From a virus: DNA of 60,919 bases. The notes under the pieces are model-generated. The model did not search any database and was not told where the DNA came from. It was given only the letters and a program-made list of their open reading frames with translations. This document shows positions 1 to 60,919 of the stretch, piece after piece. Both the position numbers and the translations under genes were made by a program. The DNA is taken from IMG/VR virus record IMGVR_UViG_3300030104_006626, positions 17,946-78,864 of that record, one strand, 5' to 3'. The number at the start of each line of letters is the position of its first letter. The stretch's first letter is position 1.

Positions 1-666
1 TACGAATTCTTTACAGACCACGGTGACCAGTCAACTCCAGCATCTCAACAGAACGGTTGGAATGTGCTACATTTAATGGACTCTCAATCTGCTCAAGCTA
101 CAATATCTCCTCACTCTTCTTTCAAACATAGATATGATTATGCATTGAATCTTGTACCAAGAACAGCGGCTAGTCCTATGGCAATGCCATCATTTCAATA
201 TGCTGTTCAGAGAGATAATTTCGCAGATTTTGGTAATATAAAAAATTATCACAATCAAAGGCTATCAAGAATATACAAAAAGGAAAAGTTTTATTATTTC
301 TCTCCAAAAAATAATATGAATAATAGTGGAAGTACAGGAGGCAATCCAACATCTGCTGTTAGTATGAGTGGATGGTCTCCAGCTGAGTTAGCAAATGGAT
401 GGTATAGGTCAGGTCTTAGACCTGTAAGTAGAAGTTATGAGGCTGCAGAAGTAAATGATTATAAACCTGCAGGATTTAGAAAACTATTCTATGAAGGCTG
501 TAAACTTGTAGGTTCAGATTTTAATATGCCTGTACTTGAAACAGTAGACGGAGGTCCTGTTGTAGAAGTTACTGATACAAATCCTAATGCTATAATAATA
601 TCTGATAGAAATTCTAGAGATGGTGACTTAAGAGCGACTGGACAAACAATGCAGAGAAGTGTATAA
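1..666 (+). CDS. Virion structural protein, C-terminal part (truncated by window edge)
   Basis: The reading frame is open from the first base, so the gene starts upstream and only its last 221 residues are visible; a GTG at 64 is internal, not a start. The visible part is rich in Asn, Ser, Tyr and Pro, has no signal peptide, membrane segment or coiled coil, and resembles the extended low-complexity style of phage appendage proteins. It lies immediately before three further virion-type genes in the same direction, which is the only basis for the structural call. I do not recognise the family. A promoter-like motif separates it from the next gene. Confidence 0.55.
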   Translation, partial: YEFFTDHGDQSTPASQQNGWNVLHLMDSQSAQATISPHSSFKHRYDYALNLVPRTAASPMAMPSFQYAVQRDNFADFGNIKNYHNQRLSRIYKKEKFYYFSPKNNMNNSGSTGGNPTSAVSMSGWSPAELANGWYRSGLRPVSRSYEAAEVNDYKPAGFRKLFYEGCKLVGSDFNMPVLETVDGGPVVEVTDTNPNAIIISDRNSRDGDLRATGQTMQRSV

Positions 667-680
667 AAATAAATTAAATG

Positions 681-693
681 TATATTTATATTA
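681..693 (+). promoter_or_regulatory. Late-type promoter-like motif (TATATTTATATTA)
   Basis: One of about 14 intergenic copies of a motif with core ATATTTATAT. It lies 24 bases before the ATG at 718, whose Shine-Dalgarno-like AGAGG follows it. The role as promoter is inferred from recurrence, fixed orientation and position before virion genes. Confidence 0.5.
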
Positions 694-717
694 AAGAAAT
701 ATAATAGAGGAAATAAA

Positions 718-1395
718 ATGGGATATTTAGATAAAACAACAATTACTGTCGATGCTATTCTTACCAAAAAAGGTAGAGAATTATTAGCAAAAGGCTCTGA
801 GCACTTTAATATAACTCAGTTCGCATTAGCAGATGATGAAATTGATTATTCACTTTGGGATGTTAATCACCAACTAGGTTCTAATTATTATGGACAAGCT
901 ATTGAAGCTATGCCTATAGTAGAAGCCGTACCTAATGAAAATTACGTTATGAAACATAAATTAGTTACGCTTCCTAAAAATATTTCTAGAATGCCTAGCG
1001 TTACTGTAGGTGTTACGTCTATTGTATTAACGCATGGTGGTGATAAAGCACCTATAACTCCTAATACAGCTAACTTTGCTAACGGTAATGCGACTTATGG
1101 TTATACAGCAATTCTTGCAGACTCAGATGCATGTTATCTTAATGTAGCGTCAGGTGGAAGAATCAATACAAGATATAATCCAACAGTTGCTGACTTTATA
1201 GGAGATACTGGAAATTCTGTATCAGTTACAGGTACAAGATTTGAAATTGTAGCAAAAGCTCAACCAGTAGAAGACAAGCAGACGACACTAACAATAATTG
1301 GAAATGAAACTGGTGGATATGTAACGATAAACATTACAGTTAAGAAAGAATCTACAGCTACAAACTTAGTTGAAGATTATTACTACGAAAAATAA
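718..1395 (+). CDS. Virion-associated protein of unknown function
   Basis: A 225-residue soluble protein with AGAGG upstream of the ATG. The first 40 residues (start MGYLDKTTITVDAILTKKGR) are charged and probably helical; the rest is Thr/Val/Asn-rich with the alternating pattern of beta-sandwich virion proteins, including a TLTIIGNETGGYVTINITVK stretch near residues 195-214. There is no signal peptide or membrane segment. It is the first gene after a late-type motif and is followed at 15-base spacing by two larger virion genes, so they are probably co-transcribed. Specific role unknown. Confidence 0.6.
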   Translation: MGYLDKTTITVDAILTKKGRELLAKGSEHFNITQFALADDEIDYSLWDVNHQLGSNYYGQAIEAMPIVEAVPNENYVMKHKLVTLPKNISRMPSVTVGVTSIVLTHGGDKAPITPNTANFANGNATYGYTAILADSDACYLNVASGGRINTRYNPTVADFIGDTGNSVSVTGTRFEIVAKAQPVEDKQTTLTIIGNETGGYVTINITVKKESTATNLVEDYYYEK

Positions 1396-1410
1396 TATAG
1401 GGAATAGCAA

Positions 1411-2619
1411 ATGGCAACAAGATTTAATAGAGATAATGCACTATCAAGAAATTATTCTACAAGAGTAGGACAAAGAGACAGACGACTTACATCTCCTGTT
1501 AGACGTTCGGTTACTCCTCTATATACAGCGTTTGAAAATGGTGATGTTATCGAAAATGCACAGGCAGATACTATTACGGCTGCAATGTGGTCAAATAATG
1601 ATGGTGAGTTAAAATTAGTAGATACAGAGTTATATACATCATCTGTACAGAAAGCCGCGTCAGGACTTTACTACGCAGAAATATATAGAGATGAACCTCA
1701 ATTAACTGCTTCAGCTGAACCTCAATTCGCTGTAGCTTATGGTAATTCAAATGGTTCGGGTTCTGCACCAATTTCTGAATACGCATCTGAAGGTATGACG
1801 CCAACTAAAACTGTATATCAACAATATAGAAATTTATTACTTGCACCTGGAGATGAACACTTTACAATAACATCAGCTGGTACAACGTTTAACGAAACAG
1901 GTTCGTTTTTCATCAATGTTAATAGACAAAGATATAAAGAAAGAGTTGACCCTGGTAATTGGGAATTAACAATTTCTTCTTCAACATTTGGCTTTCCTGG
2001 TCAAGCAAACCGCGGAGGTTTATATACATTAACAGATGACAGCGCAGTTAACAGTGCGACATTAGGAGATGCAGGAGCTTTATATAAGGTAATTACTGGC
2101 TCATTAGGAACAACAGATGCGTCAGCTACTCAATATGGATGGTTTTATCCAGATATGGGAGTAATAATGCTTTCACCAAGAGCATTTGATTATTCAGGTT
2201 CTCATGAAGTTAATTATTGCTGGTGTCCTGGTACAACAGATTTAGATGTAGGTTCTGCTAATGTAAATCATGTTGTTAATGATATGGTAGGATTTTTTAC
2301 AAGTTCGGTGCACGTAGGTTCAGGAAACTCTGCAACATCTGCATCATTCCAAGCAAGGTCGGCTGAAAAGGTATATGCTACTCACTATTTCATAAGACTT
2401 AAAAACGCTGAATATAACTTTAGTAATAACCCATCGTTCACCAGTGGTTCTCAAGGAGCATTTGCTCACCCATCAATGTATAGAGACCCTAAGGTTTATA
2501 TAACAACTGTTGGCTTATACAATGACAGAAACGAATTACTGGCTATAGCAAAGTTAAGTAAACCGTTATTGAAATCATTTACAAGAGAGGCATTGATACG
2601 AGTTAAATTAGAATTCTAA
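1411..2619 (+). CDS. Virion structural protein, paralogous in part to the next gene
   Basis: A 402-residue protein with a basic N-terminus (many Arg in residues 1-35) followed by Ser/Gly/Thr-rich beta-type sequence. Around residues 165-185 it has an Arg-x-(Y/F)...DPGNWELTI segment followed by a TLTDDS strand; the last 40 residues contain TTVGLYNDRNELLAIAKLSK. Both patterns recur in the next protein (TLRDDG; TTIGLYDDYGRLLGVGKLSR), so the two proteins share modules and probably occupy related positions in the virion. A GGGA site precedes the ATG. Appendage or baseplate-periphery protein is my best guess; the exact role is not determined. Confidence 0.6.
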   Translation: MATRFNRDNALSRNYSTRVGQRDRRLTSPVRRSVTPLYTAFENGDVIENAQADTITAAMWSNNDGELKLVDTELYTSSVQKAASGLYYAEIYRDEPQLTASAEPQFAVAYGNSNGSGSAPISEYASEGMTPTKTVYQQYRNLLLAPGDEHFTITSAGTTFNETGSFFINVNRQRYKERVDPGNWELTISSSTFGFPGQANRGGLYTLTDDSAVNSATLGDAGALYKVITGSLGTTDASATQYGWFYPDMGVIMLSPRAFDYSGSHEVNYCWCPGTTDLDVGSANVNHVVNDMVGFFTSSVHVGSGNSATSASFQARSAEKVYATHYFIRLKNAEYNFSNNPSFTSGSQGAFAHPSMYRDPKVYITTVGLYNDRNELLAIAKLSKPLLKSFTREALIRVKLEF

Positions 2620-2634
2620 AAATAGGGATATAAA

Positions 2635-4572
2635 ATGTCTGGAACTTATAAAAAATTCCGAAGTGAAGATATAACTATTACCCCTTTTGATGCTCACAAA
2701 GATTATCTAGTATATGTTTCTAATTTTACAGGTAGTTATTTTGAACCTTATTATGAACAATCTAGAATATTTAACCACCCACTTACTTCGTCAGCTGCAT
2801 TACAAGAGCGTATAGTATCTTTAAGTGTTTTTGCTTATGACACTATTCATGACGAGTCAGATTTTATGCCAAAAGTTTTAGGTAAATATGGCGCTGTATT
2901 GTCAGAGTCCATACATCCAACTACTACTAATGGTTTTTACATGAGAGCCATGCATGATTCTCTTCAAGGAATGTATTATACAAATCCAGATGACCCATGT
3001 TATACATTAGATAATAGTGGATATGAAAAAGAATTTAGAGTATTAAATAGTAAAGCACAGTTACTTTCTATACCTCAAAGAATATTCGGTCAAAGTATTA
3101 AAAAAGGCAGCGTGCTTATACAATCAGGTAGTGGAGCAAACAGAATTACGTTAAGAGACGATGGCTTTGGAAATCTTTATGACGAAAATGTATCCGGTTC
3201 AGCAGCAAGTGGCTCCCTTGTTACAAGTCAATCTTTAAGCTATGTTTCAACAAGTGTACTTTCATTTAACTTTAATGACATGCACAACGACAATGAAAAG
3301 AAAATAGCAGCTGCAATAAGTATAAATAATCTAAATACATATACACAAGAAAAAGGTGATAGATTCAATATTAAAAACAGGACAAGGTTTTTTGAACGTT
3401 CTCGATATGCTAATAATGTAGAGGCTTATAATATAACACCGAAAACAAGTAGTGTAGAAGGTACATTCATATATCTTGATGGGTTGACGCCTTATGCAAA
3501 TTCTCAATCAGGTTATATAAACACACCATTTGCATCTGAATCTAGGCAATATCCTGAAAGTCATAGTATGATGAGGATACGCCATCAACGACAGTTTGAT
3601 TTGAGGCAGGAAGATGATTATTCAATATCGCTTAGAGTATCTTGTTCTGCAGACCAGCCAGCATCGTCATCAATAAACCACGATGGGCCTTATAATTTTA
3701 TATTGTCTAAACTTAATGATTATAGGCGAGGAGGCTTTCCTTTTTCAATAAGATACTGTAATGAAAACGCAGATAATTCAACAGGTGTAAACAATTCAGG
3801 TATACGAGGTGGAATACAAGCTGCAATAAGTGATGGCCGTACAACAGTTAGAGCTAATTCAACAGCATCAGTAGCTGGAGCTTTTCACGATGTAGTTGCT
3901 GTAAAAACAGGTAGTAAATTTCAGCTTTGGGTAAACGCGGAGTTAAATGTAGAAGTAGATGTACCTAAAGGCAATATTCATAACAATGATGAGATAGTTG
4001 TAGGTGCTCGAACAATCTGGGAAGGAAAATATAAAAAGAGAGCGAACAAATCTAATTTATATGCAAGGCAGACAAGGCCTATGTCGCAATATTTTAGAAA
4101 CTTTCAAGGAGGTATAAGTAATATCAATATGTTTGATAGAGCTTTAACACCTGCTGAAATTGCTTATGGCTATGTAACAAAAGGTGAATATACAAATTTA
4201 GTTGGAAACGTATTTTATAATCACGGCTTAATTACTTTAACTTCTTTAAGCAGTACATATTCTCATTCAGCATTTCCAATGTTTTCTGAATGCACATTAT
4301 CATTGCAAAATACACATACTATATTTGAACATGAATATGCATGCCATATAAAAGAAAGAGAATATGGTTATACAATGAATCCAACAATTGTAAGTCAGTC
4401 AAAATTTGGTACATTAAAAAGTTTTACTACGAGTTCTGCATGGTCGCCATACGTAACAACTATTGGATTATATGATGACTATGGTCGATTATTAGGTGTA
4501 GGTAAATTATCAAGACCTATAAAGAAATCTAATGAATATGACACGACATTTATAGTATCTTTCGATACTTAA
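2635..4572 (+). CDS. Virion protein with LamG/ConA-like domain
   Basis: A 645-residue protein. Residues about 290-510 look like a concanavalin/LamG-type beta-jelly-roll: paired strands ending in FRNFQGGISNINMFDRALTP, the typical closing segment of such domains (GxIxxxxxxxRALTxxEI). The N-terminal part shares an IxPGxxxL...TLRDDG module with the preceding protein, and the final 45 residues share the TTIGLYDDYGRLLGVGKLSR tail. LamG-like domains often bind sugars, so a role in surface attachment is plausible. It is the last of three closely spaced virion genes. Confidence 0.6.
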   Translation: MSGTYKKFRSEDITITPFDAHKDYLVYVSNFTGSYFEPYYEQSRIFNHPLTSSAALQERIVSLSVFAYDTIHDESDFMPKVLGKYGAVLSESIHPTTTNGFYMRAMHDSLQGMYYTNPDDPCYTLDNSGYEKEFRVLNSKAQLLSIPQRIFGQSIKKGSVLIQSGSGANRITLRDDGFGNLYDENVSGSAASGSLVTSQSLSYVSTSVLSFNFNDMHNDNEKKIAAAISINNLNTYTQEKGDRFNIKNRTRFFERSRYANNVEAYNITPKTSSVEGTFIYLDGLTPYANSQSGYINTPFASESRQYPESHSMMRIRHQRQFDLRQEDDYSISLRVSCSADQPASSSINHDGPYNFILSKLNDYRRGGFPFSIRYCNENADNSTGVNNSGIRGGIQAAISDGRTTVRANSTASVAGAFHDVVAVKTGSKFQLWVNAELNVEVDVPKGNIHNNDEIVVGARTIWEGKYKKRANKSNLYARQTRPMSQYFRNFQGGISNINMFDRALTPAEIAYGYVTKGEYTNLVGNVFYNHGLITLTSLSSTYSHSAFPMFSECTLSLQNTHTIFEHEYACHIKEREYGYTMNPTIVSQSKFGTLKSFTTSSAWSPYVTTIGLYDDYGRLLGVGKLSRPIKKSNEYDTTFIVSFDT

Positions 4573-4587
4573 TAAGGAGAAAGGCTT

Positions 4588-5028
4588 ATGAGCCATTGGT
4601 TATATAAGGGTGAGCCACTAACAGAGTCACCAGAAGAATATTTTGGTTTTGTTTATTTAATTACAAATCTAAAGTCAAATAAAAAATATATTGGTAGAAA
4701 ATACTTTGGCACAACAAGAAGAGTAAAAGTTGCAGGAAAGAAAAGAAGAAAGGTTATAAGAAAAGATTCTAATTGGAGAGAATATACAGGCTCTTCTAAA
4801 TTATTAAACAAGGATATAGAAAAGTTAGGAAAAGATAGTTTTAGATTTGAAATCTTAATACTTGGTGAGACAAAAGGCCAAGTTAATTATCTTGAAGAAA
4901 ACTTACATCATAGGTTCCACGTATCGTCGAAAAACGAATATTACAATGACTGTATAGGTCCAAGAAGATTTGCTAAAGTAAAGTTTACAAAAGGAATTGA
5001 AACTCAAATAAATGAAATAAAGTTATAA
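4588..5028 (+). CDS. GIY-YIG endonuclease, SegE-like
   Basis: A 146-residue protein. Residues 20-40 (GFVYLITNLKSNKKYIGRKY) carry the GIY-YIG signature, with VYL as the GIY element and YIGRK as the YIG element; the DSNWREYTGSS and LEENLHHRF segments match the rest of the SegE-type phage GIY-YIG fold. Such proteins cut DNA and often act as free-standing homing endonucleases. There is no separate DNA-binding domain, so it is the compact form. An AAGGAG site precedes the ATG. It sits between virion genes and primase, a typical landing site for a mobile endonuclease, but I see no flanking repeats. Confidence 0.75.
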   Translation: MSHWLYKGEPLTESPEEYFGFVYLITNLKSNKKYIGRKYFGTTRRVKVAGKKRRKVIRKDSNWREYTGSSKLLNKDIEKLGKDSFRFEILILGETKGQVNYLEENLHHRFHVSSKNEYYNDCIGPRRFAKVKFTKGIETQINEIKL

Positions 5029-5034
5029 TATATC

Positions 5035-5058
5035 GGAATTTTTTGTTATATTAGATAC
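5035..5058 (+). promoter_or_regulatory. Early/middle-type promoter-like motif directly before primase
   Basis: Contains GGAATTTTTTGTTATATTA; the TATATTA box (5047-5053) ends five bases before the ATG at 5059. Nearly the same arrangement precedes the polymerase gene at 53203 and uvsE at 57148. If the box is a -10 element, transcription would start at or beside the ATG, giving a leaderless mRNA; no Shine-Dalgarno is present. Confidence 0.55.
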
Positions 5059-5967
5059 ATGAAGAATAGACAACTTATTAACTTATTGGAAAGTGTATTA
5101 GGTACTGCAAAAAATAGCGGTAATGAATCTACATTCCACTGTCCTTATTGTAATCACCATAAAAAGAAATTGGTGATAAATACAATAACGGAAAAATGGC
5201 ACTGCTGGGTTTGCGGTGTTAAAGGTATAGGTGTCGAAAGAATATTTAAGAAACTTGGCGCATATGATAAAATACCAAAATTAAAAAGTATATCTAAAAT
5301 AAAGCTGAATATAAAAAAGGAAGAAAAAAGTACTCATGTATCTTTACCTATTGAGTTTATACCTCTTGTTAACGGGTCACCTTCAAGTCCAGAATTTAGA
5401 AATGCAGCGAGGTATATTAAAAGTAGAGGACTTACAAAAATAGACGTTTTGAGATATAATATAGGCTATTGTGAGTCCGGACCATATTCAGGTATGGTTA
5501 TTATACCTAGTTATGACGAAGAAGGTGTGCTAAATTATTTTGTAGGTAGGTCATATTACAATACAGATTTTAAGCATAAAAACCCTAAAGTGTCAAAGGA
5601 TGTTATAGGCCTTGAACTTTTAGTAAATTGGAATAAATCAATAAACATATGCGAAGGAGTGTTTGATGCTATAACAATAGGTGAAAATTCCATTCCTATA
5701 TTCGGTAAGTTCTTACCTAAAAAGCTAAAAGCAAAAATAAAAGAAAAGAAAGTTAAAAAAGTAAATATAATTTTAGATAACGATGCAAGAAAAGAAGCCA
5801 TAGAATTATGTGAATATTTAATGGCTGAAGATATAGATGTTAGAATGGTAGATATACCAGAAGATTCTGACCCTAATGAAATGGGTAGAGAAAAAATAAA
5901 AAATTTAATTGAAAACACACAGTCGTTGGATTTTAGAAAAATAGTGGAGATGAAGTTTGGACTTTAA
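5059..5967 (+). CDS. 61: DNA primase (DnaG-type, T4 gp61 equivalent)
   Basis: A 302-residue primase that would make RNA primers for lagging-strand synthesis. The N-terminus holds a zinc ribbon with C28-x2-C31 and C49-x2-C52 (HCPYC and HCWVC). The TOPRIM catalytic region follows: E199 in ICEGVFDA, the metal-binding ILDNDA at about 238-243 and EDSDPNEMG at about 268-276. Length is a little below T4 gp61 (342). No helicase domain is fused. The stop overlaps the next gene by 11 bases, so primase and the gp47-gp46 fusion are translationally coupled. The start lies directly behind an early-type promoter motif without a ribosome-binding site. Confidence 0.9.
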   Translation: MKNRQLINLLESVLGTAKNSGNESTFHCPYCNHHKKKLVINTITEKWHCWVCGVKGIGVERIFKKLGAYDKIPKLKSISKIKLNIKKEEKSTHVSLPIEFIPLVNGSPSSPEFRNAARYIKSRGLTKIDVLRYNIGYCESGPYSGMVIIPSYDEEGVLNYFVGRSYYNTDFKHKNPKVSKDVIGLELLVNWNKSINICEGVFDAITIGENSIPIFGKFLPKKLKAKIKEKKVKKVNIILDNDARKEAIELCEYLMAEDIDVRMVDIPEDSDPNEMGREKIKNLIENTQSLDFRKIVEMKFGL

Positions 5968-8900
5968 TAAAATTGATGTAGGTTTTGATAAGCTAGAAAA
6001 AGTATTACATGTAGCTGATATTCATATAAGAAATTATCAAAGACATAAAGAATATAGAAAAGTATTTAGACAATTGTATAAACAGGTAGATGCGTTACCA
6101 AAAAATTCTATAGTATATGTTGGAGGTGACATTGTTCATAGTAAAACAGATATATCACCTGAGCTAATAAAACTTACAACTGAGTTTCTAAAAAATCTAG
6201 CTGACAGAAGACATACAATAATAATTACCGGAAATCACGATGCTAATCTAAATAATTCATCTAGATTAGATTCGCTGTCTCCTATGGTAGAATCTTTATC
6301 GCATCCACAATTGCATTATCTAAAAGATTCTGCTGTACACGAAATTGCTGGTACTCACTTTGTGGTATTTAGTATATTTGATGACCCTAAAACTTTTATA
6401 CGAGCAAAATCATTTGATGCCGAAACAAAAGTTGCCTTATTCCACGGTGCGCTTGATATGTCATATACAGATGCTGGATATAAAGTAGAAAGCGACGACC
6501 TTAAAATATCTATGTTCGACGGATACGATATGGTGATGTTAGGTGATATACATAAAAGACAATTTTACAATAAAGAAGAAACAATATTACAAGTAGGTTC
6601 TTTAATACAGCAAAATTTTGGTGAGGCTTTCGATAACCACGGCTGTGCGATATGGGATGTTGATACAAGAAATGCAAGCTTTGTTAATTTTGAAAATCAG
6701 CATGGTTTTTATACTATAAGCGTAAAGGATGGTGTGCTTCCTAATATAGATAATATACCTAGATATCCTAGAGTAAGAATAAAAACTGAAAACACTACAC
6801 AGGCACAATTAAAAGATATAATAAAGGAAATAAAAAGTAAGTGTAAAACAAAAGATATTATCATTATAAAAAATGATAAGCTAAATGCTCAAAATAAAAC
6901 TACAAGGTCTGTCACAAGAGATATTAGAGATGTACAATATCAAAATGAATTATTGGAAGAATATATTGGCACAAACCACCCTGCAGATGACGAGACAATA
7001 AGAAGAATAAAAAATATAAATACAGAATTAAATAAAAATCTATCTACAATAGAAGTATCAAGAGGTGTAAGATGGGTACCTAAAACATTTGAATTTTCAA
7101 ACATGTTTAGTTATGGTGAAAATAATTTAATAGACTTTTCAAAGTTGAGAGATGTAATTGGTATATTTGCACCTAACCACGCAGGTAAGTCTGCAATATT
7201 GGATGCTATAATGTTTAATGTATTTCATAAGTGCTCAAGAACAAAATCTGCGTCTGATGTGTTAAACAATAAAAAGAATAATTTTTATTCTAAATTAAAT
7301 TTTGAAATAGATGGAGTTGATTATTTTATAGAGAGAAAAGGTAAAAAAGAAAAATCAGGTCATGTACGTGTTGATGTAGATTTTTGGATGGTAGGTGAAG
7401 ATGATAGTATAATTTCTCTTAATGGAGAGCAGAGAACACAGACAGACAAAAATATAAGAGGTTATCTTGGATTATATAATGACTTTGTATTAACTTCAAT
7501 GTCTGTTCAAAACAACAATACAGGATTTATAGACCAGTCTCAGGTTGAAAAGAAAGATTTACTTTCTCAGTTCTTAGACATTACTGTATTTGAAGAGTTA
7601 TACCAGTTGGCAAATGAAGAAATAAAAGAGGTACAAATTTTACTTCGTAATTTTGGCAAAACAGATTATTCACAGCAGCTTATAGATGAAGAAGATAAGC
7701 TTTCAGAATACGAAGCTATATATAAAGAACTCAATAATAATAAAACAAAAACACAAAAGAAATATTCTAAGAAAGAAGAGCAAATACATAGCAAAGTAAA
7801 AGAGCTTAAGAATATAACTGTAGAAAATGATATTGACTCACTTGAATCGAGAAAAGATAAACGTATAAGAGAAATAGAATTTAATAATCAGAAGTTAGAA
7901 AAATATAAAAACTATAAAAAAGCCAATAAGGTTAAAATGTCTGATACTGTTTCTAAAATGTCAAAAATAAATATAGACGAATTAAATGTCAAGAAATCTG
8001 TATTAGATTCTGAAAAAGAAAATAACTCTAGGCTTGTTAGAGAGATAGAAGTTAAAAAGGTTAGTGTAAGAAATAAACTTGACCTTATATCAAAATTAGA
8101 TACACATGAATATGACCCTGACTGCAAATACTGTTGTAACAATGAATTTGTTAAAGCTGCAGATAAAGCTAAGATAGAATTAGAAGAGGATAAAGTTATA
8201 GTTAAAAAACTTTTACATGATAAAAGTATCTCAGATAATATATTATTAGAGAAAATAGAGGTTGAAAATCTGATTAGTGTGTATAATACACTAAACGCGG
8301 AAAAACTGCAAATAAGCCAATATAATTCAGAAATTATCATTAAGTCAGAGCAGAGAAAGTCCGACCTACGCGCATTTAAGACTGATTTAAGAGGCGTGGA
8401 AAAGGATATAGAAAAGTATTACAAAAACAAGGAAACTATAAAGGCAAATGAAAAAATAAATAAAGTTATTGAAAATCTTGAAATAGAAAAGTCAAGTATA
8501 AAACTAGAGTTAGATGAGCTATCTTCAAAAATACAAAAAGCTTATAGCAATGTATCAATAACACAGCAAAACATATCACATATAAAAACAACAATATCTG
8601 ATGCCCACGAATTAGAATTAAAGCTTAAGTCATATGAATATTATCTTGATGCTATAAGAAGAGATGGTATACCTTATGAAATAATTGCAGAAACACTTCC
8701 ATATTTAGAAGAAGAAATTAACAATACACTTTCTCAGATGGTAGAATATGAAATAGAGTTTGATGTTGATGGTAAGAATATATTGACATATATAAAATAT
8801 GGAGATGAAGATAAGTGGCCATTAGAATTGACAAGTGGTATGGAAAAATTTATATCGTCTCTTGCAATCCGCGTGGCTCTTATTAAAATATCAAATTTAC

Positions 8901-9103
8901 CTAGACCAAACTTCCTTGCAATTGACGAAGGTTTTGGAAATTTAGATTCTGATAATATAAATTCGCTTTCAATGCTTTTTGATTATCTAAAATTTGAATT
9001 TGATTTTGTAATGATTATATCTCATATTGATATTATGAAGGACATGGTTGATGGATTGATTGAAATAAGTCAAAACAAAGGATATAGCCGAGTTATTGTA
9101 TAA
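5957..9103 (+). CDS. 47-46: Fused Mre11-Rad50 recombination nuclease/ATPase (gp47-gp46)
   Basis: A 1048-residue protein joining the two subunits that T4 encodes as separate genes 47 and 46. Residues 1-340 are the Mre11/SbcD phosphoesterase: D21-x-H23, GGD58, GNHD (92-95), H163 and GDIH (196-199). Residues about 375-1048 are the Rad50/SbcC ATPase: Walker A APNHAGKS (405-412), long charged coiled coils, a zinc-hook C723-x2-C726, signature LTSGMEKF (from 958) and Walker B/D-loop FLAIDEGFGNLD (986-997). It would process DNA ends for recombination-dependent replication. The start is TTG at 5957 with GGAG eight bases upstream. The first Walker A glycine is Ala. Confidence 0.93.
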   Translation: MDFNKIDVGFDKLEKVLHVADIHIRNYQRHKEYRKVFRQLYKQVDALPKNSIVYVGGDIVHSKTDISPELIKLTTEFLKNLADRRHTIIITGNHDANLNNSSRLDSLSPMVESLSHPQLHYLKDSAVHEIAGTHFVVFSIFDDPKTFIRAKSFDAETKVALFHGALDMSYTDAGYKVESDDLKISMFDGYDMVMLGDIHKRQFYNKEETILQVGSLIQQNFGEAFDNHGCAIWDVDTRNASFVNFENQHGFYTISVKDGVLPNIDNIPRYPRVRIKTENTTQAQLKDIIKEIKSKCKTKDIIIIKNDKLNAQNKTTRSVTRDIRDVQYQNELLEEYIGTNHPADDETIRRIKNINTELNKNLSTIEVSRGVRWVPKTFEFSNMFSYGENNLIDFSKLRDVIGIFAPNHAGKSAILDAIMFNVFHKCSRTKSASDVLNNKKNNFYSKLNFEIDGVDYFIERKGKKEKSGHVRVDVDFWMVGEDDSIISLNGEQRTQTDKNIRGYLGLYNDFVLTSMSVQNNNTGFIDQSQVEKKDLLSQFLDITVFEELYQLANEEIKEVQILLRNFGKTDYSQQLIDEEDKLSEYEAIYKELNNNKTKTQKKYSKKEEQIHSKVKELKNITVENDIDSLESRKDKRIREIEFNNQKLEKYKNYKKANKVKMSDTVSKMSKINIDELNVKKSVLDSEKENNSRLVREIEVKKVSVRNKLDLISKLDTHEYDPDCKYCCNNEFVKAADKAKIELEEDKVIVKKLLHDKSISDNILLEKIEVENLISVYNTLNAEKLQISQYNSEIIIKSEQRKSDLRAFKTDLRGVEKDIEKYYKNKETIKANEKINKVIENLEIEKSSIKLELDELSSKIQKAYSNVSITQQNISHIKTTISDAHELELKLKSYEYYLDAIRRDGIPYEIIAETLPYLEEEINNTLSQMVEYEIEFDVDGKNILTYIKYGDEDKWPLELTSGMEKFISSLAIRVALIKISNLPRPNFLAIDEGFGNLDSDNINSLSMLFDYLKFEFDFVMIISHIDIMKDMVDGLIEISQNKGYSRVIV

Positions 9104-9107
9104 TATC

Positions 9108-9120
9108 GTATATTTATATA
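9108..9120 (+). promoter_or_regulatory. Late-type promoter-like motif
   Basis: GTATATTTATATA, 26 bases before the ATG of the S74 fibre gene. Same motif and orientation as the other late-type copies; it separates replication genes from the fibre cluster. Confidence 0.5.
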
Positions 9121-9146
9121 AAACGAATATTATGGGAATATTATAG

Positions 9147-12100
9147 ATGGCAAGACCAGCAGGACAACCAACAAATAGATTAGAGCGAATACAGCCGAGT
9201 TCCTTGACAGGTCAATATCTGTTTCAGGACTTGTACAATAGAGAAGTCTATTTTGACGATTTTGATGATAGGTCAGGTAATTATTTTAGATTAAGCTTTG
9301 ACCCATCATTTGTTTTGCATGGTGGTAAAAATCTAATTGCAATTCGAGGTAATTCAGACACGATGGCTCTTGAAAGTGAAATACTAATTGAGGCAATTGA
9401 TGCAGCTGGTGAGTTGGTAAAGACACAGGTATATGACCTTAATGATGACGCTCACAATAGAGTTATTTCTATAGATATTACACCAGAAACAGCACCTGGT
9501 GATTTAAGATTTACAATATTAGGTACTGCAACAGAGGCACCTGATGGTTCAAGAATACCACCTGATTTTATAAACGTTACAAACTTTAGATGGACAAGGC
9601 AGTTTACTGCAAAGCCTAAATCTTCAAATACATCTAAAATAATATACAACCAATTTAAGAAGCCTGTAATTGAAATAAAAGAAATTAAAAAACCTTTTTT
9701 CCAATTACAATTTAATCAAGCGCTATCTCAATCTGTATCAGCAGGTTTTAATCCTACATCAAGCTATGTACTTTCATCGTCTGTAAATACAGAAGCGAAA
9801 GTTAGCTATAGAAAATCTGGAGGTAAATATTTTCTAACAGCAAACAATGCAAATACAAATTATCTTGATTTTGGAGGCTTTACTCAAGATATGGAAGGTG
9901 GTATTGTAATTGTAAAAGAACCTCAAAATCCTAGACCTTCTTCTGTCAATGGCTATAGTTCAACACCAGTTTATGCTGAAACAGAGCAAGGCGATGGTAT
10001 ATTTGATGAAACTACAGATTTATTTATACAAGGTGCGTATTTATCTACAATAACAGAGGTTATATCTCCTTTTGAATTAAGAGTAGCTACACCTCATACT
10101 ACATTTCAAGGTCTTACTGCTGCAAACTATCAAGAGTTTGAGCACTTTGAATTTGAAAACTCAGACTTTGAGCTTATATGGTCAGAAATGCCTATTAGCT
10201 ATAGTGCAGACCCTACAGGTTCTTCAGGTGACCCACTATTAACTTCTTATGCTCATGTAACATTCAACAATCTTGAACCTTTAACAGGTGACGTTACTAG
10301 AATTAAATGTTATATGAAAAACCATCAAGCTCCTTTTGATTGGGTACTTGCATCAGATATGGCTGTAGAAGCTCAAGAGCTTTTATATAGAAAAGACTTT
10401 CAAAAATACAGAGCACCTATAGGAGACTTTACTCCATTTGGTGTTGCACACGATGGTATAAATTCAGTATTAACATATTGGACTGCAAGTGGTATAGGTA
10501 CATCTGACCCTTCAATGTCTCTTTATACTCAGCAATCATCTCAAGAAAATCCTCCTGTTGGTGATAATATAAAAATTGGTACAAACCAACAAGCTTGGGA
10601 ATTAGACGGAACTGCATATTGGGAATTTAAGGCTTTAGAATCTGCTTCATTTTTTGAAAACCAATGGTATGAATTATCATTCAAAGCTGTATCTGTAAAA
10701 ACACAGCTGCCTTCGTGGACAGCACTTACACAAACAACAGTAGCAGAACCAAAGGTTGAAGTATATATGACAGGTTCTGCATTTACAGAAGCGAATACTG
10801 GCTTAGGTAAATTTATAGGTTTAATAGAAGATACAGCAGTAAGAAAAAAGCATGTCGAGTTTGACCAAGACGACAATGAAAAAGAAGTAGGATATAAATT
10901 TGTATTTCAAGCTGATGGTACAGAATATGGTATACCTAAATTTAAGATTGAGTCTGGTGTATGGCATTTTTATGATATATCAATAAAGCCTTGGGATAGA
11001 AAGGGGTATACACCAGGAACGTTTGATGTAATATTTCCTACGATAAAATGTAATGTCGGTAATTATGATTCTTTAGATTTTAAGTTTGAGTTTTATAATG
11101 ACGATGGTATGATATCTAATTATCCTGCAATAATAGAAAGAGTGCCTTGGGAAAATGAATTAACTGCAACATTTACAAACGTTGTTACAAATACAATAAG
11201 TGGTAGTACTGGTTCGTTTGGTAATATAAACACAAGTGTATTTACAGGACCAACTGTTTTTAGTACTGGTCCTTTTACATTCAATGGAGCTGCAACATTT
11301 AGTTCTGGTATATCTGCATCAGGACCTAATATTTTTGGAGGACCATTAACATTAGGTACTGCATGTTCGGATATAGTTGCAATAACAGGAAGTGTATATA
11401 TACCTTGTATTACAGAAGGAGCATCGTCAGACAATATAATGGTAATAGGCTCTGACTATCTTGTACAATCTTCTTCACTTACAATATCAGACATACAAAA
11501 CATACAAGGTTTTACAACAGTATCTGGTCAGTCAGGTGCAAACATATTATCTTCAAATACACAGCAGGTAACATTTACAGGTACAGGTGGTATAACAGTT
11601 ACAACGCTAGGTAGTAATGTAGTTATATCTAGTTCTAATTCTGGAAGTGGAGGTTCAGGTGGAGGTGATAACAATCAAAACGCATTTAGTACTTATTCTT
11701 TTGTTGGAGGAGGTACACATCCAGATGTAATTGCTCATGAAACAGCATCAACAATAAAATGGGAAGCAGGTTGTGGAATAGGAATTGATACAGTAGACAC
11801 AACGAGTGCAGGTAATGCAGATGTAATAAAAATTTATGCAACGCATTCTTTTGCATCATTCTCACTTGCAGGTTCGGACCCAATAGTAGCAGACACATGT
11901 GGTGATAATGTAACACTAGTTGCAGGTTCAAATATGGCCATATCATTTGATGTAGGCTCTGATACCATAACATTTGATTCTACAGGTGGTGGAGGCGGCG
12001 GAAGCTGCTGCTCTCAATGTGGTCTATCAATAGATGCTGACGTCGGTAGTGGTATATATGATTGTACAGGACAATATGGAGTCACAACACAAGAGCTTAA

Positions 12101-12944
12101 TTACTGTCCACAAACACTTGGTTTTTTCAAGCCTATAATGAGCCAGCAACAATTCTTGGCTGCTAATTATGCAGAAAAATATGCTGAGCCTACATGGCTG
12201 CAAGTAAATAATTGGCCTAGAGCAGATGGTAAAATCTATAATGGTAGAGTAGGTTATGCTGCAATATTCAATACAACAGGTATACCTACTGACCGTTTAG
12301 ATGCCGGTTGTTGTACACCAATTCCAGGTGCTGGAGGGATGAACTCATTTGACCAAGCAGGTCATGGTATAAAAGTTATGACGTCTACTATACCAACTCA
12401 GATTCCGCTTAAAGGAGGTACAAATAGTTGTCAGGTAGGTAACCCTGTCAATGCGCCTAATTTTAGTCAACCTATAGGTAATGCGTTTTTAATTGCTTTC
12501 TACCACTACCACGCCGTTTGCGATCAGAATAATTTGTTCAGTCTAGGACAAAGTGGTCAGCAGTATATAGGAGGTGTAAGAAAGGATTGCCAAAACTATT
12601 CAAATACTGTTATATATGAACAAGTATCTGATAAGCGTAGAAAAGAAAATATAGTACCAACGGAATGGGGTATAGATGATTTAATGAAAGTTCGTGTAAG
12701 AGACTTTGATTTTAAGAGTACACCTGAAGAAAGAAGAGACAGAAAGACAGTAGGTTTAATTGCTCAAGAGCTAGAAGAGATATTCCCTCAGGCTGTTGCT
12801 GGTGACCCACATGGAGATGTAAATGAAGACCCTATGACAGTCTCACTTACAGAAATGGTTCCTTTACTTATAAAGTCTATACAAGACCAGCAAAAAATAA
12901 TAAAAGAACTTGAAGATAGAATCAAGAAAATGGAGGAGAAATAA
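9147..12944 (+). CDS. Large tail fibre with C-terminal peptidase S74 chaperone
   Basis: A 1265-residue fibre protein. The first 650 residues are mixed beta-type sequence with recognisable F-W-Y-rich strands. A Gly/Ser/Thr-rich shaft follows, about residues 680-960, with SGSTGSFG-like and GGGGG stretches. The last 115 residues are an S74 intramolecular chaperone: SDKRRKENIVPTEWGIDDL, then VRVRDFDFK, VGLIAQELEEIFPQAV and a final coiled coil. In this family the Ser at the S-D-x-R-x-K element helps the chaperone cut itself off after the fibre trimerises. Cys clusters (SCCSQC near 957) may bind metal or crosslink. The stop overlaps the next ATG by one base. Confidence 0.85.
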   Translation: MARPAGQPTNRLERIQPSSLTGQYLFQDLYNREVYFDDFDDRSGNYFRLSFDPSFVLHGGKNLIAIRGNSDTMALESEILIEAIDAAGELVKTQVYDLNDDAHNRVISIDITPETAPGDLRFTILGTATEAPDGSRIPPDFINVTNFRWTRQFTAKPKSSNTSKIIYNQFKKPVIEIKEIKKPFFQLQFNQALSQSVSAGFNPTSSYVLSSSVNTEAKVSYRKSGGKYFLTANNANTNYLDFGGFTQDMEGGIVIVKEPQNPRPSSVNGYSSTPVYAETEQGDGIFDETTDLFIQGAYLSTITEVISPFELRVATPHTTFQGLTAANYQEFEHFEFENSDFELIWSEMPISYSADPTGSSGDPLLTSYAHVTFNNLEPLTGDVTRIKCYMKNHQAPFDWVLASDMAVEAQELLYRKDFQKYRAPIGDFTPFGVAHDGINSVLTYWTASGIGTSDPSMSLYTQQSSQENPPVGDNIKIGTNQQAWELDGTAYWEFKALESASFFENQWYELSFKAVSVKTQLPSWTALTQTTVAEPKVEVYMTGSAFTEANTGLGKFIGLIEDTAVRKKHVEFDQDDNEKEVGYKFVFQADGTEYGIPKFKIESGVWHFYDISIKPWDRKGYTPGTFDVIFPTIKCNVGNYDSLDFKFEFYNDDGMISNYPAIIERVPWENELTATFTNVVTNTISGSTGSFGNINTSVFTGPTVFSTGPFTFNGAATFSSGISASGPNIFGGPLTLGTACSDIVAITGSVYIPCITEGASSDNIMVIGSDYLVQSSSLTISDIQNIQGFTTVSGQSGANILSSNTQQVTFTGTGGITVTTLGSNVVISSSNSGSGGSGGGDNNQNAFSTYSFVGGGTHPDVIAHETASTIKWEAGCGIGIDTVDTTSAGNADVIKIYATHSFASFSLAGSDPIVADTCGDNVTLVAGSNMAISFDVGSDTITFDSTGGGGGGSCCSQCGLSIDADVGSGIYDCTGQYGVTTQELNYCPQTLGFFKPIMSQQQFLAANYAEKYAEPTWLQVNNWPRADGKIYNGRVGYAAIFNTTGIPTDRLDAGCCTPIPGAGGMNSFDQAGHGIKVMTSTIPTQIPLKGGTNSCQVGNPVNAPNFSQPIGNAFLIAFYHYHAVCDQNNLFSLGQSGQQYIGGVRKDCQNYSNTVIYEQVSDKRRKENIVPTEWGIDDLMKVRVRDFDFKSTPEERRDRKTVGLIAQELEEIFPQAVAGDPHGDVNEDPMTVSLTEMVPLLIKSIQDQQKIIKELEDRIKKMEEK

Positions 12945-14278
12945 TGCCATATACTTTTTATATTACAGGAAGTGGAGCAGCTTGGGTAACTCATAGTTAT
13001 CAAGACACATCAGTGACAGGCTCGTGGTTCTCTTCTAGCAATCCGGATTTAATAGCATCAGGAAGTGCTTCTGGATATTTTTCTGGTTCAATATATAGGC
13101 CTTTGAGATTAGATATGTCGGTATCAGGCTCTCACTCAGGAATCGGAGGTGTATGGTCAGGCTCTGTTGTTCCATATACAGAATCAGGTGCCAACTCTCA
13201 CGGTATACCTGTAGGTTCTGCTTCAATATTTACAGCAAGCTGGGCATATTCAGGTAGCTATGGAGAATACTTAACAGGCTCTGAAGGTTCAGCTCCAGCA
13301 ATGTGGAGGTCAGGTTCGACGCAAACTGCTTCATATGCAATGATAGTTGACGACAATGCAAACTTCTTAATACAAGAGACTTCTTCTGCACACGGAGTAA
13401 ATGATAGGGTACATTATTTTGTATCATCATCTGGTAAGATAGGAATTAAAACAAAGACTCCTACAAATGATATTGACCTTAAAGCAGATACTATAAAGTT
13501 TAGAAGTGATGATGGCTCAAAAGAAATGGAGTTTAGAGATGGTAAGTGGAGAGCACAGAAATATGCAAATAGAGGACAGTACGACGAAATTGTAGCAGAA
13601 ACATCTGGTTCTGAACTTGTATTAGCATACTCACCTGGTACATTCGATATACCAACAACTGCATCAACTGGTGACAGACTAGGAACTATAACTTGGGAAG
13701 ATGAATCTATTGGAAGGACCAGAGAGAGAATAGATGCAACAGCTATGGAGATATATGGATTGGTTGAAGCAGTAGCATCTGACGCAACAGCAATTAAAGG
13801 CTCTATGAATTTTGCAATTGGTAGCTCTGCAGCTGGTGAACCTTTATTTGAGCGAATGATTATAAATTTAGATGGCGTTACAGTGACAGGTAGTATCTTA
13901 CAAGTAACAGGTCGTTCTATATATCTAGGTAATATAGCTGATGATGATGCAGATACATATCTAAACTTTTTAACAAAAACATCTGGAAAAAGATGGGTTG
14001 CTGGAATAGATGTTTCTGCAACAGCATTTGTTATAGACCAAACAGCTAATAATATACCTCAAGCAACAAGTGATTTTTCATTAGCCGCAGGAGGTGCACT
14101 AACACTAGGTGGCGCTGTAACATGTACACAAATAAATACAGGTCAAGGAGCAACTGAAGTATATGCAATGAATCAAGATGTAGAAACAGGAGATTCAGTA
14201 ACGTTCGATACAGTAATAACAACAAAAATGCCAGGGTTTACTGGAAGTACAATTACAGTAGATGGAGGAACCTTTTAA
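12944..14278 (+). CDS. Tail fibre-like protein, Ser/Gly-rich
   Basis: A 444-residue protein whose first 150 residues are strikingly rich in Ser, Gly and Tyr (repeated GSASGYFSGS-type strings). Residues 165-330 are more globular, with a KADTIKFRSDDGSKEMEFRDG element common in phage fibre shafts, and the tail ends in fibre-type beta strands (TGSTITVDGG). No chaperone domain is present. The ATG overlaps the stop of the S74 fibre gene by one base, with GGAGG just upstream, so the two are translationally coupled and probably assemble in one appendage. Exact place in the virion unknown. Confidence 0.65.
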   Translation: MPYTFYITGSGAAWVTHSYQDTSVTGSWFSSSNPDLIASGSASGYFSGSIYRPLRLDMSVSGSHSGIGGVWSGSVVPYTESGANSHGIPVGSASIFTASWAYSGSYGEYLTGSEGSAPAMWRSGSTQTASYAMIVDDNANFLIQETSSAHGVNDRVHYFVSSSGKIGIKTKTPTNDIDLKADTIKFRSDDGSKEMEFRDGKWRAQKYANRGQYDEIVAETSGSELVLAYSPGTFDIPTTASTGDRLGTITWEDESIGRTRERIDATAMEIYGLVEAVASDATAIKGSMNFAIGSSAAGEPLFERMIINLDGVTVTGSILQVTGRSIYLGNIADDDADTYLNFLTKTSGKRWVAGIDVSATAFVIDQTANNIPQATSDFSLAAGGALTLGGAVTCTQINTGQGATEVYAMNQDVETGDSVTFDTVITTKMPGFTGSTITVDGGTF

Positions 14279-14288
14279 TAACTAGGAT

Positions 14289-14300
14289 GATATTTATATA
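14289..14300 (+). promoter_or_regulatory. Late-type promoter-like motif abutting a start codon
   Basis: GATATTTATATA ends at the A of the ATG at 14300. If it is a promoter, its transcript would begin inside the gene, so it either serves the next gene (ATG 14574) or works with a very short leader. Confidence 0.35.
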
Positions 14301-14596
14301 TGAGTCATGAGTCTGAAAATATAAAATGGAATGAAGCAAACTTTTATTGGGATAGTAATATCCATTATTGGTCTACTGTAATCAATGTAATTGAGCATAA
14401 AGGCGGCAGAAATAAATGGAAAAAATATGATAAAGATAAAAAGAAGCGACGTGAAGTAATAAGACTTTTGATGTGGAGAAAGGGAATAAAAGTATATGAT
14501 GAAAAAAAAGAAATTGAAAATATTGAACTGCACATCGAAGATATCAAACTAATCGCAGAGGAGTTAAAGAAAAATGTACAAATTATACACGGATAA
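14300..14596 (+). CDS. Small conserved-type phage protein, unknown function
   Basis: A 98-residue protein, aromatic-rich at the N-terminus (WNEANFYWDSNIHYW) and Lys/Arg/Glu-rich in the C-terminal half, with no membrane segment. AGGA lies 12 bases before the ATG. Its last 23 bases overlap the next gene, so the pair is coupled. Its style matches small uncharacterised proteins found next to fibre genes in marine T4-like phages; I cannot assign a role. Confidence 0.6.
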   Translation: MSHESENIKWNEANFYWDSNIHYWSTVINVIEHKGGRNKWKKYDKDKKKRREVIRLLMWRKGIKVYDEKKEIENIELHIEDIKLIAEELKKNVQIIHG

Positions 14597-15146
14597 AATA
14601 GAAAATTTCGAAGCAAAAATAAAACTCGAAGGTGCGTCATTAAAAAAATCAAAAGCTAGATTAGTTGTTGAAGCTGACGGTTTTGATGTAATGTTCAAAG
14701 GTACAATTTCAGAATCAGGTATTGTAAAAGTACCAGTAAAAAGATTAAAAGGACTAATTGATGAGAGTACGAAAGGTACAATAAAATTGGAGATAATTGC
14801 AGATGATACTTATTTTACACCATGGGAATCTACCTTTATGGTTGAGGCGTCAAGGAAAGTAACTGTTGAAATTAAATCTCAAAACAGAGGTTCCATCAAC
14901 GAGGCCTCTAAGGCGCCTCAATCTAAGGTAGAAGTATTATCTCAACCAACAATAACAGAGAAAGAGCATATTATAAATTTAGTTAAAATGCTTGTTAAAG
15001 AAAACATCAATATAGAAAATTTGACAATAAAGAAAGATAGACTAAATAATATAATTGCAGAGTATATACAAGAAAATCCAATAACAGAAAGCCAAAAGGC
15101 TCCTGTTATAAATAAGGTTATAAAAGTTTTAGAAAAACGCAAATAG
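14574..15146 (+). CDS. Conserved-type phage protein of unknown function
   Basis: A 190-residue protein with two regions. Residues 1-105 form a beta-type domain (SKARLVVEADGFDVMFKGTI; a TYFTPWESTFMV segment near 83-94). Residues 125-190 are a charged helical tail containing KEHIINLVKMLVKENINIEN. GAGG upstream of the ATG lies inside the previous gene, which it overlaps by 23 bases. It sits between two fibre genes and may be an accessory or assembly factor of that region, but there is no direct evidence. Confidence 0.6.
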   Translation: MYKLYTDKIENFEAKIKLEGASLKKSKARLVVEADGFDVMFKGTISESGIVKVPVKRLKGLIDESTKGTIKLEIIADDTYFTPWESTFMVEASRKVTVEIKSQNRGSINEASKAPQSKVEVLSQPTITEKEHIINLVKMLVKENINIENLTIKKDRLNNIIAEYIQENPITESQKAPVINKVIKVLEKRK

Positions 15147-15156
15147 GGAATAGGTT

Positions 15157-16650
15157 ATGGCACTACCAGATTTATCAGGTTCGCTAATACAAGATACTTA
15201 CCAACGGGTATTGCATACGGATGGTACCGCTATATTTGACGGTACAGGAAGTGCAGTATTAAGTCAAACTGAGCTGGCATCTCTACAAGCGATAGGCTCT
15301 GCAGATATTAGTGATACCGAATGGGCAGAGATAGCAGCTATTGGAAATGCAAATATAACTGCAGCGGAGTGGTCATATCTTTCTGGTGTAACTAATGTTA
15401 GCTGGACACACCTTGATGACATAGACCAGTTTTTAGGTACAGCCAATTCTCCAACCTTTCTTTCATTGGTTGGTACTAGAACGTCTGATATAGGACCTGT
15501 ATTCTGTAATGCTTCAGCAAGAATGGGAATCGGCTTTGATGGTGATAGTTCGACAGCCTCAATAGACTTGATGGTCGATAGAGCAATCCACGCAAGATTT
15601 TCTAAAGGCACAGACGGTCTTGGTCATTTAAGCATGAGCGGTGACCTAACAAGTTCAGCAATAAGAATAGTTAATAACGCTGAAGATAATTTTATCGAGT
15701 ACTATGCGTCAAATGGTACAGACTTACTTTCTTATGTCGCTTTCGATGGTACGTTTCAAGGAACAGCTGCAAGTGCTACAAATGCTACAAACGCTGTAAA
15801 TGCTACAAATATTATTGCTGGAAGTAACGCAGAAGATGAAGAGCAATTTATAGCATTTTTAGACAATGGGACTACTTCAGCTCAAGGTATAAAATATGAT
15901 GGTGGTATAAAATACAACCCAAGCAAAAATAGACTAACACTTTCAGGTGGTATAACAGGAAGTGAAATAAATTCAACAGGAAACATAAGCTCAAGTCTCA
16001 ATGTCTATGCAATGAATACAGTTGCTATAACAGGAGCCACAAATGGTCAAACACTAACTCAGAAAGTTGGAGAAAATGCAAATGTAATGATTGAGAGTGG
16101 CCACATAACGGCATCTGGTGATATAAGTGCAAGTGGAAACATGTACTCTAACAACACAGATATAATACAATATAGTTATCAAAACGAAAACTCTCAGGAA
16201 AAAGACGAATGGTATGGACCAAACTCACAAGGTCCTTCATATTATTATTGGGCCAAGAAATATTCTAGTTTTCCGGATGTAGGTCTAGCATATATGAATG
16301 GTGCTTTTGTATTACCATATAAGGCAGAGCTTGTATCATGTACATATACAGTCCACTGCTTAACTGCTTTTACTACAAATGAAACAGGGTCATATACAGC
16401 TTCGCTATTAGTTAGAGACGCAAGCACAATAACATTCCCGGTATTGACGGCTCCAGACGCAAATGCAAATATAGACATACAAGGCCAGGCAGGAGTCACA
16501 ATGTCAAAACAAAGCGGCCAATACAGAATTAACGTTCCAGTATCAGGAACATATTCAGAAGGTTCATATGTATATCCAAGAACAAATGTAAGTTTAGATA
16601 ATAAAAACTGGAGAGGTAATTTTGCATTGAAAATAAGGAGAGTTAAATAA
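15157..16650 (+). CDS. Tail fibre-like protein A
   Basis: A 497-residue fibre protein. The N-terminal 100 residues include DISDTEWAEIAAIGNANIT, a repeat-like helix-turn pattern (TELASL, DTEWAEI, AAEWSYL) seen at the start of phage fibres. The middle has shaft repeats (ATNATNAVNATN; HITASGDISASGN) and a module EQFIAFLDNGTTSAQ...IKYNPSKNRLTLSGG that reappears in the protein at 17643. The last 160 residues form a different globular tip (from about residue 335) with many aromatics. A GGGA site precedes the ATG. Probably a receptor-binding or decoration fibre; its stop overlaps the next ATG by one base. Confidence 0.65.
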   Translation: MALPDLSGSLIQDTYQRVLHTDGTAIFDGTGSAVLSQTELASLQAIGSADISDTEWAEIAAIGNANITAAEWSYLSGVTNVSWTHLDDIDQFLGTANSPTFLSLVGTRTSDIGPVFCNASARMGIGFDGDSSTASIDLMVDRAIHARFSKGTDGLGHLSMSGDLTSSAIRIVNNAEDNFIEYYASNGTDLLSYVAFDGTFQGTAASATNATNAVNATNIIAGSNAEDEEQFIAFLDNGTTSAQGIKYDGGIKYNPSKNRLTLSGGITGSEINSTGNISSSLNVYAMNTVAITGATNGQTLTQKVGENANVMIESGHITASGDISASGNMYSNNTDIIQYSYQNENSQEKDEWYGPNSQGPSYYYWAKKYSSFPDVGLAYMNGAFVLPYKAELVSCTYTVHCLTAFTTNETGSYTASLLVRDASTITFPVLTAPDANANIDIQGQAGVTMSKQSGQYRINVPVSGTYSEGSYVYPRTNVSLDNKNWRGNFALKIRRVK

Positions 16651-17618
16651 TGGCAGACATTAAAAAATCAGGTAACATATCTAATGACACAGGAAGTGCG
16701 TATTCAAATGTAACTGATACCCAAGCTAAAATAAATAATATACAAGAAAGGTTTGATGATACTACTGAAAACGACAATCCTTATGATGGTGCAATACAAT
16801 ATATGAATAAAAAAGTAGAAGAAACAATTGATATTGTAAATCTTCTAGAAGTAAATAGTAGCGATGGTGCTTCAGTAGCGACTTATGCGATGAAGCTTAA
16901 ATCAAATCCTAGCATTGGTGGTGTACAATTTCCAGGTACAGCAAATATAGACTTACCAGGTGTCAATACTGAAGGAAATCAAGATACAACTGGAACTGCA
17001 GCAAAAGCAACAAAATTAGGAACAGCAAGAACAATTGGTGGTGTCTCTTTTGACGGAACTGCTAATATAAATTTACCAGGAGTAAATACTTCAGGGACCC
17101 AAAACACTTCAGGTAATGCAGCGTCAGCTACCAAGCTGGCAACAGCAAGAACAATTGGCGGAACAAGCTTTGATGGTACTGGAAATATAGTACCTGCTAC
17201 AGCAACAAACACAGTAGGATATAAAAATTCAGCTACAAATTATAAATTGATGCCAGCAGATTTTTACATGATGAACTCTACAAGTAATTATGCAGGAGGA
17301 TATATTACGATACCTGCTTTAGGAGAATGTCACGCACAATTAACATTGCCATTAGGTTCTACAGTATTTAAGAAAGATACTACTATATACTCAAGTACAA
17401 CGATAGCAGATGGAGTAGAGATTTGGATAGTTCCATTTGACGGAGTTAGCGTTTCATCTCGCCGAATAGGCTCAGGCGGGTTAGGAAAAGCAATAAACAT
17501 GAACGACTCAAGTCAATTTGATGCATCAAAATATTATTTATGGATTAAAATAACACTAGGTGAAGATGTAGACGCTGGAGTAAGAATATATGGAGGCGAT
17601 GTAGGATTTGGTCAATAG
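16650..17618 (+). CDS. Tail fibre-like protein B with 40-residue repeats
   Basis: A 322-residue protein. Residues 1-75 are charged and contain a predicted helix. Residues about 78-188 hold three tandem 40-residue repeats whose core is TARTIGGVSFDGTANINLPG, a pattern common in phage tail-fibre shafts. The C-terminal 130 residues form a tip domain with no obvious similarity to proteins A and C. The ATG overlaps the previous stop by one base and AGGAG lies just upstream, so it is coupled to protein A. Confidence 0.7.
   Translation: MADIKKSGNISNDTGSAYSNVTDTQAKINNIQERFDDTTENDNPYDGAIQYMNKKVEETIDIVNLLEVNSSDGASVATYAMKLKSNPSIGGVQFPGTANIDLPGVNTEGNQDTTGTAAKATKLGTARTIGGVSFDGTANINLPGVNTSGTQNTSGNAASATKLATARTIGGTSFDGTGNIVPATATNTVGYKNSATNYKLMPADFYMMNSTSNYAGGYITIPALGECHAQLTLPLGSTVFKKDTTIYSSTTIADGVEIWIVPFDGVSVSSRRIGSGGLGKAINMNDSSQFDASKYYLWIKITLGEDVDAGVRIYGGDVGFGQ
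16860..17200 (+). repeat. Three tandem 120-bp coding repeats in a fibre gene
   Basis: The element AACAGCAAGAACAATTGG recurs exactly at 17021 and 17141, 120 bases apart, and a degenerate copy (AGCATTGGTGGTGTA) sits one period earlier. Each unit encodes one 40-residue shaft repeat. Copies this similar may recombine and change fibre length. Confidence 0.75.
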
Positions 17619-17626
17619 TTAATTAT

Positions 17627-17640
17627 TTGATATTTATAGA
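17627..17640 (+). promoter_or_regulatory. Late-type promoter-like motif just before a start codon
   Basis: TTGATATTTATAGA ends two bases before the ATG at 17643, leaving no room for a leader or Shine-Dalgarno. Same core and orientation as the other late-type copies. Confidence 0.45.
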
Positions 17641-17642
17641 AT

Positions 17643-19274
17643 ATGGCACAGACGATAAAAATAAAAAACGGTAGCGAAGAATCTTCACCAGCATCATTAG
17701 TTCAAGGAGAGTTTGCAGTAAATGTAAGTTCAGGTTCTTTATGGTATGGTTCAGGTTCAAGTAACGTTACAAAATCTAGCTTTCATTTTAGCGAGTTAAC
17801 TTGTTCTGCTGTGTTAGATTCTAATGGAGCTTATGTAGGTTCGGGTAATGCGAAAGTAGCAGGGACGTTAAGTGCTAGCTACGCTACATTCGGTGGAACT
17901 GCAATAACTATCAATACCAATAGAATAATTAAGAGTACTGACGCAGGAGCAGGATATTATACTTTTCAAGACGGCGGAGTCGACGTAAATGGTAATATAA
18001 GAACATCAGGTAATATAACTGCAACTGGAAGTATAACTGCGTCAGGAACTATAAGTGGTAGTAGTAATTTAGAATTACATGGAACTATATACGCTGCAAA
18101 TATAGGAACAGGAGTAGACGATTCTGTTGTAATATTAGACTCAGATGGAAAGCTAAAGACAGATGAAATACAATCAATTGTATTTGGGTCTGATGCGATA
18201 TTATCTGTTGGTACTGCAAACGAATTGTTAGCAGAAACTAATTTAGGCGAGCTCACCGTAGGAACCGCAGCAGCTGCAACAACTGTAACCGCGGTTGCAA
18301 CAACAGACGCTGCTGACTTCTTTGTTGGTATAATGGATGGAGCAAGCGGTGCTCAACATGTTGAGTCAAGTGCTAATTTGAAATATAATCCTAATACAAG
18401 AGGACTTACAGTTGGTGGTAGTGGCTCATTTGGCAGCAACATATCTTCAGACGGAATTGTAAGTGCAAGTGGCGATATTACAAATAAAGGAGATATTGTA
18501 ACAGACGGTTTTGTAAATGTAGTTGCAGGTGGTCAAGGTTATAAATTAGGTAGTGTAAAAGCATTATGGGTAAATGGAACCAAAGACCAGGTAGGTAGAG
18601 AATCTACAGTAACAAAAATAACTGGCTCACAAATAGAATTAGGTGGAACAGGAGATGTACACGTAACCGCATCGGGTAATATGCTTTTAACAGGTAGTGT
18701 AAGTTCAAGTGGTTTAGAAGTCACAGGTAACGTTACAGCAAGCCAAACTGTTACTGCAGCAAATTATATAGGTACAAAACATTTATTATATTCAGGTGTA
18801 GTTTATATAAACGCAAATCCTTTTACACAAAATGCAGTATATATGGGAAACAATTATAGTAATCAGGACTCTAACTGGAATACTGCTCAAGCATCAGGAG
18901 GTACTCTAGGCTCTGTTAGTACAATATCAATTACAGAAGACAATTTCAGATGGGGAATGATACTTCCCTTCGATGTAAGTGCTGTTGAATTACAAGTCTC
19001 ATGTAGACCTGGTGGTGCCTGTACAGGTGATAATTTCTTTTTAGGTTTATATGGAGCAAGCAGACCGAATAATGATGCTAGCGCAAATCTTGATATAACA
19101 CTATTGGCCCATCAAGATGCTTCATTCGTACAAGGAAAATTTGTAACAAATGATTTTACACATACAGCAAATTTAAGCAAAGGCTATATGATATTTATAG
19201 GAATAGGCTCGGAAGATTCGACAGCAGCTAAAAACGCACCAGCTTTAATAAACTGTATAATAACTCAGAGGTAA
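17643..19274 (+). CDS. Tail fibre-like protein C
   Basis: A 543-residue fibre. It opens with MAQTIKIKNGSEESSPASLV, a form typical of fibre shafts. Repeats of the type SGNITATGSITASGTISGS follow (about residues 120-140), then a module DFFVGIMDGASGAQ...LKYNPNTRGLTVGG (about 225-260) paralogous to one in protein A. The C-terminal 170 residues are a distinct tip, with NNYSNQDSNWNT and a W-G-M-I-L-P strand. The start directly follows a late-type motif and has no Shine-Dalgarno. With proteins A and B it forms a set with shared shafts and different tips. Confidence 0.65.
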   Translation: MAQTIKIKNGSEESSPASLVQGEFAVNVSSGSLWYGSGSSNVTKSSFHFSELTCSAVLDSNGAYVGSGNAKVAGTLSASYATFGGTAITINTNRIIKSTDAGAGYYTFQDGGVDVNGNIRTSGNITATGSITASGTISGSSNLELHGTIYAANIGTGVDDSVVILDSDGKLKTDEIQSIVFGSDAILSVGTANELLAETNLGELTVGTAAAATTVTAVATTDAADFFVGIMDGASGAQHVESSANLKYNPNTRGLTVGGSGSFGSNISSDGIVSASGDITNKGDIVTDGFVNVVAGGQGYKLGSVKALWVNGTKDQVGRESTVTKITGSQIELGGTGDVHVTASGNMLLTGSVSSSGLEVTGNVTASQTVTAANYIGTKHLLYSGVVYINANPFTQNAVYMGNNYSNQDSNWNTAQASGGTLGSVSTISITEDNFRWGMILPFDVSAVELQVSCRPGGACTGDNFFLGLYGASRPNNDASANLDITLLAHQDASFVQGKFVTNDFTHTANLSKGYMIFIGIGSEDSTAAKNAPALINCIITQR

Positions 19275-19278
19275 TAAT

Positions 19279-19455
19279 ATGGCAGATATAAAAACATTGA
19301 CACAAGAATTAGATGATGGTACTCATAATACTGAAAAGTCGTATATAGCAAATGATGAGCTACCAGAAACATTAACAATAAAACTACTAAAAGAAAAGAT
19401 TGACGAATTGGTAGCTGAAGTAAATAATATAAAGAGTGCACTGTCAGGTGATTAA
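19279..19455 (+). CDS. Small coiled-coil protein (58 aa)
   Basis: Starts ATG 19279 (MADIKTLTQELDDGTHNTEK) four bases after the fibre C stop and ends TAA 19455, giving 58 residues. The first half is polar; residues 30-54 form an amphipathic helix (LTIKLLKEKIDELVAEVNN) with heptad-like Leu/Ile/Val spacing, suggesting a small oligomeric coil. The start resembles that of fibre B (MADIKK). It overlaps the kinase gene by eight bases. Possibly a fibre-associated or assembly protein; function unknown. Confidence 0.6.
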   Translation: MADIKTLTQELDDGTHNTEKSYIANDELPETLTIKLLKEKIDELVAEVNNIKSALSGD

Positions 19456-20149
19456 ATTATTCGACATACTAAGTGAAGGGGTATATGACCCAGGTATATT
19501 CAAAGCAATATTCACTGCAGGTGGTCCTGGTAGTGGTAAGTCTTATGCTGCATCGACACTATTCGGTATGCCAGAAAAAATGCCTCACGTTTCTGCAGAT
19601 GGATTAAAATCTGTAAACAGCGACAAGTATTTTGAAACATACTTACAGATGTCTGGGATATCTCAAGATATTGCAAAGATGACTCCTGCTCAATACGAAA
19701 AAGCTATGGAGTTAAGAAATAAAAGTAAAAAAGCTAGAGACGCTGCGTTAAAAAATTACATAAATGGTAGACTAGGTTTGTTAATAGATGGTACAGGAAA
19801 AGATTATGCAAAAATAGCAAAACAGAAAAAAAGACTACAGGAAGTAGGATACGATTGTTTTATGGTTTTTGTCAATACTGATTTAGATGTTGCACTTAAA
19901 AGAAATCATGATAGAGAAAGGAAGCTCCCGACCGAATTGGTACAGAAATCTTGGAAAGCTGTACAAAATAATTTAGGTAAGTTTCAAGGATTGTTTGGAA
20001 GCAGTAACATGCTTGTTGTAGACAACAGTGAATATAAGGAGTTTGATAAGATTATTAAGAATGGTGCAAGAGAGTTTGTAAAAAGACCTATACAAAATCA
20101 TATAGCTAAAAAGTGGATTAAAAAAGAATTGGAGCTAAGAAAAAAATGA
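19448..20149 (+). CDS. P-loop kinase (zeta toxin / polynucleotide-kinase-like)
   Basis: A 233-residue P-loop phosphotransferase if read from GTG 19448 (MIKLFDILSEG); a GTG at 19436 is possible but less likely. Walker A is AGGPGSGKS near residues 25-33. LIDGTGKDY (about 117-125) gives the second conserved acidic site, and LKRNHDRERKLP (about 153-164) looks like the Arg-rich lid of AAA_33/zeta-type kinases. Substrate unknown: RNA or DNA ends, or a nucleotide cofactor, are the usual options. It overlaps both neighbours, including the nucleotidyltransferase-ligase gene by four bases, so a joint pathway is likely. Confidence 0.75.
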   Translation: MIKLFDILSEGVYDPGIFKAIFTAGGPGSGKSYAASTLFGMPEKMPHVSADGLKSVNSDKYFETYLQMSGISQDIAKMTPAQYEKAMELRNKSKKARDAALKNYINGRLGLLIDGTGKDYAKIAKQKKRLQEVGYDCFMVFVNTDLDVALKRNHDRERKLPTELVQKSWKAVQNNLGKFQGLFGSSNMLVVDNSEYKEFDKIIKNGAREFVKRPIQNHIAKKWIKKELELRKK

Positions 20150-22425
20150 GTTTAGGTAAGTGGCTAGCTAATCAAATTGTAGAAGAAGATTCTAATATAA
20201 AAGTTGTCGTGGCAATATATCCAGGTCGTTTTCAACCTATGGGTAAACATCATGCAAAAACATTTAATTGGTTGAACAGTCAAGGGTTTGACGCAACTTA
20301 TGTCGCAACGAGTGGTAAAGTTGATTTACCAAAATCTCCATTCAATTTTAACGAAAAAAAGAAAATAATAAACTCACACGGTATATCTAAAGTCGTACAG
20401 GTAAAAAATCCATATCAGTCTGTAGAGATTCTAAAGAAATACGACCCTGAAACAACAGCAGTAGTGTTTATGGTTGGTAAAAAAGACGCACAAAGGTTAG
20501 GTGGTAAATTTTTCCGTCCGTGGAAAGGTAAAGCTGAAGTTGGATATAAAGAAGGCGCATATACAATTATAGCTCCACACGTAAGTCTTAAAGTCAGTGG
20601 ATACGGAGAGATGAGCGGTACAACAATAAGAACTGCTCTTGGTGATAAATCACTAGATAAAAAAGAAAAACTAAAATTATTCAAAGGTATTTTTGGTCAT
20701 ACAAAAAATTATAAACTAATAGTAAATAAACTTGAAAAGTTAAGCGAAATAATGGAAGGCTTTTGTTATTATTTCGATATACCAAAATTGTTAAAAGAAA
20801 ATTCAACAGCTGCAGGTGACAATATAGATGATGGCCCTAGAGGTTATTGGGGAAATCAGAAGTCTTGGAAAAAGTTTGGTAAAAATATAGAAAAATATAT
20901 AAATCCTGGTATGGAAGTATTAAACTATCTTACAGGAGCTGAAGAGTTTTTTCAACATGATACTGCTTTCAAAAAAGATATGAGCGGAGGACCTACAGCT
21001 GCTGTATCGTATTTTCCTGTTGGCAAGCCTGGAACTATTGGTGGTACAAATTATCTTTCTGATAAAAAAGGTAGAGTTGCTTATGATAGATGGGCCAAGT
21101 GGTCTAAGTATATTGCAACAAGAGTTGGATATGAATTTGTAAATTATCTAGGAGCAGAAATATCTTCAGTATCAAATACAAAAGAACCAATAAGTCAAAA
21201 AGATGGTACACTAGTCAAGGAAGGTCTTTTATTGGAAGGAGGAGCTTATGGTCATATGTCACACCCATTCGATGATAGAGGCTTGACATTTGGAGATTTT
21301 AGACAGATAATAGATATAGCATTACAAGGAAAATTAGATATTGACGAAAAGGCAACTGAAAAGACCGATGGCCAAAATTTATTTATTACTTGGAAAGGTG
21401 GATTAAAAGCTGCAAGAAATACAGGTGATATTAAAAGAGGTGGTGTAGATTCTAAAGCAATAGCAAAAAAGTTTGCAGGAAGAGGTAATATAGAAAAAGC
21501 ATTTAACTATGCGATGAATGATTTATCAAAAGCTATAAAATCTCTAAACGACAAGCAGCGTAAAAAGATTTTTGATGATGGTAACAATTGGGTGAATATG
21601 GAGATAATGTACCCTGCATCTTCTAACGTTGTTAATTACGATGCTCCAAATTTACAATTTCATAATGTCTTACAATATAAAGATGGAACTCCAATTGGAG
21701 CAATAGCAGACGGTGGTAGAATACTAGCAGGTATGATAAAACAAGTTGATGCAAATGTACAGAAAAACTTTTCTATTATAGGACCTCAATTCTTAAAGGT
21801 AAATCCTCACCAGGATTATTCTGCTAAAAAACCTTATTTCTTAGGCAAGCTTAATAAACTTATGAAAAAATTTAACATGTCAGATTCAAATACATTTGGT
21901 GAATATCATCAAGCGTGGTGGAGTGATTATGTAGATAAAAAACTAAAAGGTGTAGATAATAAAACAAAAATGGGACTTGTTAAACGTTGGGCATTTTTTG
22001 ACAAATCGTTTAGATTGAATAAAAAAACAATAGCAGACGAAAAAACACTTGCAATTGCAATCGACATAGATAAAATGAAACATGTGGACCAAGTAAAAAA
22101 GAATATGCTTCCATTTGAAAAATTATTCTTCGAACTAGGCGCTGAGGTACTTAAAAACGCTGAAGGCTTCCTTGCAGCAAATCCAGATAAGGCTGTACAA
22201 AATATAAGAAAGCAGATAAAAAATGCAGTGTCAGTTGTAAAAAAAGGAGGCGACATCAAAAAAATAAACAGACTGTCTCAACAACTTAATAAATTAAATT
22301 CGATTGGCGGCATGAAATCTATAGTACCAAGTGAAGGTTTGGTATTTGTATATAAAGGAAAGACATATAAATTAACAGGAGCGTTTGCTCCAATAAATCA
22401 AATTACAGGAATGATATATTTTTAG
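20146..22425 (+). CDS. Nucleotidyltransferase fused to polynucleotide-ligase-like domain
   Basis: A 759-residue protein with at least three parts. Residues 18-165 are a HIGH-type nucleotidyltransferase (NMNAT/cytidylyltransferase class): YPGRFQPMGKHH (25-36) is the HxGH-like loop and MSGTTIRTAL (156-165) the ISGTxxR-like motif. Residues 225-350 are unassigned. Residues 365-759 look like a covalent nucleotidyltransferase/ligase core: motif I K406-T-D-G, motif III NWVNMEIMYP (481-490), motif IV EGLVF (730-734) and motif V YKLTG (741-745). It may activate a cofactor and seal nucleic-acid ends, or transfer AMP or CMP; the substrate is unknown. It overlaps the P-loop kinase gene by four bases. Confidence 0.78.
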   Translation: MSLGKWLANQIVEEDSNIKVVVAIYPGRFQPMGKHHAKTFNWLNSQGFDATYVATSGKVDLPKSPFNFNEKKKIINSHGISKVVQVKNPYQSVEILKKYDPETTAVVFMVGKKDAQRLGGKFFRPWKGKAEVGYKEGAYTIIAPHVSLKVSGYGEMSGTTIRTALGDKSLDKKEKLKLFKGIFGHTKNYKLIVNKLEKLSEIMEGFCYYFDIPKLLKENSTAAGDNIDDGPRGYWGNQKSWKKFGKNIEKYINPGMEVLNYLTGAEEFFQHDTAFKKDMSGGPTAAVSYFPVGKPGTIGGTNYLSDKKGRVAYDRWAKWSKYIATRVGYEFVNYLGAEISSVSNTKEPISQKDGTLVKEGLLLEGGAYGHMSHPFDDRGLTFGDFRQIIDIALQGKLDIDEKATEKTDGQNLFITWKGGLKAARNTGDIKRGGVDSKAIAKKFAGRGNIEKAFNYAMNDLSKAIKSLNDKQRKKIFDDGNNWVNMEIMYPASSNVVNYDAPNLQFHNVLQYKDGTPIGAIADGGRILAGMIKQVDANVQKNFSIIGPQFLKVNPHQDYSAKKPYFLGKLNKLMKKFNMSDSNTFGEYHQAWWSDYVDKKLKGVDNKTKMGLVKRWAFFDKSFRLNKKTIADEKTLAIAIDIDKMKHVDQVKKNMLPFEKLFFELGAEVLKNAEGFLAANPDKAVQNIRKQIKNAVSVVKKGGDIKKINRLSQQLNKLNSIGGMKSIVPSEGLVFVYKGKTYKLTGAFAPINQITGMIYF

Positions 22426-22433
22426 AAAAGGTT

Positions 22434-23024
22434 ATGAAAAATAGAATTACAAAAGATAAAGTACAGAGAATGAGAAATCTGGTAACAGGTGACTATGGAG
22501 CAAGTACTAAAAAACAATCAGGTTATAGAAAGTATACTAAAAAAAGAAAAGAAGGCGATGTTTGGGAAGAGAATGGTAAAAGGTGGACCATTAAAAATGG
22601 TATTAAACAAAATTTTACAAAATTAAAAAAGGCAAGAAAAATAGGTTCAATTCCTATGAAGTGTCCTAAATGTGAAGGGGCTATGAATAATAATATGCAT
22701 AGAAGTATGTATAAATATTATGGCCATTGTTTTGGCTGTCAAACTAAACTAGAAGTTGAAATGAAAAATAATGGTACATACAATCAATGGTTAATAGATA
22801 ACGCAAAGAAAAATTTTGAAAAATGGAAAGAGGAGCAAGTAATAGCATTTGAAAAATGGTTTTCAGAATTAGATTCTCAAAAGAATATTACAGAATCAGG
22901 TTTGATAGAAGACTGGGAAGGCCTAGATTCAAAAGCAAAAGATTTAATTATTAAAAATTTCAATGAACATATAGAAAAAGAAGAAAAGAAAATGTACGAT
23001 TTAATAGAGGAGCAAAACAAATGA
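22434..23024 (+). CDS. Zinc-ribbon protein of unknown function
   Basis: A 196-residue basic protein. Residues 1-75 are Lys/Arg-rich and include GDVWEENGKRWTIKNGIKQN. Residues 77-103 hold a zinc ribbon, CPKC...CFGC, with intervening His. Residues 120-196 are a Trp- and Glu-rich helical tail (NFEKWKEEQVIAFEKWF). This architecture is common, though uncharacterised, in large marine myoviruses. A nucleic-acid-binding role is plausible but unproven. It starts eight bases after the ligase fusion and its stop overlaps the next ATG. Confidence 0.65.
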   Translation: MKNRITKDKVQRMRNLVTGDYGASTKKQSGYRKYTKKRKEGDVWEENGKRWTIKNGIKQNFTKLKKARKIGSIPMKCPKCEGAMNNNMHRSMYKYYGHCFGCQTKLEVEMKNNGTYNQWLIDNAKKNFEKWKEEQVIAFEKWFSELDSQKNITESGLIEDWEGLDSKAKDLIIKNFNEHIEKEEKKMYDLIEEQNK

Positions 23025-23317
23025 AAAAGTTATGGAAAGTTTTATTAGGAATAGGCGCTATACTTGGTGCGATATTTGCAATGTCTGCAGGAGCAGGTAG
23101 TAAAAAACAATTTAAGAAAGACTTAAAAGATAATAAAGATAAGCTAAAAGAAAATAAGTCAAAAAAAGAAAAGATAGAAAAAGAAAAGAAGACAGTCAAA
23201 AAGAAAATAAAAAAGACTGATGAAAAAATTAAAAAAACAAAAGCAAAAGTAAAATCTACAAAGTCAGCTAAAAAAACAATTTCTGATTTTGAAAAGAAAT
23301 ATAGGAGTAAAAAATAA
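23021..23317 (+). CDS. Small membrane-anchored Lys-rich coiled-coil protein
   Basis: A 98-residue protein with one N-terminal hydrophobic segment (residues 6-26, WKVLLGIGAILGAIFAMSAG) followed by a very basic, Lys-rich coiled coil to the C-terminus. About 40% of the tail is Lys. The layout fits an inner-membrane anchor with a long helix on one side, as in inner-membrane spanins or tape-like envelope proteins. GAGGAG precedes the ATG. It overlaps the preceding stop and the following ATG, so it is expressed with the lipoprotein gene. Confidence 0.55.
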   Translation: MKKLWKVLLGIGAILGAIFAMSAGAGSKKQFKKDLKDNKDKLKENKSKKEKIEKEKKTVKKKIKKTDEKIKKTKAKVKSTKSAKKTISDFEKKYRSKK

Positions 23318-23709
23318 TGAAGAAATTATTATATATATTGATTATATTTTTAATATCATGTGCTGCACCTAAAGAATGCTGTGGCCAAGATAAAATTGTT
23401 AAAATACCACAATCAGAATTAGACGCATTCTTTTTGGCAGTAGATACATTAACAGAACAAGATTCTATTAAGACAATCTACATATCTGACTTAGAAGTAC
23501 AACTATCAAATTATCATTTTCTTAATCAGAAAAACGAGTCTTTGTTGCTAAATCAAAAAGACGAAATTGTTTTACTTAACAATCAAATAAAATTATATGA
23601 AGACAGATTAAAGATAACAGATGCGTGGTATAATAAAAGATGGTTTGGTGTTGTAGTAGGTGTCGTAGGTACATCAACAGCAATATATTTAGCTGGTCAA
23701 ATCCAATAA
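23317..23709 (+). CDS. Lipoprotein with C-terminal membrane segment (candidate u-spanin)
   Basis: A 130-residue protein. The signal peptide MKKLLYILIIFLISC ends in lipobox L-I-S-C15, so the mature protein should be a lipid-anchored lipoprotein beginning CAAPKECC. A coiled-coil-type middle (residues 45-100) is followed by a C-terminal hydrophobic segment WFGVVVGVVGTSTAIYLAG (109-127). A lipid anchor at one end and a transmembrane helix at the other is the hallmark of unimolecular spanins, which join outer and inner membranes at lysis; phage T1 gp11 has about this length. AGGAG precedes the ATG. It could also be another envelope protein. Confidence 0.6.
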   Translation: MKKLLYILIIFLISCAAPKECCGQDKIVKIPQSELDAFFLAVDTLTEQDSIKTIYISDLEVQLSNYHFLNQKNESLLLNQKDEIVLLNNQIKLYEDRLKITDAWYNKRWFGVVVGVVGTSTAIYLAGQIQ

Positions 23710-23719
23710 AAACTAAAAA

Positions 23720-23739
23720 CATATATATTTATATATACA
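23720..23739 (+). promoter_or_regulatory. Late-type promoter-like motif before terminase
   Basis: CATATATATTTATATATACA, ending four bases before the ATG at 23744. It marks the start of the head module; the only Shine-Dalgarno-like trace is AGG at the end of the motif. Confidence 0.45.
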
Positions 23740-23743
23740 GGTT

Positions 23744-25318
23744 ATGGCAAAGAAAACAATCAAAGAAGCTTTAATAAAAGAGTATATGAGGTGTTCAAAA
23801 GACCCCGTATACTTTATGCGTAAGTATTGTTATATACAACATCCAATGAAAGGTAAGATAAAATTTGACCTTTATCCTTTTCAAGAAGATTCTTTAGTAC
23901 AATTAAAAGAAAATAGATTTAATATAATTCTTAAATCTAGGCAGATGGGTATATCTACATTAACAGCTGGATTGACAGTTTGGAGTATGGTATTTAACGA
24001 GGATTATAACGTATTGGTTATTGCGATAAAACAAGATACAGCTAAAAATCTTATTACTAAAATTAGAGTTATGCATGAAATGCTACCGTCTTGGTTACGA
24101 GTAGGTTCTGAAGAAGACAATAGACTTTCACTAAGACTTAAAAATGGCTCGCAAGTAAAAGCTGTGTCATCTTCACCAGACGCTGCAAGGTCTGAAGCAC
24201 TATCACTTTTGGTTATTGATGAAGCTGCATTTATTGATAAGATTGATGAGATATGGACCTCTGCTCAACAAACACTAGCAACTGGTGGTAGAGCGGTACT
24301 TCTATCTACACCAAATGGTACTGGTAATTTATTTCATAGAGTATGGCAGGATGCAGATAGAGGCGATGGTAATTTTAATCCTATAAGACTACATTGGACA
24401 TTACATCCAGAACGAGACCAAGATTGGAGAAATCTACAAACAGAATTGCTAGGTGAAAAGATGGCGGCTCAAGAATGTGATTGTGACTTTATATCTTCTG
24501 GTAATACCGTAGTTGCTGGTGAGCTACTTCAATGGTATCAAGATAATATGTGTGAAGACCCTATAGAAAAAAGAGGTCAAAATGATGAGATGTGGATTTG
24601 GAAATATCCAGATTATACAAAGGCATATATGGTAGTGGCCGATGTTGCTAGAGGTGACTCGTCTGACTACTCTGCATTCCACGTAATTGAGATAGAAACT
24701 ATGGAACAAGTTGCAGAATTCAAATCTCAAATTCCTACAAAAGATTTTGGTAATATGTTAGTAAATATTGCCACAGAATATAATGAAGCTCTACTTGTTG
24801 TAGAGAATGCAAACATAGGTTGGGCCGCAATACAACCTGCAGTTGATAGAGGTTATAGAAATCTTTATTATACTTTTAAGCATGAAGGAGTTCATGATGC
24901 GGCAACACAATTAAGTAAAGGTTATGACCTTAAAAATAGGGAAAACATGACCCCAGGTTTTACAACGTCGTCAAGGACTCGACCTCTTTTGATATCGAAA
25001 CTTGATATTTATTTTAGAGAAAAGGCGTGTATCGTTAAGTCAAAAAGACTAATCGATGAGCTCTTTGTTTTTATATGGAATGGACATAAGGCAGAGGCTC
25101 AAAGAGGATACAATGATGATTTAACGATGGCATTTTCTATTGGAATGTACGTTAGAGATAACGCTCTTCGTCTTCATAGCGAAGGTTTGGCTATGAACAA
25201 GAATGCTATCAATAATATAGTTAATACAAAAGGTGCCTACAAAGGAAATACAAATTCAGAAAACCCTTGGAAGCAGCAAATAGGTAACGACAACGAAGAC
25301 TTAACCTGGCTATTATAA
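23744..25318 (+). CDS. 17: Large terminase subunit (DNA-packaging motor ATPase/nuclease)
   Basis: A 524-residue packaging motor. ATPase: Walker A SRQMGIST (65-72), Walker B LLVIDEAAF (155-163) and coupling motif STPNG (188-192). RNase H-like nuclease: D300 in VVADVARGD, E354 in VVENAN and D458/D459 in YNDDLTMAFS. It docks on the portal at the prohead vertex, pumps DNA in and cuts it at headful completion. It is shorter than T4 gp17 (610), mostly at the N-terminus. The portal gene follows after 14 bases with its own AAGGAG site. No small terminase is recognisable in this window. Confidence 0.95.
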   Translation: MAKKTIKEALIKEYMRCSKDPVYFMRKYCYIQHPMKGKIKFDLYPFQEDSLVQLKENRFNIILKSRQMGISTLTAGLTVWSMVFNEDYNVLVIAIKQDTAKNLITKIRVMHEMLPSWLRVGSEEDNRLSLRLKNGSQVKAVSSSPDAARSEALSLLVIDEAAFIDKIDEIWTSAQQTLATGGRAVLLSTPNGTGNLFHRVWQDADRGDGNFNPIRLHWTLHPERDQDWRNLQTELLGEKMAAQECDCDFISSGNTVVAGELLQWYQDNMCEDPIEKRGQNDEMWIWKYPDYTKAYMVVADVARGDSSDYSAFHVIEIETMEQVAEFKSQIPTKDFGNMLVNIATEYNEALLVVENANIGWAAIQPAVDRGYRNLYYTFKHEGVHDAATQLSKGYDLKNRENMTPGFTTSSRTRPLLISKLDIYFREKACIVKSKRLIDELFVFIWNGHKAEAQRGYNDDLTMAFSIGMYVRDNALRLHSEGLAMNKNAINNIVNTKGAYKGNTNSENPWKQQIGNDNEDLTWLL

Positions 25319-25332
25319 AGGAGCAGAAATAG

Positions 25333-27195
25333 ATGGCAGACAAAACATTTTTTGGAAGATTAAAAACTTTATTTTCAACAGGTACAATAGTAAGAAGAAC
25401 AGACAAAGGCCTAAGAGTTGCAGATTTAAGTAGAGTACAATCAAACACAAAACTAGAAACTAATAGACTTATAGATAGATTTAGTAAAATTTACCAAAGT
25501 CAAAATTACGGATATAATCAGCAGGCTAATTTTCACACAATGAGACTCCAGCTTTATACTGATTATGAGGTAATGGATGAGGATTCAATTATATCATCAG
25601 CACTTGATATTTATGCAGATGAATCTACTCTTAAAAATGAATACGGCAATGTACTTACAATAAAAACAGAGAACGATAAAGTACAAAAAGTATTAAACAA
25701 TTTATTTTATGATGTATTAAATATTGAATTTAATGCTTGGCCCTGGATTCGTAATATGTGCAAATATGGTGATTTGTATCTAAAACTAGATATAACAGAA
25801 AAAGTAGGTGTAACAAATTGTATTCCAATTTCAGCATATGAAATGTTTAGAGAAGAAGGTTTGGACCCAAAGAATCCAGATATGGTTAGGTTTACACATG
25901 ACCCAAGTATGGGAGGTCAAACTTCAAATTCTCCTAACTCAACAAAAACAATGTATGAAAATTATGAGGTAGGTCACTTTAGACTTCTTAACGATATGAA
26001 TTTTTTACCTTATGGTAAATCAATGGTTGAACCTGCAAGAAAAACATATAAGCAATTAACTCTTATGGAAGATGCTATGTTAATACATAGAATTATGAGA
26101 GCTCCAGAAAAAAGAATATACAAAATAGATATAGGAAACATACCTCCAAATGAGGTTGATACATATATGCAAAGAGTAATCAACCAAATGAAGAAGACTC
26201 CATATATCGATCCGAAAACAGGACAGTATAATCTTAAGTTCAATATGTCAAATATGCTTGAAGATGTATACCTTCCTGTAAGAGGTGGGAATTCAGGTAC
26301 AGAAATTGATACAATGCAAGGAATGGAGTTTGGTGGTATTGATGATGTCGAATATCTAAAGCATCGAATGTTTGCTGCATTAAAAATACCTAAAGCATTT
26401 TTAGGTTATGAAGAAGGAGTTGAAGGTAAAGCTACACTAGCTGCGCAAGATGTAAGATTTGCTAGAACAATAGAAAGAGTCCAAAGAATATTTATTTCAG
26501 AGTTAACAAAAATAGCTATGGTACATTTATATTCTCAAGGCTTTACAGAAGAAGAGCTTGTTGATTTTGATTTATCACTTACAAATTCTTCAACAATACA
26601 TGAACAAGAGAAAATAGAATTGTGGTCTCAAAAACTAGGCTTGATAGATTCTATAAAATCAGGTCGAGTAATTTCAGAAGAATGGGCATACAAAAATATA
26701 TTAGGTATGACAACTGAAGAGATGAGAGAGCAACAAAAAGGTGTACAGCAAGATAGAAAAAGAGAATTCTTACATAATGAACTTGAAGCTGGTAACAATC
26801 CTATTAAATCAAAGGTTGCTGTTTCAACTGACTGGGCATTACAACAAGGTTCTCAACCTCCAGCTGGTGAAGAAGGAGGATTTGAGCCTGACTTACCAGA
26901 TACTGATGATTTATGGGGTGAAGAAGAATTTGGCCTAGAAGAAAAAAATAAGCCAGGTCAAGGAAGACCTAAAGAAGGTCCAAAATATGGAACTCAAAAA
27001 TCTGCAAGAGGTAGAGATGCTATAGCTAAAGAAGAAAGAAAGCGAGATTCGAAATTAAAAAATAACAAAGGTAAAAGACAGTTTATGAAAAGAGAAGATA
27101 AAAGAGCAATGGCTGTCAATATTTTTGATGATATGAAAAAAATAAAAAAGTCGAAATTATTAAACGAGGAAAACATATTAGATAGCGATATTTAA
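25333..27195 (+). CDS. 20: Portal protein
   Basis: A 620-residue T4 gp20-type portal that would form the dodecameric ring at the prohead vertex. The N-terminal segment NYGYNQQANFHTMRLQLYTDY...DEDSIISSALDIYADEST is characteristic of this family, as is HRIMRAPEKRIYKIDIGN followed by a GGNSGTEIDTMQG loop and LKIPKAFLGYEE. The last 120 residues are a charged, Lys-rich extension (KNKPGQGRPKEGPKYG onward) beyond the usual portal core (T4: 524). An AAGGAG site precedes the ATG. Confidence 0.95.
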   Translation: MADKTFFGRLKTLFSTGTIVRRTDKGLRVADLSRVQSNTKLETNRLIDRFSKIYQSQNYGYNQQANFHTMRLQLYTDYEVMDEDSIISSALDIYADESTLKNEYGNVLTIKTENDKVQKVLNNLFYDVLNIEFNAWPWIRNMCKYGDLYLKLDITEKVGVTNCIPISAYEMFREEGLDPKNPDMVRFTHDPSMGGQTSNSPNSTKTMYENYEVGHFRLLNDMNFLPYGKSMVEPARKTYKQLTLMEDAMLIHRIMRAPEKRIYKIDIGNIPPNEVDTYMQRVINQMKKTPYIDPKTGQYNLKFNMSNMLEDVYLPVRGGNSGTEIDTMQGMEFGGIDDVEYLKHRMFAALKIPKAFLGYEEGVEGKATLAAQDVRFARTIERVQRIFISELTKIAMVHLYSQGFTEEELVDFDLSLTNSSTIHEQEKIELWSQKLGLIDSIKSGRVISEEWAYKNILGMTTEEMREQQKGVQQDRKREFLHNELEAGNNPIKSKVAVSTDWALQQGSQPPAGEEGGFEPDLPDTDDLWGEEEFGLEEKNKPGQGRPKEGPKYGTQKSARGRDAIAKEERKRDSKLKNNKGKRQFMKREDKRAMAVNIFDDMKKIKKSKLLNEENILDSDI

Positions 27196-27203
27196 TATAT
27201 TTT

Positions 27204-27220
27204 TTGATATTTATTATATA
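27204..27220 (+). promoter_or_regulatory. Late-type promoter-like motif
   Basis: TTGATATTTATTATATA, 32 bases before the TTG start at 27253. It could reinforce transcription of the prohead genes downstream of the portal gene. Confidence 0.45.
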
Positions 27221-27252
27221 ATAAGTATATAAAGATATATAGGGAAGAAAAA

Positions 27253-28095
27253 TTGGCCGTAAAACATTCAAAATATAAAAATACAGGTATCTTATTTGAA
27301 TTACTTGTACGCCAAGTGACAAGTGATACCATTAACGGTGTTAAAGTGTCCCCGGCAATAGGAATTATTAGAGAGTTTTTTAAGAAGAGTACCACTCTTA
27401 AAAAGGAACTTGGATTATATCAAACTCTACTTAATGAAAAGTTTAATACTGAAAACAAAGCAGAGCGTTTTATTGACGCTGTGTTGAAAGAAAGAAAAAA
27501 GCTTTCAGGTAATATATTAAAAAAGCAGAAATATAATTTAATAAAAGAAATAAAAAAGAATTATAATGTAGAAGAGTTTTTCAAATCTCAGGTAGCTAAC
27601 TATACTCAGAACGCTTCAATATACTGCTTGTTCGAAGGTGCAACTCCATCAAATCAAGTTAGATTTAGATATTCACTTATAGAAAGTATAACAAATAAAA
27701 AAGTTATTAAAAATAAAGTTGATGAAACATACGACATTTATTCAAAACAAGATAAAGAAGTGCGTATGTTATCATATAAAATACTTTTAGAAAAATTCAA
27801 CGAAAAGTATGGAACACTAGGTGCAAAACAAAAATCCCTATTGAAAGAATATATCAACAATATATCAAATACAGAAAAGCTTAAAGGATATATAAAGACT
27901 GAAATAAAAAATACTACATCTAAAATAGACAAAGCATCGTCTCATGTAAAAGATAAAGTTGTAAGAATAAAGCTTAATGAAGTTAGCTCTCAATTAAAAC
28001 TTGTTAACAATGAAAGCAAGATTAAAGACAAGCATATTATATCTGTTTTACGAGCTTATGATTTATCTAAGGAGTTAGCAAATGTCATTAAATAA
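27253..28095 (+). CDS. Head-module protein of unknown function
   Basis: A 280-residue, Lys-rich, mostly helical protein starting at TTG 27253 (MAVKHSKYKNTGILFELLVR) with AGGGAAG upstream. It has no membrane segment. The TGILFELLVRQVTSDTINGV opening and later charged helices (residues 80-160 and 200-280) suggest a DNA-associated or capsid-interior protein. Its place between portal and prohead protease implies a part in prohead assembly. It overlaps the next gene by 14 bases. Confidence 0.65.
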   Translation: MAVKHSKYKNTGILFELLVRQVTSDTINGVKVSPAIGIIREFFKKSTTLKKELGLYQTLLNEKFNTENKAERFIDAVLKERKKLSGNILKKQKYNLIKEIKKNYNVEEFFKSQVANYTQNASIYCLFEGATPSNQVRFRYSLIESITNKKVIKNKVDETYDIYSKQDKEVRMLSYKILLEKFNEKYGTLGAKQKSLLKEYINNISNTEKLKGYIKTEIKNTTSKIDKASSHVKDKVVRIKLNEVSSQLKLVNNESKIKDKHIISVLRAYDLSKELANVIK

Positions 28096-28516
28096 AAAAT
28101 TAGATAATATGTTCAATAAGGATTTTAAGAAAATCGAAGAAGAAGATATAGAAGAATTAAACGTTACTGGTGGCGGCGAAGTATATAATACACCTAAAGC
28201 ATTTAAGAAGAAAAAGAAAAAGAAGGACATGGAAGAATCTACATTTGTAAAGATGTCCAGAATTATGAATCTAAGTGAAATAAATTATAAGCAATATAAA
28301 AACGATGATTCATTAAACTCTAAGCAGAAAGTAAATAAAGCTATAAGAGAAGTAAATAGCAAGTTGTTCAAAATAGAAAGAATAATAAATCAAAACATAA
28401 AGCTTAAAACAGAAGATGGTATTGACGAAACAAAATATTGGAAGTCTACAAGACAAAACTTATCAAAAATTTCTGAGAAAATGGAAAGGCTTTCTGAAAA
28501 ATTGAGGAGATTCTAA
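28082..28516 (+). CDS. Small head-module protein of unknown function
   Basis: A 144-residue charged protein. Residues 28-50 contain VTGGGEVYNTPKAF followed by a run of seven Lys; the C-terminal half is helical (KVNKAIREVNSKLFKIERII). The TGGGE-Y-TPKAF element looks like a conserved motif of uncharacterised proteins between portal and protease in marine T4-like phages. It is coupled to the preceding gene by overlap and ends one base before the protease ATG. Function unknown; a scaffold partner is possible. Confidence 0.6.
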   Translation: MSLNKKLDNMFNKDFKKIEEEDIEELNVTGGGEVYNTPKAFKKKKKKKDMEESTFVKMSRIMNLSEINYKQYKNDDSLNSKQKVNKAIREVNSKLFKIERIINQNIKLKTEDGIDETKYWKSTRQNLSKISEKMERLSEKLRRF

Positions 28517-28517
28517 T

Positions 28518-29159
28518 ATGGCAAAATCATTACTAATAGATTATTCATCGTTTGAGATAACTCCTCAGATGATAGTTGAGTCTGAAAAAGCAAATAACGG
28601 TAGAGTTATTGTTAGTGGAGTATTGCAAAGAGCAGAAGCTAAAAACCAAAATGGTAGAGTTTATCCAAAAGAAACTTTAATGCGTGAAGCTAAAAAATAT
28701 GCTGAAATACAAATTGCAGAAAACAGAGCACTTGGTGAATTAGACCATCCAGAATCTTCGGTTGTAAATTTACAAAATGTTTCTCATAATATAAAAAAGA
28801 TTTGGTGGAAAGGAAATGACCTATGTGGTACTGTTGAGGTACTATCAACACCATCAGGTAATATATTAAAAGAATTATTAAAGGCTGGCGTAAAACTAGG
28901 AATTAGTTCAAGAGGTATGGGTTCTGTAGAAGAAATAAGAGAAGGTGACGGTGAAGGTTCTTTAGAAGTTCAACCAGATTTTGAATTGGTTTGCTGGGAT
29001 TTTGTAAGCAACCCTTCAACTCACGGTGCTTTTATGGCTCCTGTAAATGAGTCAGTAGGTTCTATTAAAGTAGATAAATATGAAAAACTAAACAACATAA
29101 TAAATGAGATGCTATGCGAATTAACTTGCAAGTGCTCTTTACCAAATAGGAGAAAATAA
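28518..29159 (+). CDS. 21: Prohead core protease
   Basis: A 213-residue serine protease of the T4 gp21 type (212 in T4), which matures the prohead by cutting scaffold, capsid and internal proteins after (L/I)-x-E. The fold starts with a RVIVSGVLQRAEAKNQNGRVYP strand-turn; the catalytic His is H77 in LGELDHPES and the Ser lies in GISSRGMGS (129-136). GAGG precedes the ATG. It follows the small head protein by one base and precedes two candidate internal proteins. Confidence 0.93.
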   Translation: MAKSLLIDYSSFEITPQMIVESEKANNGRVIVSGVLQRAEAKNQNGRVYPKETLMREAKKYAEIQIAENRALGELDHPESSVVNLQNVSHNIKKIWWKGNDLCGTVEVLSTPSGNILKELLKAGVKLGISSRGMGSVEEIREGDGEGSLEVQPDFELVCWDFVSNPSTHGAFMAPVNESVGSIKVDKYEKLNNIINEMLCELTCKCSLPNRRK

Positions 29160-29160
29160 A

Positions 29161-29958
29161 ATGGGAAAAAGATTTGATATTAGAGAATGGAAGAATCTAA
29201 ACGAATCTCGTTTCAAAACTGAACGAATGACAGAGGCTGAGAAAAAAGCTACACTCGAAGCAGTATCAAGATTTAACGAGTATGGTTCAAAAATATATAG
29301 GTCAGAAGGAATGGCTGAAATGGTTGAGGCCTTAAAGAAATTAGCAGAAAATGCTAGCAAAATGGCAATGGAAGAGTCAGCTGATTGGTTCGATTCTGTA
29401 TCTGTAAAAAGAGATACAAAAGCTATTGGTGAAGCAGTAAAGGTATTTGAAGCTACAGCTAAGGAAGCACATCAATTACAGCAAAGAATGGAATCTGTAT
29501 TTGAAGAGATAGGTGGTAAGCTTGGTAAATATTATGAAATTAAAGAATTAGTAGAAGATGAAAAGAAATTAGACCCTGTTGGTAAAGAAGACGATGATAT
29601 TGATAACGACGGTGACACTGATTCTTCTGATGAATACTTAAAGAAAAGAAGAGCTGCTGTATCTAAAGCTGTTAAGAATGAAAATAAATTTAAGACTCAA
29701 GTTAACGAGGCTTTCGAAGGACTTCAAAGCGTAATATCTACTCCAGGATATGCAATTAACATGAATCCTACAAATGAAGCGGCTCCTAAAATAAAAAATT
29801 CTAAAGAAACTGAGCTAATTAAAAAATTATATGTTGCTGCTTCTGGTTTGAAGAAAGGTGGAGGTTCAGGAAGATATGGTAAAGAGTTTGATGCTGCAAA
29901 GAAAAAAATGCTAAAAGCTTTTAACGACATGTTAACATACTCTAAGATAGGAGGATAA
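29161..29958 (+). CDS. Candidate prohead internal protein with Asp-rich calcium-type motif
   Basis: A 265-residue helical protein. Residues about 140-156 hold DDDIDNDGDTDSSDEYL, an EF-hand/dockerin-like loop (D-x-D-x-D-G) that could bind calcium. The flanks are Ala/Glu/Lys helices; the C-terminus is basic with KKGGGSGRYGKEF. Its place directly after the protease and before the scaffold suggests an internal head or scaffold-associated protein. An AGGAG site precedes the ATG. The same Asp loop is common in head-module proteins of marine T4-like phages; its role is unknown. Confidence 0.6.
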   Translation: MGKRFDIREWKNLNESRFKTERMTEAEKKATLEAVSRFNEYGSKIYRSEGMAEMVEALKKLAENASKMAMEESADWFDSVSVKRDTKAIGEAVKVFEATAKEAHQLQQRMESVFEEIGGKLGKYYEIKELVEDEKKLDPVGKEDDDIDNDGDTDSSDEYLKKRRAAVSKAVKNENKFKTQVNEAFEGLQSVISTPGYAINMNPTNEAAPKIKNSKETELIKKLYVAASGLKKGGGSGRYGKEFDAAKKKMLKAFNDMLTYSKIGG

Positions 29959-29961
29959 AAA

Positions 29962-31338
29962 ATGAAAAAATCTGAACTGCAAGAAATAATAAGAGAAGAG
30001 ATAATGAAATCTCTAATAACAGAGAAATTTGCATCTAAAAAAATAACAAACTTATTTAAGCTAATGGATAGTGGAGATAAAAAGTTTTTCGATGTTACTG
30101 CAAAGAGTAAAGGTTTTGCGTGGTCAGATGTAGAAGATGATAATGTGCTTGGTGGTGCTACACCTTCAAATGACCACATGAATATTTTTATAGTAGATAA
30201 AGAAAAAGAAAATCCATACAACACAGGATTTGAATGGAAGTTAAAGCCAGGTATTATAGGTATTACAATAGGTAAAAAATCTATGTACTGGCCAAAACAA
30301 AGATATTCATCACCTAACGCTATGATTGGTAATCAGGGTAAAAAACTTGATAACTATAAGAGATATAGCGAAGTAGCTGACAGAGTATTAAGTATTGCTT
30401 TATCAGATATACCTTCTGCAAAAGAAAAACAAGCTGCAAGAGCAGACTCGAAACGAGGCGCAACGGCACTTATGACAAATAAGCAGATTGTCGACGCACA
30501 AATAAAAAAATACAGAAAAGCATTACAAGCTAAAGTAATGGCGAAAGGTCCGGACGCTCTAAAGAAAATGTTAGATGAAGCTACAGCTGTTACAGAAAAA
30601 GTATTTAAGTTTACTACAGATATGCTTAAAAAAGGAATGTATTCTACAGGCTGGGATTCATATCAAACAATATCTAATAACTATGGTAATATGGTTAGAG
30701 CTTATGAGAACTATGTAAGAGATGCTGCAGAATATGAAAAAGAAAAAGGTGAGGAAAAACTTGGTAGTTGGAGAAAAGATTACGTTGCATCAAGAGCTGG
30801 AGAAGTTAAAGGATATTATCAAGAACTATTAAAGAAAGCTAAAATAGTAATGGATAAAAATAACTACAAACCAATTGTAAAAGAGATGTCTGAAGGTACA
30901 ATCAATGAAGGTGGATATGTAGTAATTGACCCACGAGGTAATGCAAGACCTATTGGCTCTAAAATTCAAGGTGATAGATATGTTAAAGGTAAAAAAGGAC
31001 ATTATGTAATTTTAGCTAAACACGCATTAAAAGCTAGGCGTGCTATTGAAAAAGCAGGTGGTAATTCTACATCTAGAAAAATCCAAGATTTAATGTTTGA
31101 TTTAAGATACGAAGGTAATATAAAACTAAAGAGTGTATTAGAAGCAAATCCTGATGGAACAATATCTAAAGACGAAGATAAAAAACGTGCAAAACTTGTT
31201 AAAGATTCTGTTAAGAATATGGAAAAGTTTGTAAAAGATATTCAAACACAAGCAGATAAAATTGGAGGTTCTTTTAGAAGTCCTGGTATTAGAGCAGAGG
31301 TTAAGAAAGCAATTAAAGGTTTGTTTGAAAAATTATAA
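29962..31338 (+). CDS. Candidate head internal protein
   Basis: A 458-residue basic protein. It opens with MKKSELQEIIREEIMKSLIT, an amphipathic helix of the LxxIIREEI type seen at the N-terminus of many head-packaged phage proteins and containing (L/I)-x-E sites suited to the prohead protease. Residues 170-300 are helical; residues 315-400 include EGGYVVIDPRGNARPIGSK and a Lys/Arg-rich stretch. It lacks membrane segments. It is the last gene before the bS21 unit. Packaging into the capsid is inferred from the N-terminus and the neighbours. Confidence 0.55.
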   Translation: MKKSELQEIIREEIMKSLITEKFASKKITNLFKLMDSGDKKFFDVTAKSKGFAWSDVEDDNVLGGATPSNDHMNIFIVDKEKENPYNTGFEWKLKPGIIGITIGKKSMYWPKQRYSSPNAMIGNQGKKLDNYKRYSEVADRVLSIALSDIPSAKEKQAARADSKRGATALMTNKQIVDAQIKKYRKALQAKVMAKGPDALKKMLDEATAVTEKVFKFTTDMLKKGMYSTGWDSYQTISNNYGNMVRAYENYVRDAAEYEKEKGEEKLGSWRKDYVASRAGEVKGYYQELLKKAKIVMDKNNYKPIVKEMSEGTINEGGYVVIDPRGNARPIGSKIQGDRYVKGKKGHYVILAKHALKARRAIEKAGGNSTSRKIQDLMFDLRYEGNIKLKSVLEANPDGTISKDEDKKRAKLVKDSVKNMEKFVKDIQTQADKIGGSFRSPGIRAEVKKAIKGLFEKL

Positions 31339-31385
31339 TAAAAAATAACAAAAATTAAAAAAGTCCGGTATATATTTTTATATGT

Positions 31386-31410
31386 CGGATTTTTTGTTTA
31401 TATTAGATAT
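31386..31410 (+). promoter_or_regulatory. Early/middle-type promoter-like motif before the bS21 gene
   Basis: CGGATTTTTTGTTTATATTA is nearly the primase motif at 5035 (both preceded by TATAT and CGGA). The TATATTA box is 31399-31405. By analogy with primase and polymerase, translation would begin about 31411. Confidence 0.55.
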
Positions 31411-31794
31411 AAATTAAGTTTAACTAAAAATAATACAAATCAAAAGCACAGAAATCACTCTTCTACAAATCAGAGAGGTGACAAACCAAGAAAACAATTT
31501 AGAAAGAAATTAGGAAGACATGAATTTTTCCTAGAAGGAAATCCATCAGGTGTTAAAGTACCAGATGCTAGTTCAGGTACATTAGAGCGAGCATTAAAAT
31601 ATCTTAAGCGTCAAATGAAAGATGAAGATGTAATAGGACAATATCGTTCTAGAAAAGAATACATAAAGCCTTCTCAAAGAAAACGAGTACAGAAAAACGA
31701 GGCTATAAGAAAAAACAAATACGAGCTTAAAAAACAAGCTATGATGGAAAAGAACTATATATGGACAGCTATGGTCAAAGATAAGGCTCAGTAG
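31411..31794 (+). CDS. rpsU: Ribosomal protein bS21 homologue; start codon not identifiable
   Basis: The frame is open from 31342 to TAG 31792-31794 and encodes a clear bS21 core: LERALKYLKRQMKDEDVIGQ, then YRSRKEYIKPSQRKR and a basic helical tail, matching the family pattern ALxxxKR...R-x-R-x-x-Y-x-KPS-x-x-R. No ATG, GTG or TTG occurs before the ATG at 31615, which would delete the first helix. I place the start at 31411 only because leaderless genes with the same promoter begin there, but the codon is AAA. A 45-residue basic extension precedes the core. bS21 acts on the 30S subunit near the anti-Shine-Dalgarno. A non-standard start, a sequence error or decay are all possible. Confidence 0.75.
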   Translation, partial: KLSLTKNNTNQKHRNHSSTNQRGDKPRKQFRKKLGRHEFFLEGNPSGVKVPDASSGTLERALKYLKRQMKDEDVIGQYRSRKEYIKPSQRKRVQKNEAIRKNKYELKKQAMMEKNYIWTAMVKDKAQ

Positions 31795-31817
31795 TTAAAA
31801 AAGTTAATATTATTATT

Positions 31818-31847
31818 AAAGAGAGGTAATTTTTATCTCTCTTTTTT
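31818..31847 (+). terminator. Rho-independent terminator after the bS21 gene
   Basis: Perfect 8-bp stem AAAGAGAG / CTCTCTTT with an 11-base loop and a T-run ending at 31847. It isolates the bS21 unit from the scaffold-capsid operon. Confidence 0.75.
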
Positions 31848-31864
31848 AGTTTTTTACGAAAGTA

Positions 31865-31966
31865 GTATATACTTATATATACAACAAGTATACAAAAATG
31901 TCACTATCTTCTATATAGTACAGTATACAGATTAAACACAATCTATTATAGGTCCTAATACCTATA
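31865..31966 (+). promoter_or_regulatory. Leader of scaffold-capsid operon with four tandem hairpins
   Basis: Four perfect inverted repeats follow one another: GTATATA/TATATAC (31865-31882), ACTAT/ATAGT (31903-31919), AGATT/AATCT (31929-31944) and TATAGGT/ACCTATA (31947-31966). The first overlaps a variant late-type motif (ACTTATATATA). The leader ends at AAGGAG before the ATG at 31997. It may affect mRNA stability or initiation for the most highly expressed genes. Confidence 0.4.
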
Positions 31967-31996
31967 TTTCCAAAAACATATTTAAGGAGAGTAATA

Positions 31997-32947
31997 ATGT
32001 CAAAAGACTTATTAAAAGAAGCAATCGCTGATGCAAAGGCTGTTCGTTCAACTGCTATTGCAAACGCAAAACTTGCTCTTGAAGAAGCTTTCACTCCAAA
32101 ACTACAATCTATGTTATCTCAAAAAATCGCTGAAGAGATGGACGAAGAGTTAGAAGAAGAAGAGGATTTAGAAACTACGGATACGTCAATCGAAGATGAC
32201 GAAGCTGAAGTTGCTGATACTACTGCTGACGCTGCTGACACTGGTTCTGCGGATGATGAAACAGAAGTAACTGGTGAAGACATGCCGGCTGATGAATCAT
32301 ACGAAGAAGGCGAAGAGGTAGAAGAAGAAATGTACGAAGGAGAGGAAGAAGTTGAAGAAGATTTAGAATTAGAATCTATCATTAAAGAATTAGAAGCTGA
32401 CGAAGTAGAAGAGACTGAAGAAGTTGAAGAAACTGAGGAAGTGGAAGAAGCTATGGAAGAAACTGAGGATGAATTATCTGAAACAGAAGAAGAGAAAGTT
32501 GAAGAAGAAGAGATGGATTTAGAAGAAATCATCAAATCTTTACAAGAAGATGAAGAAATGGAAGAAGAAGAGGAAGAGGTAACTGAAGATAAAGAAGCGG
32601 AACTAGAAGAAGCTTACAAAGTTATCAAATTCTTAAAAGGTAAAATCAATGAGGTTAACTTGTTAAACTCTAAATTACTTTATTCTAACAAATTATTCAG
32701 AAGCAACAATTTGAACGAATCGCAAAAGGTGAAAGTTATCGAAACTTTCGATAGAGCAAATTCAGTAAGAGAAGTTAAATTAGTTTATTCTACTTTAGCA
32801 GAATCTTTAACTGCATATACTCCAAAGAAAAGAGTTAACGAAAACTTTGCATCTAGCACAACGAAATCTACGAAGCCATCGAAAGATGTAATCGTCGAAG
32901 CTAATACATTTGCAACAAGAATGCAAAGATTAGCGGGGTTAAAATAA
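31997..32947 (+). CDS. 22: Prohead core scaffold protein
   Basis: A 316-residue gp22-type scaffold (T4: 269). It starts with a helix MSKDLLKEAIADAKAVRSTA, has an extremely acidic centre (about residues 45-205, mostly Glu/Asp) and a conserved helical C-terminal part (about 210-275) with EVNLLNSKLLYSNKLFRSNN and a KVKVIETFDRANSVREVKLV-type segment. It would fill the prohead and be digested by gp21; many L/I-x-E sites are visible. It lies directly before the major capsid gene. AAGGAG precedes the ATG, and a long hairpin-containing leader lies upstream. Confidence 0.9.
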   Translation: MSKDLLKEAIADAKAVRSTAIANAKLALEEAFTPKLQSMLSQKIAEEMDEELEEEEDLETTDTSIEDDEAEVADTTADAADTGSADDETEVTGEDMPADESYEEGEEVEEEMYEGEEEVEEDLELESIIKELEADEVEETEEVEETEEVEEAMEETEDELSETEEEKVEEEEMDLEEIIKSLQEDEEMEEEEEEVTEDKEAELEEAYKVIKFLKGKINEVNLLNSKLLYSNKLFRSNNLNESQKVKVIETFDRANSVREVKLVYSTLAESLTAYTPKKRVNENFASSTTKSTKPSKDVIVEANTFATRMQRLAGLK

Positions 32948-32973
32948 TTTTTAGAAAATAGGAGACTTATAAA

Positions 32974-34536
32974 ATGTCACAAATTAACAATTTATTACAA
33001 GATTCTCAAGCTCAATTCAAAGCTCAGAGAAACGAAACAAAAGGTCTTGTAACTAAATGGGAAAGCACAGGTCTTTTAGAAGGTATTTCTGCAGAGTATG
33101 ACAAACATAACACTGCAATCCTTTTAGAAAATCAAGCTAAGCAACTTATCTCAGAGGCTAATACTACTAGTACTACTTCTGCAGAAGAGTGGAATGGTGT
33201 TGCACTTCCATTAGTTAGACGTATCTTTGGCGAATTATCTGCAAAGGAATTCGTTTCGGTTCAGCCTATGAACTTACCATCTGGTTTAGTTTTCTGGTTA
33301 GACTTCAAATATGGCCAAAATGGCTCATTCTTAGGAAAAGGAAGACACGCAACAGGTGATTCACTTTTCGGTAACGCAACTAACAAAGGTAAAGCTAGTT
33401 TAACAAAAGGTCTTTATGACAATTTTGATGATGGTGCTACTGGTGGAGCTGTTGGATATTCTTTAGGAAAAGTTGCTTCAGCTTCAGCTGTAATTGAATC
33501 TGATGGTACTGTACACATTATTGATGCTGATGGTATTGATATGTCAATCTGGAATTCATTCTATGCTATTTCAGGTTCATCTCACAAAATTGCTACAGCG
33601 TCTAATGTACTTAACAACGGTGCTGGTTCTAACGTAACAACTGCAGTTGCTCTTGGATTTGATAACTCAACTCCAATTTCTGCAACAGGTGTTATGGATG
33701 TATACTACTACAAAAACACTACTGATGCTACTAAGAGAGGTGATTTTGAAGATAGAGATATTCCAGAAATTGGAGCTACGGCTACTGGTTCAAATCTTGA
33801 AATTCCAGAAATCGAAGTTCAATTATCTCAAGAGGCTTTAGTTGCTAAGACTAGAAAGCTTAAAGTTAAATGGTCACCAGAATTTGCTCAAGACTTGAAT
33901 GCATATCATTCAATTGATGCAGAAGCTGAATTGACTTCAATGTTATCTGAATACATTACAATGGAAATCGACTTAGAAATCCTTGCAATGCTTCACTCTG
34001 CTGCTTCAGGTTCAGGATTTACTTCTGACTTCACAGCACAAACACCAGCTGGTGGTGAATTATTCGGCGACGCATTTGCTACTTTAGGTGTAACTATGCA
34101 AGCAATGTCTAATGCTATACATCAATCAACTATGAGAGGTGGTGCTAACTTTGCAGTAATGTCACCAGCAATCGCTACATACGTTGAATCAATCGCTGGC
34201 TACAATGCAAACACTGATGGTACTGAAGGAAACTTCGCAATGGGTGTTCAAGCTATTGGTACGATGAAAAACAGATGGACAATCTACAAGAATCCATACT
34301 GGACAGGTAAAGAAATTTTAATGGGATACAGAGGAAATCAATTCCTTGAAACTGGTGCTGTATTTGCTCCATATATTCCACTTATTATGACTCCACTTGT
34401 TTATGACCCAACAAACTTTACTCCACGTAAAGGTGTGATGACAAGATACGCTAAGAAAGTTGTAAGAAACGACTACTACGGTGTTATCTCTGTTGTTGAT
34501 ACAAACTGGGCTACAATTGGTGCTTTACCTTCATAA
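32974..34536 (+). CDS. 23: Major capsid protein
   Basis: A 520-residue gp23-type HK97-fold capsid protein (T4: 521). The N-terminal 61 residues are the scaffold-like delta domain; LISE61-A62 is a good prohead-protease site, close to E65-A66 in T4. The core contains VRRIFGELSAKEFVSVQPMN and FWLDFKYG, and the C-terminus TRYAKKVVRNDYYGVI. AGGAG precedes the ATG. A strong terminator follows. Codon use is slightly richer in C-ending codons than its neighbours, as expected for a highly expressed gene. Confidence 0.96.
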   Translation: MSQINNLLQDSQAQFKAQRNETKGLVTKWESTGLLEGISAEYDKHNTAILLENQAKQLISEANTTSTTSAEEWNGVALPLVRRIFGELSAKEFVSVQPMNLPSGLVFWLDFKYGQNGSFLGKGRHATGDSLFGNATNKGKASLTKGLYDNFDDGATGGAVGYSLGKVASASAVIESDGTVHIIDADGIDMSIWNSFYAISGSSHKIATASNVLNNGAGSNVTTAVALGFDNSTPISATGVMDVYYYKNTTDATKRGDFEDRDIPEIGATATGSNLEIPEIEVQLSQEALVAKTRKLKVKWSPEFAQDLNAYHSIDAEAELTSMLSEYITMEIDLEILAMLHSAASGSGFTSDFTAQTPAGGELFGDAFATLGVTMQAMSNAIHQSTMRGGANFAVMSPAIATYVESIAGYNANTDGTEGNFAMGVQAIGTMKNRWTIYKNPYWTGKEILMGYRGNQFLETGAVFAPYIPLIMTPLVYDPTNFTPRKGVMTRYAKKVVRNDYYGVISVVDTNWATIGALPS

Positions 34537-34560
34537 TAGGTAAACATATATTGTTTATTA

Positions 34561-34590
34561 AAGGAGCCGCTTAATTGCGGCTCTTTTTTT
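34561..34590 (+). terminator. Rho-independent terminator after major capsid gene
   Basis: Stem GAGCCGC (34564-34570) / GCGGCTC (34577-34583), loop TTAATT, then seven T. The GC-rich stem stands out in this AT-rich genome. Confidence 0.9.
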
Positions 34591-34596
34591 GTGTCT

Positions 34597-34612
34597 GCAT
34601 ATTTATACTAAA
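34597..34612 (+). promoter_or_regulatory. Late-type promoter-like motif before phoH
   Basis: GCATATTTATACTAAA, 17 bases before the ATG at 34630 and just after the capsid terminator, so it would restart transcription. Confidence 0.5.
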
Positions 34613-34629
34613 TACAATGGAGGTTCATC

Positions 34630-35292
34630 ATGGCGAAACAGAATATAGAAAAAACACCACCGAAAGGAAACGTTAAGTTTTCAATAACACTATCAGAAGA
34701 GCAGAAAGCCGCAAAACAAGCAGTACTACACCATCCTTATAATTTTATAGTTGGTAAAGCAGGAAGTGGTAAAACTTTATTGGCATGCCAAGTAGCTTTA
34801 GATATGTTTTTTAAGAGAATGATTAACAAAATAATTATTACACGTCCAACTGTTTCTACAGAAGATAATGGATTTTTGCCAGGTTCAGAAAAAGAAAAGA
34901 TGGAACCGTGGTTAGTACCTATAAGGTCTAATATGAGAAAGGTATATAATAAGCCTACTATATTAGAGAAAATGGAAAACAACGAAGATATAGAACTGGT
35001 ATCGCTGGCACACTTTAGAGGTAGAACATTTGAAAATTCAGTTGTAATAGTAGATGAGTTTCAAAATCTAACTAGGTCTCAATTGAGAATGGCATTAGGT
35101 AGACTAGGTAAAGGTTCGACAATGATATTTTGTGGAGATAATCAGCAGATAGACTTAAAAGACAAAAATTATTCAGCAATACATGATATAGCAAAAGTTG
35201 CTGATTCTGAGTATGTATATAAAAGAATACTATTAGATAACCATAGACACCCAGCAATAGATGAAGTGTTTGAAATGTTAATGGGAATGTAG
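34630..35292 (+). CDS. phoH: PhoH-like P-loop ATPase
   Basis: A 220-residue PhoH-type ATPase: Walker A GKAGSGKT (42-49), TRPTVSTED, and Walker B VVIVDEFQNL (138-147), followed by FCGDNQQID (arginine-finger/sensor region). PhoH-like proteins are common in marine phages; suggested roles include RNA helicase/nuclease functions, but the phage role is not settled. It has its own late-type motif and GGAGG before the ATG, and it sits between capsid and neck genes. Confidence 0.92.
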   Translation: MAKQNIEKTPPKGNVKFSITLSEEQKAAKQAVLHHPYNFIVGKAGSGKTLLACQVALDMFFKRMINKIIITRPTVSTEDNGFLPGSEKEKMEPWLVPIRSNMRKVYNKPTILEKMENNEDIELVSLAHFRGRTFENSVVIVDEFQNLTRSQLRMALGRLGKGSTMIFCGDNQQIDLKDKNYSAIHDIAKVADSEYVYKRILLDNHRHPAIDEVFEMLMGM

Positions 35293-35312
35293 TATAACAA
35301 ATAGCTTGCTTC

Positions 35313-35330
35313 TTGATATTTATATAAAAA
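35313..35330 (+). promoter_or_regulatory. Late-type promoter-like motif before neck/tail genes
   Basis: TTGATATTTATATAAAAA, 40 bases before the ATG at 35371; one of the best matches to the consensus. Confidence 0.55.
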
Positions 35331-35370
35331 GGTAGACTTAGCGAATATTGTAATATAAGGAGTGTTAAAG

Positions 35371-35832
35371 ATGGCAAACTTAAAGGTAACTATTAAAGAA
35401 GATATAGAATTAAACGGCTCACAGCAAGGTGGCGTTTTTGCAAAAACATATACAGATATAACAGATATATATAAAAGAATATTTACTGCACCATCAAACA
35501 CAGAAGTAAGCTTATATACTACTCACGCATCACAAACAGAAGGTAGTGTATTAGATAAAGACTCTATAAAGTATGTAAGAGTAACGAATTTATCTACTCA
35601 ATTTACATCATCTGTACAAATAACTGCTGCTGACGATGGTGTAGCTTGGGTGCAAATTGCACCTGGAGCTAGTTTTATGTTATCAAATCATTCAGAAGGT
35701 ATTGATACATCAACATCTGCAGATGTAACACAGCCTAATATAACTTGGAGCAATATAGCATCTATGAGTGCAGCAGGCGTTTCTGGCTCAATGCAGCTAG
35801 AATTATTTGCAGCATCTACAACTAACGGATAA
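35371..35832 (+). CDS. Virion-associated protein, unknown role
   Basis: A 153-residue protein. The ATG at 35371 (MANLKVTIKEDIELNG) is preferred because AAGGAG ends nine bases upstream; a GTG at 35362 would place the start inside that site. The sequence is beta-rich and Thr/Ser-rich, with a centre SIKYVRVTNLSTQFTSSVQI and GVAWVQIAPGASFML like a jelly-roll head-decoration or neck accessory protein. It directly precedes gp13. Role unproven. Confidence 0.6.
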   Translation: MANLKVTIKEDIELNGSQQGGVFAKTYTDITDIYKRIFTAPSNTEVSLYTTHASQTEGSVLDKDSIKYVRVTNLSTQFTSSVQITAADDGVAWVQIAPGASFMLSNHSEGIDTSTSADVTQPNITWSNIASMSAAGVSGSMQLELFAASTTNG

Positions 35833-35844
35833 AGAGGATAATAA

Positions 35845-36987
35845 ATGGCAAATATAACAATATATGATGGTTCAGCAACTTCAATAAGCGGTAACACCCC
35901 GTTTGGTTTATATGATGCTGATTTGACATTTCAGAATGATGGTCCTAAGGTTGCTGATTGGTGCGCGCACCGTTTAGGATATCCTATAACAGATATAGAA
36001 TTACAGGACGTTCAATTATTTGCCTGCTTTGAAGAGGCAATAACAGAATACAGCTCTCAAGTAAATAGATTTAATATAAGAGAAAATCTATTAAGTGCAA
36101 AAGGTAATTCAACAGCATCAAATTTTACACAAAAGTTAATAACTCCTAATTTAGGAAGGCTAATAGGTTTGTCAAAGCAATATGGAAGTGAAGTTGGAAG
36201 TGGTGGTTTGGTTGATTGGAAGCAAGGTTATATAACTACAGTTACTGGAAGTGATGGAGAATGGATACAAGAATACGACTTAAATGCTCAAGCTACTTTT
36301 AGTCAATCAGTATCTGGTACAGATATAGAAATCAAAAGAGTATTCCATCAAAAAACACCAGCACAATCAAGACATTATGACCCACAATTTGGTTCTGATT
36401 ACGCACTAAATAGTATGGGGTGGGGAGGTACGATGGCAGGTCTTAATTATTTAATGCTACCTCTATACGATGATTTATTAAAAGTTCAGCAAGTAGAATT
36501 TACAGACACAATAAGAAAATCTCATTATTCATTTGAGCTTATAAATAATAAATTAAAAATATTTCCAAGACCTAACCAAGAATTTAATTTTTATTTTCAT
36601 TATATAGAAACAGAAGATAGAGACACTCTTGTAGTTGAGGACGCTATTTCTGACTATTCTAACTTTGGTTATGATAATATGGTGTATTCAAATATAAATG
36701 ACCCAGGAAAACAATGGATAAAGAAATATACTTTATCATTGGTTAAACAAGTATTAGGTTCTGTAAGAAGCAAATATAGCTCTATACCAATTCCTGGTTC
36801 AGAAACAACTCTTGATGGTGATACGCTTAGAAGTGAAGGGGCTGCAGAAGCTGAAGCTTTAATCGGTAATTTAAGAGAAGATTTAGAAGCTGCATCTCGT
36901 AGAAATTTAATGGAAAAAGAAAACGAAATAACAGATTTTCAACAAGGTATGCTTAATAAAGCACCGCTTAATATATACATAGGATAA
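35845..36987 (+). CDS. 13: Neck protein gp13-type
   Basis: A 380-residue head-completion/neck protein (T4 gp13: 309). The family-typical start of the fold is VADWCAHRLGYPITDIELQD followed by an acidic helix FEEAITEYSSQVN. A later YFHYIETEDRD strand and a helix KQWIKKYTLSLVKQVLG are also typical. It would seal the portal after packaging and form the head side of the head-tail joint. An AGAGG site precedes the ATG and gp14 follows after one base. Confidence 0.87.
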   Translation: MANITIYDGSATSISGNTPFGLYDADLTFQNDGPKVADWCAHRLGYPITDIELQDVQLFACFEEAITEYSSQVNRFNIRENLLSAKGNSTASNFTQKLITPNLGRLIGLSKQYGSEVGSGGLVDWKQGYITTVTGSDGEWIQEYDLNAQATFSQSVSGTDIEIKRVFHQKTPAQSRHYDPQFGSDYALNSMGWGGTMAGLNYLMLPLYDDLLKVQQVEFTDTIRKSHYSFELINNKLKIFPRPNQEFNFYFHYIETEDRDTLVVEDAISDYSNFGYDNMVYSNINDPGKQWIKKYTLSLVKQVLGSVRSKYSSIPIPGSETTLDGDTLRSEGAAEAEALIGNLREDLEAASRRNLMEKENEITDFQQGMLNKAPLNIYIG

Positions 36988-36988
36988 T

Positions 36989-37591
36989 ATGGCACTATTT
37001 GGTTCAGCAAGAGATATAAGCATGTTTAGACATGTCAATAGGGAGTTAATCAATGAGATAATTGATACTCGTTGTGATATATACAAGCATTCTATTTTTG
37101 ATAGCAAAGAAAATCTATATGGAGAAGCACTAAGAAAAGTATTTTTACCAGGTGTTAGAGTTGCAGGTCTTATAGAAAAAGAAGGTAAAGACTATACATC
37201 AAATTCTGAAGGTTCGGATTATACAAGACAAGTTAAGTTTTCATTTTTAAGAGATGACCTTGCAGCGTTAGAGCTAGGTGATATAAACAATACCACTGAC
37301 CCGAATGAAAATGCTCAACAAGCAGATGTATATCTAGAAATTGGTGATGTATTACATTGGGATGGTAATTATCATGAAATAGATACTGTATCTCAAGGAC
37401 AATATTTATTTGGCAAGAATCCAAGTACAGACTCTCTTGGTGGAACACACGGAGCTCAATGGTCTGTTATTGTAAATACACATGAAATGAGAAGAAGCAA
37501 AATAAACACTCTTGAAAATGTTCGAGCAGGATATGATGAGTATGTTAAAGGAAATAAGATAGACGAGCAGAGAGGAGGATTATATGGTTAA
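36989..37591 (+). CDS. 14: Neck protein gp14-type
   Basis: A 200-residue protein (T4 gp14: 256). MALFGSARDISMFRHVNREL and IIDTRCDIYKHSIFDSKENLYGEA form the N-terminal family pattern, and an EIGDVLHWDGNYHEID loop follows. It acts with gp13 to complete the head-tail joint. No strong ribosome site is visible because the gene begins one base after gp13, implying coupling. Its last eight bases overlap gp15. Confidence 0.88.
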   Translation: MALFGSARDISMFRHVNRELINEIIDTRCDIYKHSIFDSKENLYGEALRKVFLPGVRVAGLIEKEGKDYTSNSEGSDYTRQVKFSFLRDDLAALELGDINNTTDPNENAQQADVYLEIGDVLHWDGNYHEIDTVSQGQYLFGKNPSTDSLGGTHGAQWSVIVNTHEMRRSKINTLENVRAGYDEYVKGNKIDEQRGGLYG

Positions 37592-38525
37592 TCGAGCCGA
37601 CCAAATAAGACGTGACGATAAGATTAAAGACTTATATGTAAATCTTTATGATGTAGATACTGTAATAAAATACTATTTTGATAATGTAATACAGCCAACT
37701 GTTATGGAAGGCGAGCAGAAAATAAATGTACCTATAATATATGGTTCACCAGAAAGATGGAAATCAGTTCAAAAATCTGGATTGTTAAGAGATGCAAAAG
37801 GCAAAGTTCAATATCCTGCTATTGTATATAAACGAACTAGTGTAGAGAAAAATAAATCACTAGGAAATAAAGTTGATGCAAAAAATCCATTATACGCATC
37901 TTTTCAAAAGCAATATACTGCAAGAAACAAGTATGACAACTTTGAAGTATTAAATAATAGACAGCCTGTAAAACAATTCCATAGTGTAGTTGTACCTGAT
38001 TATGTAAATTTAACATACACATGTATTATATTTTCAGAGTATTTAGAACAACTAAATAAGATAGTTGAAGATATAAATTATGCTGGAGGCCAATATTGGG
38101 GCCAGGATGAATCATTCAAATTTCTTTCTAAAATTGACAGTTTTGACATTGAGTCTGTTGCTGAACAAGGACAAGATAGAATATCTAAAGCCAACTTTAC
38201 ACTTACCCTAAATGGATTTATAATACCAGATAATATCCAGAAGTCTATGAGCAATTTCAGTTCTAAGACATTTAGTCAAGTTAAAGTAGAAGTACAAGCA
38301 GAATCAGTAAAAACATTAAATGAATTAAATAATATAGGTAGACAACAAACAAATAATATATTCAGTAGTCCTAGTACACCTCAACAACAAGCGCAAGATT
38401 TTGATGGCGCTCAAGCAGACTCAGATAACCCTGCAGGAGGACCATATAATTATCCAGGAATATGGGACGAGTTAACGACTGAAGAACAAGAAGACTGGAT
38501 TGACAACGTAAATCAAGGTGGTTAG
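37584..38525 (+). CDS. 15: Tail sheath stabiliser / tail terminator gp15-type
   Basis: A 313-residue gp15-type protein (T4: 272), forming the ring that caps tube and sheath and meets the neck. Family features: PIIYGSPERWKSVQKSGLLR (residues about 50-69), YPAIVYKRTS, VVPDYVNLTYTCIIFSEYLE and FTLTLNGFIIPD. The C-terminal 75 residues are a Gln/Asn/Pro-rich tail beyond the core. GGAGG precedes the ATG. The gene overlaps gp14 by eight bases. Confidence 0.92.
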   Translation: MVNRADQIRRDDKIKDLYVNLYDVDTVIKYYFDNVIQPTVMEGEQKINVPIIYGSPERWKSVQKSGLLRDAKGKVQYPAIVYKRTSVEKNKSLGNKVDAKNPLYASFQKQYTARNKYDNFEVLNNRQPVKQFHSVVVPDYVNLTYTCIIFSEYLEQLNKIVEDINYAGGQYWGQDESFKFLSKIDSFDIESVAEQGQDRISKANFTLTLNGFIIPDNIQKSMSNFSSKTFSQVKVEVQAESVKTLNELNNIGRQQTNNIFSSPSTPQQQAQDFDGAQADSDNPAGGPYNYPGIWDELTTEEQEDWIDNVNQGG

Positions 38526-38552
38526 TAACAATTAAATAAAGGAGAAAAAGTT

Positions 38553-38822
38553 ATGGCACAAGTAAAAACAAATGAAGGCAAAAAATTTACAGAAGAAGAA
38601 ATGAAAAAGGTTCAAGAGATTAAAACAAAGTATAATGAAATACAAATAAATCTCGGTCAAATAGAATTAGATAAAATACTAATTGATGAACAAAGAAATA
38701 CGCTTATGAAGGAGTATTCAGAAGTAAGAAAAGCAGAAGTAGAATATGCTAAGATACTATCAGACAAATATGGTTTAGGTACATTAGACATAGAAACTGG
38801 CGTTTTTATTCCTCAGCAATAG
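38553..38822 (+). CDS. Small coiled-coil protein between gp15 and sheath
   Basis: An 89-residue Glu/Lys-rich protein. Residues 12-65 form a long amphipathic coiled coil (KTKYNEIQINLGQIELDKIL), followed by a short tail GTLDIETGVFIPQQ. It has AGGAG before the ATG. It lies between the tail terminator and sheath genes, where marine T4-like phages often carry a small prefoldin-like helical protein of unknown role. A tail-assembly factor is possible. Confidence 0.65.
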   Translation: MAQVKTNEGKKFTEEEMKKVQEIKTKYNEIQINLGQIELDKILIDEQRNTLMKEYSEVRKAEVEYAKILSDKYGLGTLDIETGVFIPQQ

Positions 38823-38841
38823 CAATTTTTGAGATTGAATC

Positions 38842-38860
38842 TTTATATTTATTATATGAA
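38842..38860 (+). promoter_or_regulatory. Late-type promoter-like motif before sheath gene
   Basis: TTTATATTTATTATATGAA, 51 bases before the ATG at 38912. Confidence 0.45.
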
Positions 38861-38911
38861 TTAACGTGAATAATGTATCACAATTATTATACAATTTAAG
38901 GAGACGAATAA

Positions 38912-41221
38912 ATGGCTGAAAAAATAGTTAGCCCTGGTGTATTTACAAGAGAAAACGACCTATCTTTTGTGCAACAAGGAATAGGGGCAATCGGTGCTGC
39001 AATAGTAGGACCAACAGTAAAAGGTCCGGCAATGGTGCCAACAAAAGTATTTTCTTATACAGAATATCAAACTTTATTTGGTGACTCATTCAAGTCAGGA
39101 AGTGATTATTTTCAATACTTCACATCAATAACCGCAAAAGAATACTTAAAGCATGGAGGCCCGCTAACAGTTGTAAGAACTCTGGCAGGTACATATTCAA
39201 ATGCTACATCATCTGCACACATGGCTAAGATATCAACGCCATTGACATTCCCAGTAGTATATACATGGAGTTTAGATGAGTCTGCAATTGACGAAGGTAT
39301 GCAAATTCAATATACATCTTCAACAGGTGGTACATATTTATTTGAACTTCAAGATGACACTGGTGGTTTACCAGATAATAACCTAACAATTCCTACAAAT
39401 GCTGCAGGAACTACTACAGGTATTTATTATTTTGCACTTGGTTCATCTGCTAACCAAACAATGACAAATTTAATAAACGGTAATACTGGTTCTGGTATTT
39501 ATCCACATTCGTTCACGACACTAACAGGTGATACTATGGTCTCAGCATCTTGGGCAGGTACAGGACAGCCATATACAGTTCAGATAAGTGGTTCGTCAAC
39601 ACTATCAACAGGAAATATATCAATTACTTCCGGTTCGATAACATCTGGTTCTGTAGCAGGTACTTATCCAGCTGCAACTTCTGTTGCTTTTGTAGCCGCA
39701 GTTGGCGGAATTGGATTAAACCCAGGTATACCAAAAGCTTTAGATAATTTTGGAGCAGCTACGACTACAGCAAACTTTACAGCGTCATTCCACTTAAAAA
39801 CAATTGGTGATGGTGAAGTTATGAATAGTACTCCAATTAACGACTTAAATACAATTGATGTTGGTGCAAATGATTTATATACTTGGGGAGATAGAAAATA
39901 CGGAACAAAAGATAATTTAAGATGGGAAGTAAATACAGTATCAGATACAAAAGGTACATTTACTGTACTTATTAGAAGAGGTGATGATACATCTAAACGT
40001 AAAGTTATTTTAGAAACTTGGAACGGTTGTTCATTAGACCCAGGTGCTAATAACTATATAGGAAATGTAATCGGTACTGCATATAACACAATCAATGTTG
40101 CAGGTGCTACACCATTTATCCAACCAGCTGGTAGTTATCCAAATCGTTCAAAATATGTCTATGTAGATGAAGGTACAGTACTTCAAACAATAGATTATTT
40201 AGATGACAATGGAGATTTAACAGACTCAACAGCAACAGGCTCATTACCAATGGCATCTTCTGGTTCATTTGGTGGAGGTAAAGATGGTGATGTTCAAAAT
40301 CCAAGAGCGATGTATGAAAACTATACACAGACAAATGTACAAGGATTAAATTTAGGTTTAGGACAAACTGGTAATCAAGCTTATCTAGATGCAATATCTT
40401 TATTAGGTAATCAAGATGAATATGATATTAACCTATTGATTGCTCCAGGTGTTGATGACAACAATCACAACAACATTGTAGAACACATGCTTACTACATG
40501 CGAAGAACGTGGTGACATGATGACAATAGTTGACCCAGTACCTTATGGACAGGCTCTTGCAAATGCAGTAACAGAAGCTCAAGGAAAAGATTCGTCATAC
40601 GGCGCAATGTATTGGCCATGGGTTCAAATAGCAGACTCACAAACAGGAAGATATATATGGGTACCACAATCGGCAATGATGCCAGGTATCTATGCTTTCA
40701 ATGATAAAGTAGCAGCTGAATGGTTTGCTCCTGCTGGTTTGAATAGAGGTGGTCAAGAAATAGTAGTACAAGCAGAAAGAAAATTAGCTCACGCTGATAG
40801 AGATACTTTATATGAAGGAAATGTAAATCCAATTGCAACATTCCCTGGTGAAGGTGTTTGTGTATGGGGTCAGAAAACTCTCCAAAAGAAAGCATCAGCA
40901 TTAGATAGAGTAAATGTTAGAAGACTACTTATTAACCTTAAGAAATTCATTGCTTCAGTATCTAAATACTTAATCTTTGAAAATAATACAGCAACAACTA
41001 GAAATCGATTTTTATCACAAGTTAACCCTTACATGGAATCTGTTCAACAAAGACAAGGTTTATATGCCTTCAAAGTTGTAATGGATGAATCGAATAATAC
41101 TCCAGATGTAATTGATAGAAATATCATGAAAGGAGATATATTCATTCAACCGGCTAAGGCAGCAGAGTTTATTGTTATTGACTTTAACATTATGCCAACT
41201 GGTGCAACGTTTAACGACTAA
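38912..41221 (+). CDS. 18: Tail sheath protein
   Basis: A 769-residue contractile sheath subunit (T4 gp18: 659). The N-terminus EKIVSPGVFTRENDLSFVQQ and IGAAIVGPTVKGPAMVPTKV, with YTEYQTLFG, is diagnostic. The conserved C-terminal core includes VNVRRLLINLKKFIASVSKY, FENNTATTRNRF and FIVIDFNIMPTGA. The middle (about residues 100-330) is a large Thr/Ser/Gly-rich insertion likely to be exposed on the tail surface, which accounts for the extra length. AAGGAG precedes the ATG. Confidence 0.95.
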   Translation: MAEKIVSPGVFTRENDLSFVQQGIGAIGAAIVGPTVKGPAMVPTKVFSYTEYQTLFGDSFKSGSDYFQYFTSITAKEYLKHGGPLTVVRTLAGTYSNATSSAHMAKISTPLTFPVVYTWSLDESAIDEGMQIQYTSSTGGTYLFELQDDTGGLPDNNLTIPTNAAGTTTGIYYFALGSSANQTMTNLINGNTGSGIYPHSFTTLTGDTMVSASWAGTGQPYTVQISGSSTLSTGNISITSGSITSGSVAGTYPAATSVAFVAAVGGIGLNPGIPKALDNFGAATTTANFTASFHLKTIGDGEVMNSTPINDLNTIDVGANDLYTWGDRKYGTKDNLRWEVNTVSDTKGTFTVLIRRGDDTSKRKVILETWNGCSLDPGANNYIGNVIGTAYNTINVAGATPFIQPAGSYPNRSKYVYVDEGTVLQTIDYLDDNGDLTDSTATGSLPMASSGSFGGGKDGDVQNPRAMYENYTQTNVQGLNLGLGQTGNQAYLDAISLLGNQDEYDINLLIAPGVDDNNHNNIVEHMLTTCEERGDMMTIVDPVPYGQALANAVTEAQGKDSSYGAMYWPWVQIADSQTGRYIWVPQSAMMPGIYAFNDKVAAEWFAPAGLNRGGQEIVVQAERKLAHADRDTLYEGNVNPIATFPGEGVCVWGQKTLQKKASALDRVNVRRLLINLKKFIASVSKYLIFENNTATTRNRFLSQVNPYMESVQQRQGLYAFKVVMDESNNTPDVIDRNIMKGDIFIQPAKAAEFIVIDFNIMPTGATFND

Positions 41222-41241
41222 GTGATATTTATATTAAATAA
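41222..41241 (+). promoter_or_regulatory. Late-type promoter-like motif before tube gene
   Basis: GTGATATTTATATTAAATAA starts directly after the sheath stop and lies 16 bases before the ATG at 41258. Confidence 0.5.
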
Positions 41242-41257
41242 ATAGGAGAAAAAAAGA

Positions 41258-41749
41258 ATGGCAAATTTAATCGACCCAACAGAAATGATGTTCACGGCCT
41301 TTGAGCCAAAGGTCAAAAATAGATACGTATTCTATGTGGACGGACTTCCTTCATATTTAATCAGAAAAGCTTCAAGGCCAAAGATTACAAATGGAGATGT
41401 AACGCTTAAACATATAAATAACGAAAGACACTTGAAAGGTAGAAGTTCTTGGGAAACTATTTCATTAGAAATGTATGACCCAATTGTACCATCAGGAGCA
41501 CAGGCAGTTATGGAATGGGTTAGGCTTCACCACGAATCAGTAACAGGTAGAAATGGTTATGCAGACTTTTACAAAAAAGACTGTACAATCAATATTTTAG
41601 GACCTGTTGGTGATAAAGTAGAAGAATGGACATTAAAAGGTTCGTTTATTGTAGATGCTGATTTTGGAGAAATCACATGGGAAAACGACAATGAAGCAGC
41701 AATCATAACAATGACATTGAGATTTGATTACGCTATTTTACAATACTAA
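41258..41749 (+). CDS. 19: Tail tube protein
   Basis: A 163-residue tube subunit, exactly the T4 gp19 length. Features: FEPKVKNRYVFYVDGLPSYL, the basic KASRPKI segment, SSWETISLEMYDPI and the C-terminal strand AAIITMTLRFDYAIL. It polymerises on the baseplate hub inside the sheath and carries the DNA. AGGAG precedes the ATG; a terminator follows, so sheath and tube lie in a separately controlled unit. Confidence 0.96.
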   Translation: MANLIDPTEMMFTAFEPKVKNRYVFYVDGLPSYLIRKASRPKITNGDVTLKHINNERHLKGRSSWETISLEMYDPIVPSGAQAVMEWVRLHHESVTGRNGYADFYKKDCTINILGPVGDKVEEWTLKGSFIVDADFGEITWENDNEAAIITMTLRFDYAILQY

Positions 41750-41770
41750 TTAAAATTTAATAACGAAATT

Positions 41771-41799
41771 ATAGCCCAAGTTTTTTGGGCTATTTTTTT
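41771..41799 (+). terminator. Rho-independent terminator after tube gene
   Basis: ATAGCCCAA (41771-41779) pairs with TTGGGCTAT (41785-41793), then a run of T to 41799. A clear 9-bp stem with short loop. Confidence 0.9.
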
Positions 41800-41802
41800 G
41801 TT

Positions 41803-41823
41803 TATATATATTTATATATACTA
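41803..41823 (+). promoter_or_regulatory. Late-type promoter-like motif before gp26-like gene
   Basis: TATATATATTTATATATACT begins four bases after the terminator and lies 31 bases before the ATG at 41855. Confidence 0.5.
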
Positions 41824-41854
41824 GTTATATTAAAAACAATAAAGGAGTATCATT

Positions 41855-42718
41855 ATGACAAAAGTGACGGATTCATATCCAGGAAAAGAACTAACTACAG
41901 ACGAATTAAAAAAGCAGTTAGTAAAAGACACACAAGTAAAAGAATTAAAAGAATCTAAATTCCCTACAGAAATTATTGATTTACCAAGTAAAGGATTATT
42001 ATATCCAAAAGAACATCCATTATCTTCAGGTAAAATTGAAATGAAATATATGACAGCAAAGGAAGAGGATATTCTTACTTCTCAAAATCTTATACAAAAA
42101 GGTGTTGTTATTGATATGTTATTACGCTCTCTTATTGTAGGTAACGGTGAAGGCAAAAGAGTTAATTATGACGATTTAATTCTAGGAGACAAAAATGCTG
42201 TTATGGTAGCTGCAAGAATATTAGGTTATGGTGCAGAATATCCAGTAGAATTAACGTGTCCTGCATGTGGCGCTAAATCTAAGGAAACTGTAAATTTAGC
42301 AGAGTTGGAAAATAAGGTAGTTGACTATGAGTTTAAGAACGAAAATAGATTCGAATTTGTTTTACCTCTTTCAAAGAAAACACTTACATTCAAAATTCTA
42401 TCTCATTCAGATGAGTCTAAAGTTGCAGAAACTGCCAAAAGAATGAAGAAGCGTTCATTATCTAATCAGCAATCATATGAATTGACAAGCAGATTAAAAG
42501 CAATGATTATTGCTGTTGATGGTGAAGAAGATAGAAAAACTATAGATAGCTTTGTTGATAATGAATTTATATCTAGAGATTCATTAGCTTTTAGAAAAGA
42601 GTTAGACAGAATTACACCTGATGTAGATATGAAAATTTGGTTCGAATGTTCAGAATGTGGACATGAAGAAGCAATCACAATCCCATTAACCGTAGAGTTT
42701 TTTTGGCCTAGGGTCTGA
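41855..42718 (+). CDS. 26: Baseplate hub/tail assembly protein gp26-type
   Basis: A 287-residue protein of the T4 gp26 baseplate family (T4: 208). FPTEIIDLPSKGLLYPKEHP, then MKYMTAKEEDILTSQNLIQK and GDKNAVMVAARILGYG are highly characteristic. Two CxxC pairs (CPACG near 139-143 and CSECG near 268-272) probably bind one zinc. It acts in assembly of the baseplate hub or tail. The 0-frame ends FFWPRV-stop, but a run of seven T just before the end appears to allow a +1 shift into an 81-codon extension. AAGGAG precedes the ATG. Confidence 0.9.
   Translation: MTKVTDSYPGKELTTDELKKQLVKDTQVKELKESKFPTEIIDLPSKGLLYPKEHPLSSGKIEMKYMTAKEEDILTSQNLIQKGVVIDMLLRSLIVGNGEGKRVNYDDLILGDKNAVMVAARILGYGAEYPVELTCPACGAKSKETVNLAELENKVVDYEFKNENRFEFVLPLSKKTLTFKILSHSDESKVAETAKRMKKRSLSNQQSYELTSRLKAMIIAVDGEEDRKTIDSFVDNEFISRDSLAFRKELDRITPDVDMKIWFECSECGHEEAITIPLTVEFFWPRV
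42698..42704 (+). promoter_or_regulatory. Probable +1 ribosomal frameshift site (T7 run)
   Basis: The 0-frame reads GAG TTT TTT TGG. A tRNA-Phe on the second TTT can slip one base forward onto TTT and continue GGC CTA GGG. The +1 frame is closed by TAA and TAG (42687, 42693) just upstream of the T-run and open for 81 codons downstream. Confidence 0.6.
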
Positions 42719-42950
42719 ATACAGGCCCATTCTACACGAACAGATATTTCAGCTTCTGTATTTTTCTAATGGTGGGTTTACTCACGATGATATATATACA
42801 ATGCCTGTTTACCTTCGAGTGTTTTATTTTAAGAAATTAAATGAACAGCATAAAAAAGAAAATGCTGAAATGGAAAAAGCTAGAAAAGGAAAAGGCTCAT
42901 CACCTAAAGGAATAAACATCCCATCTTTCGCGAAATCTCCAAAATCTTGA
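42705..42950 (+). CDS. Frameshift extension of gp26-like protein
   Basis: Read in the +1 frame from GGC 42705 to TGA 42948-42950. It encodes 81 residues of protein-like sequence: GLGSEYRPILHEQIFQLLYF, NGGFTHDDIYTMPVYLRVFY, then a charged helix and a KGKGSSPKGINIP tail. No ATG, GTG or TTG occurs before an internal ATG about 32 codons in, so it is best explained as the tail of a 364-residue gp26 fusion made by +1 slippage at 42698-42704. Two-product assembly chaperones made by frameshifting and located before the tape-measure gene are well known in other tailed phages (lambda G/GT). Confidence 0.6.
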   Translation, partial: GLGSEYRPILHEQIFQLLYFSNGGFTHDDIYTMPVYLRVFYFKKLNEQHKKENAEMEKARKGKGSSPKGINIPSFAKSPKS

Positions 42951-42964
42951 TATTTATATTAAAC
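42946..42964 (+). promoter_or_regulatory. Late-type promoter-like motif before tape-measure genes
   Basis: CTTGATATTTATATTAAAC overlaps the stop of the frameshift ORF and lies 24 bases before the ATG at 42989. Confidence 0.5.
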
Positions 42965-42988
42965 TAATAATATACAAGGAGACACGAC

Positions 42989-43261
42989 ATGAGTGACGAA
43001 AGTTTACGTGAATATATAAAAAAGAAAATCGCTACCGAAATGTCTAATAATGCAGATAGTACAAAAGAAGGTGTTTTGGATTCGGTGTTCAATCATATAC
43101 AAAATGTATTAAAAAAATCCAGAGATAAAAAATTCAACGCTGCAATGGAAAAACTTGCAAAATCTAGTCCTGACGGCAAAAAAGCTGCAGACCATTATTA
43201 TAAGTCTGTTGACCTTATAGCTAAAGCTGCTGCAAATAAAAACTATAATAAATACGACTAA
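42989..43261 (+). CDS. Small helical protein before tape measure
   Basis: A 90-residue Lys/Ala/Asp-rich helical protein (MSDESLREYIKKKIATEMSN) with no Cys and no membrane segment. AAGGAG precedes the ATG. It sits between the gp26 frameshift product and the tape-measure gene and ends nine bases before the latter. A tail-assembly role is suggested by position only. Confidence 0.6.
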   Translation: MSDESLREYIKKKIATEMSNNADSTKEGVLDSVFNHIQNVLKKSRDKKFNAAMEKLAKSSPDGKKAADHYYKSVDLIAKAAANKNYNKYD

Positions 43262-43270
43262 ATATAAATT

Positions 43271-46200
43271 ATGGCATCAGACAGAAAGAAAGAAATAAAA
43301 GAAATAAACTCTTTATTAAGTGAAGAGTCTTCTGCATTAGAAAAGATTCTAGGCCTTCAGAATGATGTCAAAAACATGTTAACTCAACAGAACCAGTTGA
43401 GAAACACTTCTCTTCAAACACAAAAATCTCTTACTCAAAAACTTCAGGCAATGTTAGATGTAAACATTAAAATTACACAAAACGAAAGAGATATGGCTCA
43501 GCTTGGTAATAAGCGACTACAAGGAATGGTTCAGAAGCAACAGCTGTCAGATGCTTTACTTTCAAGCGAGCAGGCTTTATATGATGCTTCAAATAAACAA
43601 AGACTTATACACGAACAGGATTATCAAACAGGTTTGTTAAATGCTGAATTGAAATCAGGTATTGTGGACATGGAAGACGAAATTCTCAAAATACTTAGAG
43701 ATAAAGAGAAAATTGAAGACCCTGCATTCAAAGCTAAACAAGAAGAGCTTACTCAATTAAAAAAGAAGGAGGATTTTGAAAAGAAATCAAAAGAGCATGT
43801 AGAATTTATTAAAGATAAATTTGATGATATAACGGCATTAGCTACAGACCCTAAAATAGCATTAACAATATTCGGTGGCGTAATGTTAAATAATGCTGCG
43901 GAATTTGCAAATACTATGACAGAGGTTGGTACTGATATGGGATTGTCAAGAGACCAAGCGATAGAGATGGGAGCTGCATTAGGACCTGCAGCAGTGGAAG
44001 CATTTTTCATGGGTGTGAGTGCTAAAAAAATAGCTGAAGCTTATTCAGGTATTGCAGAATCTATGGGGCCTATGACTCCTCAAATGGCAGGTATGGCAAC
44101 ACATGCTGCTAAAATGTCGAAAGAATTACAGATAGCTCCAAAAGAAGCAGGTAAGTTATTTGCTCTTACAAATATGATTGAAGGAGGCACTGCAGAAACC
44201 GCTAAGGCTACACTGAAAACAGTTGAAAATCTTGCAAGAGGAGCAAATGTACCTATAGGTAAAGTTATGTCAGATGTAGCAAACAGTGCTGACTTAATTG
44301 CTCAATATGGATTTGATAATGTAGAAGCTTTAGGTAAAGCTGCAGTCGAGGCTGCTAAGATGGGTACATCATTAGACCAGATGGCCAAAACAGCAGACAA
44401 GCTTATGGATATAGATAACGCTAGAAATAATGCAATGCAGTTATCAGTATTATTAGGAAGAAATATAAACATTGATAGAGCTCAACAACTAATATATGAA
44501 GGCAAATTAGAAGAAGGCTATAAAGAAATGCTAAATCAGCTTGGTGGTATTAACGCATTTAACAATATGGATTATTACCAAAAGAGACAAGCTGCTGAAA
44601 TGATGGGTGTGTCAGTTGGCGAATTACAAAAGCAACTAAATTTACAAGCAGGTCTTACAGCAACAGGAGAAAAACAAGCGACAGGCTATGCAAAATATAT
44701 AGGTATGGTAAAAGATGGAGCTAAGTTTGCAAAAGATAATATGACTACTTTAGCATCTACACTATCAGTGCTAGGCTCAATAAAAAATATGAAGATTGCA
44801 ACTTGGGTTAAAGAAAAAGCTCACGCAATTTGGATGAAGACTTTTGGCGGAGGCAGTAAAGTTGCTCAAGTAGCCGCAGGTCCTCTAAAAGCTGACGGTA
44901 CTCCAGATATGAGATTTAAGGCTAATAAAGGATTGATAAGTAAGATTCAAAAACCTGTAGACTCAGGAAACAAACTTACAGATAAAATGGCAAAAACACC
45001 AAAAAAACAAGGTAATGTAATAACAAGGTTTTTTAACTCATTTAAGAAAGTAAATTGGTCTTCAATAGCTAAAGGAATAGTTGCTATGCTAGGTATGGCA
45101 GTTGCGCTAGTCGCATTCGTACCTCCATTCAAGATGTTAGCTAATGTACCAGTTCAAGGTATATTAGCAGGGATAGGTTCAATACTTGTACTATCAAAAA
45201 CGATAGGCGCTATGGGTAAAGGAAGCACTAGTACTATGAAAGGCGCTGCAACAATGGCAATAATGGCTGCAGCTTTATTACCTATGGCACTATCTATGCA
45301 GATGATTGCAGGTATAAATCAAGATGCTATGTGGAACTTTACAGGAATAGCTACAGTATTAGGTTTGGTATTTGCAGGTATTGGAGCTTTAGGTGCAGCT
45401 ACAATAACAGGTGCGTTTGCAATGATTTTAATGGCATCCTCAATGATACCTATGGCATATTCAATGCAAATGATAGAAGGACTTTCTTATGCAGATATGT
45501 GGAATTTTACTGCAGTACTTACAGTATTAGGTTTAGTATTTTCTGGAATTGGCTATTTAGCATTATTACCTCTTGGAGCATTAGGTATGATGATGATGGC
45601 TGCTGCAATGATACCTATGGCATATTCATTCCAAATGGTTAACGGTTTACCTTTTGCTGATATGTGGAACTTTACTGGAGTACTTTCTGCATTAGGTTTA
45701 GTATTCTCAATATTAGGAGGTTTTCCTGGTATATTTGTAGGTGCTCTTGCACTACTAATGATGGGCCCAGCAATGATAATGATTGGATATGCAATGAAAA
45801 GCTTTGCAGGTCTTGATTGGAAGATGGCACTTGATGTAGGAAAAACTATTGGAATGTTAGCTTTAACTATAGCTGGAGTTGGTCTTATGTACCCACTTGT
45901 AATGGCAGGTGGTGTTGCAATGTTGGTTGCGTCTGCAGGACTAATGGCCTTTGGTTTAGCAATGAAACAAATACCTACTGATTTAATTCAAGGTCAGCAA
46001 ATGTTGATGATGGCTGCAGGCATGGGAGCTATGGGAGCCGCTGGTGTATCTATGTTGTTTGGTGCTCCAGGATTCTTTGCGATGTCTGCAGGACTTATTG
46101 TATTTGCCGGTGCACTCGCTTTAATAGCACCGTTGTTACCTGTAGTTGAAAAACTTGCTCAGTTAGGTATAATTGGAAATATGGAAGGAGCTGAAGGCGC

Positions 46201-46354
46201 AGGAGGTGCTGGTGGTGGAGATGAAGGTGAAAATGCAGTAATAGAAAAATTAGATGAACTAATATCACTTATCAGAAGTGGTGGTAAAGTTGTTATGGAT
46301 GGAAGAGAAGTAGGTAAAGTAGTTCAAATGGCAATAGGACCTCAGGGAAGTTAA
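43271..46354 (+). CDS. Tail tape-measure-like protein with hydrophobic repeats
   Basis: A 1027-residue protein. Residues 1-190 are a long coiled coil; 190-580 are Ala/Met-rich helices. Residues about 590-970 are strongly hydrophobic, with three tandem repeats of about 56 residues starting at MWNFTG or MWNFTA (near 687, 743 and 799) and ending MIPMAYSMQM-like. After a Gly-rich linker the C-terminal 45 residues are a charged helix. This pattern (coil plus membrane-active hydrophobic part, beside tube, baseplate and a gp26-like gene) fits a tape measure that sets tail length and may help DNA cross the inner membrane. Longer than T4 gp29 (590). Confidence 0.78.
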   Translation: MASDRKKEIKEINSLLSEESSALEKILGLQNDVKNMLTQQNQLRNTSLQTQKSLTQKLQAMLDVNIKITQNERDMAQLGNKRLQGMVQKQQLSDALLSSEQALYDASNKQRLIHEQDYQTGLLNAELKSGIVDMEDEILKILRDKEKIEDPAFKAKQEELTQLKKKEDFEKKSKEHVEFIKDKFDDITALATDPKIALTIFGGVMLNNAAEFANTMTEVGTDMGLSRDQAIEMGAALGPAAVEAFFMGVSAKKIAEAYSGIAESMGPMTPQMAGMATHAAKMSKELQIAPKEAGKLFALTNMIEGGTAETAKATLKTVENLARGANVPIGKVMSDVANSADLIAQYGFDNVEALGKAAVEAAKMGTSLDQMAKTADKLMDIDNARNNAMQLSVLLGRNINIDRAQQLIYEGKLEEGYKEMLNQLGGINAFNNMDYYQKRQAAEMMGVSVGELQKQLNLQAGLTATGEKQATGYAKYIGMVKDGAKFAKDNMTTLASTLSVLGSIKNMKIATWVKEKAHAIWMKTFGGGSKVAQVAAGPLKADGTPDMRFKANKGLISKIQKPVDSGNKLTDKMAKTPKKQGNVITRFFNSFKKVNWSSIAKGIVAMLGMAVALVAFVPPFKMLANVPVQGILAGIGSILVLSKTIGAMGKGSTSTMKGAATMAIMAAALLPMALSMQMIAGINQDAMWNFTGIATVLGLVFAGIGALGAATITGAFAMILMASSMIPMAYSMQMIEGLSYADMWNFTAVLTVLGLVFSGIGYLALLPLGALGMMMMAAAMIPMAYSFQMVNGLPFADMWNFTGVLSALGLVFSILGGFPGIFVGALALLMMGPAMIMIGYAMKSFAGLDWKMALDVGKTIGMLALTIAGVGLMYPLVMAGGVAMLVASAGLMAFGLAMKQIPTDLIQGQQMLMMAAGMGAMGAAGVSMLFGAPGFFAMSAGLIVFAGALALIAPLLPVVEKLAQLGIIGNMEGAEGAGGAGGGDEGENAVIEKLDELISLIRSGGKVVMDGREVGKVVQMAIGPQGS

Positions 46355-46355
46355 T

Positions 46356-49238
46356 ATGGCATTCAAATTTAATAATTTAGAAGAATATTTAGAAAAGATG
46401 AGTAAAGGCAAACAGCCTGTAGGTACAAGTGTGAATCCTTTAGGCCAGTTTGCAATAAAGCCATTACAACAAGATATAAAACCAAATGTAAATTATCCAA
46501 CACCAATAATACCTGATTGGAATTATGAAGTTAATCATCCTGCAAAGGACGGTATAGCTGCAGAACCAGGTGTACCTCACACAACAGGAGATAAAGCTTT
46601 TGGAATTAAAGGTCCAGATGCTTTAGGTAAAATGCCTCTTCCTAATATAGAAGGAAAAGACCATAGTACAGGAAACAAAGCTTTTTCAATACCAGGTGAT
46701 GACCACGAAGGTAGAAATAAAGCATTTAGCTTAGAAGGTTTGGCTCACTCAATGGAAGATAAAGTAAATAAACCTTATAGATTTACACCTCCATTTACAA
46801 CACAAGAGCCTGCTCAACCTGTACCAGGTCCAGAGCATACAACTAAGGATGCTGTTAATCCTAAGGTACCAGGACCTGAACATTCAACAGTTGAACCTAT
46901 AGCTAAAGTACCAGGGCCTGCTCATTCAACACAAGAACCTATAAAGCCACGAGCTGCAGCACCCGACTACCCTACACAAGAACCTATAGGTAGACCAGGA
47001 GCACCTGATTATTCTACAGTTGACCCGGTATCTAGGCCAGGACCGCCTGATTATTCTACACAAGAGCCAATAAAAACACAGTTTACTCAAACTCATAAAT
47101 TAGACAAGCTTTCACCAAGTGCAGACGGTGCATTGTTAGAGCTGATTGTAAATAAACAATATAAAGATAGAAAAGAGCTATTTGGTTCTCCAGAAAAAGA
47201 TGGACTAATAAACCATCTTAATAATAATCAAAGTAATTATTTGACAATATCAGGAGACCCTGGAAATATGATGTTCAAATTTGGTACAGATGACAAAGTA
47301 CCTGCAGGAGGTTCTTCAATATGGACTCATACTAGACTAGGTGGACCTACATCTCAAGGAGTTCAAGCTCGTAAATATATGGATAAATTTGCTAGAATTA
47401 AAGATGCAACTCTAGCTCTTTCAGCAAAGGAAATAAATTACGATGGAAATTCAGTACCAGCAGCTGCGTTGATTAGAAGAGGTAATATATTAACAGATGA
47501 CGCACTGACAAAAGGTCTCTATGAAATGGTTGGCAAAAATAAATTTGTAAGCTTAAGAGATGAAGCTGCAAGAAACAACCCTAGGTCACCATTAGGTGAG
47601 TTAGCAAGACAGCCTTTTATACAAAGAGGTATACAAAAAGGACCTGGTAATGAAAATCCAGATTCACCAGGATTTTTACCTTCACTTGACCCAGTTAATG
47701 GTGCTATAGGAATGTTAACAGCTCCAATGATTGATGCATTGAGAGTTGGTAAATATTTAATAAGTCCTAACGGTTTATTATTTATGGCAAAGCAAGTAGG
47801 TCTTCAATTAACAAATCCTAGAAGTGAATGGAAAATAGGTTTACATAGAGGTAGAATTTTTAATCCTTTATCATTCGCACTACAAGTTCCAGCTAATGCT
47901 TTAGGTATACACATGGACAGACATTATCTAGGTCCGTTAAACGCAGAAGGTAGTAAATACGAAACTCTTGTTACAGATTTAGATAGAGAAGGAGAAACAC
48001 TTGAAGATTCTAAAAACAGGTTAGTAAAACTATTAGATGAGATGAGTGTTGGAATAATAGGTGTAGGTAAAACAGCTGGTTCAAAAATAGATTTACTTTC
48101 AGGTCTTATGGGTCCTAAATCTTTATTTGGAATAGGACAAACAAGATTTTTCAAGCATAAATCTGGAATGGATGTATTCTTCGATGCAGAGGCTGAAACT
48201 GCTAAATACGAACCAGAAACTCCTTATGTAAAAGGGTTAGCTCACGGTGGTAATGATGGTGTTTCTGAAGCTGAAAAAGGAAGCGAGGTAGACTTAAAAC
48301 CTTTTACAAATGATAATGACACAAGTAGAGTTGCATACGCAAGAGAAGATGCAGATACTTATTGGTCAGATAAAGTAGAAAGCGAAGTTAATTTTCCTGG
48401 AAATGCTCATATGTTTGTTGACCCTAAAGGAGAAACAAATGGTATGTTCAATGTTATGGACTATACAACGCTAGGATTATATAGAGATACCAAAAAGAAG
48501 TTTAGAGATTTTAGACAAATAGACGGTGAATATGATGAAGAAAATGCTTATGATGGAGAAGGTAGAGAAAATATAGTTAAAAGATTGGGGTTAGTAGATT
48601 GGGGAGCATATTCACCAGGATATGGTGATGGTAGTGGTGAAGACATATATGATGAGTTTGAAGGTGAAGAAGCTGTAGATTATATAAAGGTTACAATATC
48701 CAACGAAGATGATTCAAATAAATGTTATTTACGTGCATATAATTTAGAAATAACAGACAAATTAAATCCTCAATATAGTACAGTTGCATATTCAGGTAAT
48801 CCTGCCGAGTCACATATATTTGATAAAATAGGTAGAGCTTGGACTCTCAAGCTGACAATGGCTGCGTTTACATCTAATGAGTTATTAAATAACTATAAAA
48901 AATTAAATCAGTTAATGCAATTATCGTCACCTAAAATTATATCAGGATATGCTGGTGGACATATAACAAAATTAAATGTAGGCTCAATCTGGAAAGACAT
49001 GCCAATTATTATAAAGAGTTTTGATTATCAAATAAATAATGACGCAGGTTGGGATATAGGTCATGGTAAAGAAGCAGGTTGGGATGATGGAACAGGTCAT
49101 GCAGAAACAACTACAAAAGAATTACCTATGATGTGGGATATAAATTTAGGAGGTGAATTCTTAGTTAATGCTGATGGAAACTTATGGACAAACGAATCTA
49201 AATTTTTTCAAGATGAAATTCTAGGAGTTCAGGAGTAG
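46356..49238 (+). CDS. Baseplate tail-tube cap gp48/gp54-like, with long repeat region
   Basis: A 960-residue protein. Residues 60-245 contain about ten degenerate 12-15-residue repeats (VPGPEHSTVEPIAK type). The C-terminal domain (about 785-945) has AESHIFDKIGRAWTLKLTMA, LNNYKKLNQLMQLSSP, KLNVGSIWKDMPIIIKSFDY and WDINLGGEFLVNAD, the pattern of gp48/gp54 tube-initiator proteins (edge strands plus an MPxxI-x-S-x-x-Y element). It would cap the hub and start tube polymerisation. T4 gp48 and gp54 are far shorter. It starts one base after the tape-measure stop. Confidence 0.65.
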   Translation: MAFKFNNLEEYLEKMSKGKQPVGTSVNPLGQFAIKPLQQDIKPNVNYPTPIIPDWNYEVNHPAKDGIAAEPGVPHTTGDKAFGIKGPDALGKMPLPNIEGKDHSTGNKAFSIPGDDHEGRNKAFSLEGLAHSMEDKVNKPYRFTPPFTTQEPAQPVPGPEHTTKDAVNPKVPGPEHSTVEPIAKVPGPAHSTQEPIKPRAAAPDYPTQEPIGRPGAPDYSTVDPVSRPGPPDYSTQEPIKTQFTQTHKLDKLSPSADGALLELIVNKQYKDRKELFGSPEKDGLINHLNNNQSNYLTISGDPGNMMFKFGTDDKVPAGGSSIWTHTRLGGPTSQGVQARKYMDKFARIKDATLALSAKEINYDGNSVPAAALIRRGNILTDDALTKGLYEMVGKNKFVSLRDEAARNNPRSPLGELARQPFIQRGIQKGPGNENPDSPGFLPSLDPVNGAIGMLTAPMIDALRVGKYLISPNGLLFMAKQVGLQLTNPRSEWKIGLHRGRIFNPLSFALQVPANALGIHMDRHYLGPLNAEGSKYETLVTDLDREGETLEDSKNRLVKLLDEMSVGIIGVGKTAGSKIDLLSGLMGPKSLFGIGQTRFFKHKSGMDVFFDAEAETAKYEPETPYVKGLAHGGNDGVSEAEKGSEVDLKPFTNDNDTSRVAYAREDADTYWSDKVESEVNFPGNAHMFVDPKGETNGMFNVMDYTTLGLYRDTKKKFRDFRQIDGEYDEENAYDGEGRENIVKRLGLVDWGAYSPGYGDGSGEDIYDEFEGEEAVDYIKVTISNEDDSNKCYLRAYNLEITDKLNPQYSTVAYSGNPAESHIFDKIGRAWTLKLTMAAFTSNELLNNYKKLNQLMQLSSPKIISGYAGGHITKLNVGSIWKDMPIIIKSFDYQINNDAGWDIGHGKEAGWDDGTGHAETTTKELPMMWDINLGGEFLVNADGNLWTNESKFFQDEILGVQE
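46570..47080 (+). repeat. Degenerate Pro-rich coding repeats in baseplate gene
   Basis: About ten units of 36-45 bases. Early copies resemble DHSTGNKAFSIPGD; later ones PGPEHSTVEPIAK, PGAPDYSTVDPVSR and PGPPDYSTQEPIKT. The core is P-G-(P/A)-(E/P/A)-(H/Y)-S-T-x-(E/D)-P-(I/V). Confidence 0.8.
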
Positions 49239-49241
49239 AAT

Positions 49242-49565
49242 ATGAAGCGATACGAAGAAAATAAAAATAGAATTACAAAAAACTTTAATGATAAAACTAA
49301 AAGAGTTTTTAATACAATTATATATCCAAAGATAGAAAAAAGTGTAAATGATATTTATATTGAATCACGTCAAGGTGATAGGTTAGATAATTTAGCTTAT
49401 CAGTATTATAGAGATACAACTTTGTGGTGGGTGTTAGCAGAAGCTAACCATATAGGTAAAGGTTCGATGTATGTTGATACCGGTATGAAAATTAGAATAC
49501 CGCATCCTCAACATGTATTTGAAATTGTAAATAAGTTATATGAAATACAAAATGAAAGGTTATAG
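49242..49565 (+). CDS. 53: Baseplate wedge protein gp53-type (LysM-like)
   Basis: A 107-residue protein with a LysM-like fold: IESRQGDRLDNLAYQYYRDT (about 43-62), TLWWVLAEANHI and a Pro-closing MKIRIPHP. T4 gp53 (196 residues) has this LysM-like core, and compact versions occur in related myoviruses and in the gp53-like proteins of other contractile systems. It would lock wedges to the hub. It follows the gp48-like gene by three bases. Confidence 0.8.
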   Translation: MKRYEENKNRITKNFNDKTKRVFNTIIYPKIEKSVNDIYIESRQGDRLDNLAYQYYRDTTLWWVLAEANHIGKGSMYVDTGMKIRIPHPQHVFEIVNKLYEIQNERL

Positions 49566-49567
49566 TT

Positions 49568-50413
49568 ATGGCGATAAATCTATTTAACGGCTCAATACTA
49601 TCAAAAAAAGTAAGGGAGATATTTGGCCAGAGGTCAAAAAACTCAGGAGCTCATCCGTGGATGCAAGAAAAGCGAGCTTGGATGCGGCTACACTCAAACT
49701 CTTCAAAAGGAATGACAATATCAGGTGAGTCTTCAACATGGAATCAAGCTGGTATGTATAAAGAAGATTCTACAGGTCGGATAACTGCAGCACCAACAAT
49801 CGAAAGTATAAGCATTAAAACTACTGGTACAGCAGGCTCTATGAGAAAAGCAGACGTAAAATTTAAGGTATATTCATATGACCAGTTAAAGCAAGTACAG
49901 ACTGCATTTTTTATTCCAGGGATGTCTGCTATTATAACCTGGGGTTGGAATATGAAAAGCGATGGCTCCCCTATAAATCCTTCTGCAGGCGTAGATAGTG
50001 AAAGCTCTCTTAGAGGTATTACAAAAAAAATTAAAAAATGGGTTGAAAGAAATGATGGTAATTGCGATGGTATGGGAGGTTTGATATCAGACTTTGGTTG
50101 GTCAAAAGCTACAGGAGGAGGAGCTGATTCTGGAGGATTCGATTGTAGTATTACATTAGAATCACCTGCAAAAACATATATGACAGGACCTGTTAATATA
50201 CCTACATGTAAAGCATGTGGCTGTCCAGCTCAAGGAGAAGACGGTGGAGCAAAGGCTGCAGGAGGCTGGGTAAAACAAGCACTCAAGGACCAAGCAGAAT
50301 CTGAGATGAGTGTCGAAGGAGGTGAAGGCTCTCAATGGACAGCTCCAAATGGAGCGGTGATGGGATTCTCAATTAAGTTTGACCAAGAATATCAAGAAGA
50401 GCCGGAGGCATAA
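49568..50413 (+). CDS. Baseplate protein of unknown role (hub region)
   Basis: A 281-residue protein. Residues 85-125 hold beta strands KADVKFKVYSYDQLKQVQTA and FFIPGMSAIITWGWNM, a hub-like pattern. A C-x-A-C-G-C cluster (TCKACGCPAQ near 218-227) may bind metal. Gly/Ala-rich loops dominate the C-terminal third. It is coupled to the next gene at one-base spacing, and the two together could build the hub that T4 makes from gp27 and gp5. That assignment is inference from position and pattern. Confidence 0.6.
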   Translation: MAINLFNGSILSKKVREIFGQRSKNSGAHPWMQEKRAWMRLHSNSSKGMTISGESSTWNQAGMYKEDSTGRITAAPTIESISIKTTGTAGSMRKADVKFKVYSYDQLKQVQTAFFIPGMSAIITWGWNMKSDGSPINPSAGVDSESSLRGITKKIKKWVERNDGNCDGMGGLISDFGWSKATGGGADSGGFDCSITLESPAKTYMTGPVNIPTCKACGCPAQGEDGGAKAAGGWVKQALKDQAESEMSVEGGEGSQWTAPNGAVMGFSIKFDQEYQEEPEA

Positions 50414-50414
50414 T

Positions 50415-52445
50415 ATGGGAATATCATTAAAAAAAGTTGGAAATTCTCTTTGTCTTACTGTATCATTCTATATAGATGTTGGAGTATGGTCTGGTACAAT
50501 TTCACTTTCTCGAAAATGTTTAGATTTAAGTTGGTTATTTAAGGCAGTTGATTGGGCAAAAGAACAATACAATAAAATTAAAAATTGGGTAGATGAACAA
50601 ATAGCAAAGCTTATGGCATTTTTAGGCTTTCCAACATTAAACTTTTTTGTAACATGGGACTGGTTCGAAACAATATGTGTTACAGATGGACTTTCTACTG
50701 TAGGTAAAGATTATGAGGCAGGTGCACTAGAAGCTTCAGGTCTTCAGTCAGATGACAGGTTTAGTAAAAATGTGTGGAGATTAGACAGTACAGGTGTCAA
50801 ACTAGGATATCCTGATGGTGATTTATTTGCGTCAACAAATCCTTGGGTGTGTATGTTACCTGGGATGTCACATTGGGATGTAGCAGTATCTTTAGGTGAG
50901 CTGGAAGATGCAGAAGATGCAGGTATCAAAGCTACATCAGGATTCGATTCGCTACCAAAATGGAATGGTGATATAAAACAAATATTATTAAATACAGGAT
51001 ATATATGGGAAGTATATCTTCAATCAGAAACAATCAACGATTTTGTAATGAAAGTTGCAGAAGGAGTTAATGATGCATGTGGTGGATTCTGGGACCTTAA
51101 ACTTGTTGAAGACCCGTTAGACCCATCAAGGTTAATGGTTGTAGATATGAAAGCTGTTAACTCTCAAAAACAAATACCTGTTTTAGATTTAGGTACAGTA
51201 TCAGGAGACTATGCCGCTGGCTTTGACGATGGAATGCACGGCAGGTCCGTTGCAAGAGAATGGGGTATGACATCTGATATTGATGATTCTATAAAACACT
51301 CTATAATGATGGGTTCTAATGCAGGTTCTGACACTGCGCAAAACACAAGCGAGCCAACAAAGGTATGGTCAGTATATGGTCAGAAAGTTACAGATAGAAT
51401 GTATAAAGGATTAAGTTGCAATCCTGATTGTGCAGAAGAATCAAAGCGAGATAAAAATACAGACTGCTCAAATTCAGAAGGTGAAAAATCAGATTCAACA
51501 ATAGAAGAAGATTTAGGTAAAGCTATGGAAGAGTTAGCTGATGATATTACAGATGAATCTATAGATACAGCAACATCTGCAATGAAGACATATTATTCAG
51601 GTAAAAACGAACAGTCAACTGCAGTATCAGATAAAGATGTTGTAATACCTATAGGTTTTGATGCTACATTTGACGGAATAGGAATGCTTTATTGGGGAGA
51701 GTCATTTGCAGTAAAGCAGATTGTCGATAATTCTTTACTACCTAAAGGCCATAGATTTATGATAACTGATATTGGCCACGAGATAAATAGAACTGATTGG
51801 ACAACTAAAATTCAAACACGAATGGTTCTACCTCAAGAAGGAGCTTCACCAAGATATACAGGCGGTGGTTCTTCTGGTGGAGGTGGCAATACTCAAAGTC
51901 AATCATCTACAGGTGGTAAAACAAAAACATCTAAAAACCCTGCAATTAGACAGCCTGTTGCAAATGAATTAAGAAAATGTATGGATGATTTAGGTTCTAA
52001 TATTTATGAAAAAGGAGTTGAAATAGATAATGGTGGAGATATTACAGAATGCTTAAGAGACTATGCTTGTTCATTCTTTACATATATTGCCAAGAACTAT
52101 CCTAACCTTAAAATAAAAGTGACAGGAGCAAACGACGCTTTCCACCATACTTTAGCTTATAAAAGTTCACACACTTCAGGTGATGGTTTAGATTTTGTTG
52201 TAACACCATATAGCAATGACAATCTTGATATTGTTGTAAAAGCACTAGGAGGTTTTCATAAAGCAGCTCCAAGTAAATATCACTGGATAGATGAATATAG
52301 AAAACCAACTGCTAAAGCAACTGGTAAACACATGCATATGAGATGTGGAGTGGATACAAAATCAGAGAATAGCTTAGGACACGGTAAAAAAGCAATAGCA
52401 GACGCATCTGTACCTAAATTAACAGTAACACCTTATGTTGCATAG
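50415..52445 (+). CDS. Baseplate hub protein with C-terminal M15-type peptidase
   Basis: A 676-residue protein starting at ATG 50415 with GGAGG seven bases upstream; an in-frame TTG at 50379 lies inside the previous gene. The first 480 residues are hub-type beta sequence. A GGGSSGGGGNTQSQSSTGG linker (about 485-505) leads to a C-terminal domain with the metallopeptidase signature SSHTSGDGLD (H586, D593) and HMH (639-641), matching the SxHxxGxAxD and HxH zinc ligands of M15 peptidases. It would cut peptidoglycan cross-links during DNA entry, the job done by the gp5 lysozyme domain in T4. Confidence 0.75.
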   Translation: MGISLKKVGNSLCLTVSFYIDVGVWSGTISLSRKCLDLSWLFKAVDWAKEQYNKIKNWVDEQIAKLMAFLGFPTLNFFVTWDWFETICVTDGLSTVGKDYEAGALEASGLQSDDRFSKNVWRLDSTGVKLGYPDGDLFASTNPWVCMLPGMSHWDVAVSLGELEDAEDAGIKATSGFDSLPKWNGDIKQILLNTGYIWEVYLQSETINDFVMKVAEGVNDACGGFWDLKLVEDPLDPSRLMVVDMKAVNSQKQIPVLDLGTVSGDYAAGFDDGMHGRSVAREWGMTSDIDDSIKHSIMMGSNAGSDTAQNTSEPTKVWSVYGQKVTDRMYKGLSCNPDCAEESKRDKNTDCSNSEGEKSDSTIEEDLGKAMEELADDITDESIDTATSAMKTYYSGKNEQSTAVSDKDVVIPIGFDATFDGIGMLYWGESFAVKQIVDNSLLPKGHRFMITDIGHEINRTDWTTKIQTRMVLPQEGASPRYTGGGSSGGGGNTQSQSSTGGKTKTSKNPAIRQPVANELRKCMDDLGSNIYEKGVEIDNGGDITECLRDYACSFFTYIAKNYPNLKIKVTGANDAFHHTLAYKSSHTSGDGLDFVVTPYSNDNLDIVVKALGGFHKAAPSKYHWIDEYRKPTAKATGKHMHMRCGVDTKSENSLGHGKKAIADASVPKLTVTPYVA

Positions 52446-52454
52446 GAGAATTAA

Positions 52455-53165
52455 ATGTTAGTATTTAAGGAAAAACATATAACATACGATTGGATAAACG
52501 ATGATTCATTAGTATTTGTCAAAGGTGATATGAAAGGGCAAATATATAATGGCCCAATAATGTTATATTTCAACAAGATATACGCTGGCACAAAAATGAC
52601 AAAAGAAGTCGCAAAGTGGAATGCTTTACAGCCTGCTGATGCAGGTGGAGATGCTGAGTATGATTTACTAAAACCTAAGTATGCCGATAAATTTAATTTT
52701 CCAGTCGATAATCCTACAGACCCTACACCAAAAGAAATAAAAGAAGGTAAATATAAAAAATACTTTGTAGAATATTGTGGAGATATATGCGAGGTTAATA
52801 AATGGGACTATAAATATTTTAAGAAAAATTCTACTCCATATCACAAAGCGATAAAAAAGGTAGAGCTAGAATTAGGGCTAAGTGTTTATGACATAGATAA
52901 AAATCTTGCAGCAATTGCAGAAGGCCGCAAAGAAATAAAAGACTTAGATACGAGAATATCACCAACAGCTTATATGCAGACAATTGAAAACCTAAATACA
53001 AAAGGCGGCGAATTAGAATATGACGATGGAGCAGAGTATGTAGGTGATTATCATATACACCCTGAAGGAGGCCCTATGGTTGGACCATATCATACAGACG
53101 TATATCACCATAGATTATATTGGACTCGAAAAATAAGATATGTGCCTAAAGATTTAGTACCATAA
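52455..53165 (+). CDS. Baseplate-associated protein with His-rich C-terminus
   Basis: A 236-residue protein. The N-terminal 120 residues are mixed beta with many Tyr/Lys; a Pro/Asp-rich region (85-100) precedes a helix. The C-terminus has YVGDYHIHPEGGPMVGPYHT followed by DVYHHRLYW, a His-rich motif found near the end of several phage baseplate and tail-tip proteins and possibly metal-binding. AGGAG precedes the ATG. It is the last gene of the long tail cluster. Confidence 0.6.
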   Translation: MLVFKEKHITYDWINDDSLVFVKGDMKGQIYNGPIMLYFNKIYAGTKMTKEVAKWNALQPADAGGDAEYDLLKPKYADKFNFPVDNPTDPTPKEIKEGKYKKYFVEYCGDICEVNKWDYKYFKKNSTPYHKAIKKVELELGLSVYDIDKNLAAIAEGRKEIKDLDTRISPTAYMQTIENLNTKGGELEYDDGAEYVGDYHIHPEGGPMVGPYHTDVYHHRLYWTRKIRYVPKDLVP

Positions 53166-53180
53166 GTTTTATTATTTCAC

Positions 53181-53202
53181 AATTTTTTGTTATATTATAT
53201 AC
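53181..53202 (+). promoter_or_regulatory. Early/middle-type promoter-like motif before polymerase
   Basis: AATTTTTTGTTATATTATAT; the TATATTA box (53191-53197) ends five bases before the ATG, the same geometry as at primase. No Shine-Dalgarno. Confidence 0.55.
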
Positions 53203-54210
53203 ATGTTAAATGAAACCAAAGAACTTCTTAAAACAAAGCACTATTTATATCACAACAAACAGATAGAAGAAAGTGCAATTGAACTTCCCATAAACAAGTT
53301 CTATAAAAGGCTATATGGCGATAGATATAACATCTATGATATTATACCTCAATGCAAACAAGAAGAAGAAATAGAGTATCTACACTCTCTCTCGCATGCT
53401 TTAGAGGGAGTGCCTGATAAGGATATTTCAGACTACAATGAAAATATAGTGGCTACCTTTAGAAAAATTGAAAAAAATGGTTTATATACAAATGATGGTA
53501 TGGAATATACGAAATATAATGTATATACAACAACAGGAAGGCCAGCCAATTCAAATAATGGTATAAATTATGCAGCACTAAACAAAGAAGATGGTACACG
53601 TAAAAAATATATAAGTAGGTTTTCAGGTGGTTATTTGGCAGAATTTGACTATGACGCATATCATTTAAGACTAATAGCTTCATTGATAGATATTGAACAG
53701 CCAGAAGGTAGTTTTCATAAATACTTAGGTAAACTATATTTTGATTCTGAAACTCTTACAAAAGAACAATATAATGAATCTAAAAAAATAAGCTTTCAAA
53801 TACTTTATGGTGGTATACCAAAAGAGTTTTTAAGAATTGAATATTTCAATAAAATTTCATCATACATTTCTGAGCTATGGGATATTTATAATAGAAAAGG
53901 TTATATAAAAACACCAATATTAAATAGAAGGTTATATAAAAGGAATCTAAATAATATGAATCCTCAGAAATTATTTAATTATTTAATACAAGCTTATGAA
54001 ACAGAGATGAACTGTAAAGCAATTAAAAATATTTTTGAGTTATTAGAAAACCATTCTAGTAAAATGATACTATATGTATACGATGCTTTTATATTTGATA
54101 TAGCTCCAGAAGAAAAAGAGCTATTGAATAAAATTAAAGATTTAATGTCATTCCCTTCTAATCTTAAAGTTGGTAGAGACTATCATACTATGAGGTCTTT
54201 GGACCTCTAA
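53203..54210 (+). CDS. Minimal family-A DNA polymerase (palm/fingers only)
   Basis: A 335-residue protein matching the polymerase half of DNA polymerase I. TTTGRPANSNNGINYAAL (109-126) is the thumb/palm TxTGRLSS-like motif. FDYDAYHLRL (148-157) is motif A with the metal-binding Asp149. KKISFQILYGG (194-204) is motif B with its Lys. GYIKTPILNRR matches the GYxxTxxGRRR element, and YVYDAF (291-296) is motif C with Asp294, the Glu of HDE being Ala. No 3'-5' exonuclease is present, so proofreading must come from another gene or be absent. Weakened motif A and C residues leave open a non-canonical function. Confidence 0.8.
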   Translation: MLNETKELLKTKHYLYHNKQIEESAIELPINKFYKRLYGDRYNIYDIIPQCKQEEEIEYLHSLSHALEGVPDKDISDYNENIVATFRKIEKNGLYTNDGMEYTKYNVYTTTGRPANSNNGINYAALNKEDGTRKKYISRFSGGYLAEFDYDAYHLRLIASLIDIEQPEGSFHKYLGKLYFDSETLTKEQYNESKKISFQILYGGIPKEFLRIEYFNKISSYISELWDIYNRKGYIKTPILNRRLYKRNLNNMNPQKLFNYLIQAYETEMNCKAIKNIFELLENHSSKMILYVYDAFIFDIAPEEKELLNKIKDLMSFPSNLKVGRDYHTMRSLDL

Positions 54211-54225
54211 TTTGATATTTATATA
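54211..54225 (+). promoter_or_regulatory. Late-type promoter-like motif
   Basis: TTTGATATTTATATA lies directly after the polymerase stop and 14 bases before the GTG at 54240; TAGGAG (54228-54233) lies between. Confidence 0.5.
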
Positions 54226-54239
54226 GATAGGAGAATACT

Positions 54240-56279
54240 GTGAATATAAACCATTTATTAAAAGATTGGGCTTGGAGAGTTAACGATGGTATGCCTGACC
54301 CGAAAAATAGAAATCATCTTGAATTACTTGAGGCAACTCTTAGAGCACATAAGTATAATGATGAGTTTATATCTGCATATATTGATAGTATAAAAAATCC
54401 AAATAAAGATATCAAAAAATTTCAAGAATTCTGTGTTGAGGTTGGAAAAATTATTAGTGACGAAAGTATACTAGCAGAATCTTCTGTATGGGAAAAACCT
54501 GTAGGAACAGAACAGTTGGCTGGAAAACAAACATTCAATATATGGAAGGATGCACCAAAAGGACCATATACAGTTGTTGCAAAAACAGCAGATGCTATTG
54601 ATGTCGACTTATCACCAGACGAATCAAATCCTAAAATTGCATATATTAGTGCCGGAGGTAAAACATATAAGATAAGTGGTGCAAAAACAAAGATGTCAAA
54701 GCTTTTTAAGAATGCTACATCAAAATCTTCACCATTTAAGATATCTTGGAAAGAAAATGAACTAGAATCGGCTGCTTGCACAGGATTATATTTTGACCCT
54801 ACATCTTACTACTCAAAAATAATGACACCGAATGCTCAACAATCAGATGTTGAAGCTGCAATCAGTGCTTTCAAGTCCGCTTTAGGTAAATCAAATGAAT
54901 ATGCAGGAGCTTCTGGACTAAGTGGTATAGAAGGTATACCTGATGTATTACGTGCTTTAGAATTAGCAAACGGCGTACACGCATTTGCAGCTGCACATGG
55001 TTGTAAAGGTTGGAATTTTATACACTCAAGTATAGGTAATTATTATAAAGCTGGATATCAAAATAAAAATCTAGATACTTCAGGCTTTAAGGACAATACA
55101 GCAGACACTGTTATAGTTAAAGGAGACCCTCAAGCTCTTATTACAGCAATGAAAAGTGAAAAAGTAGAATTCGATAGTTCAGGAAAATGTAAAACAGAAT
55201 CAGGTATTGAATTTTTTCAAATAAGTAATAAACTTAAAAAAGGTGGAGCTCAACTAGGCAGAATTCAATCAGCATTTGCGGATATGTATGGATTAAAGGA
55301 ACCTATGGATACGTGGAAGGTTTATCTACAAAAAGAAATTACAGAGCATGGCGATAAAGGATTTTTATTAAATGAAGGTCTTGCACAGTACTTTAAGCAA
55401 GGGTTAAAATATATTAAGGATAAGTTTACAACCTTGTTAGATAAGGCAAAAAACAAGATTGCTAAATTCTCATCCTCAGTTATGAAAAAACTTACGTTTA
55501 GTATGAAGAAACCTTCACCATCACTTGAATCATTTATGAAGAAGGAATTTAATAGAGCGCCTATGGTGTTAAAGGAAGCTAAAAAACCTAAATATAGTTA
55601 TGGCGCGTATGCTGAGATGGTTGCAAAAGCTGCCATGAATAATGACAAGTCATATTCTAATAACTTACTAAATAAGGCTCAGCAACAATGGAGTATTTTA
55701 GAAAAACTATTAAACATTCCAGATGACGGAATATATCCTACAAAAATATCATCAGGTCCTGAAAATTATACAATAAAAGATATAAAAGCTGGTGCAAATT
55801 ATATAATAAAGCTTATGATTAACTTCACTGCTTATGAACACTTAACAAAAATGCTAGCAAGCTCTAAAGGTGAAATAAAAAATGTCACAAAAGTATTAGA
55901 AGAATTCGTAGAATTGGAAAAGGAAATGTATTTTGGAAAAACAGACTTGCCAATGTTCAAAGTATACGGAGCAGATATGAAGTCGACAGCTTGGGAATAT
56001 CTAAAGAGTGGAAAAGAATTCAGAGAAGATAGACTTAAAGCTATGAATATGACCGATGCGGTCAAGGATGGAAAATCTGTACCTGGTGTAATTGTAGAAT
56101 CAAGCGTCCAAAAAGGTAAAGGTTATACTGCTGTAAAAATGTGGATTCTGCATTCTATAACAGAAAAAGGAACAAAGTATACACAAGTAGATTTAAGGTC
56201 GGGAAGTAGAGATACGTTTTCATTCTCAGTATCAGGAGGTAGTATAATGGATGGCTCAAAAGTATTAGGAAAGATATAA
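54240..56279 (+). CDS. Large protein of unknown function (possible nuclease-like region)
   Basis: A 679-residue protein starting at GTG 54240 (MNINHLLKDWAWRVNDGMPD), with GGAG six bases upstream. The WxxRVxxGMPDPKN opening looks like a small domain shared by large marine-phage proteins. Residues about 275-350 contain DNTADTVIVKG and, after a spacer, EFFQISNKLKKGGAQLGR, loosely like the D...(E/Q)xK pattern of PD-(D/E)XK nucleases. Residues 385-440 are a basic helix and 450-679 are mixed alpha/beta. There is no membrane segment. It has a late-type motif, so it may be a virion-packaged protein. The function is not established. Confidence 0.6.
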   Translation: MNINHLLKDWAWRVNDGMPDPKNRNHLELLEATLRAHKYNDEFISAYIDSIKNPNKDIKKFQEFCVEVGKIISDESILAESSVWEKPVGTEQLAGKQTFNIWKDAPKGPYTVVAKTADAIDVDLSPDESNPKIAYISAGGKTYKISGAKTKMSKLFKNATSKSSPFKISWKENELESAACTGLYFDPTSYYSKIMTPNAQQSDVEAAISAFKSALGKSNEYAGASGLSGIEGIPDVLRALELANGVHAFAAAHGCKGWNFIHSSIGNYYKAGYQNKNLDTSGFKDNTADTVIVKGDPQALITAMKSEKVEFDSSGKCKTESGIEFFQISNKLKKGGAQLGRIQSAFADMYGLKEPMDTWKVYLQKEITEHGDKGFLLNEGLAQYFKQGLKYIKDKFTTLLDKAKNKIAKFSSSVMKKLTFSMKKPSPSLESFMKKEFNRAPMVLKEAKKPKYSYGAYAEMVAKAAMNNDKSYSNNLLNKAQQQWSILEKLLNIPDDGIYPTKISSGPENYTIKDIKAGANYIIKLMINFTAYEHLTKMLASSKGEIKNVTKVLEEFVELEKEMYFGKTDLPMFKVYGADMKSTAWEYLKSGKEFREDRLKAMNMTDAVKDGKSVPGVIVESSVQKGKGYTAVKMWILHSITEKGTKYTQVDLRSGSRDTFSFSVSGGSIMDGSKVLGKI

Positions 56280-56680
56280 TGAAAACTCAATTACTATGCA
56301 CATTTACAAAGACAAAGCTGTTAACGAAAACAGTAGATAGAATCATACAGGCTTATGATATATTATATAATAAAATATTTGTATTAAATAATGAAGAAAA
56401 CAGTAATGAATTGATGTGTACATATAATATTGATGCTTCAATAAAAACAGAAATACTTCCAGATACAATATCACTACACAGAAAAAAGCAGACAAATACT
56501 TTGTATACTATAAACGCACTTAATGAATGTATTAAAATAGTTAATAATGGTGTATTAGATACATCGTATCAATTAGATTGGGAAAATTATAGAAATAGTA
56601 TATTGGTTACAAACGACGAAGGTTTACGAAGAATCGACACATCTATAAAAGAAGTCGTACATATAAAAATTAAAAAATAA
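56279..56680 (+). CDS. Conserved-type small protein of unknown function
   Basis: A 133-residue protein: MKTQLLCTFTKTKLLTKTVD, a middle TISLHRKKQTNTLYTINALN (about 77-96) and a C-terminal NYRNSILVTNDEGLRRI. The HRKKQTNTLYTINALN stretch looks strongly constrained and resembles uncharacterised proteins of marine T4-like phages. Its ATG overlaps the previous stop by one base. No membrane segment; function unknown. Confidence 0.65.
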   Translation: MKTQLLCTFTKTKLLTKTVDRIIQAYDILYNKIFVLNNEENSNELMCTYNIDASIKTEILPDTISLHRKKQTNTLYTINALNECIKIVNNGVLDTSYQLDWENYRNSILVTNDEGLRRIDTSIKEVVHIKIKK

Positions 56681-56712
56681 TTGCTGAAAAATTTTTATAT
56701 CTCGGAAATTTT

Positions 56713-56733
56713 GCGTATATTTATATATAAATA
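56713..56733 (+). promoter_or_regulatory. Late-type promoter-like motif with hybrid upstream
   Basis: GCGTATATTTATATATAAAT, preceded by TCGGAAATTTT, which resembles the upstream half of the early-type motif at 5035. It also contains TATAAATA on the + strand (56726-56733), the T4 late consensus. It lies 32 bases before the ATG at 56766. Confidence 0.45.
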
Positions 56734-56765
56734 AAAATTACTTAATAACAAAAGCGCAATAACGA

Positions 56766-57110
56766 ATGAAACAATTGACACTAGCGATAGTATTATTTTT
56801 CGCAGGCCAGACACTAATATGGCTACAGACCAATGGACAATTTCTTTGGAAATGGTTTGACAGAAATCCACTAATTTTATCTATATCATTTGGAACGATA
56901 ATTTCGTATATGTTTATACTTGCGACAAAACATGTTGTAGGTCACTTTGATGGATTATTGTGGCCAGGAAGATTTATAGGATTTGGTACAGGTATGATAT
57001 CATTTGTATTATTAACTTGGTTTTTTATGGGTGAAGGCATAACTACAAAAACTGCAATATCACTTGTATTAGCAACAACTTTGGTATGTATACAAATTTT
57101 TTGGAAATAA
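56766..57110 (+). CDS. Small four-helix membrane protein
   Basis: A 114-residue integral membrane protein with four predicted helices (about 4-20, 34-55, 69-89 and 94-113) and short loops. The loops keep NPLILSISFG, GLLWPGRFIGFG and LVCIQIFWK. Proteins of this size and pattern occur in many large marine phages without known function; the last two helices resemble EamA-type transporter halves. A holin role is possible but the family lacks that evidence. It stands alone behind its own promoter-like motif. Confidence 0.65.
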   Translation: MKQLTLAIVLFFAGQTLIWLQTNGQFLWKWFDRNPLILSISFGTIISYMFILATKHVVGHFDGLLWPGRFIGFGTGMISFVLLTWFFMGEGITTKTAISLVLATTLVCIQIFWK

Positions 57111-57125
57111 TTTCTCTATGTCAAA

Positions 57126-57147
57126 TAAATTTATTATATTATAGAAT
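57126..57147 (+). promoter_or_regulatory. Early/middle-type promoter-like motif before uvsE
   Basis: TAAATTTATTATATTATAGA; the TATATTA box (57135-57141) lies six bases before the ATG at 57148. A weaker match upstream than the primase copy. No Shine-Dalgarno. Confidence 0.45.
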
Positions 57148-58161
57148 ATGGCAAAACAATTAGGATACGCATGTATTAACATGCAATTACGCAAACAAGG
57201 TATTTATACAGGTCGCTCAATGATTAGGCGTACATTCGATACTAAAGGTCTAGACTATGTATCGGAATTGTGTATAGCAAATACCAAAGACTTAATAAAA
57301 ATCATACAGTGGAATGAGGATAATAACATCAAAGTTTTTCGTATGTCTAGCGAAATATACCCTTGGATGTCCGAATATGAATTTACAGATTTACCAGGTT
57401 ATGACGAATTATGTATACTTCTAAAACAAGCAGGTGACCTTGCTCAAGGTTATGGTCAGCGTCTATCATTTCACCCAGGTCAGTTTACGGTACTTGCGTC
57501 ACCTACACAAAAAACAGTCGAAGGTGCTTGGAACGAACTTGACAAATCTGCACAAATTATGGACCTTATGGGTTTACCACGTACACGTATGGCAAAAATC
57601 AATATTCATGTTGGCGGTGCTTATGGAAACAAGGAAACTGCTCTTATTAGGTTTTGCAAAAATTTCGATAAATTATCAGAATCAGCAAAATCTAGGCTAA
57701 CAGTGGAAAACGACGACAAAGCATCAATGTATTCTGTATTGGATTTATATAACGGTGTATACCAAAACACAGGTATACCTATTGTATTCGACTACCACCA
57801 CCATAAATTTTGTACCGGTGGTCTTACTGAGGAAGAAGCACTAAAGCTTGCTGCTTCAACATGGAATGTAAAACCTTGTACTCATTATTCCGAATCACGT
57901 AGGCGTGAACAATCATTGATTGTAGAAACATTTCTTAAAAACAGCAATATAACATTAAACGAAATTAGCAATTTTCCTACTATGGAAAAAATGTATAAGG
58001 AATGCCAAAAAATTAAAGTACAGGCACACTCGGATTTAATTGTAGACGAAATCAACGACTATGGTTTGGATATCGATGTTGTTGTCGAGGCCAAACACAA
58101 GGAATTGGCAATTGAAGGCTACAGAAAAAAATATAAAAAAAAATTAACAAAAGTTTTTTAG
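57148..58161 (+). CDS. uvsE: UV damage endonuclease (UvsE/UVDE)
   Basis: A 337-residue TIM-barrel endonuclease that would nick DNA 5' of UV photoproducts. Motifs: LGYACINMQL at the N-terminus, FRMSSEIYPWMSEY (about 69-82), RLSFHPGQFTVLASP (about 105-119), INIHVGGAYGNKE, LTVENDD (about 187-193) and FDYHHHKF (about 210-217), whose His and acidic residues bind the metal ions. Arginine codons differ from the neighbours: 9 of 14 are CGN and only one is AGA, suggesting recent acquisition. It is preceded by an early-type motif with no Shine-Dalgarno. Confidence 0.92.
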   Translation: MAKQLGYACINMQLRKQGIYTGRSMIRRTFDTKGLDYVSELCIANTKDLIKIIQWNEDNNIKVFRMSSEIYPWMSEYEFTDLPGYDELCILLKQAGDLAQGYGQRLSFHPGQFTVLASPTQKTVEGAWNELDKSAQIMDLMGLPRTRMAKINIHVGGAYGNKETALIRFCKNFDKLSESAKSRLTVENDDKASMYSVLDLYNGVYQNTGIPIVFDYHHHKFCTGGLTEEEALKLAASTWNVKPCTHYSESRRREQSLIVETFLKNSNITLNEISNFPTMEKMYKECQKIKVQAHSDLIVDEINDYGLDIDVVVEAKHKELAIEGYRKKYKKKLTKVF

Positions 58162-58170
58162 ATTAAGAAA

Positions 58171-58190
58171 GTTTTGTTATATTATAGTAA
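58171..58190 (+). promoter_or_regulatory. Early/middle-type promoter-like motif before Hc1-SSB-UvsX
   Basis: GTTTTGTTATATTATAGTAA; the TATATTA box is 58178-58184. Here a leader of about 23 bases with AGGAG (58203-58207) separates it from the ATG at 58214, unlike the three leaderless copies. Confidence 0.55.
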
Positions 58191-58213
58191 TAATTAAAAA
58201 ATAGGAGAAAACG

Positions 58214-58390
58214 ATGGCAGTATCAATTCAAGAATTGCAATCAATTTTGGAAAACATACAAACTGATGTAGACAAATTCAATAATGGAAATATGTCAGCT
58301 GGTACCAGAATTAGAAAAGCAATGCAAGAAATTAAAGGTAAAGCGCAAGACCTAAGAAAAGATGTGCAAGAAATTAAAAATAATAAATAA
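58214..58390 (+). CDS. Histone H1-like DNA-binding protein (Hc1 type)
   Basis: A 58-residue protein (MAVSIQELQSILENIQTDVD) with AGGAG before the ATG. GNMSAGTRIRKAMQEIKGKA followed by QDLRKDVQEIK matches the Hc1/histone H1-like proteins of Bacteroidota (GNxxAGTRxRKAxxEI...FRK). These short helical proteins bind DNA and help organise the nucleoid. It is the first gene of a unit with SSB and UvsX, 18 bases before the SSB ATG, suggesting a role in organising replicating phage DNA or remodelling host DNA. It is also evidence for a Bacteroidota host. Confidence 0.78.
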   Translation: MAVSIQELQSILENIQTDVDKFNNGNMSAGTRIRKAMQEIKGKAQDLRKDVQEIKNNK

Positions 58391-58408
58391 TAATTAAAGG
58401 AGAAAACG

Positions 58409-59161
58409 ATGGCAATAGATTTAGATGCAATCAGACGTAAGTTAAATAACTTACAAACACAAACAGGTAGACAAGATACTTTATGGAAGCCTGAACCAGG
58501 TAAGCAACAAATTAGAATTGTTCCTTATCAATTTAATAAAGACAATCCATTTCAGGAATTGTACTTTCACTACGACTTAGGAAAGAAAAATTATCTTTCA
58601 CCTGTCACTTATGGTGATGCAGACCCTGTAGAGGAATTTGCTCAAAAACTTAGAGCTACTGGAAAATCTGATGATTTTCAATTAGCTAAAAAACTTACAC
58701 CTAAGATGAGAGTTTATGTACCTGTATTAGTTAGAGGTAAAGAATCTGAAGGTGTAAAGCTATGGGGGTTTGGTAAGCAGGTTTATACAGAATTATTAGG
58801 ATTCATTGCTGACCCTGACTACGGTGATATCACAGATGTAAAATCAGGTAGAGATGTTTCTGTAGAATTTACTCCAGCTGAAGGAGCAGGACAGTTTCCT
58901 AAAACTTCAATTAGAGTAAAGCCTAACCAAACAGCAGCTACAGAAGATTCTAATGTTGCAGAAAAAATCATCAATGGTCAAAAAGATATTTTTGAAATTT
59001 TCAGAAAAAATTCTTACGATGACTTAAAAGCTGTATTGACAGAATGGCTAGACCCTGAAAACTCTACAGAAGAGAATAAGGAAGCTCCAACAGCTACAAC
59101 TACAGGTGTGAAATCAACTGAAAATATCGAATCTGCATTTGATGATTTATTTAACGAGTAA
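58409..59161 (+). CDS. 32: Single-stranded DNA-binding protein (gp32-type)
   Basis: A 250-residue gp32-type SSB (T4: 301). It begins with the basic LAST-like N-terminus MAIDLDAIRRKLNNLQTQTG and continues with KQQIRIVPYQFNKDNPFQEL, the OB-fold start, then YFHYDLGKK and a VKLWGFGKQVYTELLGFIAD segment. The C-terminus is acidic (ESAFDDLFNE), the usual protein-docking tail. There are no cysteines, so the zinc site of T4 gp32 is missing. An AAGGAG site precedes the ATG, and uvsX follows after 11 bases. Confidence 0.92.
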   Translation: MAIDLDAIRRKLNNLQTQTGRQDTLWKPEPGKQQIRIVPYQFNKDNPFQELYFHYDLGKKNYLSPVTYGDADPVEEFAQKLRATGKSDDFQLAKKLTPKMRVYVPVLVRGKESEGVKLWGFGKQVYTELLGFIADPDYGDITDVKSGRDVSVEFTPAEGAGQFPKTSIRVKPNQTAATEDSNVAEKIINGQKDIFEIFRKNSYDDLKAVLTEWLDPENSTEENKEAPTATTTGVKSTENIESAFDDLFNE

Positions 59162-59172
59162 GGAGAAAATTT

Positions 59173-60303
59173 ATGGCAAAGGCAAAGAAAACAAATAGAG
59201 ATGAATTAGCCAGTGTATTAGCTGACTCATTAAACAAACAGTTTAAGGGAATGAAAGTAGCATACTTTCTTGATGGTGCAGAAGATACACCTACAGACCT
59301 GACTGAATGGATAAGTACAGGTTCATCTATTCTTGACCTTGCTATTTCTAATAGGCCAAATGGTGGTTTACCTGTAGGTCGAATTACAGAAATTACTGGA
59401 ATGGAGGCTTCTGGTAAATCACTATTAGCTGCTCACTTACTTGCCAACACTCAGAAAAAAGGAGGTTTGGCTGTATACATCGATACAGAAAATGCTATGA
59501 ATGAAGAGTTTTTAAGAGCTATTGGTATTGATATCTCTAAATTACTTTATATCCAACTTGAAACTGTAGAAGATATTTTTGAAGTAATAGAAAATATTAT
59601 TCTTAAAATTAAAGAAAGTGATAAAGATAGACTTGTATCAATTGCAGTGGATTCTGTTGCGGCAGCAACCACAAAAGTTGAGCAGGCTCAGGATTATGAC
59701 AAAGAAGGTTGGGCAACATCAAAAGCAATTGTATTATCAAAAGGTATGAGAAAAATTACTCAGCTAATTGGTAGAGAGCGAGTGGCTTTAATTTTTACAA
59801 ATCAATTAAGACAGAAGCTTGGAGTTATGTTTGGTGACCCTTGGACAACAAGTGGTGGAAAAGCAATACAATTTCACGCATCATGTAGATTAAGATTAAA
59901 AGCAGCTGGTCAAATTAAAGCGAAAATTGCAGGTAAAGAACAAACAATAGGTATTAAAACAAAAGCAGTAGTAGTAAAAAATAGAATGGGTCCACCATTA
60001 CGTACAGCTGAATTCAACATTTATTTCGAGTCAGGAATTGATGATACAGGAAGTTGGTTACAAGTAATGAAGGATTATAATTTATTGAAACAAGGTGGCT
60101 CTTGGTATACTTATAGTTGTGATGTTACAGGTGAAGACATTAAGTTTTTATCTAAGGATTTTGAAACTAAAGTACTTTCAAATCCTGAAAGAAAAGAAAG
60201 TATATATAACAAAATTTGTGAAACAATGGTTATGTCATATAAAACTGATGATATTGGAATTGATGATATCGAAATTGGGGAAGATGACGTACCAGTAGGA
60301 TAA
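59173..60303 (+). CDS. uvsX: RecA/UvsX recombinase
   Basis: A 376-residue strand-exchange protein (T4 UvsX: 391). Walker A is GMEASGKS (76-83); YIDTENAMNEEF carries the catalytic Glu; SIAVDSVAAATT is Walker B; TNQLRQKLGVMFGDPWTTSG is the L2/NQ region. The C-terminus is acidic (DDIGIDDIEIGEDD). It would drive recombination-dependent replication with the gp47-gp46 fusion and SSB. The gene is third in the Hc1-SSB-UvsX unit and is followed at once by a structured RNA whose 5' stem overlaps the stop codon. Confidence 0.95.
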   Translation: MAKAKKTNRDELASVLADSLNKQFKGMKVAYFLDGAEDTPTDLTEWISTGSSILDLAISNRPNGGLPVGRITEITGMEASGKSLLAAHLLANTQKKGGLAVYIDTENAMNEEFLRAIGIDISKLLYIQLETVEDIFEVIENIILKIKESDKDRLVSIAVDSVAAATTKVEQAQDYDKEGWATSKAIVLSKGMRKITQLIGRERVALIFTNQLRQKLGVMFGDPWTTSGGKAIQFHASCRLRLKAAGQIKAKIAGKEQTIGIKTKAVVVKNRMGPPLRTAEFNIYFESGIDDTGSWLQVMKDYNLLKQGGSWYTYSCDVTGEDIKFLSKDFETKVLSNPERKESIYNKICETMVMSYKTDDIGIDDIEIGEDDVPVG

Positions 60304-60520
60304 TAATAATCAAACGCGTGGTGGAATGAACAATGGCAGGACATATAAAATCCTAAAGTTGTTCTCGGAAGACACCTTCCTAAGGGAAGTAAAATGAGGC
60401 AGTAGCGCTGACCCAATGTCCTTAAAGAGTACGAGGACATATAAGGCTTTTTTTAAGTTTTTAGCCTCACAATTGGTACTTGAAAAACTGTTGGTTCGAA
60501 TCCAACCGCTGATTATTATT
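60302..60520 (+). ncRNA. Candidate structured RNA with tRNA-like T-arm
   Basis: A non-coding stretch closed by an 11-bp perfect stem, AATAATAATCA (60302-60312) with TGATTATTATT (60510-60520). Inside: a canonical T-arm GTTGG-TTCGAAT-CCAAC (60490-60506); GCG (60316-60318) pairing with CGC (60507-60509); GTGGTGGAATG, like the D-arm entry of tRNA-Leu; hairpin CTTCC/GGAAG (60376-60389); AGGCT/AGCCT; and a 10-base repeat GGACATATAA (60339, 60435) whose two copies compete for ATGTCC (60416-60421). It is too long for a tRNA, too short and lacking a tag for tmRNA, and has no group I core I can see. Function unknown. Confidence 0.6.
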
Positions 60521-60541
60521 TTTTATTAAAAGGAGAATAAA

Positions 60542-60760
60542 ATGAATGATTTAATTATTAAAGCAATTATAGCAAAAGCAGATGCACAAGAGGCTGAAGC
60601 AAAAGCAAACTTGGCAAATTACATGTCAAATTCTGTAGGTGTTGGAGAGCATCCTGGCATAGTTGAAGAGTGCACTAAATTAGTAAAACAAATAGCTGAA
60701 GCAAGAGAATTAAGAGAAACAGCGGAATCATATAGATTTGATTATATTGATAAAGAGTAA
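60542..60760 (+). CDS. Small helical protein of unknown function
   Basis: A 72-residue Ala/Glu-rich helical protein (MNDLIIKAIIAKADAQEAEA) with the segment YMSNSVGVGEHPGIVEECTK. The SVGxGEHPxIVE element looks like a conserved turn seen in small proteins of marine T4-like phages near recombination genes. AAGGAG precedes the ATG. No known function. Confidence 0.6.
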   Translation: MNDLIIKAIIAKADAQEAEAKANLANYMSNSVGVGEHPGIVEECTKLVKQIAEARELRETAESYRFDYIDKE

Positions 60761-60761
60761 T

Positions 60762-60919
60762 ATGAAAAAGATTTTATTAGTACTATTAGTTTCGCTTGGA
60801 CTGCAAACACAAGCTCAACAGGCAGCACCATATTTTTGTTGCGATTCAATAACATATTGGATAGACCAAAGTCAAGGATTTAATATAGGACTTGATACAT
60901 CAAATATAGTACACAATCC
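60762..60919 (+). CDS. Secreted protein, N-terminal part (truncated by window edge)
   Basis: Only the first 52 codons are visible. A Sec signal peptide MKKILLVLLVSLGLQTQAQ ends at a typical Bacteroidota-style QTQAQ-Q site, followed by APYFCCDSITYWIDQSQGF and GLDTSNI. The CCDSITYW...GLDTS pattern resembles secreted or surface beta-sandwich proteins of Bacteroidota. It starts one base after the previous stop. The rest, and thus the function, lies outside the window. Confidence 0.65.
   Translation, partial: MKKILLVLLVSLGLQTQAQQAAPYFCCDSITYWIDQSQGFNIGLDTSNIVHN

Follow-up and report, generated by a model that had tools for sequence, protein, structure and literature searches.

The window analysed here is a stretch of 60,919 nucleotides, part of a 115,606-base virus record in which one bS21 match was found; no second intact bS21 was found in the 115.6 kb of the record, which may be incomplete. 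The bS21 frame is located between the prohead protease and the major capsid gene, the usual place for bS21 of T4-like phages, and two uncharacterised proteins are also among its neighbours. Because the neighbouring genes encode a prohead protease, a protein in the scaffold position and a gp23-type capsid protein, the region was assigned to the head module of a T4-like phage. The features of the locus are the following:

28518-29159, prohead protease (PF03420)
31342-31794, + strand, bS21 frame, an open reading frame without ATG, GTG or TTG before 31615
31358-31395, + strand, terminator-like hairpin behind the upstream gene, followed by a T run (RNA fold -15.9 kcal/mol, z -6.5)
31399-31405, + strand, TATATTA promoter-like box, which holds ATT 31402
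31406-31436, + strand, bS21 leader without Shine-Dalgarno sequence, GATATAAATTAAGTTTAACTAAAAATAATAC; the same in relatives L001-L003, with close variants in L006, L008, L010 and L013
31436-31441, + strand, deletion junction; relatives are longer by 16 nt at this point, the start codon among them; AAAT at 31437-31440 forms a microhomology
31441-31794, + strand, bS21 coding remnant (PF01165) from CAA 31441 to the stop codon TAG 31792-31794, start and first codons gone; 97-99% amino acid identity to L001-L005
31818-31846, + strand, terminator-like hairpin and T run after bS21 (RNA fold -14.3 kcal/mol, z -4.2)
31997-32947, acidic protein in the scaffold position, identified by position only
32974-34536, gp23-type major capsid protein (PF07068)

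A preliminary description of this DNA had stated that the frame 31342-31794 is open, that it lacks ATG, GTG and TTG before 31615, and that it encodes a convincing bS21. These statements were confirmed. Codon-by-codon listing of the frame showed that the first of these codons is ATG 31615, within the core, and that the in-frame near-cognate codons 5' of it are ATA 31345, ATT 31354, ATA 31372, ATT 31402, AAG 31444, AAG 31504 and AAG 31606. The product matched Pfam PF01165 over frame residues 47-93 with an E value of 2.4e-10 and a score of 40.4 bits, which is above the curated cut-off of 27 bits. It was also matched by PHROG 21469 ('ribosomal protein S21'), and a profile built from the bS21 relatives matched the solved bS21 chains 9i5v and 7jil. 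When annotated phage records were searched by tblastn, the sole match was RpsU of Microcystis phage Mel-JY01 with 39% identity, thus this bS21 subgroup has no close annotated relative among those records.

Genes for bS21 in the head modules of T4-like phages form a known class, of which the window gene is a member. As in the phages described by Chen et al. 2022 (PMC9723584) and Mizuno et al. 2019 (PMC6375957), it has the PF01165 core and is separated from the protease and the major capsid gene by only a few genes. It differs from those genes in having a long basic N-terminal extension of about 45 amino acids and a C-terminal tail, and in that the window copy has lost its start codon to the 16-nt deletion and is not intact. 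Chen et al. (PMC9723584) describe bS21 as encoded on the reverse strand of its conserved region, whereas in the window it is on the same strand as its neighbours. A further likeness is to the pelagimyophages (PMC7029224; HTVC008M), a T4-like myovirus group whose listed core proteins include S21, although the bS21 of HTVC008M, with 67 amino acids (PMC6375957), is unlike that of the window.

The preliminary description had also assigned to this unit its own promoter-like motif and terminator, and this view is supported by the TATATTA box and by the fold z-scores of the two hairpins, which show that both, with their T runs, are real. The right arm of the 31358-31395 hairpin, TGTCGGA (31383-31389), is at the same time part of a recurring promoter-like element. 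The strict form of the element (TGTCGG...TATATTA) occurs four times in the 115.6 kb record versus none in 50 shuffles, and the relaxed form nine times on the coding strand versus about 0.9 expected for both strands. In window-based numbering, TGTCGGA followed after about 10 nt by TATATTA was seen at 5047, 31399, 53191, 57135, 62100, 71356, 74767 and 78712, the last four sites being in the parent record beyond the window end. It had been noted that elsewhere the ATG follows TATATTA by five bases; this is true of the genes starting at 5059 and 53203, which have no Shine-Dalgarno sequence, and suggests that the messages from these two genes are leaderless.

Relatives of the window gene were used to locate its start. 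Direct bS21 homologues were found in 15 IMG/VR loci, and an in-frame ATG precedes the core in all 15. A capsid-protein search yielded 72 related capsid loci, 50 of which contain bS21 as judged by the bS21 profile, in nearly all cases about 1-1.8 kb upstream of the capsid gene; again, all 50 genes have an in-frame ATG before the core. Of the 31 distinct bS21 start regions of relatives, 19 have an exact TATATTA a short way before the ATG. The homologous bS21 genes start approximately 33 nt past the box, at the site of the window's gap, and their ATG maps to about window position 31439. In the more distant L008, L010 and L013 the N-termini are shorter, but the spacing between box and ATG is similar. 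From the five-base spacing the start had been expected at AAA 31411. This proved wrong: an ATG aligned at 31411 was rejected, as the relatives start about 28 nt further on. Three related capsid loci (L048, L049 and L050) lack bS21 at the usual place; L007 (3300030207), a bS21 contig of the same sample series as L050, has a different gene context, and bS21 may have moved in the L050/L007 lineage.

The closest five IMG/VR relatives (L001-L005, 97-99% amino acid identity) all have an ATG where the window has the gap. L001 and L002 (99% amino acid identity) are the same as the window over 31350-31436 and for at least 85 nt past the gap, where they read ACAAATGGCTTATAACAGAAATCAAAAG and the window reads ACAAATCAAAAG (in a longer comparison, AATACAAATGGCTTATAACAGAAATCAAAAG versus AATACAAATCAAAAG). 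The start is intact and the same in L003-L005, and closely similar in L006 and L007. Among bacterial and archaeal genome contigs, neither the intact nor the deleted form was found. DNA comparison and alignment with the relatives showed that the missing 16 nt hold the ATG and the codons for MAYNR. The segment is bordered on both sides by AAAT, a microhomology of 4 nt. Of 16-nt deletions placed at random in the window, 2.3% had microhomology of at least this length, and its presence at the gap ends is typical of slippage.

The deletion also accounts for the open frame upstream. Because 16 is not a multiple of three, the loss joined the leader and the terminator of the window to the bS21 frame, with AAT 31438 re-formed in that frame at the junction. 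In the relatives, the frame of the codons equivalent to ATT 31402 and AAA 31411 does not continue into bS21, since it is closed by a TAA inside the segment absent from the window; the long open frame from 31342 is therefore a by-product of the deletion. Judged from the aligned sequences, the N-terminus 'open from 31342' and the in-frame position of ATT 31402 are side effects of the same event.

Taken together, the gene is an ordinary phage bS21, broken or mis-assembled at its start in one record. The start is almost certainly missing through the 16-nt deletion, present either as a recent loss allele in the assembly or as a consensus or library artefact. Transcription of bS21 in the relatives probably starts from a promoter-like element of the gene's own that shares sequence with the terminator hairpin of the gene before it. 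The resulting mRNA would have about 25 nt of leader, no Shine-Dalgarno sequence and a start at the ATG. A 16-nt deletion with AAAT at its ends would then have removed the ATG and the MAYNR codons in one assembled record, leaving the box, the leader and the terminators in place without a start codon. Such a copy would yield either no bS21 at all or, at most, a fragment with a truncated core, initiated at ATG 31615.

Is the deletion a real allele? The chance that the sampled phage population truly carries a bS21 allele that has lost its function, with bS21 either dispensable or supplied by co-infecting phages or the host, appears slightly better than even. The 4-nt microhomology is a classic footprint of slippage, and a 4-nt repeat is far below any assembly k-mer, so that a short-read assembler would hardly make this join without junction reads; for this reason we lean slightly towards a real allele. 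In the comparison of syntenic genes with four relatives, bS21 alone lacked its N-terminus against all four while its body was intact, and a comparable break was seen in no other gene. Other discordances concerned one relative each, or cut contig ends, differing gene content and overlapping spurious frames, and the other non-triplet indels were small and mostly in compensating groups or at gene boundaries. A record-wide fault of sequence quality thus found no support. The capsid loci L048-L050, without bS21 at that place, indicate that the gene can be lost or moved. On the other hand, the deletion junction was found in no other IMG/VR contig; the intact form is present in five, the same five that hold the sequence just downstream. 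Purifying selection, published for virus-encoded ribosomal proteins (PMC6375957), also argues against a real loss, as does a body without sign of decay.

That the gap reflects an error of sequencing, library or assembly in one record, the phage's bS21 being normal, is quite possible, if somewhat short of an even chance. The junction is unique to this record, the ATG is universal in the homologues, and the promoter-like box, the leader, the terminators and the body are pristine. Relative to L001, the body carries one replacement and three silent codon changes, and 117 of 118 residues equal those of the nearest relative. With a body so nearly identical to that of L001 and with intact flanks, the event is either very recent or a consensus error. 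However, a clean 16-nt gap with microhomology resembles a real deletion more than a typical base-calling error, and the parts of the window compared with relatives show no similar faults. That a natural phage lineage has dropped its own bS21 by deletion of the start codon, keeping promoter and body, we regard as unlikely. Should the deletion be real, the window would hold a naturally occurring null allele with which the need for phage bS21 could be probed.

Translation of the window gene from ATT 31402 or AAG 31444, perhaps with self-regulation, is very unlikely, close to negligible: the frame is open and ATT is a near-cognate, but ATT 31402 lies within the TATATTA box, upstream of the point at which transcription from this box would start, its counterpart is out of frame with bS21 in all close relatives, which start at ATG, AAG is a very weak initiator codon with no Shine-Dalgarno sequence before AAG 31444, and nothing in the homologues corresponds to the upstream residues VYIRYKLSLTKNNT. 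Both codons were rejected as starts on the basis of conservation and position. The model for such a start is infC of Escherichia coli, which also encodes a translation-related protein, starts at AUU and is self-regulated, and by analogy an AUU start could be proposed for bS21; a non-AUG start is, however, not conserved among the bS21 homologues, all of which have ATG. The preliminary description had offered a non-standard start, or else an assembly error or decaying gene. The second of these is favoured, since comparison with the relatives reveals a 16-nt deletion of an otherwise universal ATG, whereas the first finds no support, with an ATT that is inside the box and in frame only through the deletion. 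A false lead is thereby removed, and there is no evidence for a ribosomal protein gene that lacks a start codon or starts at AUU.

Shine-Dalgarno sequences are distributed differently between bS21 and the capsid gene. They are absent from 27 of the 31 distinct bS21 start regions (L029, L043-L113), which are usually A-rich, whereas in 27 of 30 cases a Shine-Dalgarno sequence precedes the major capsid gene, which lies about 1-1.8 kb downstream. The rpsU gene of a flavobacterial host shows the opposite, an extended Shine-Dalgarno sequence (PMC9976891). Incorporation into 30S subunits has been shown for the bS21 of HTVC008M (PMC6375957). For the family, it has been proposed that late in infection the phage protein takes the place of host bS21 and gives preference to phage messages (PMC9723584, PMC6375957); the same may hold for the present bS21. 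The start without Shine-Dalgarno sequence may be a regulatory feature linked to the effect of bS21 on Shine-Dalgarno recognition, and the contrast with the capsid gene bears on how phages use bS21.

Elsewhere in the window, two genes at 54240-56279 and 35362-35832 are markedly different, in length or in sequence, from those of a close relative (679 versus 397 amino acids in G002; 33% identity in G003). The surrounding sequence is otherwise 88-96% identical to the relatives, a pattern that points to probable local gene replacement.
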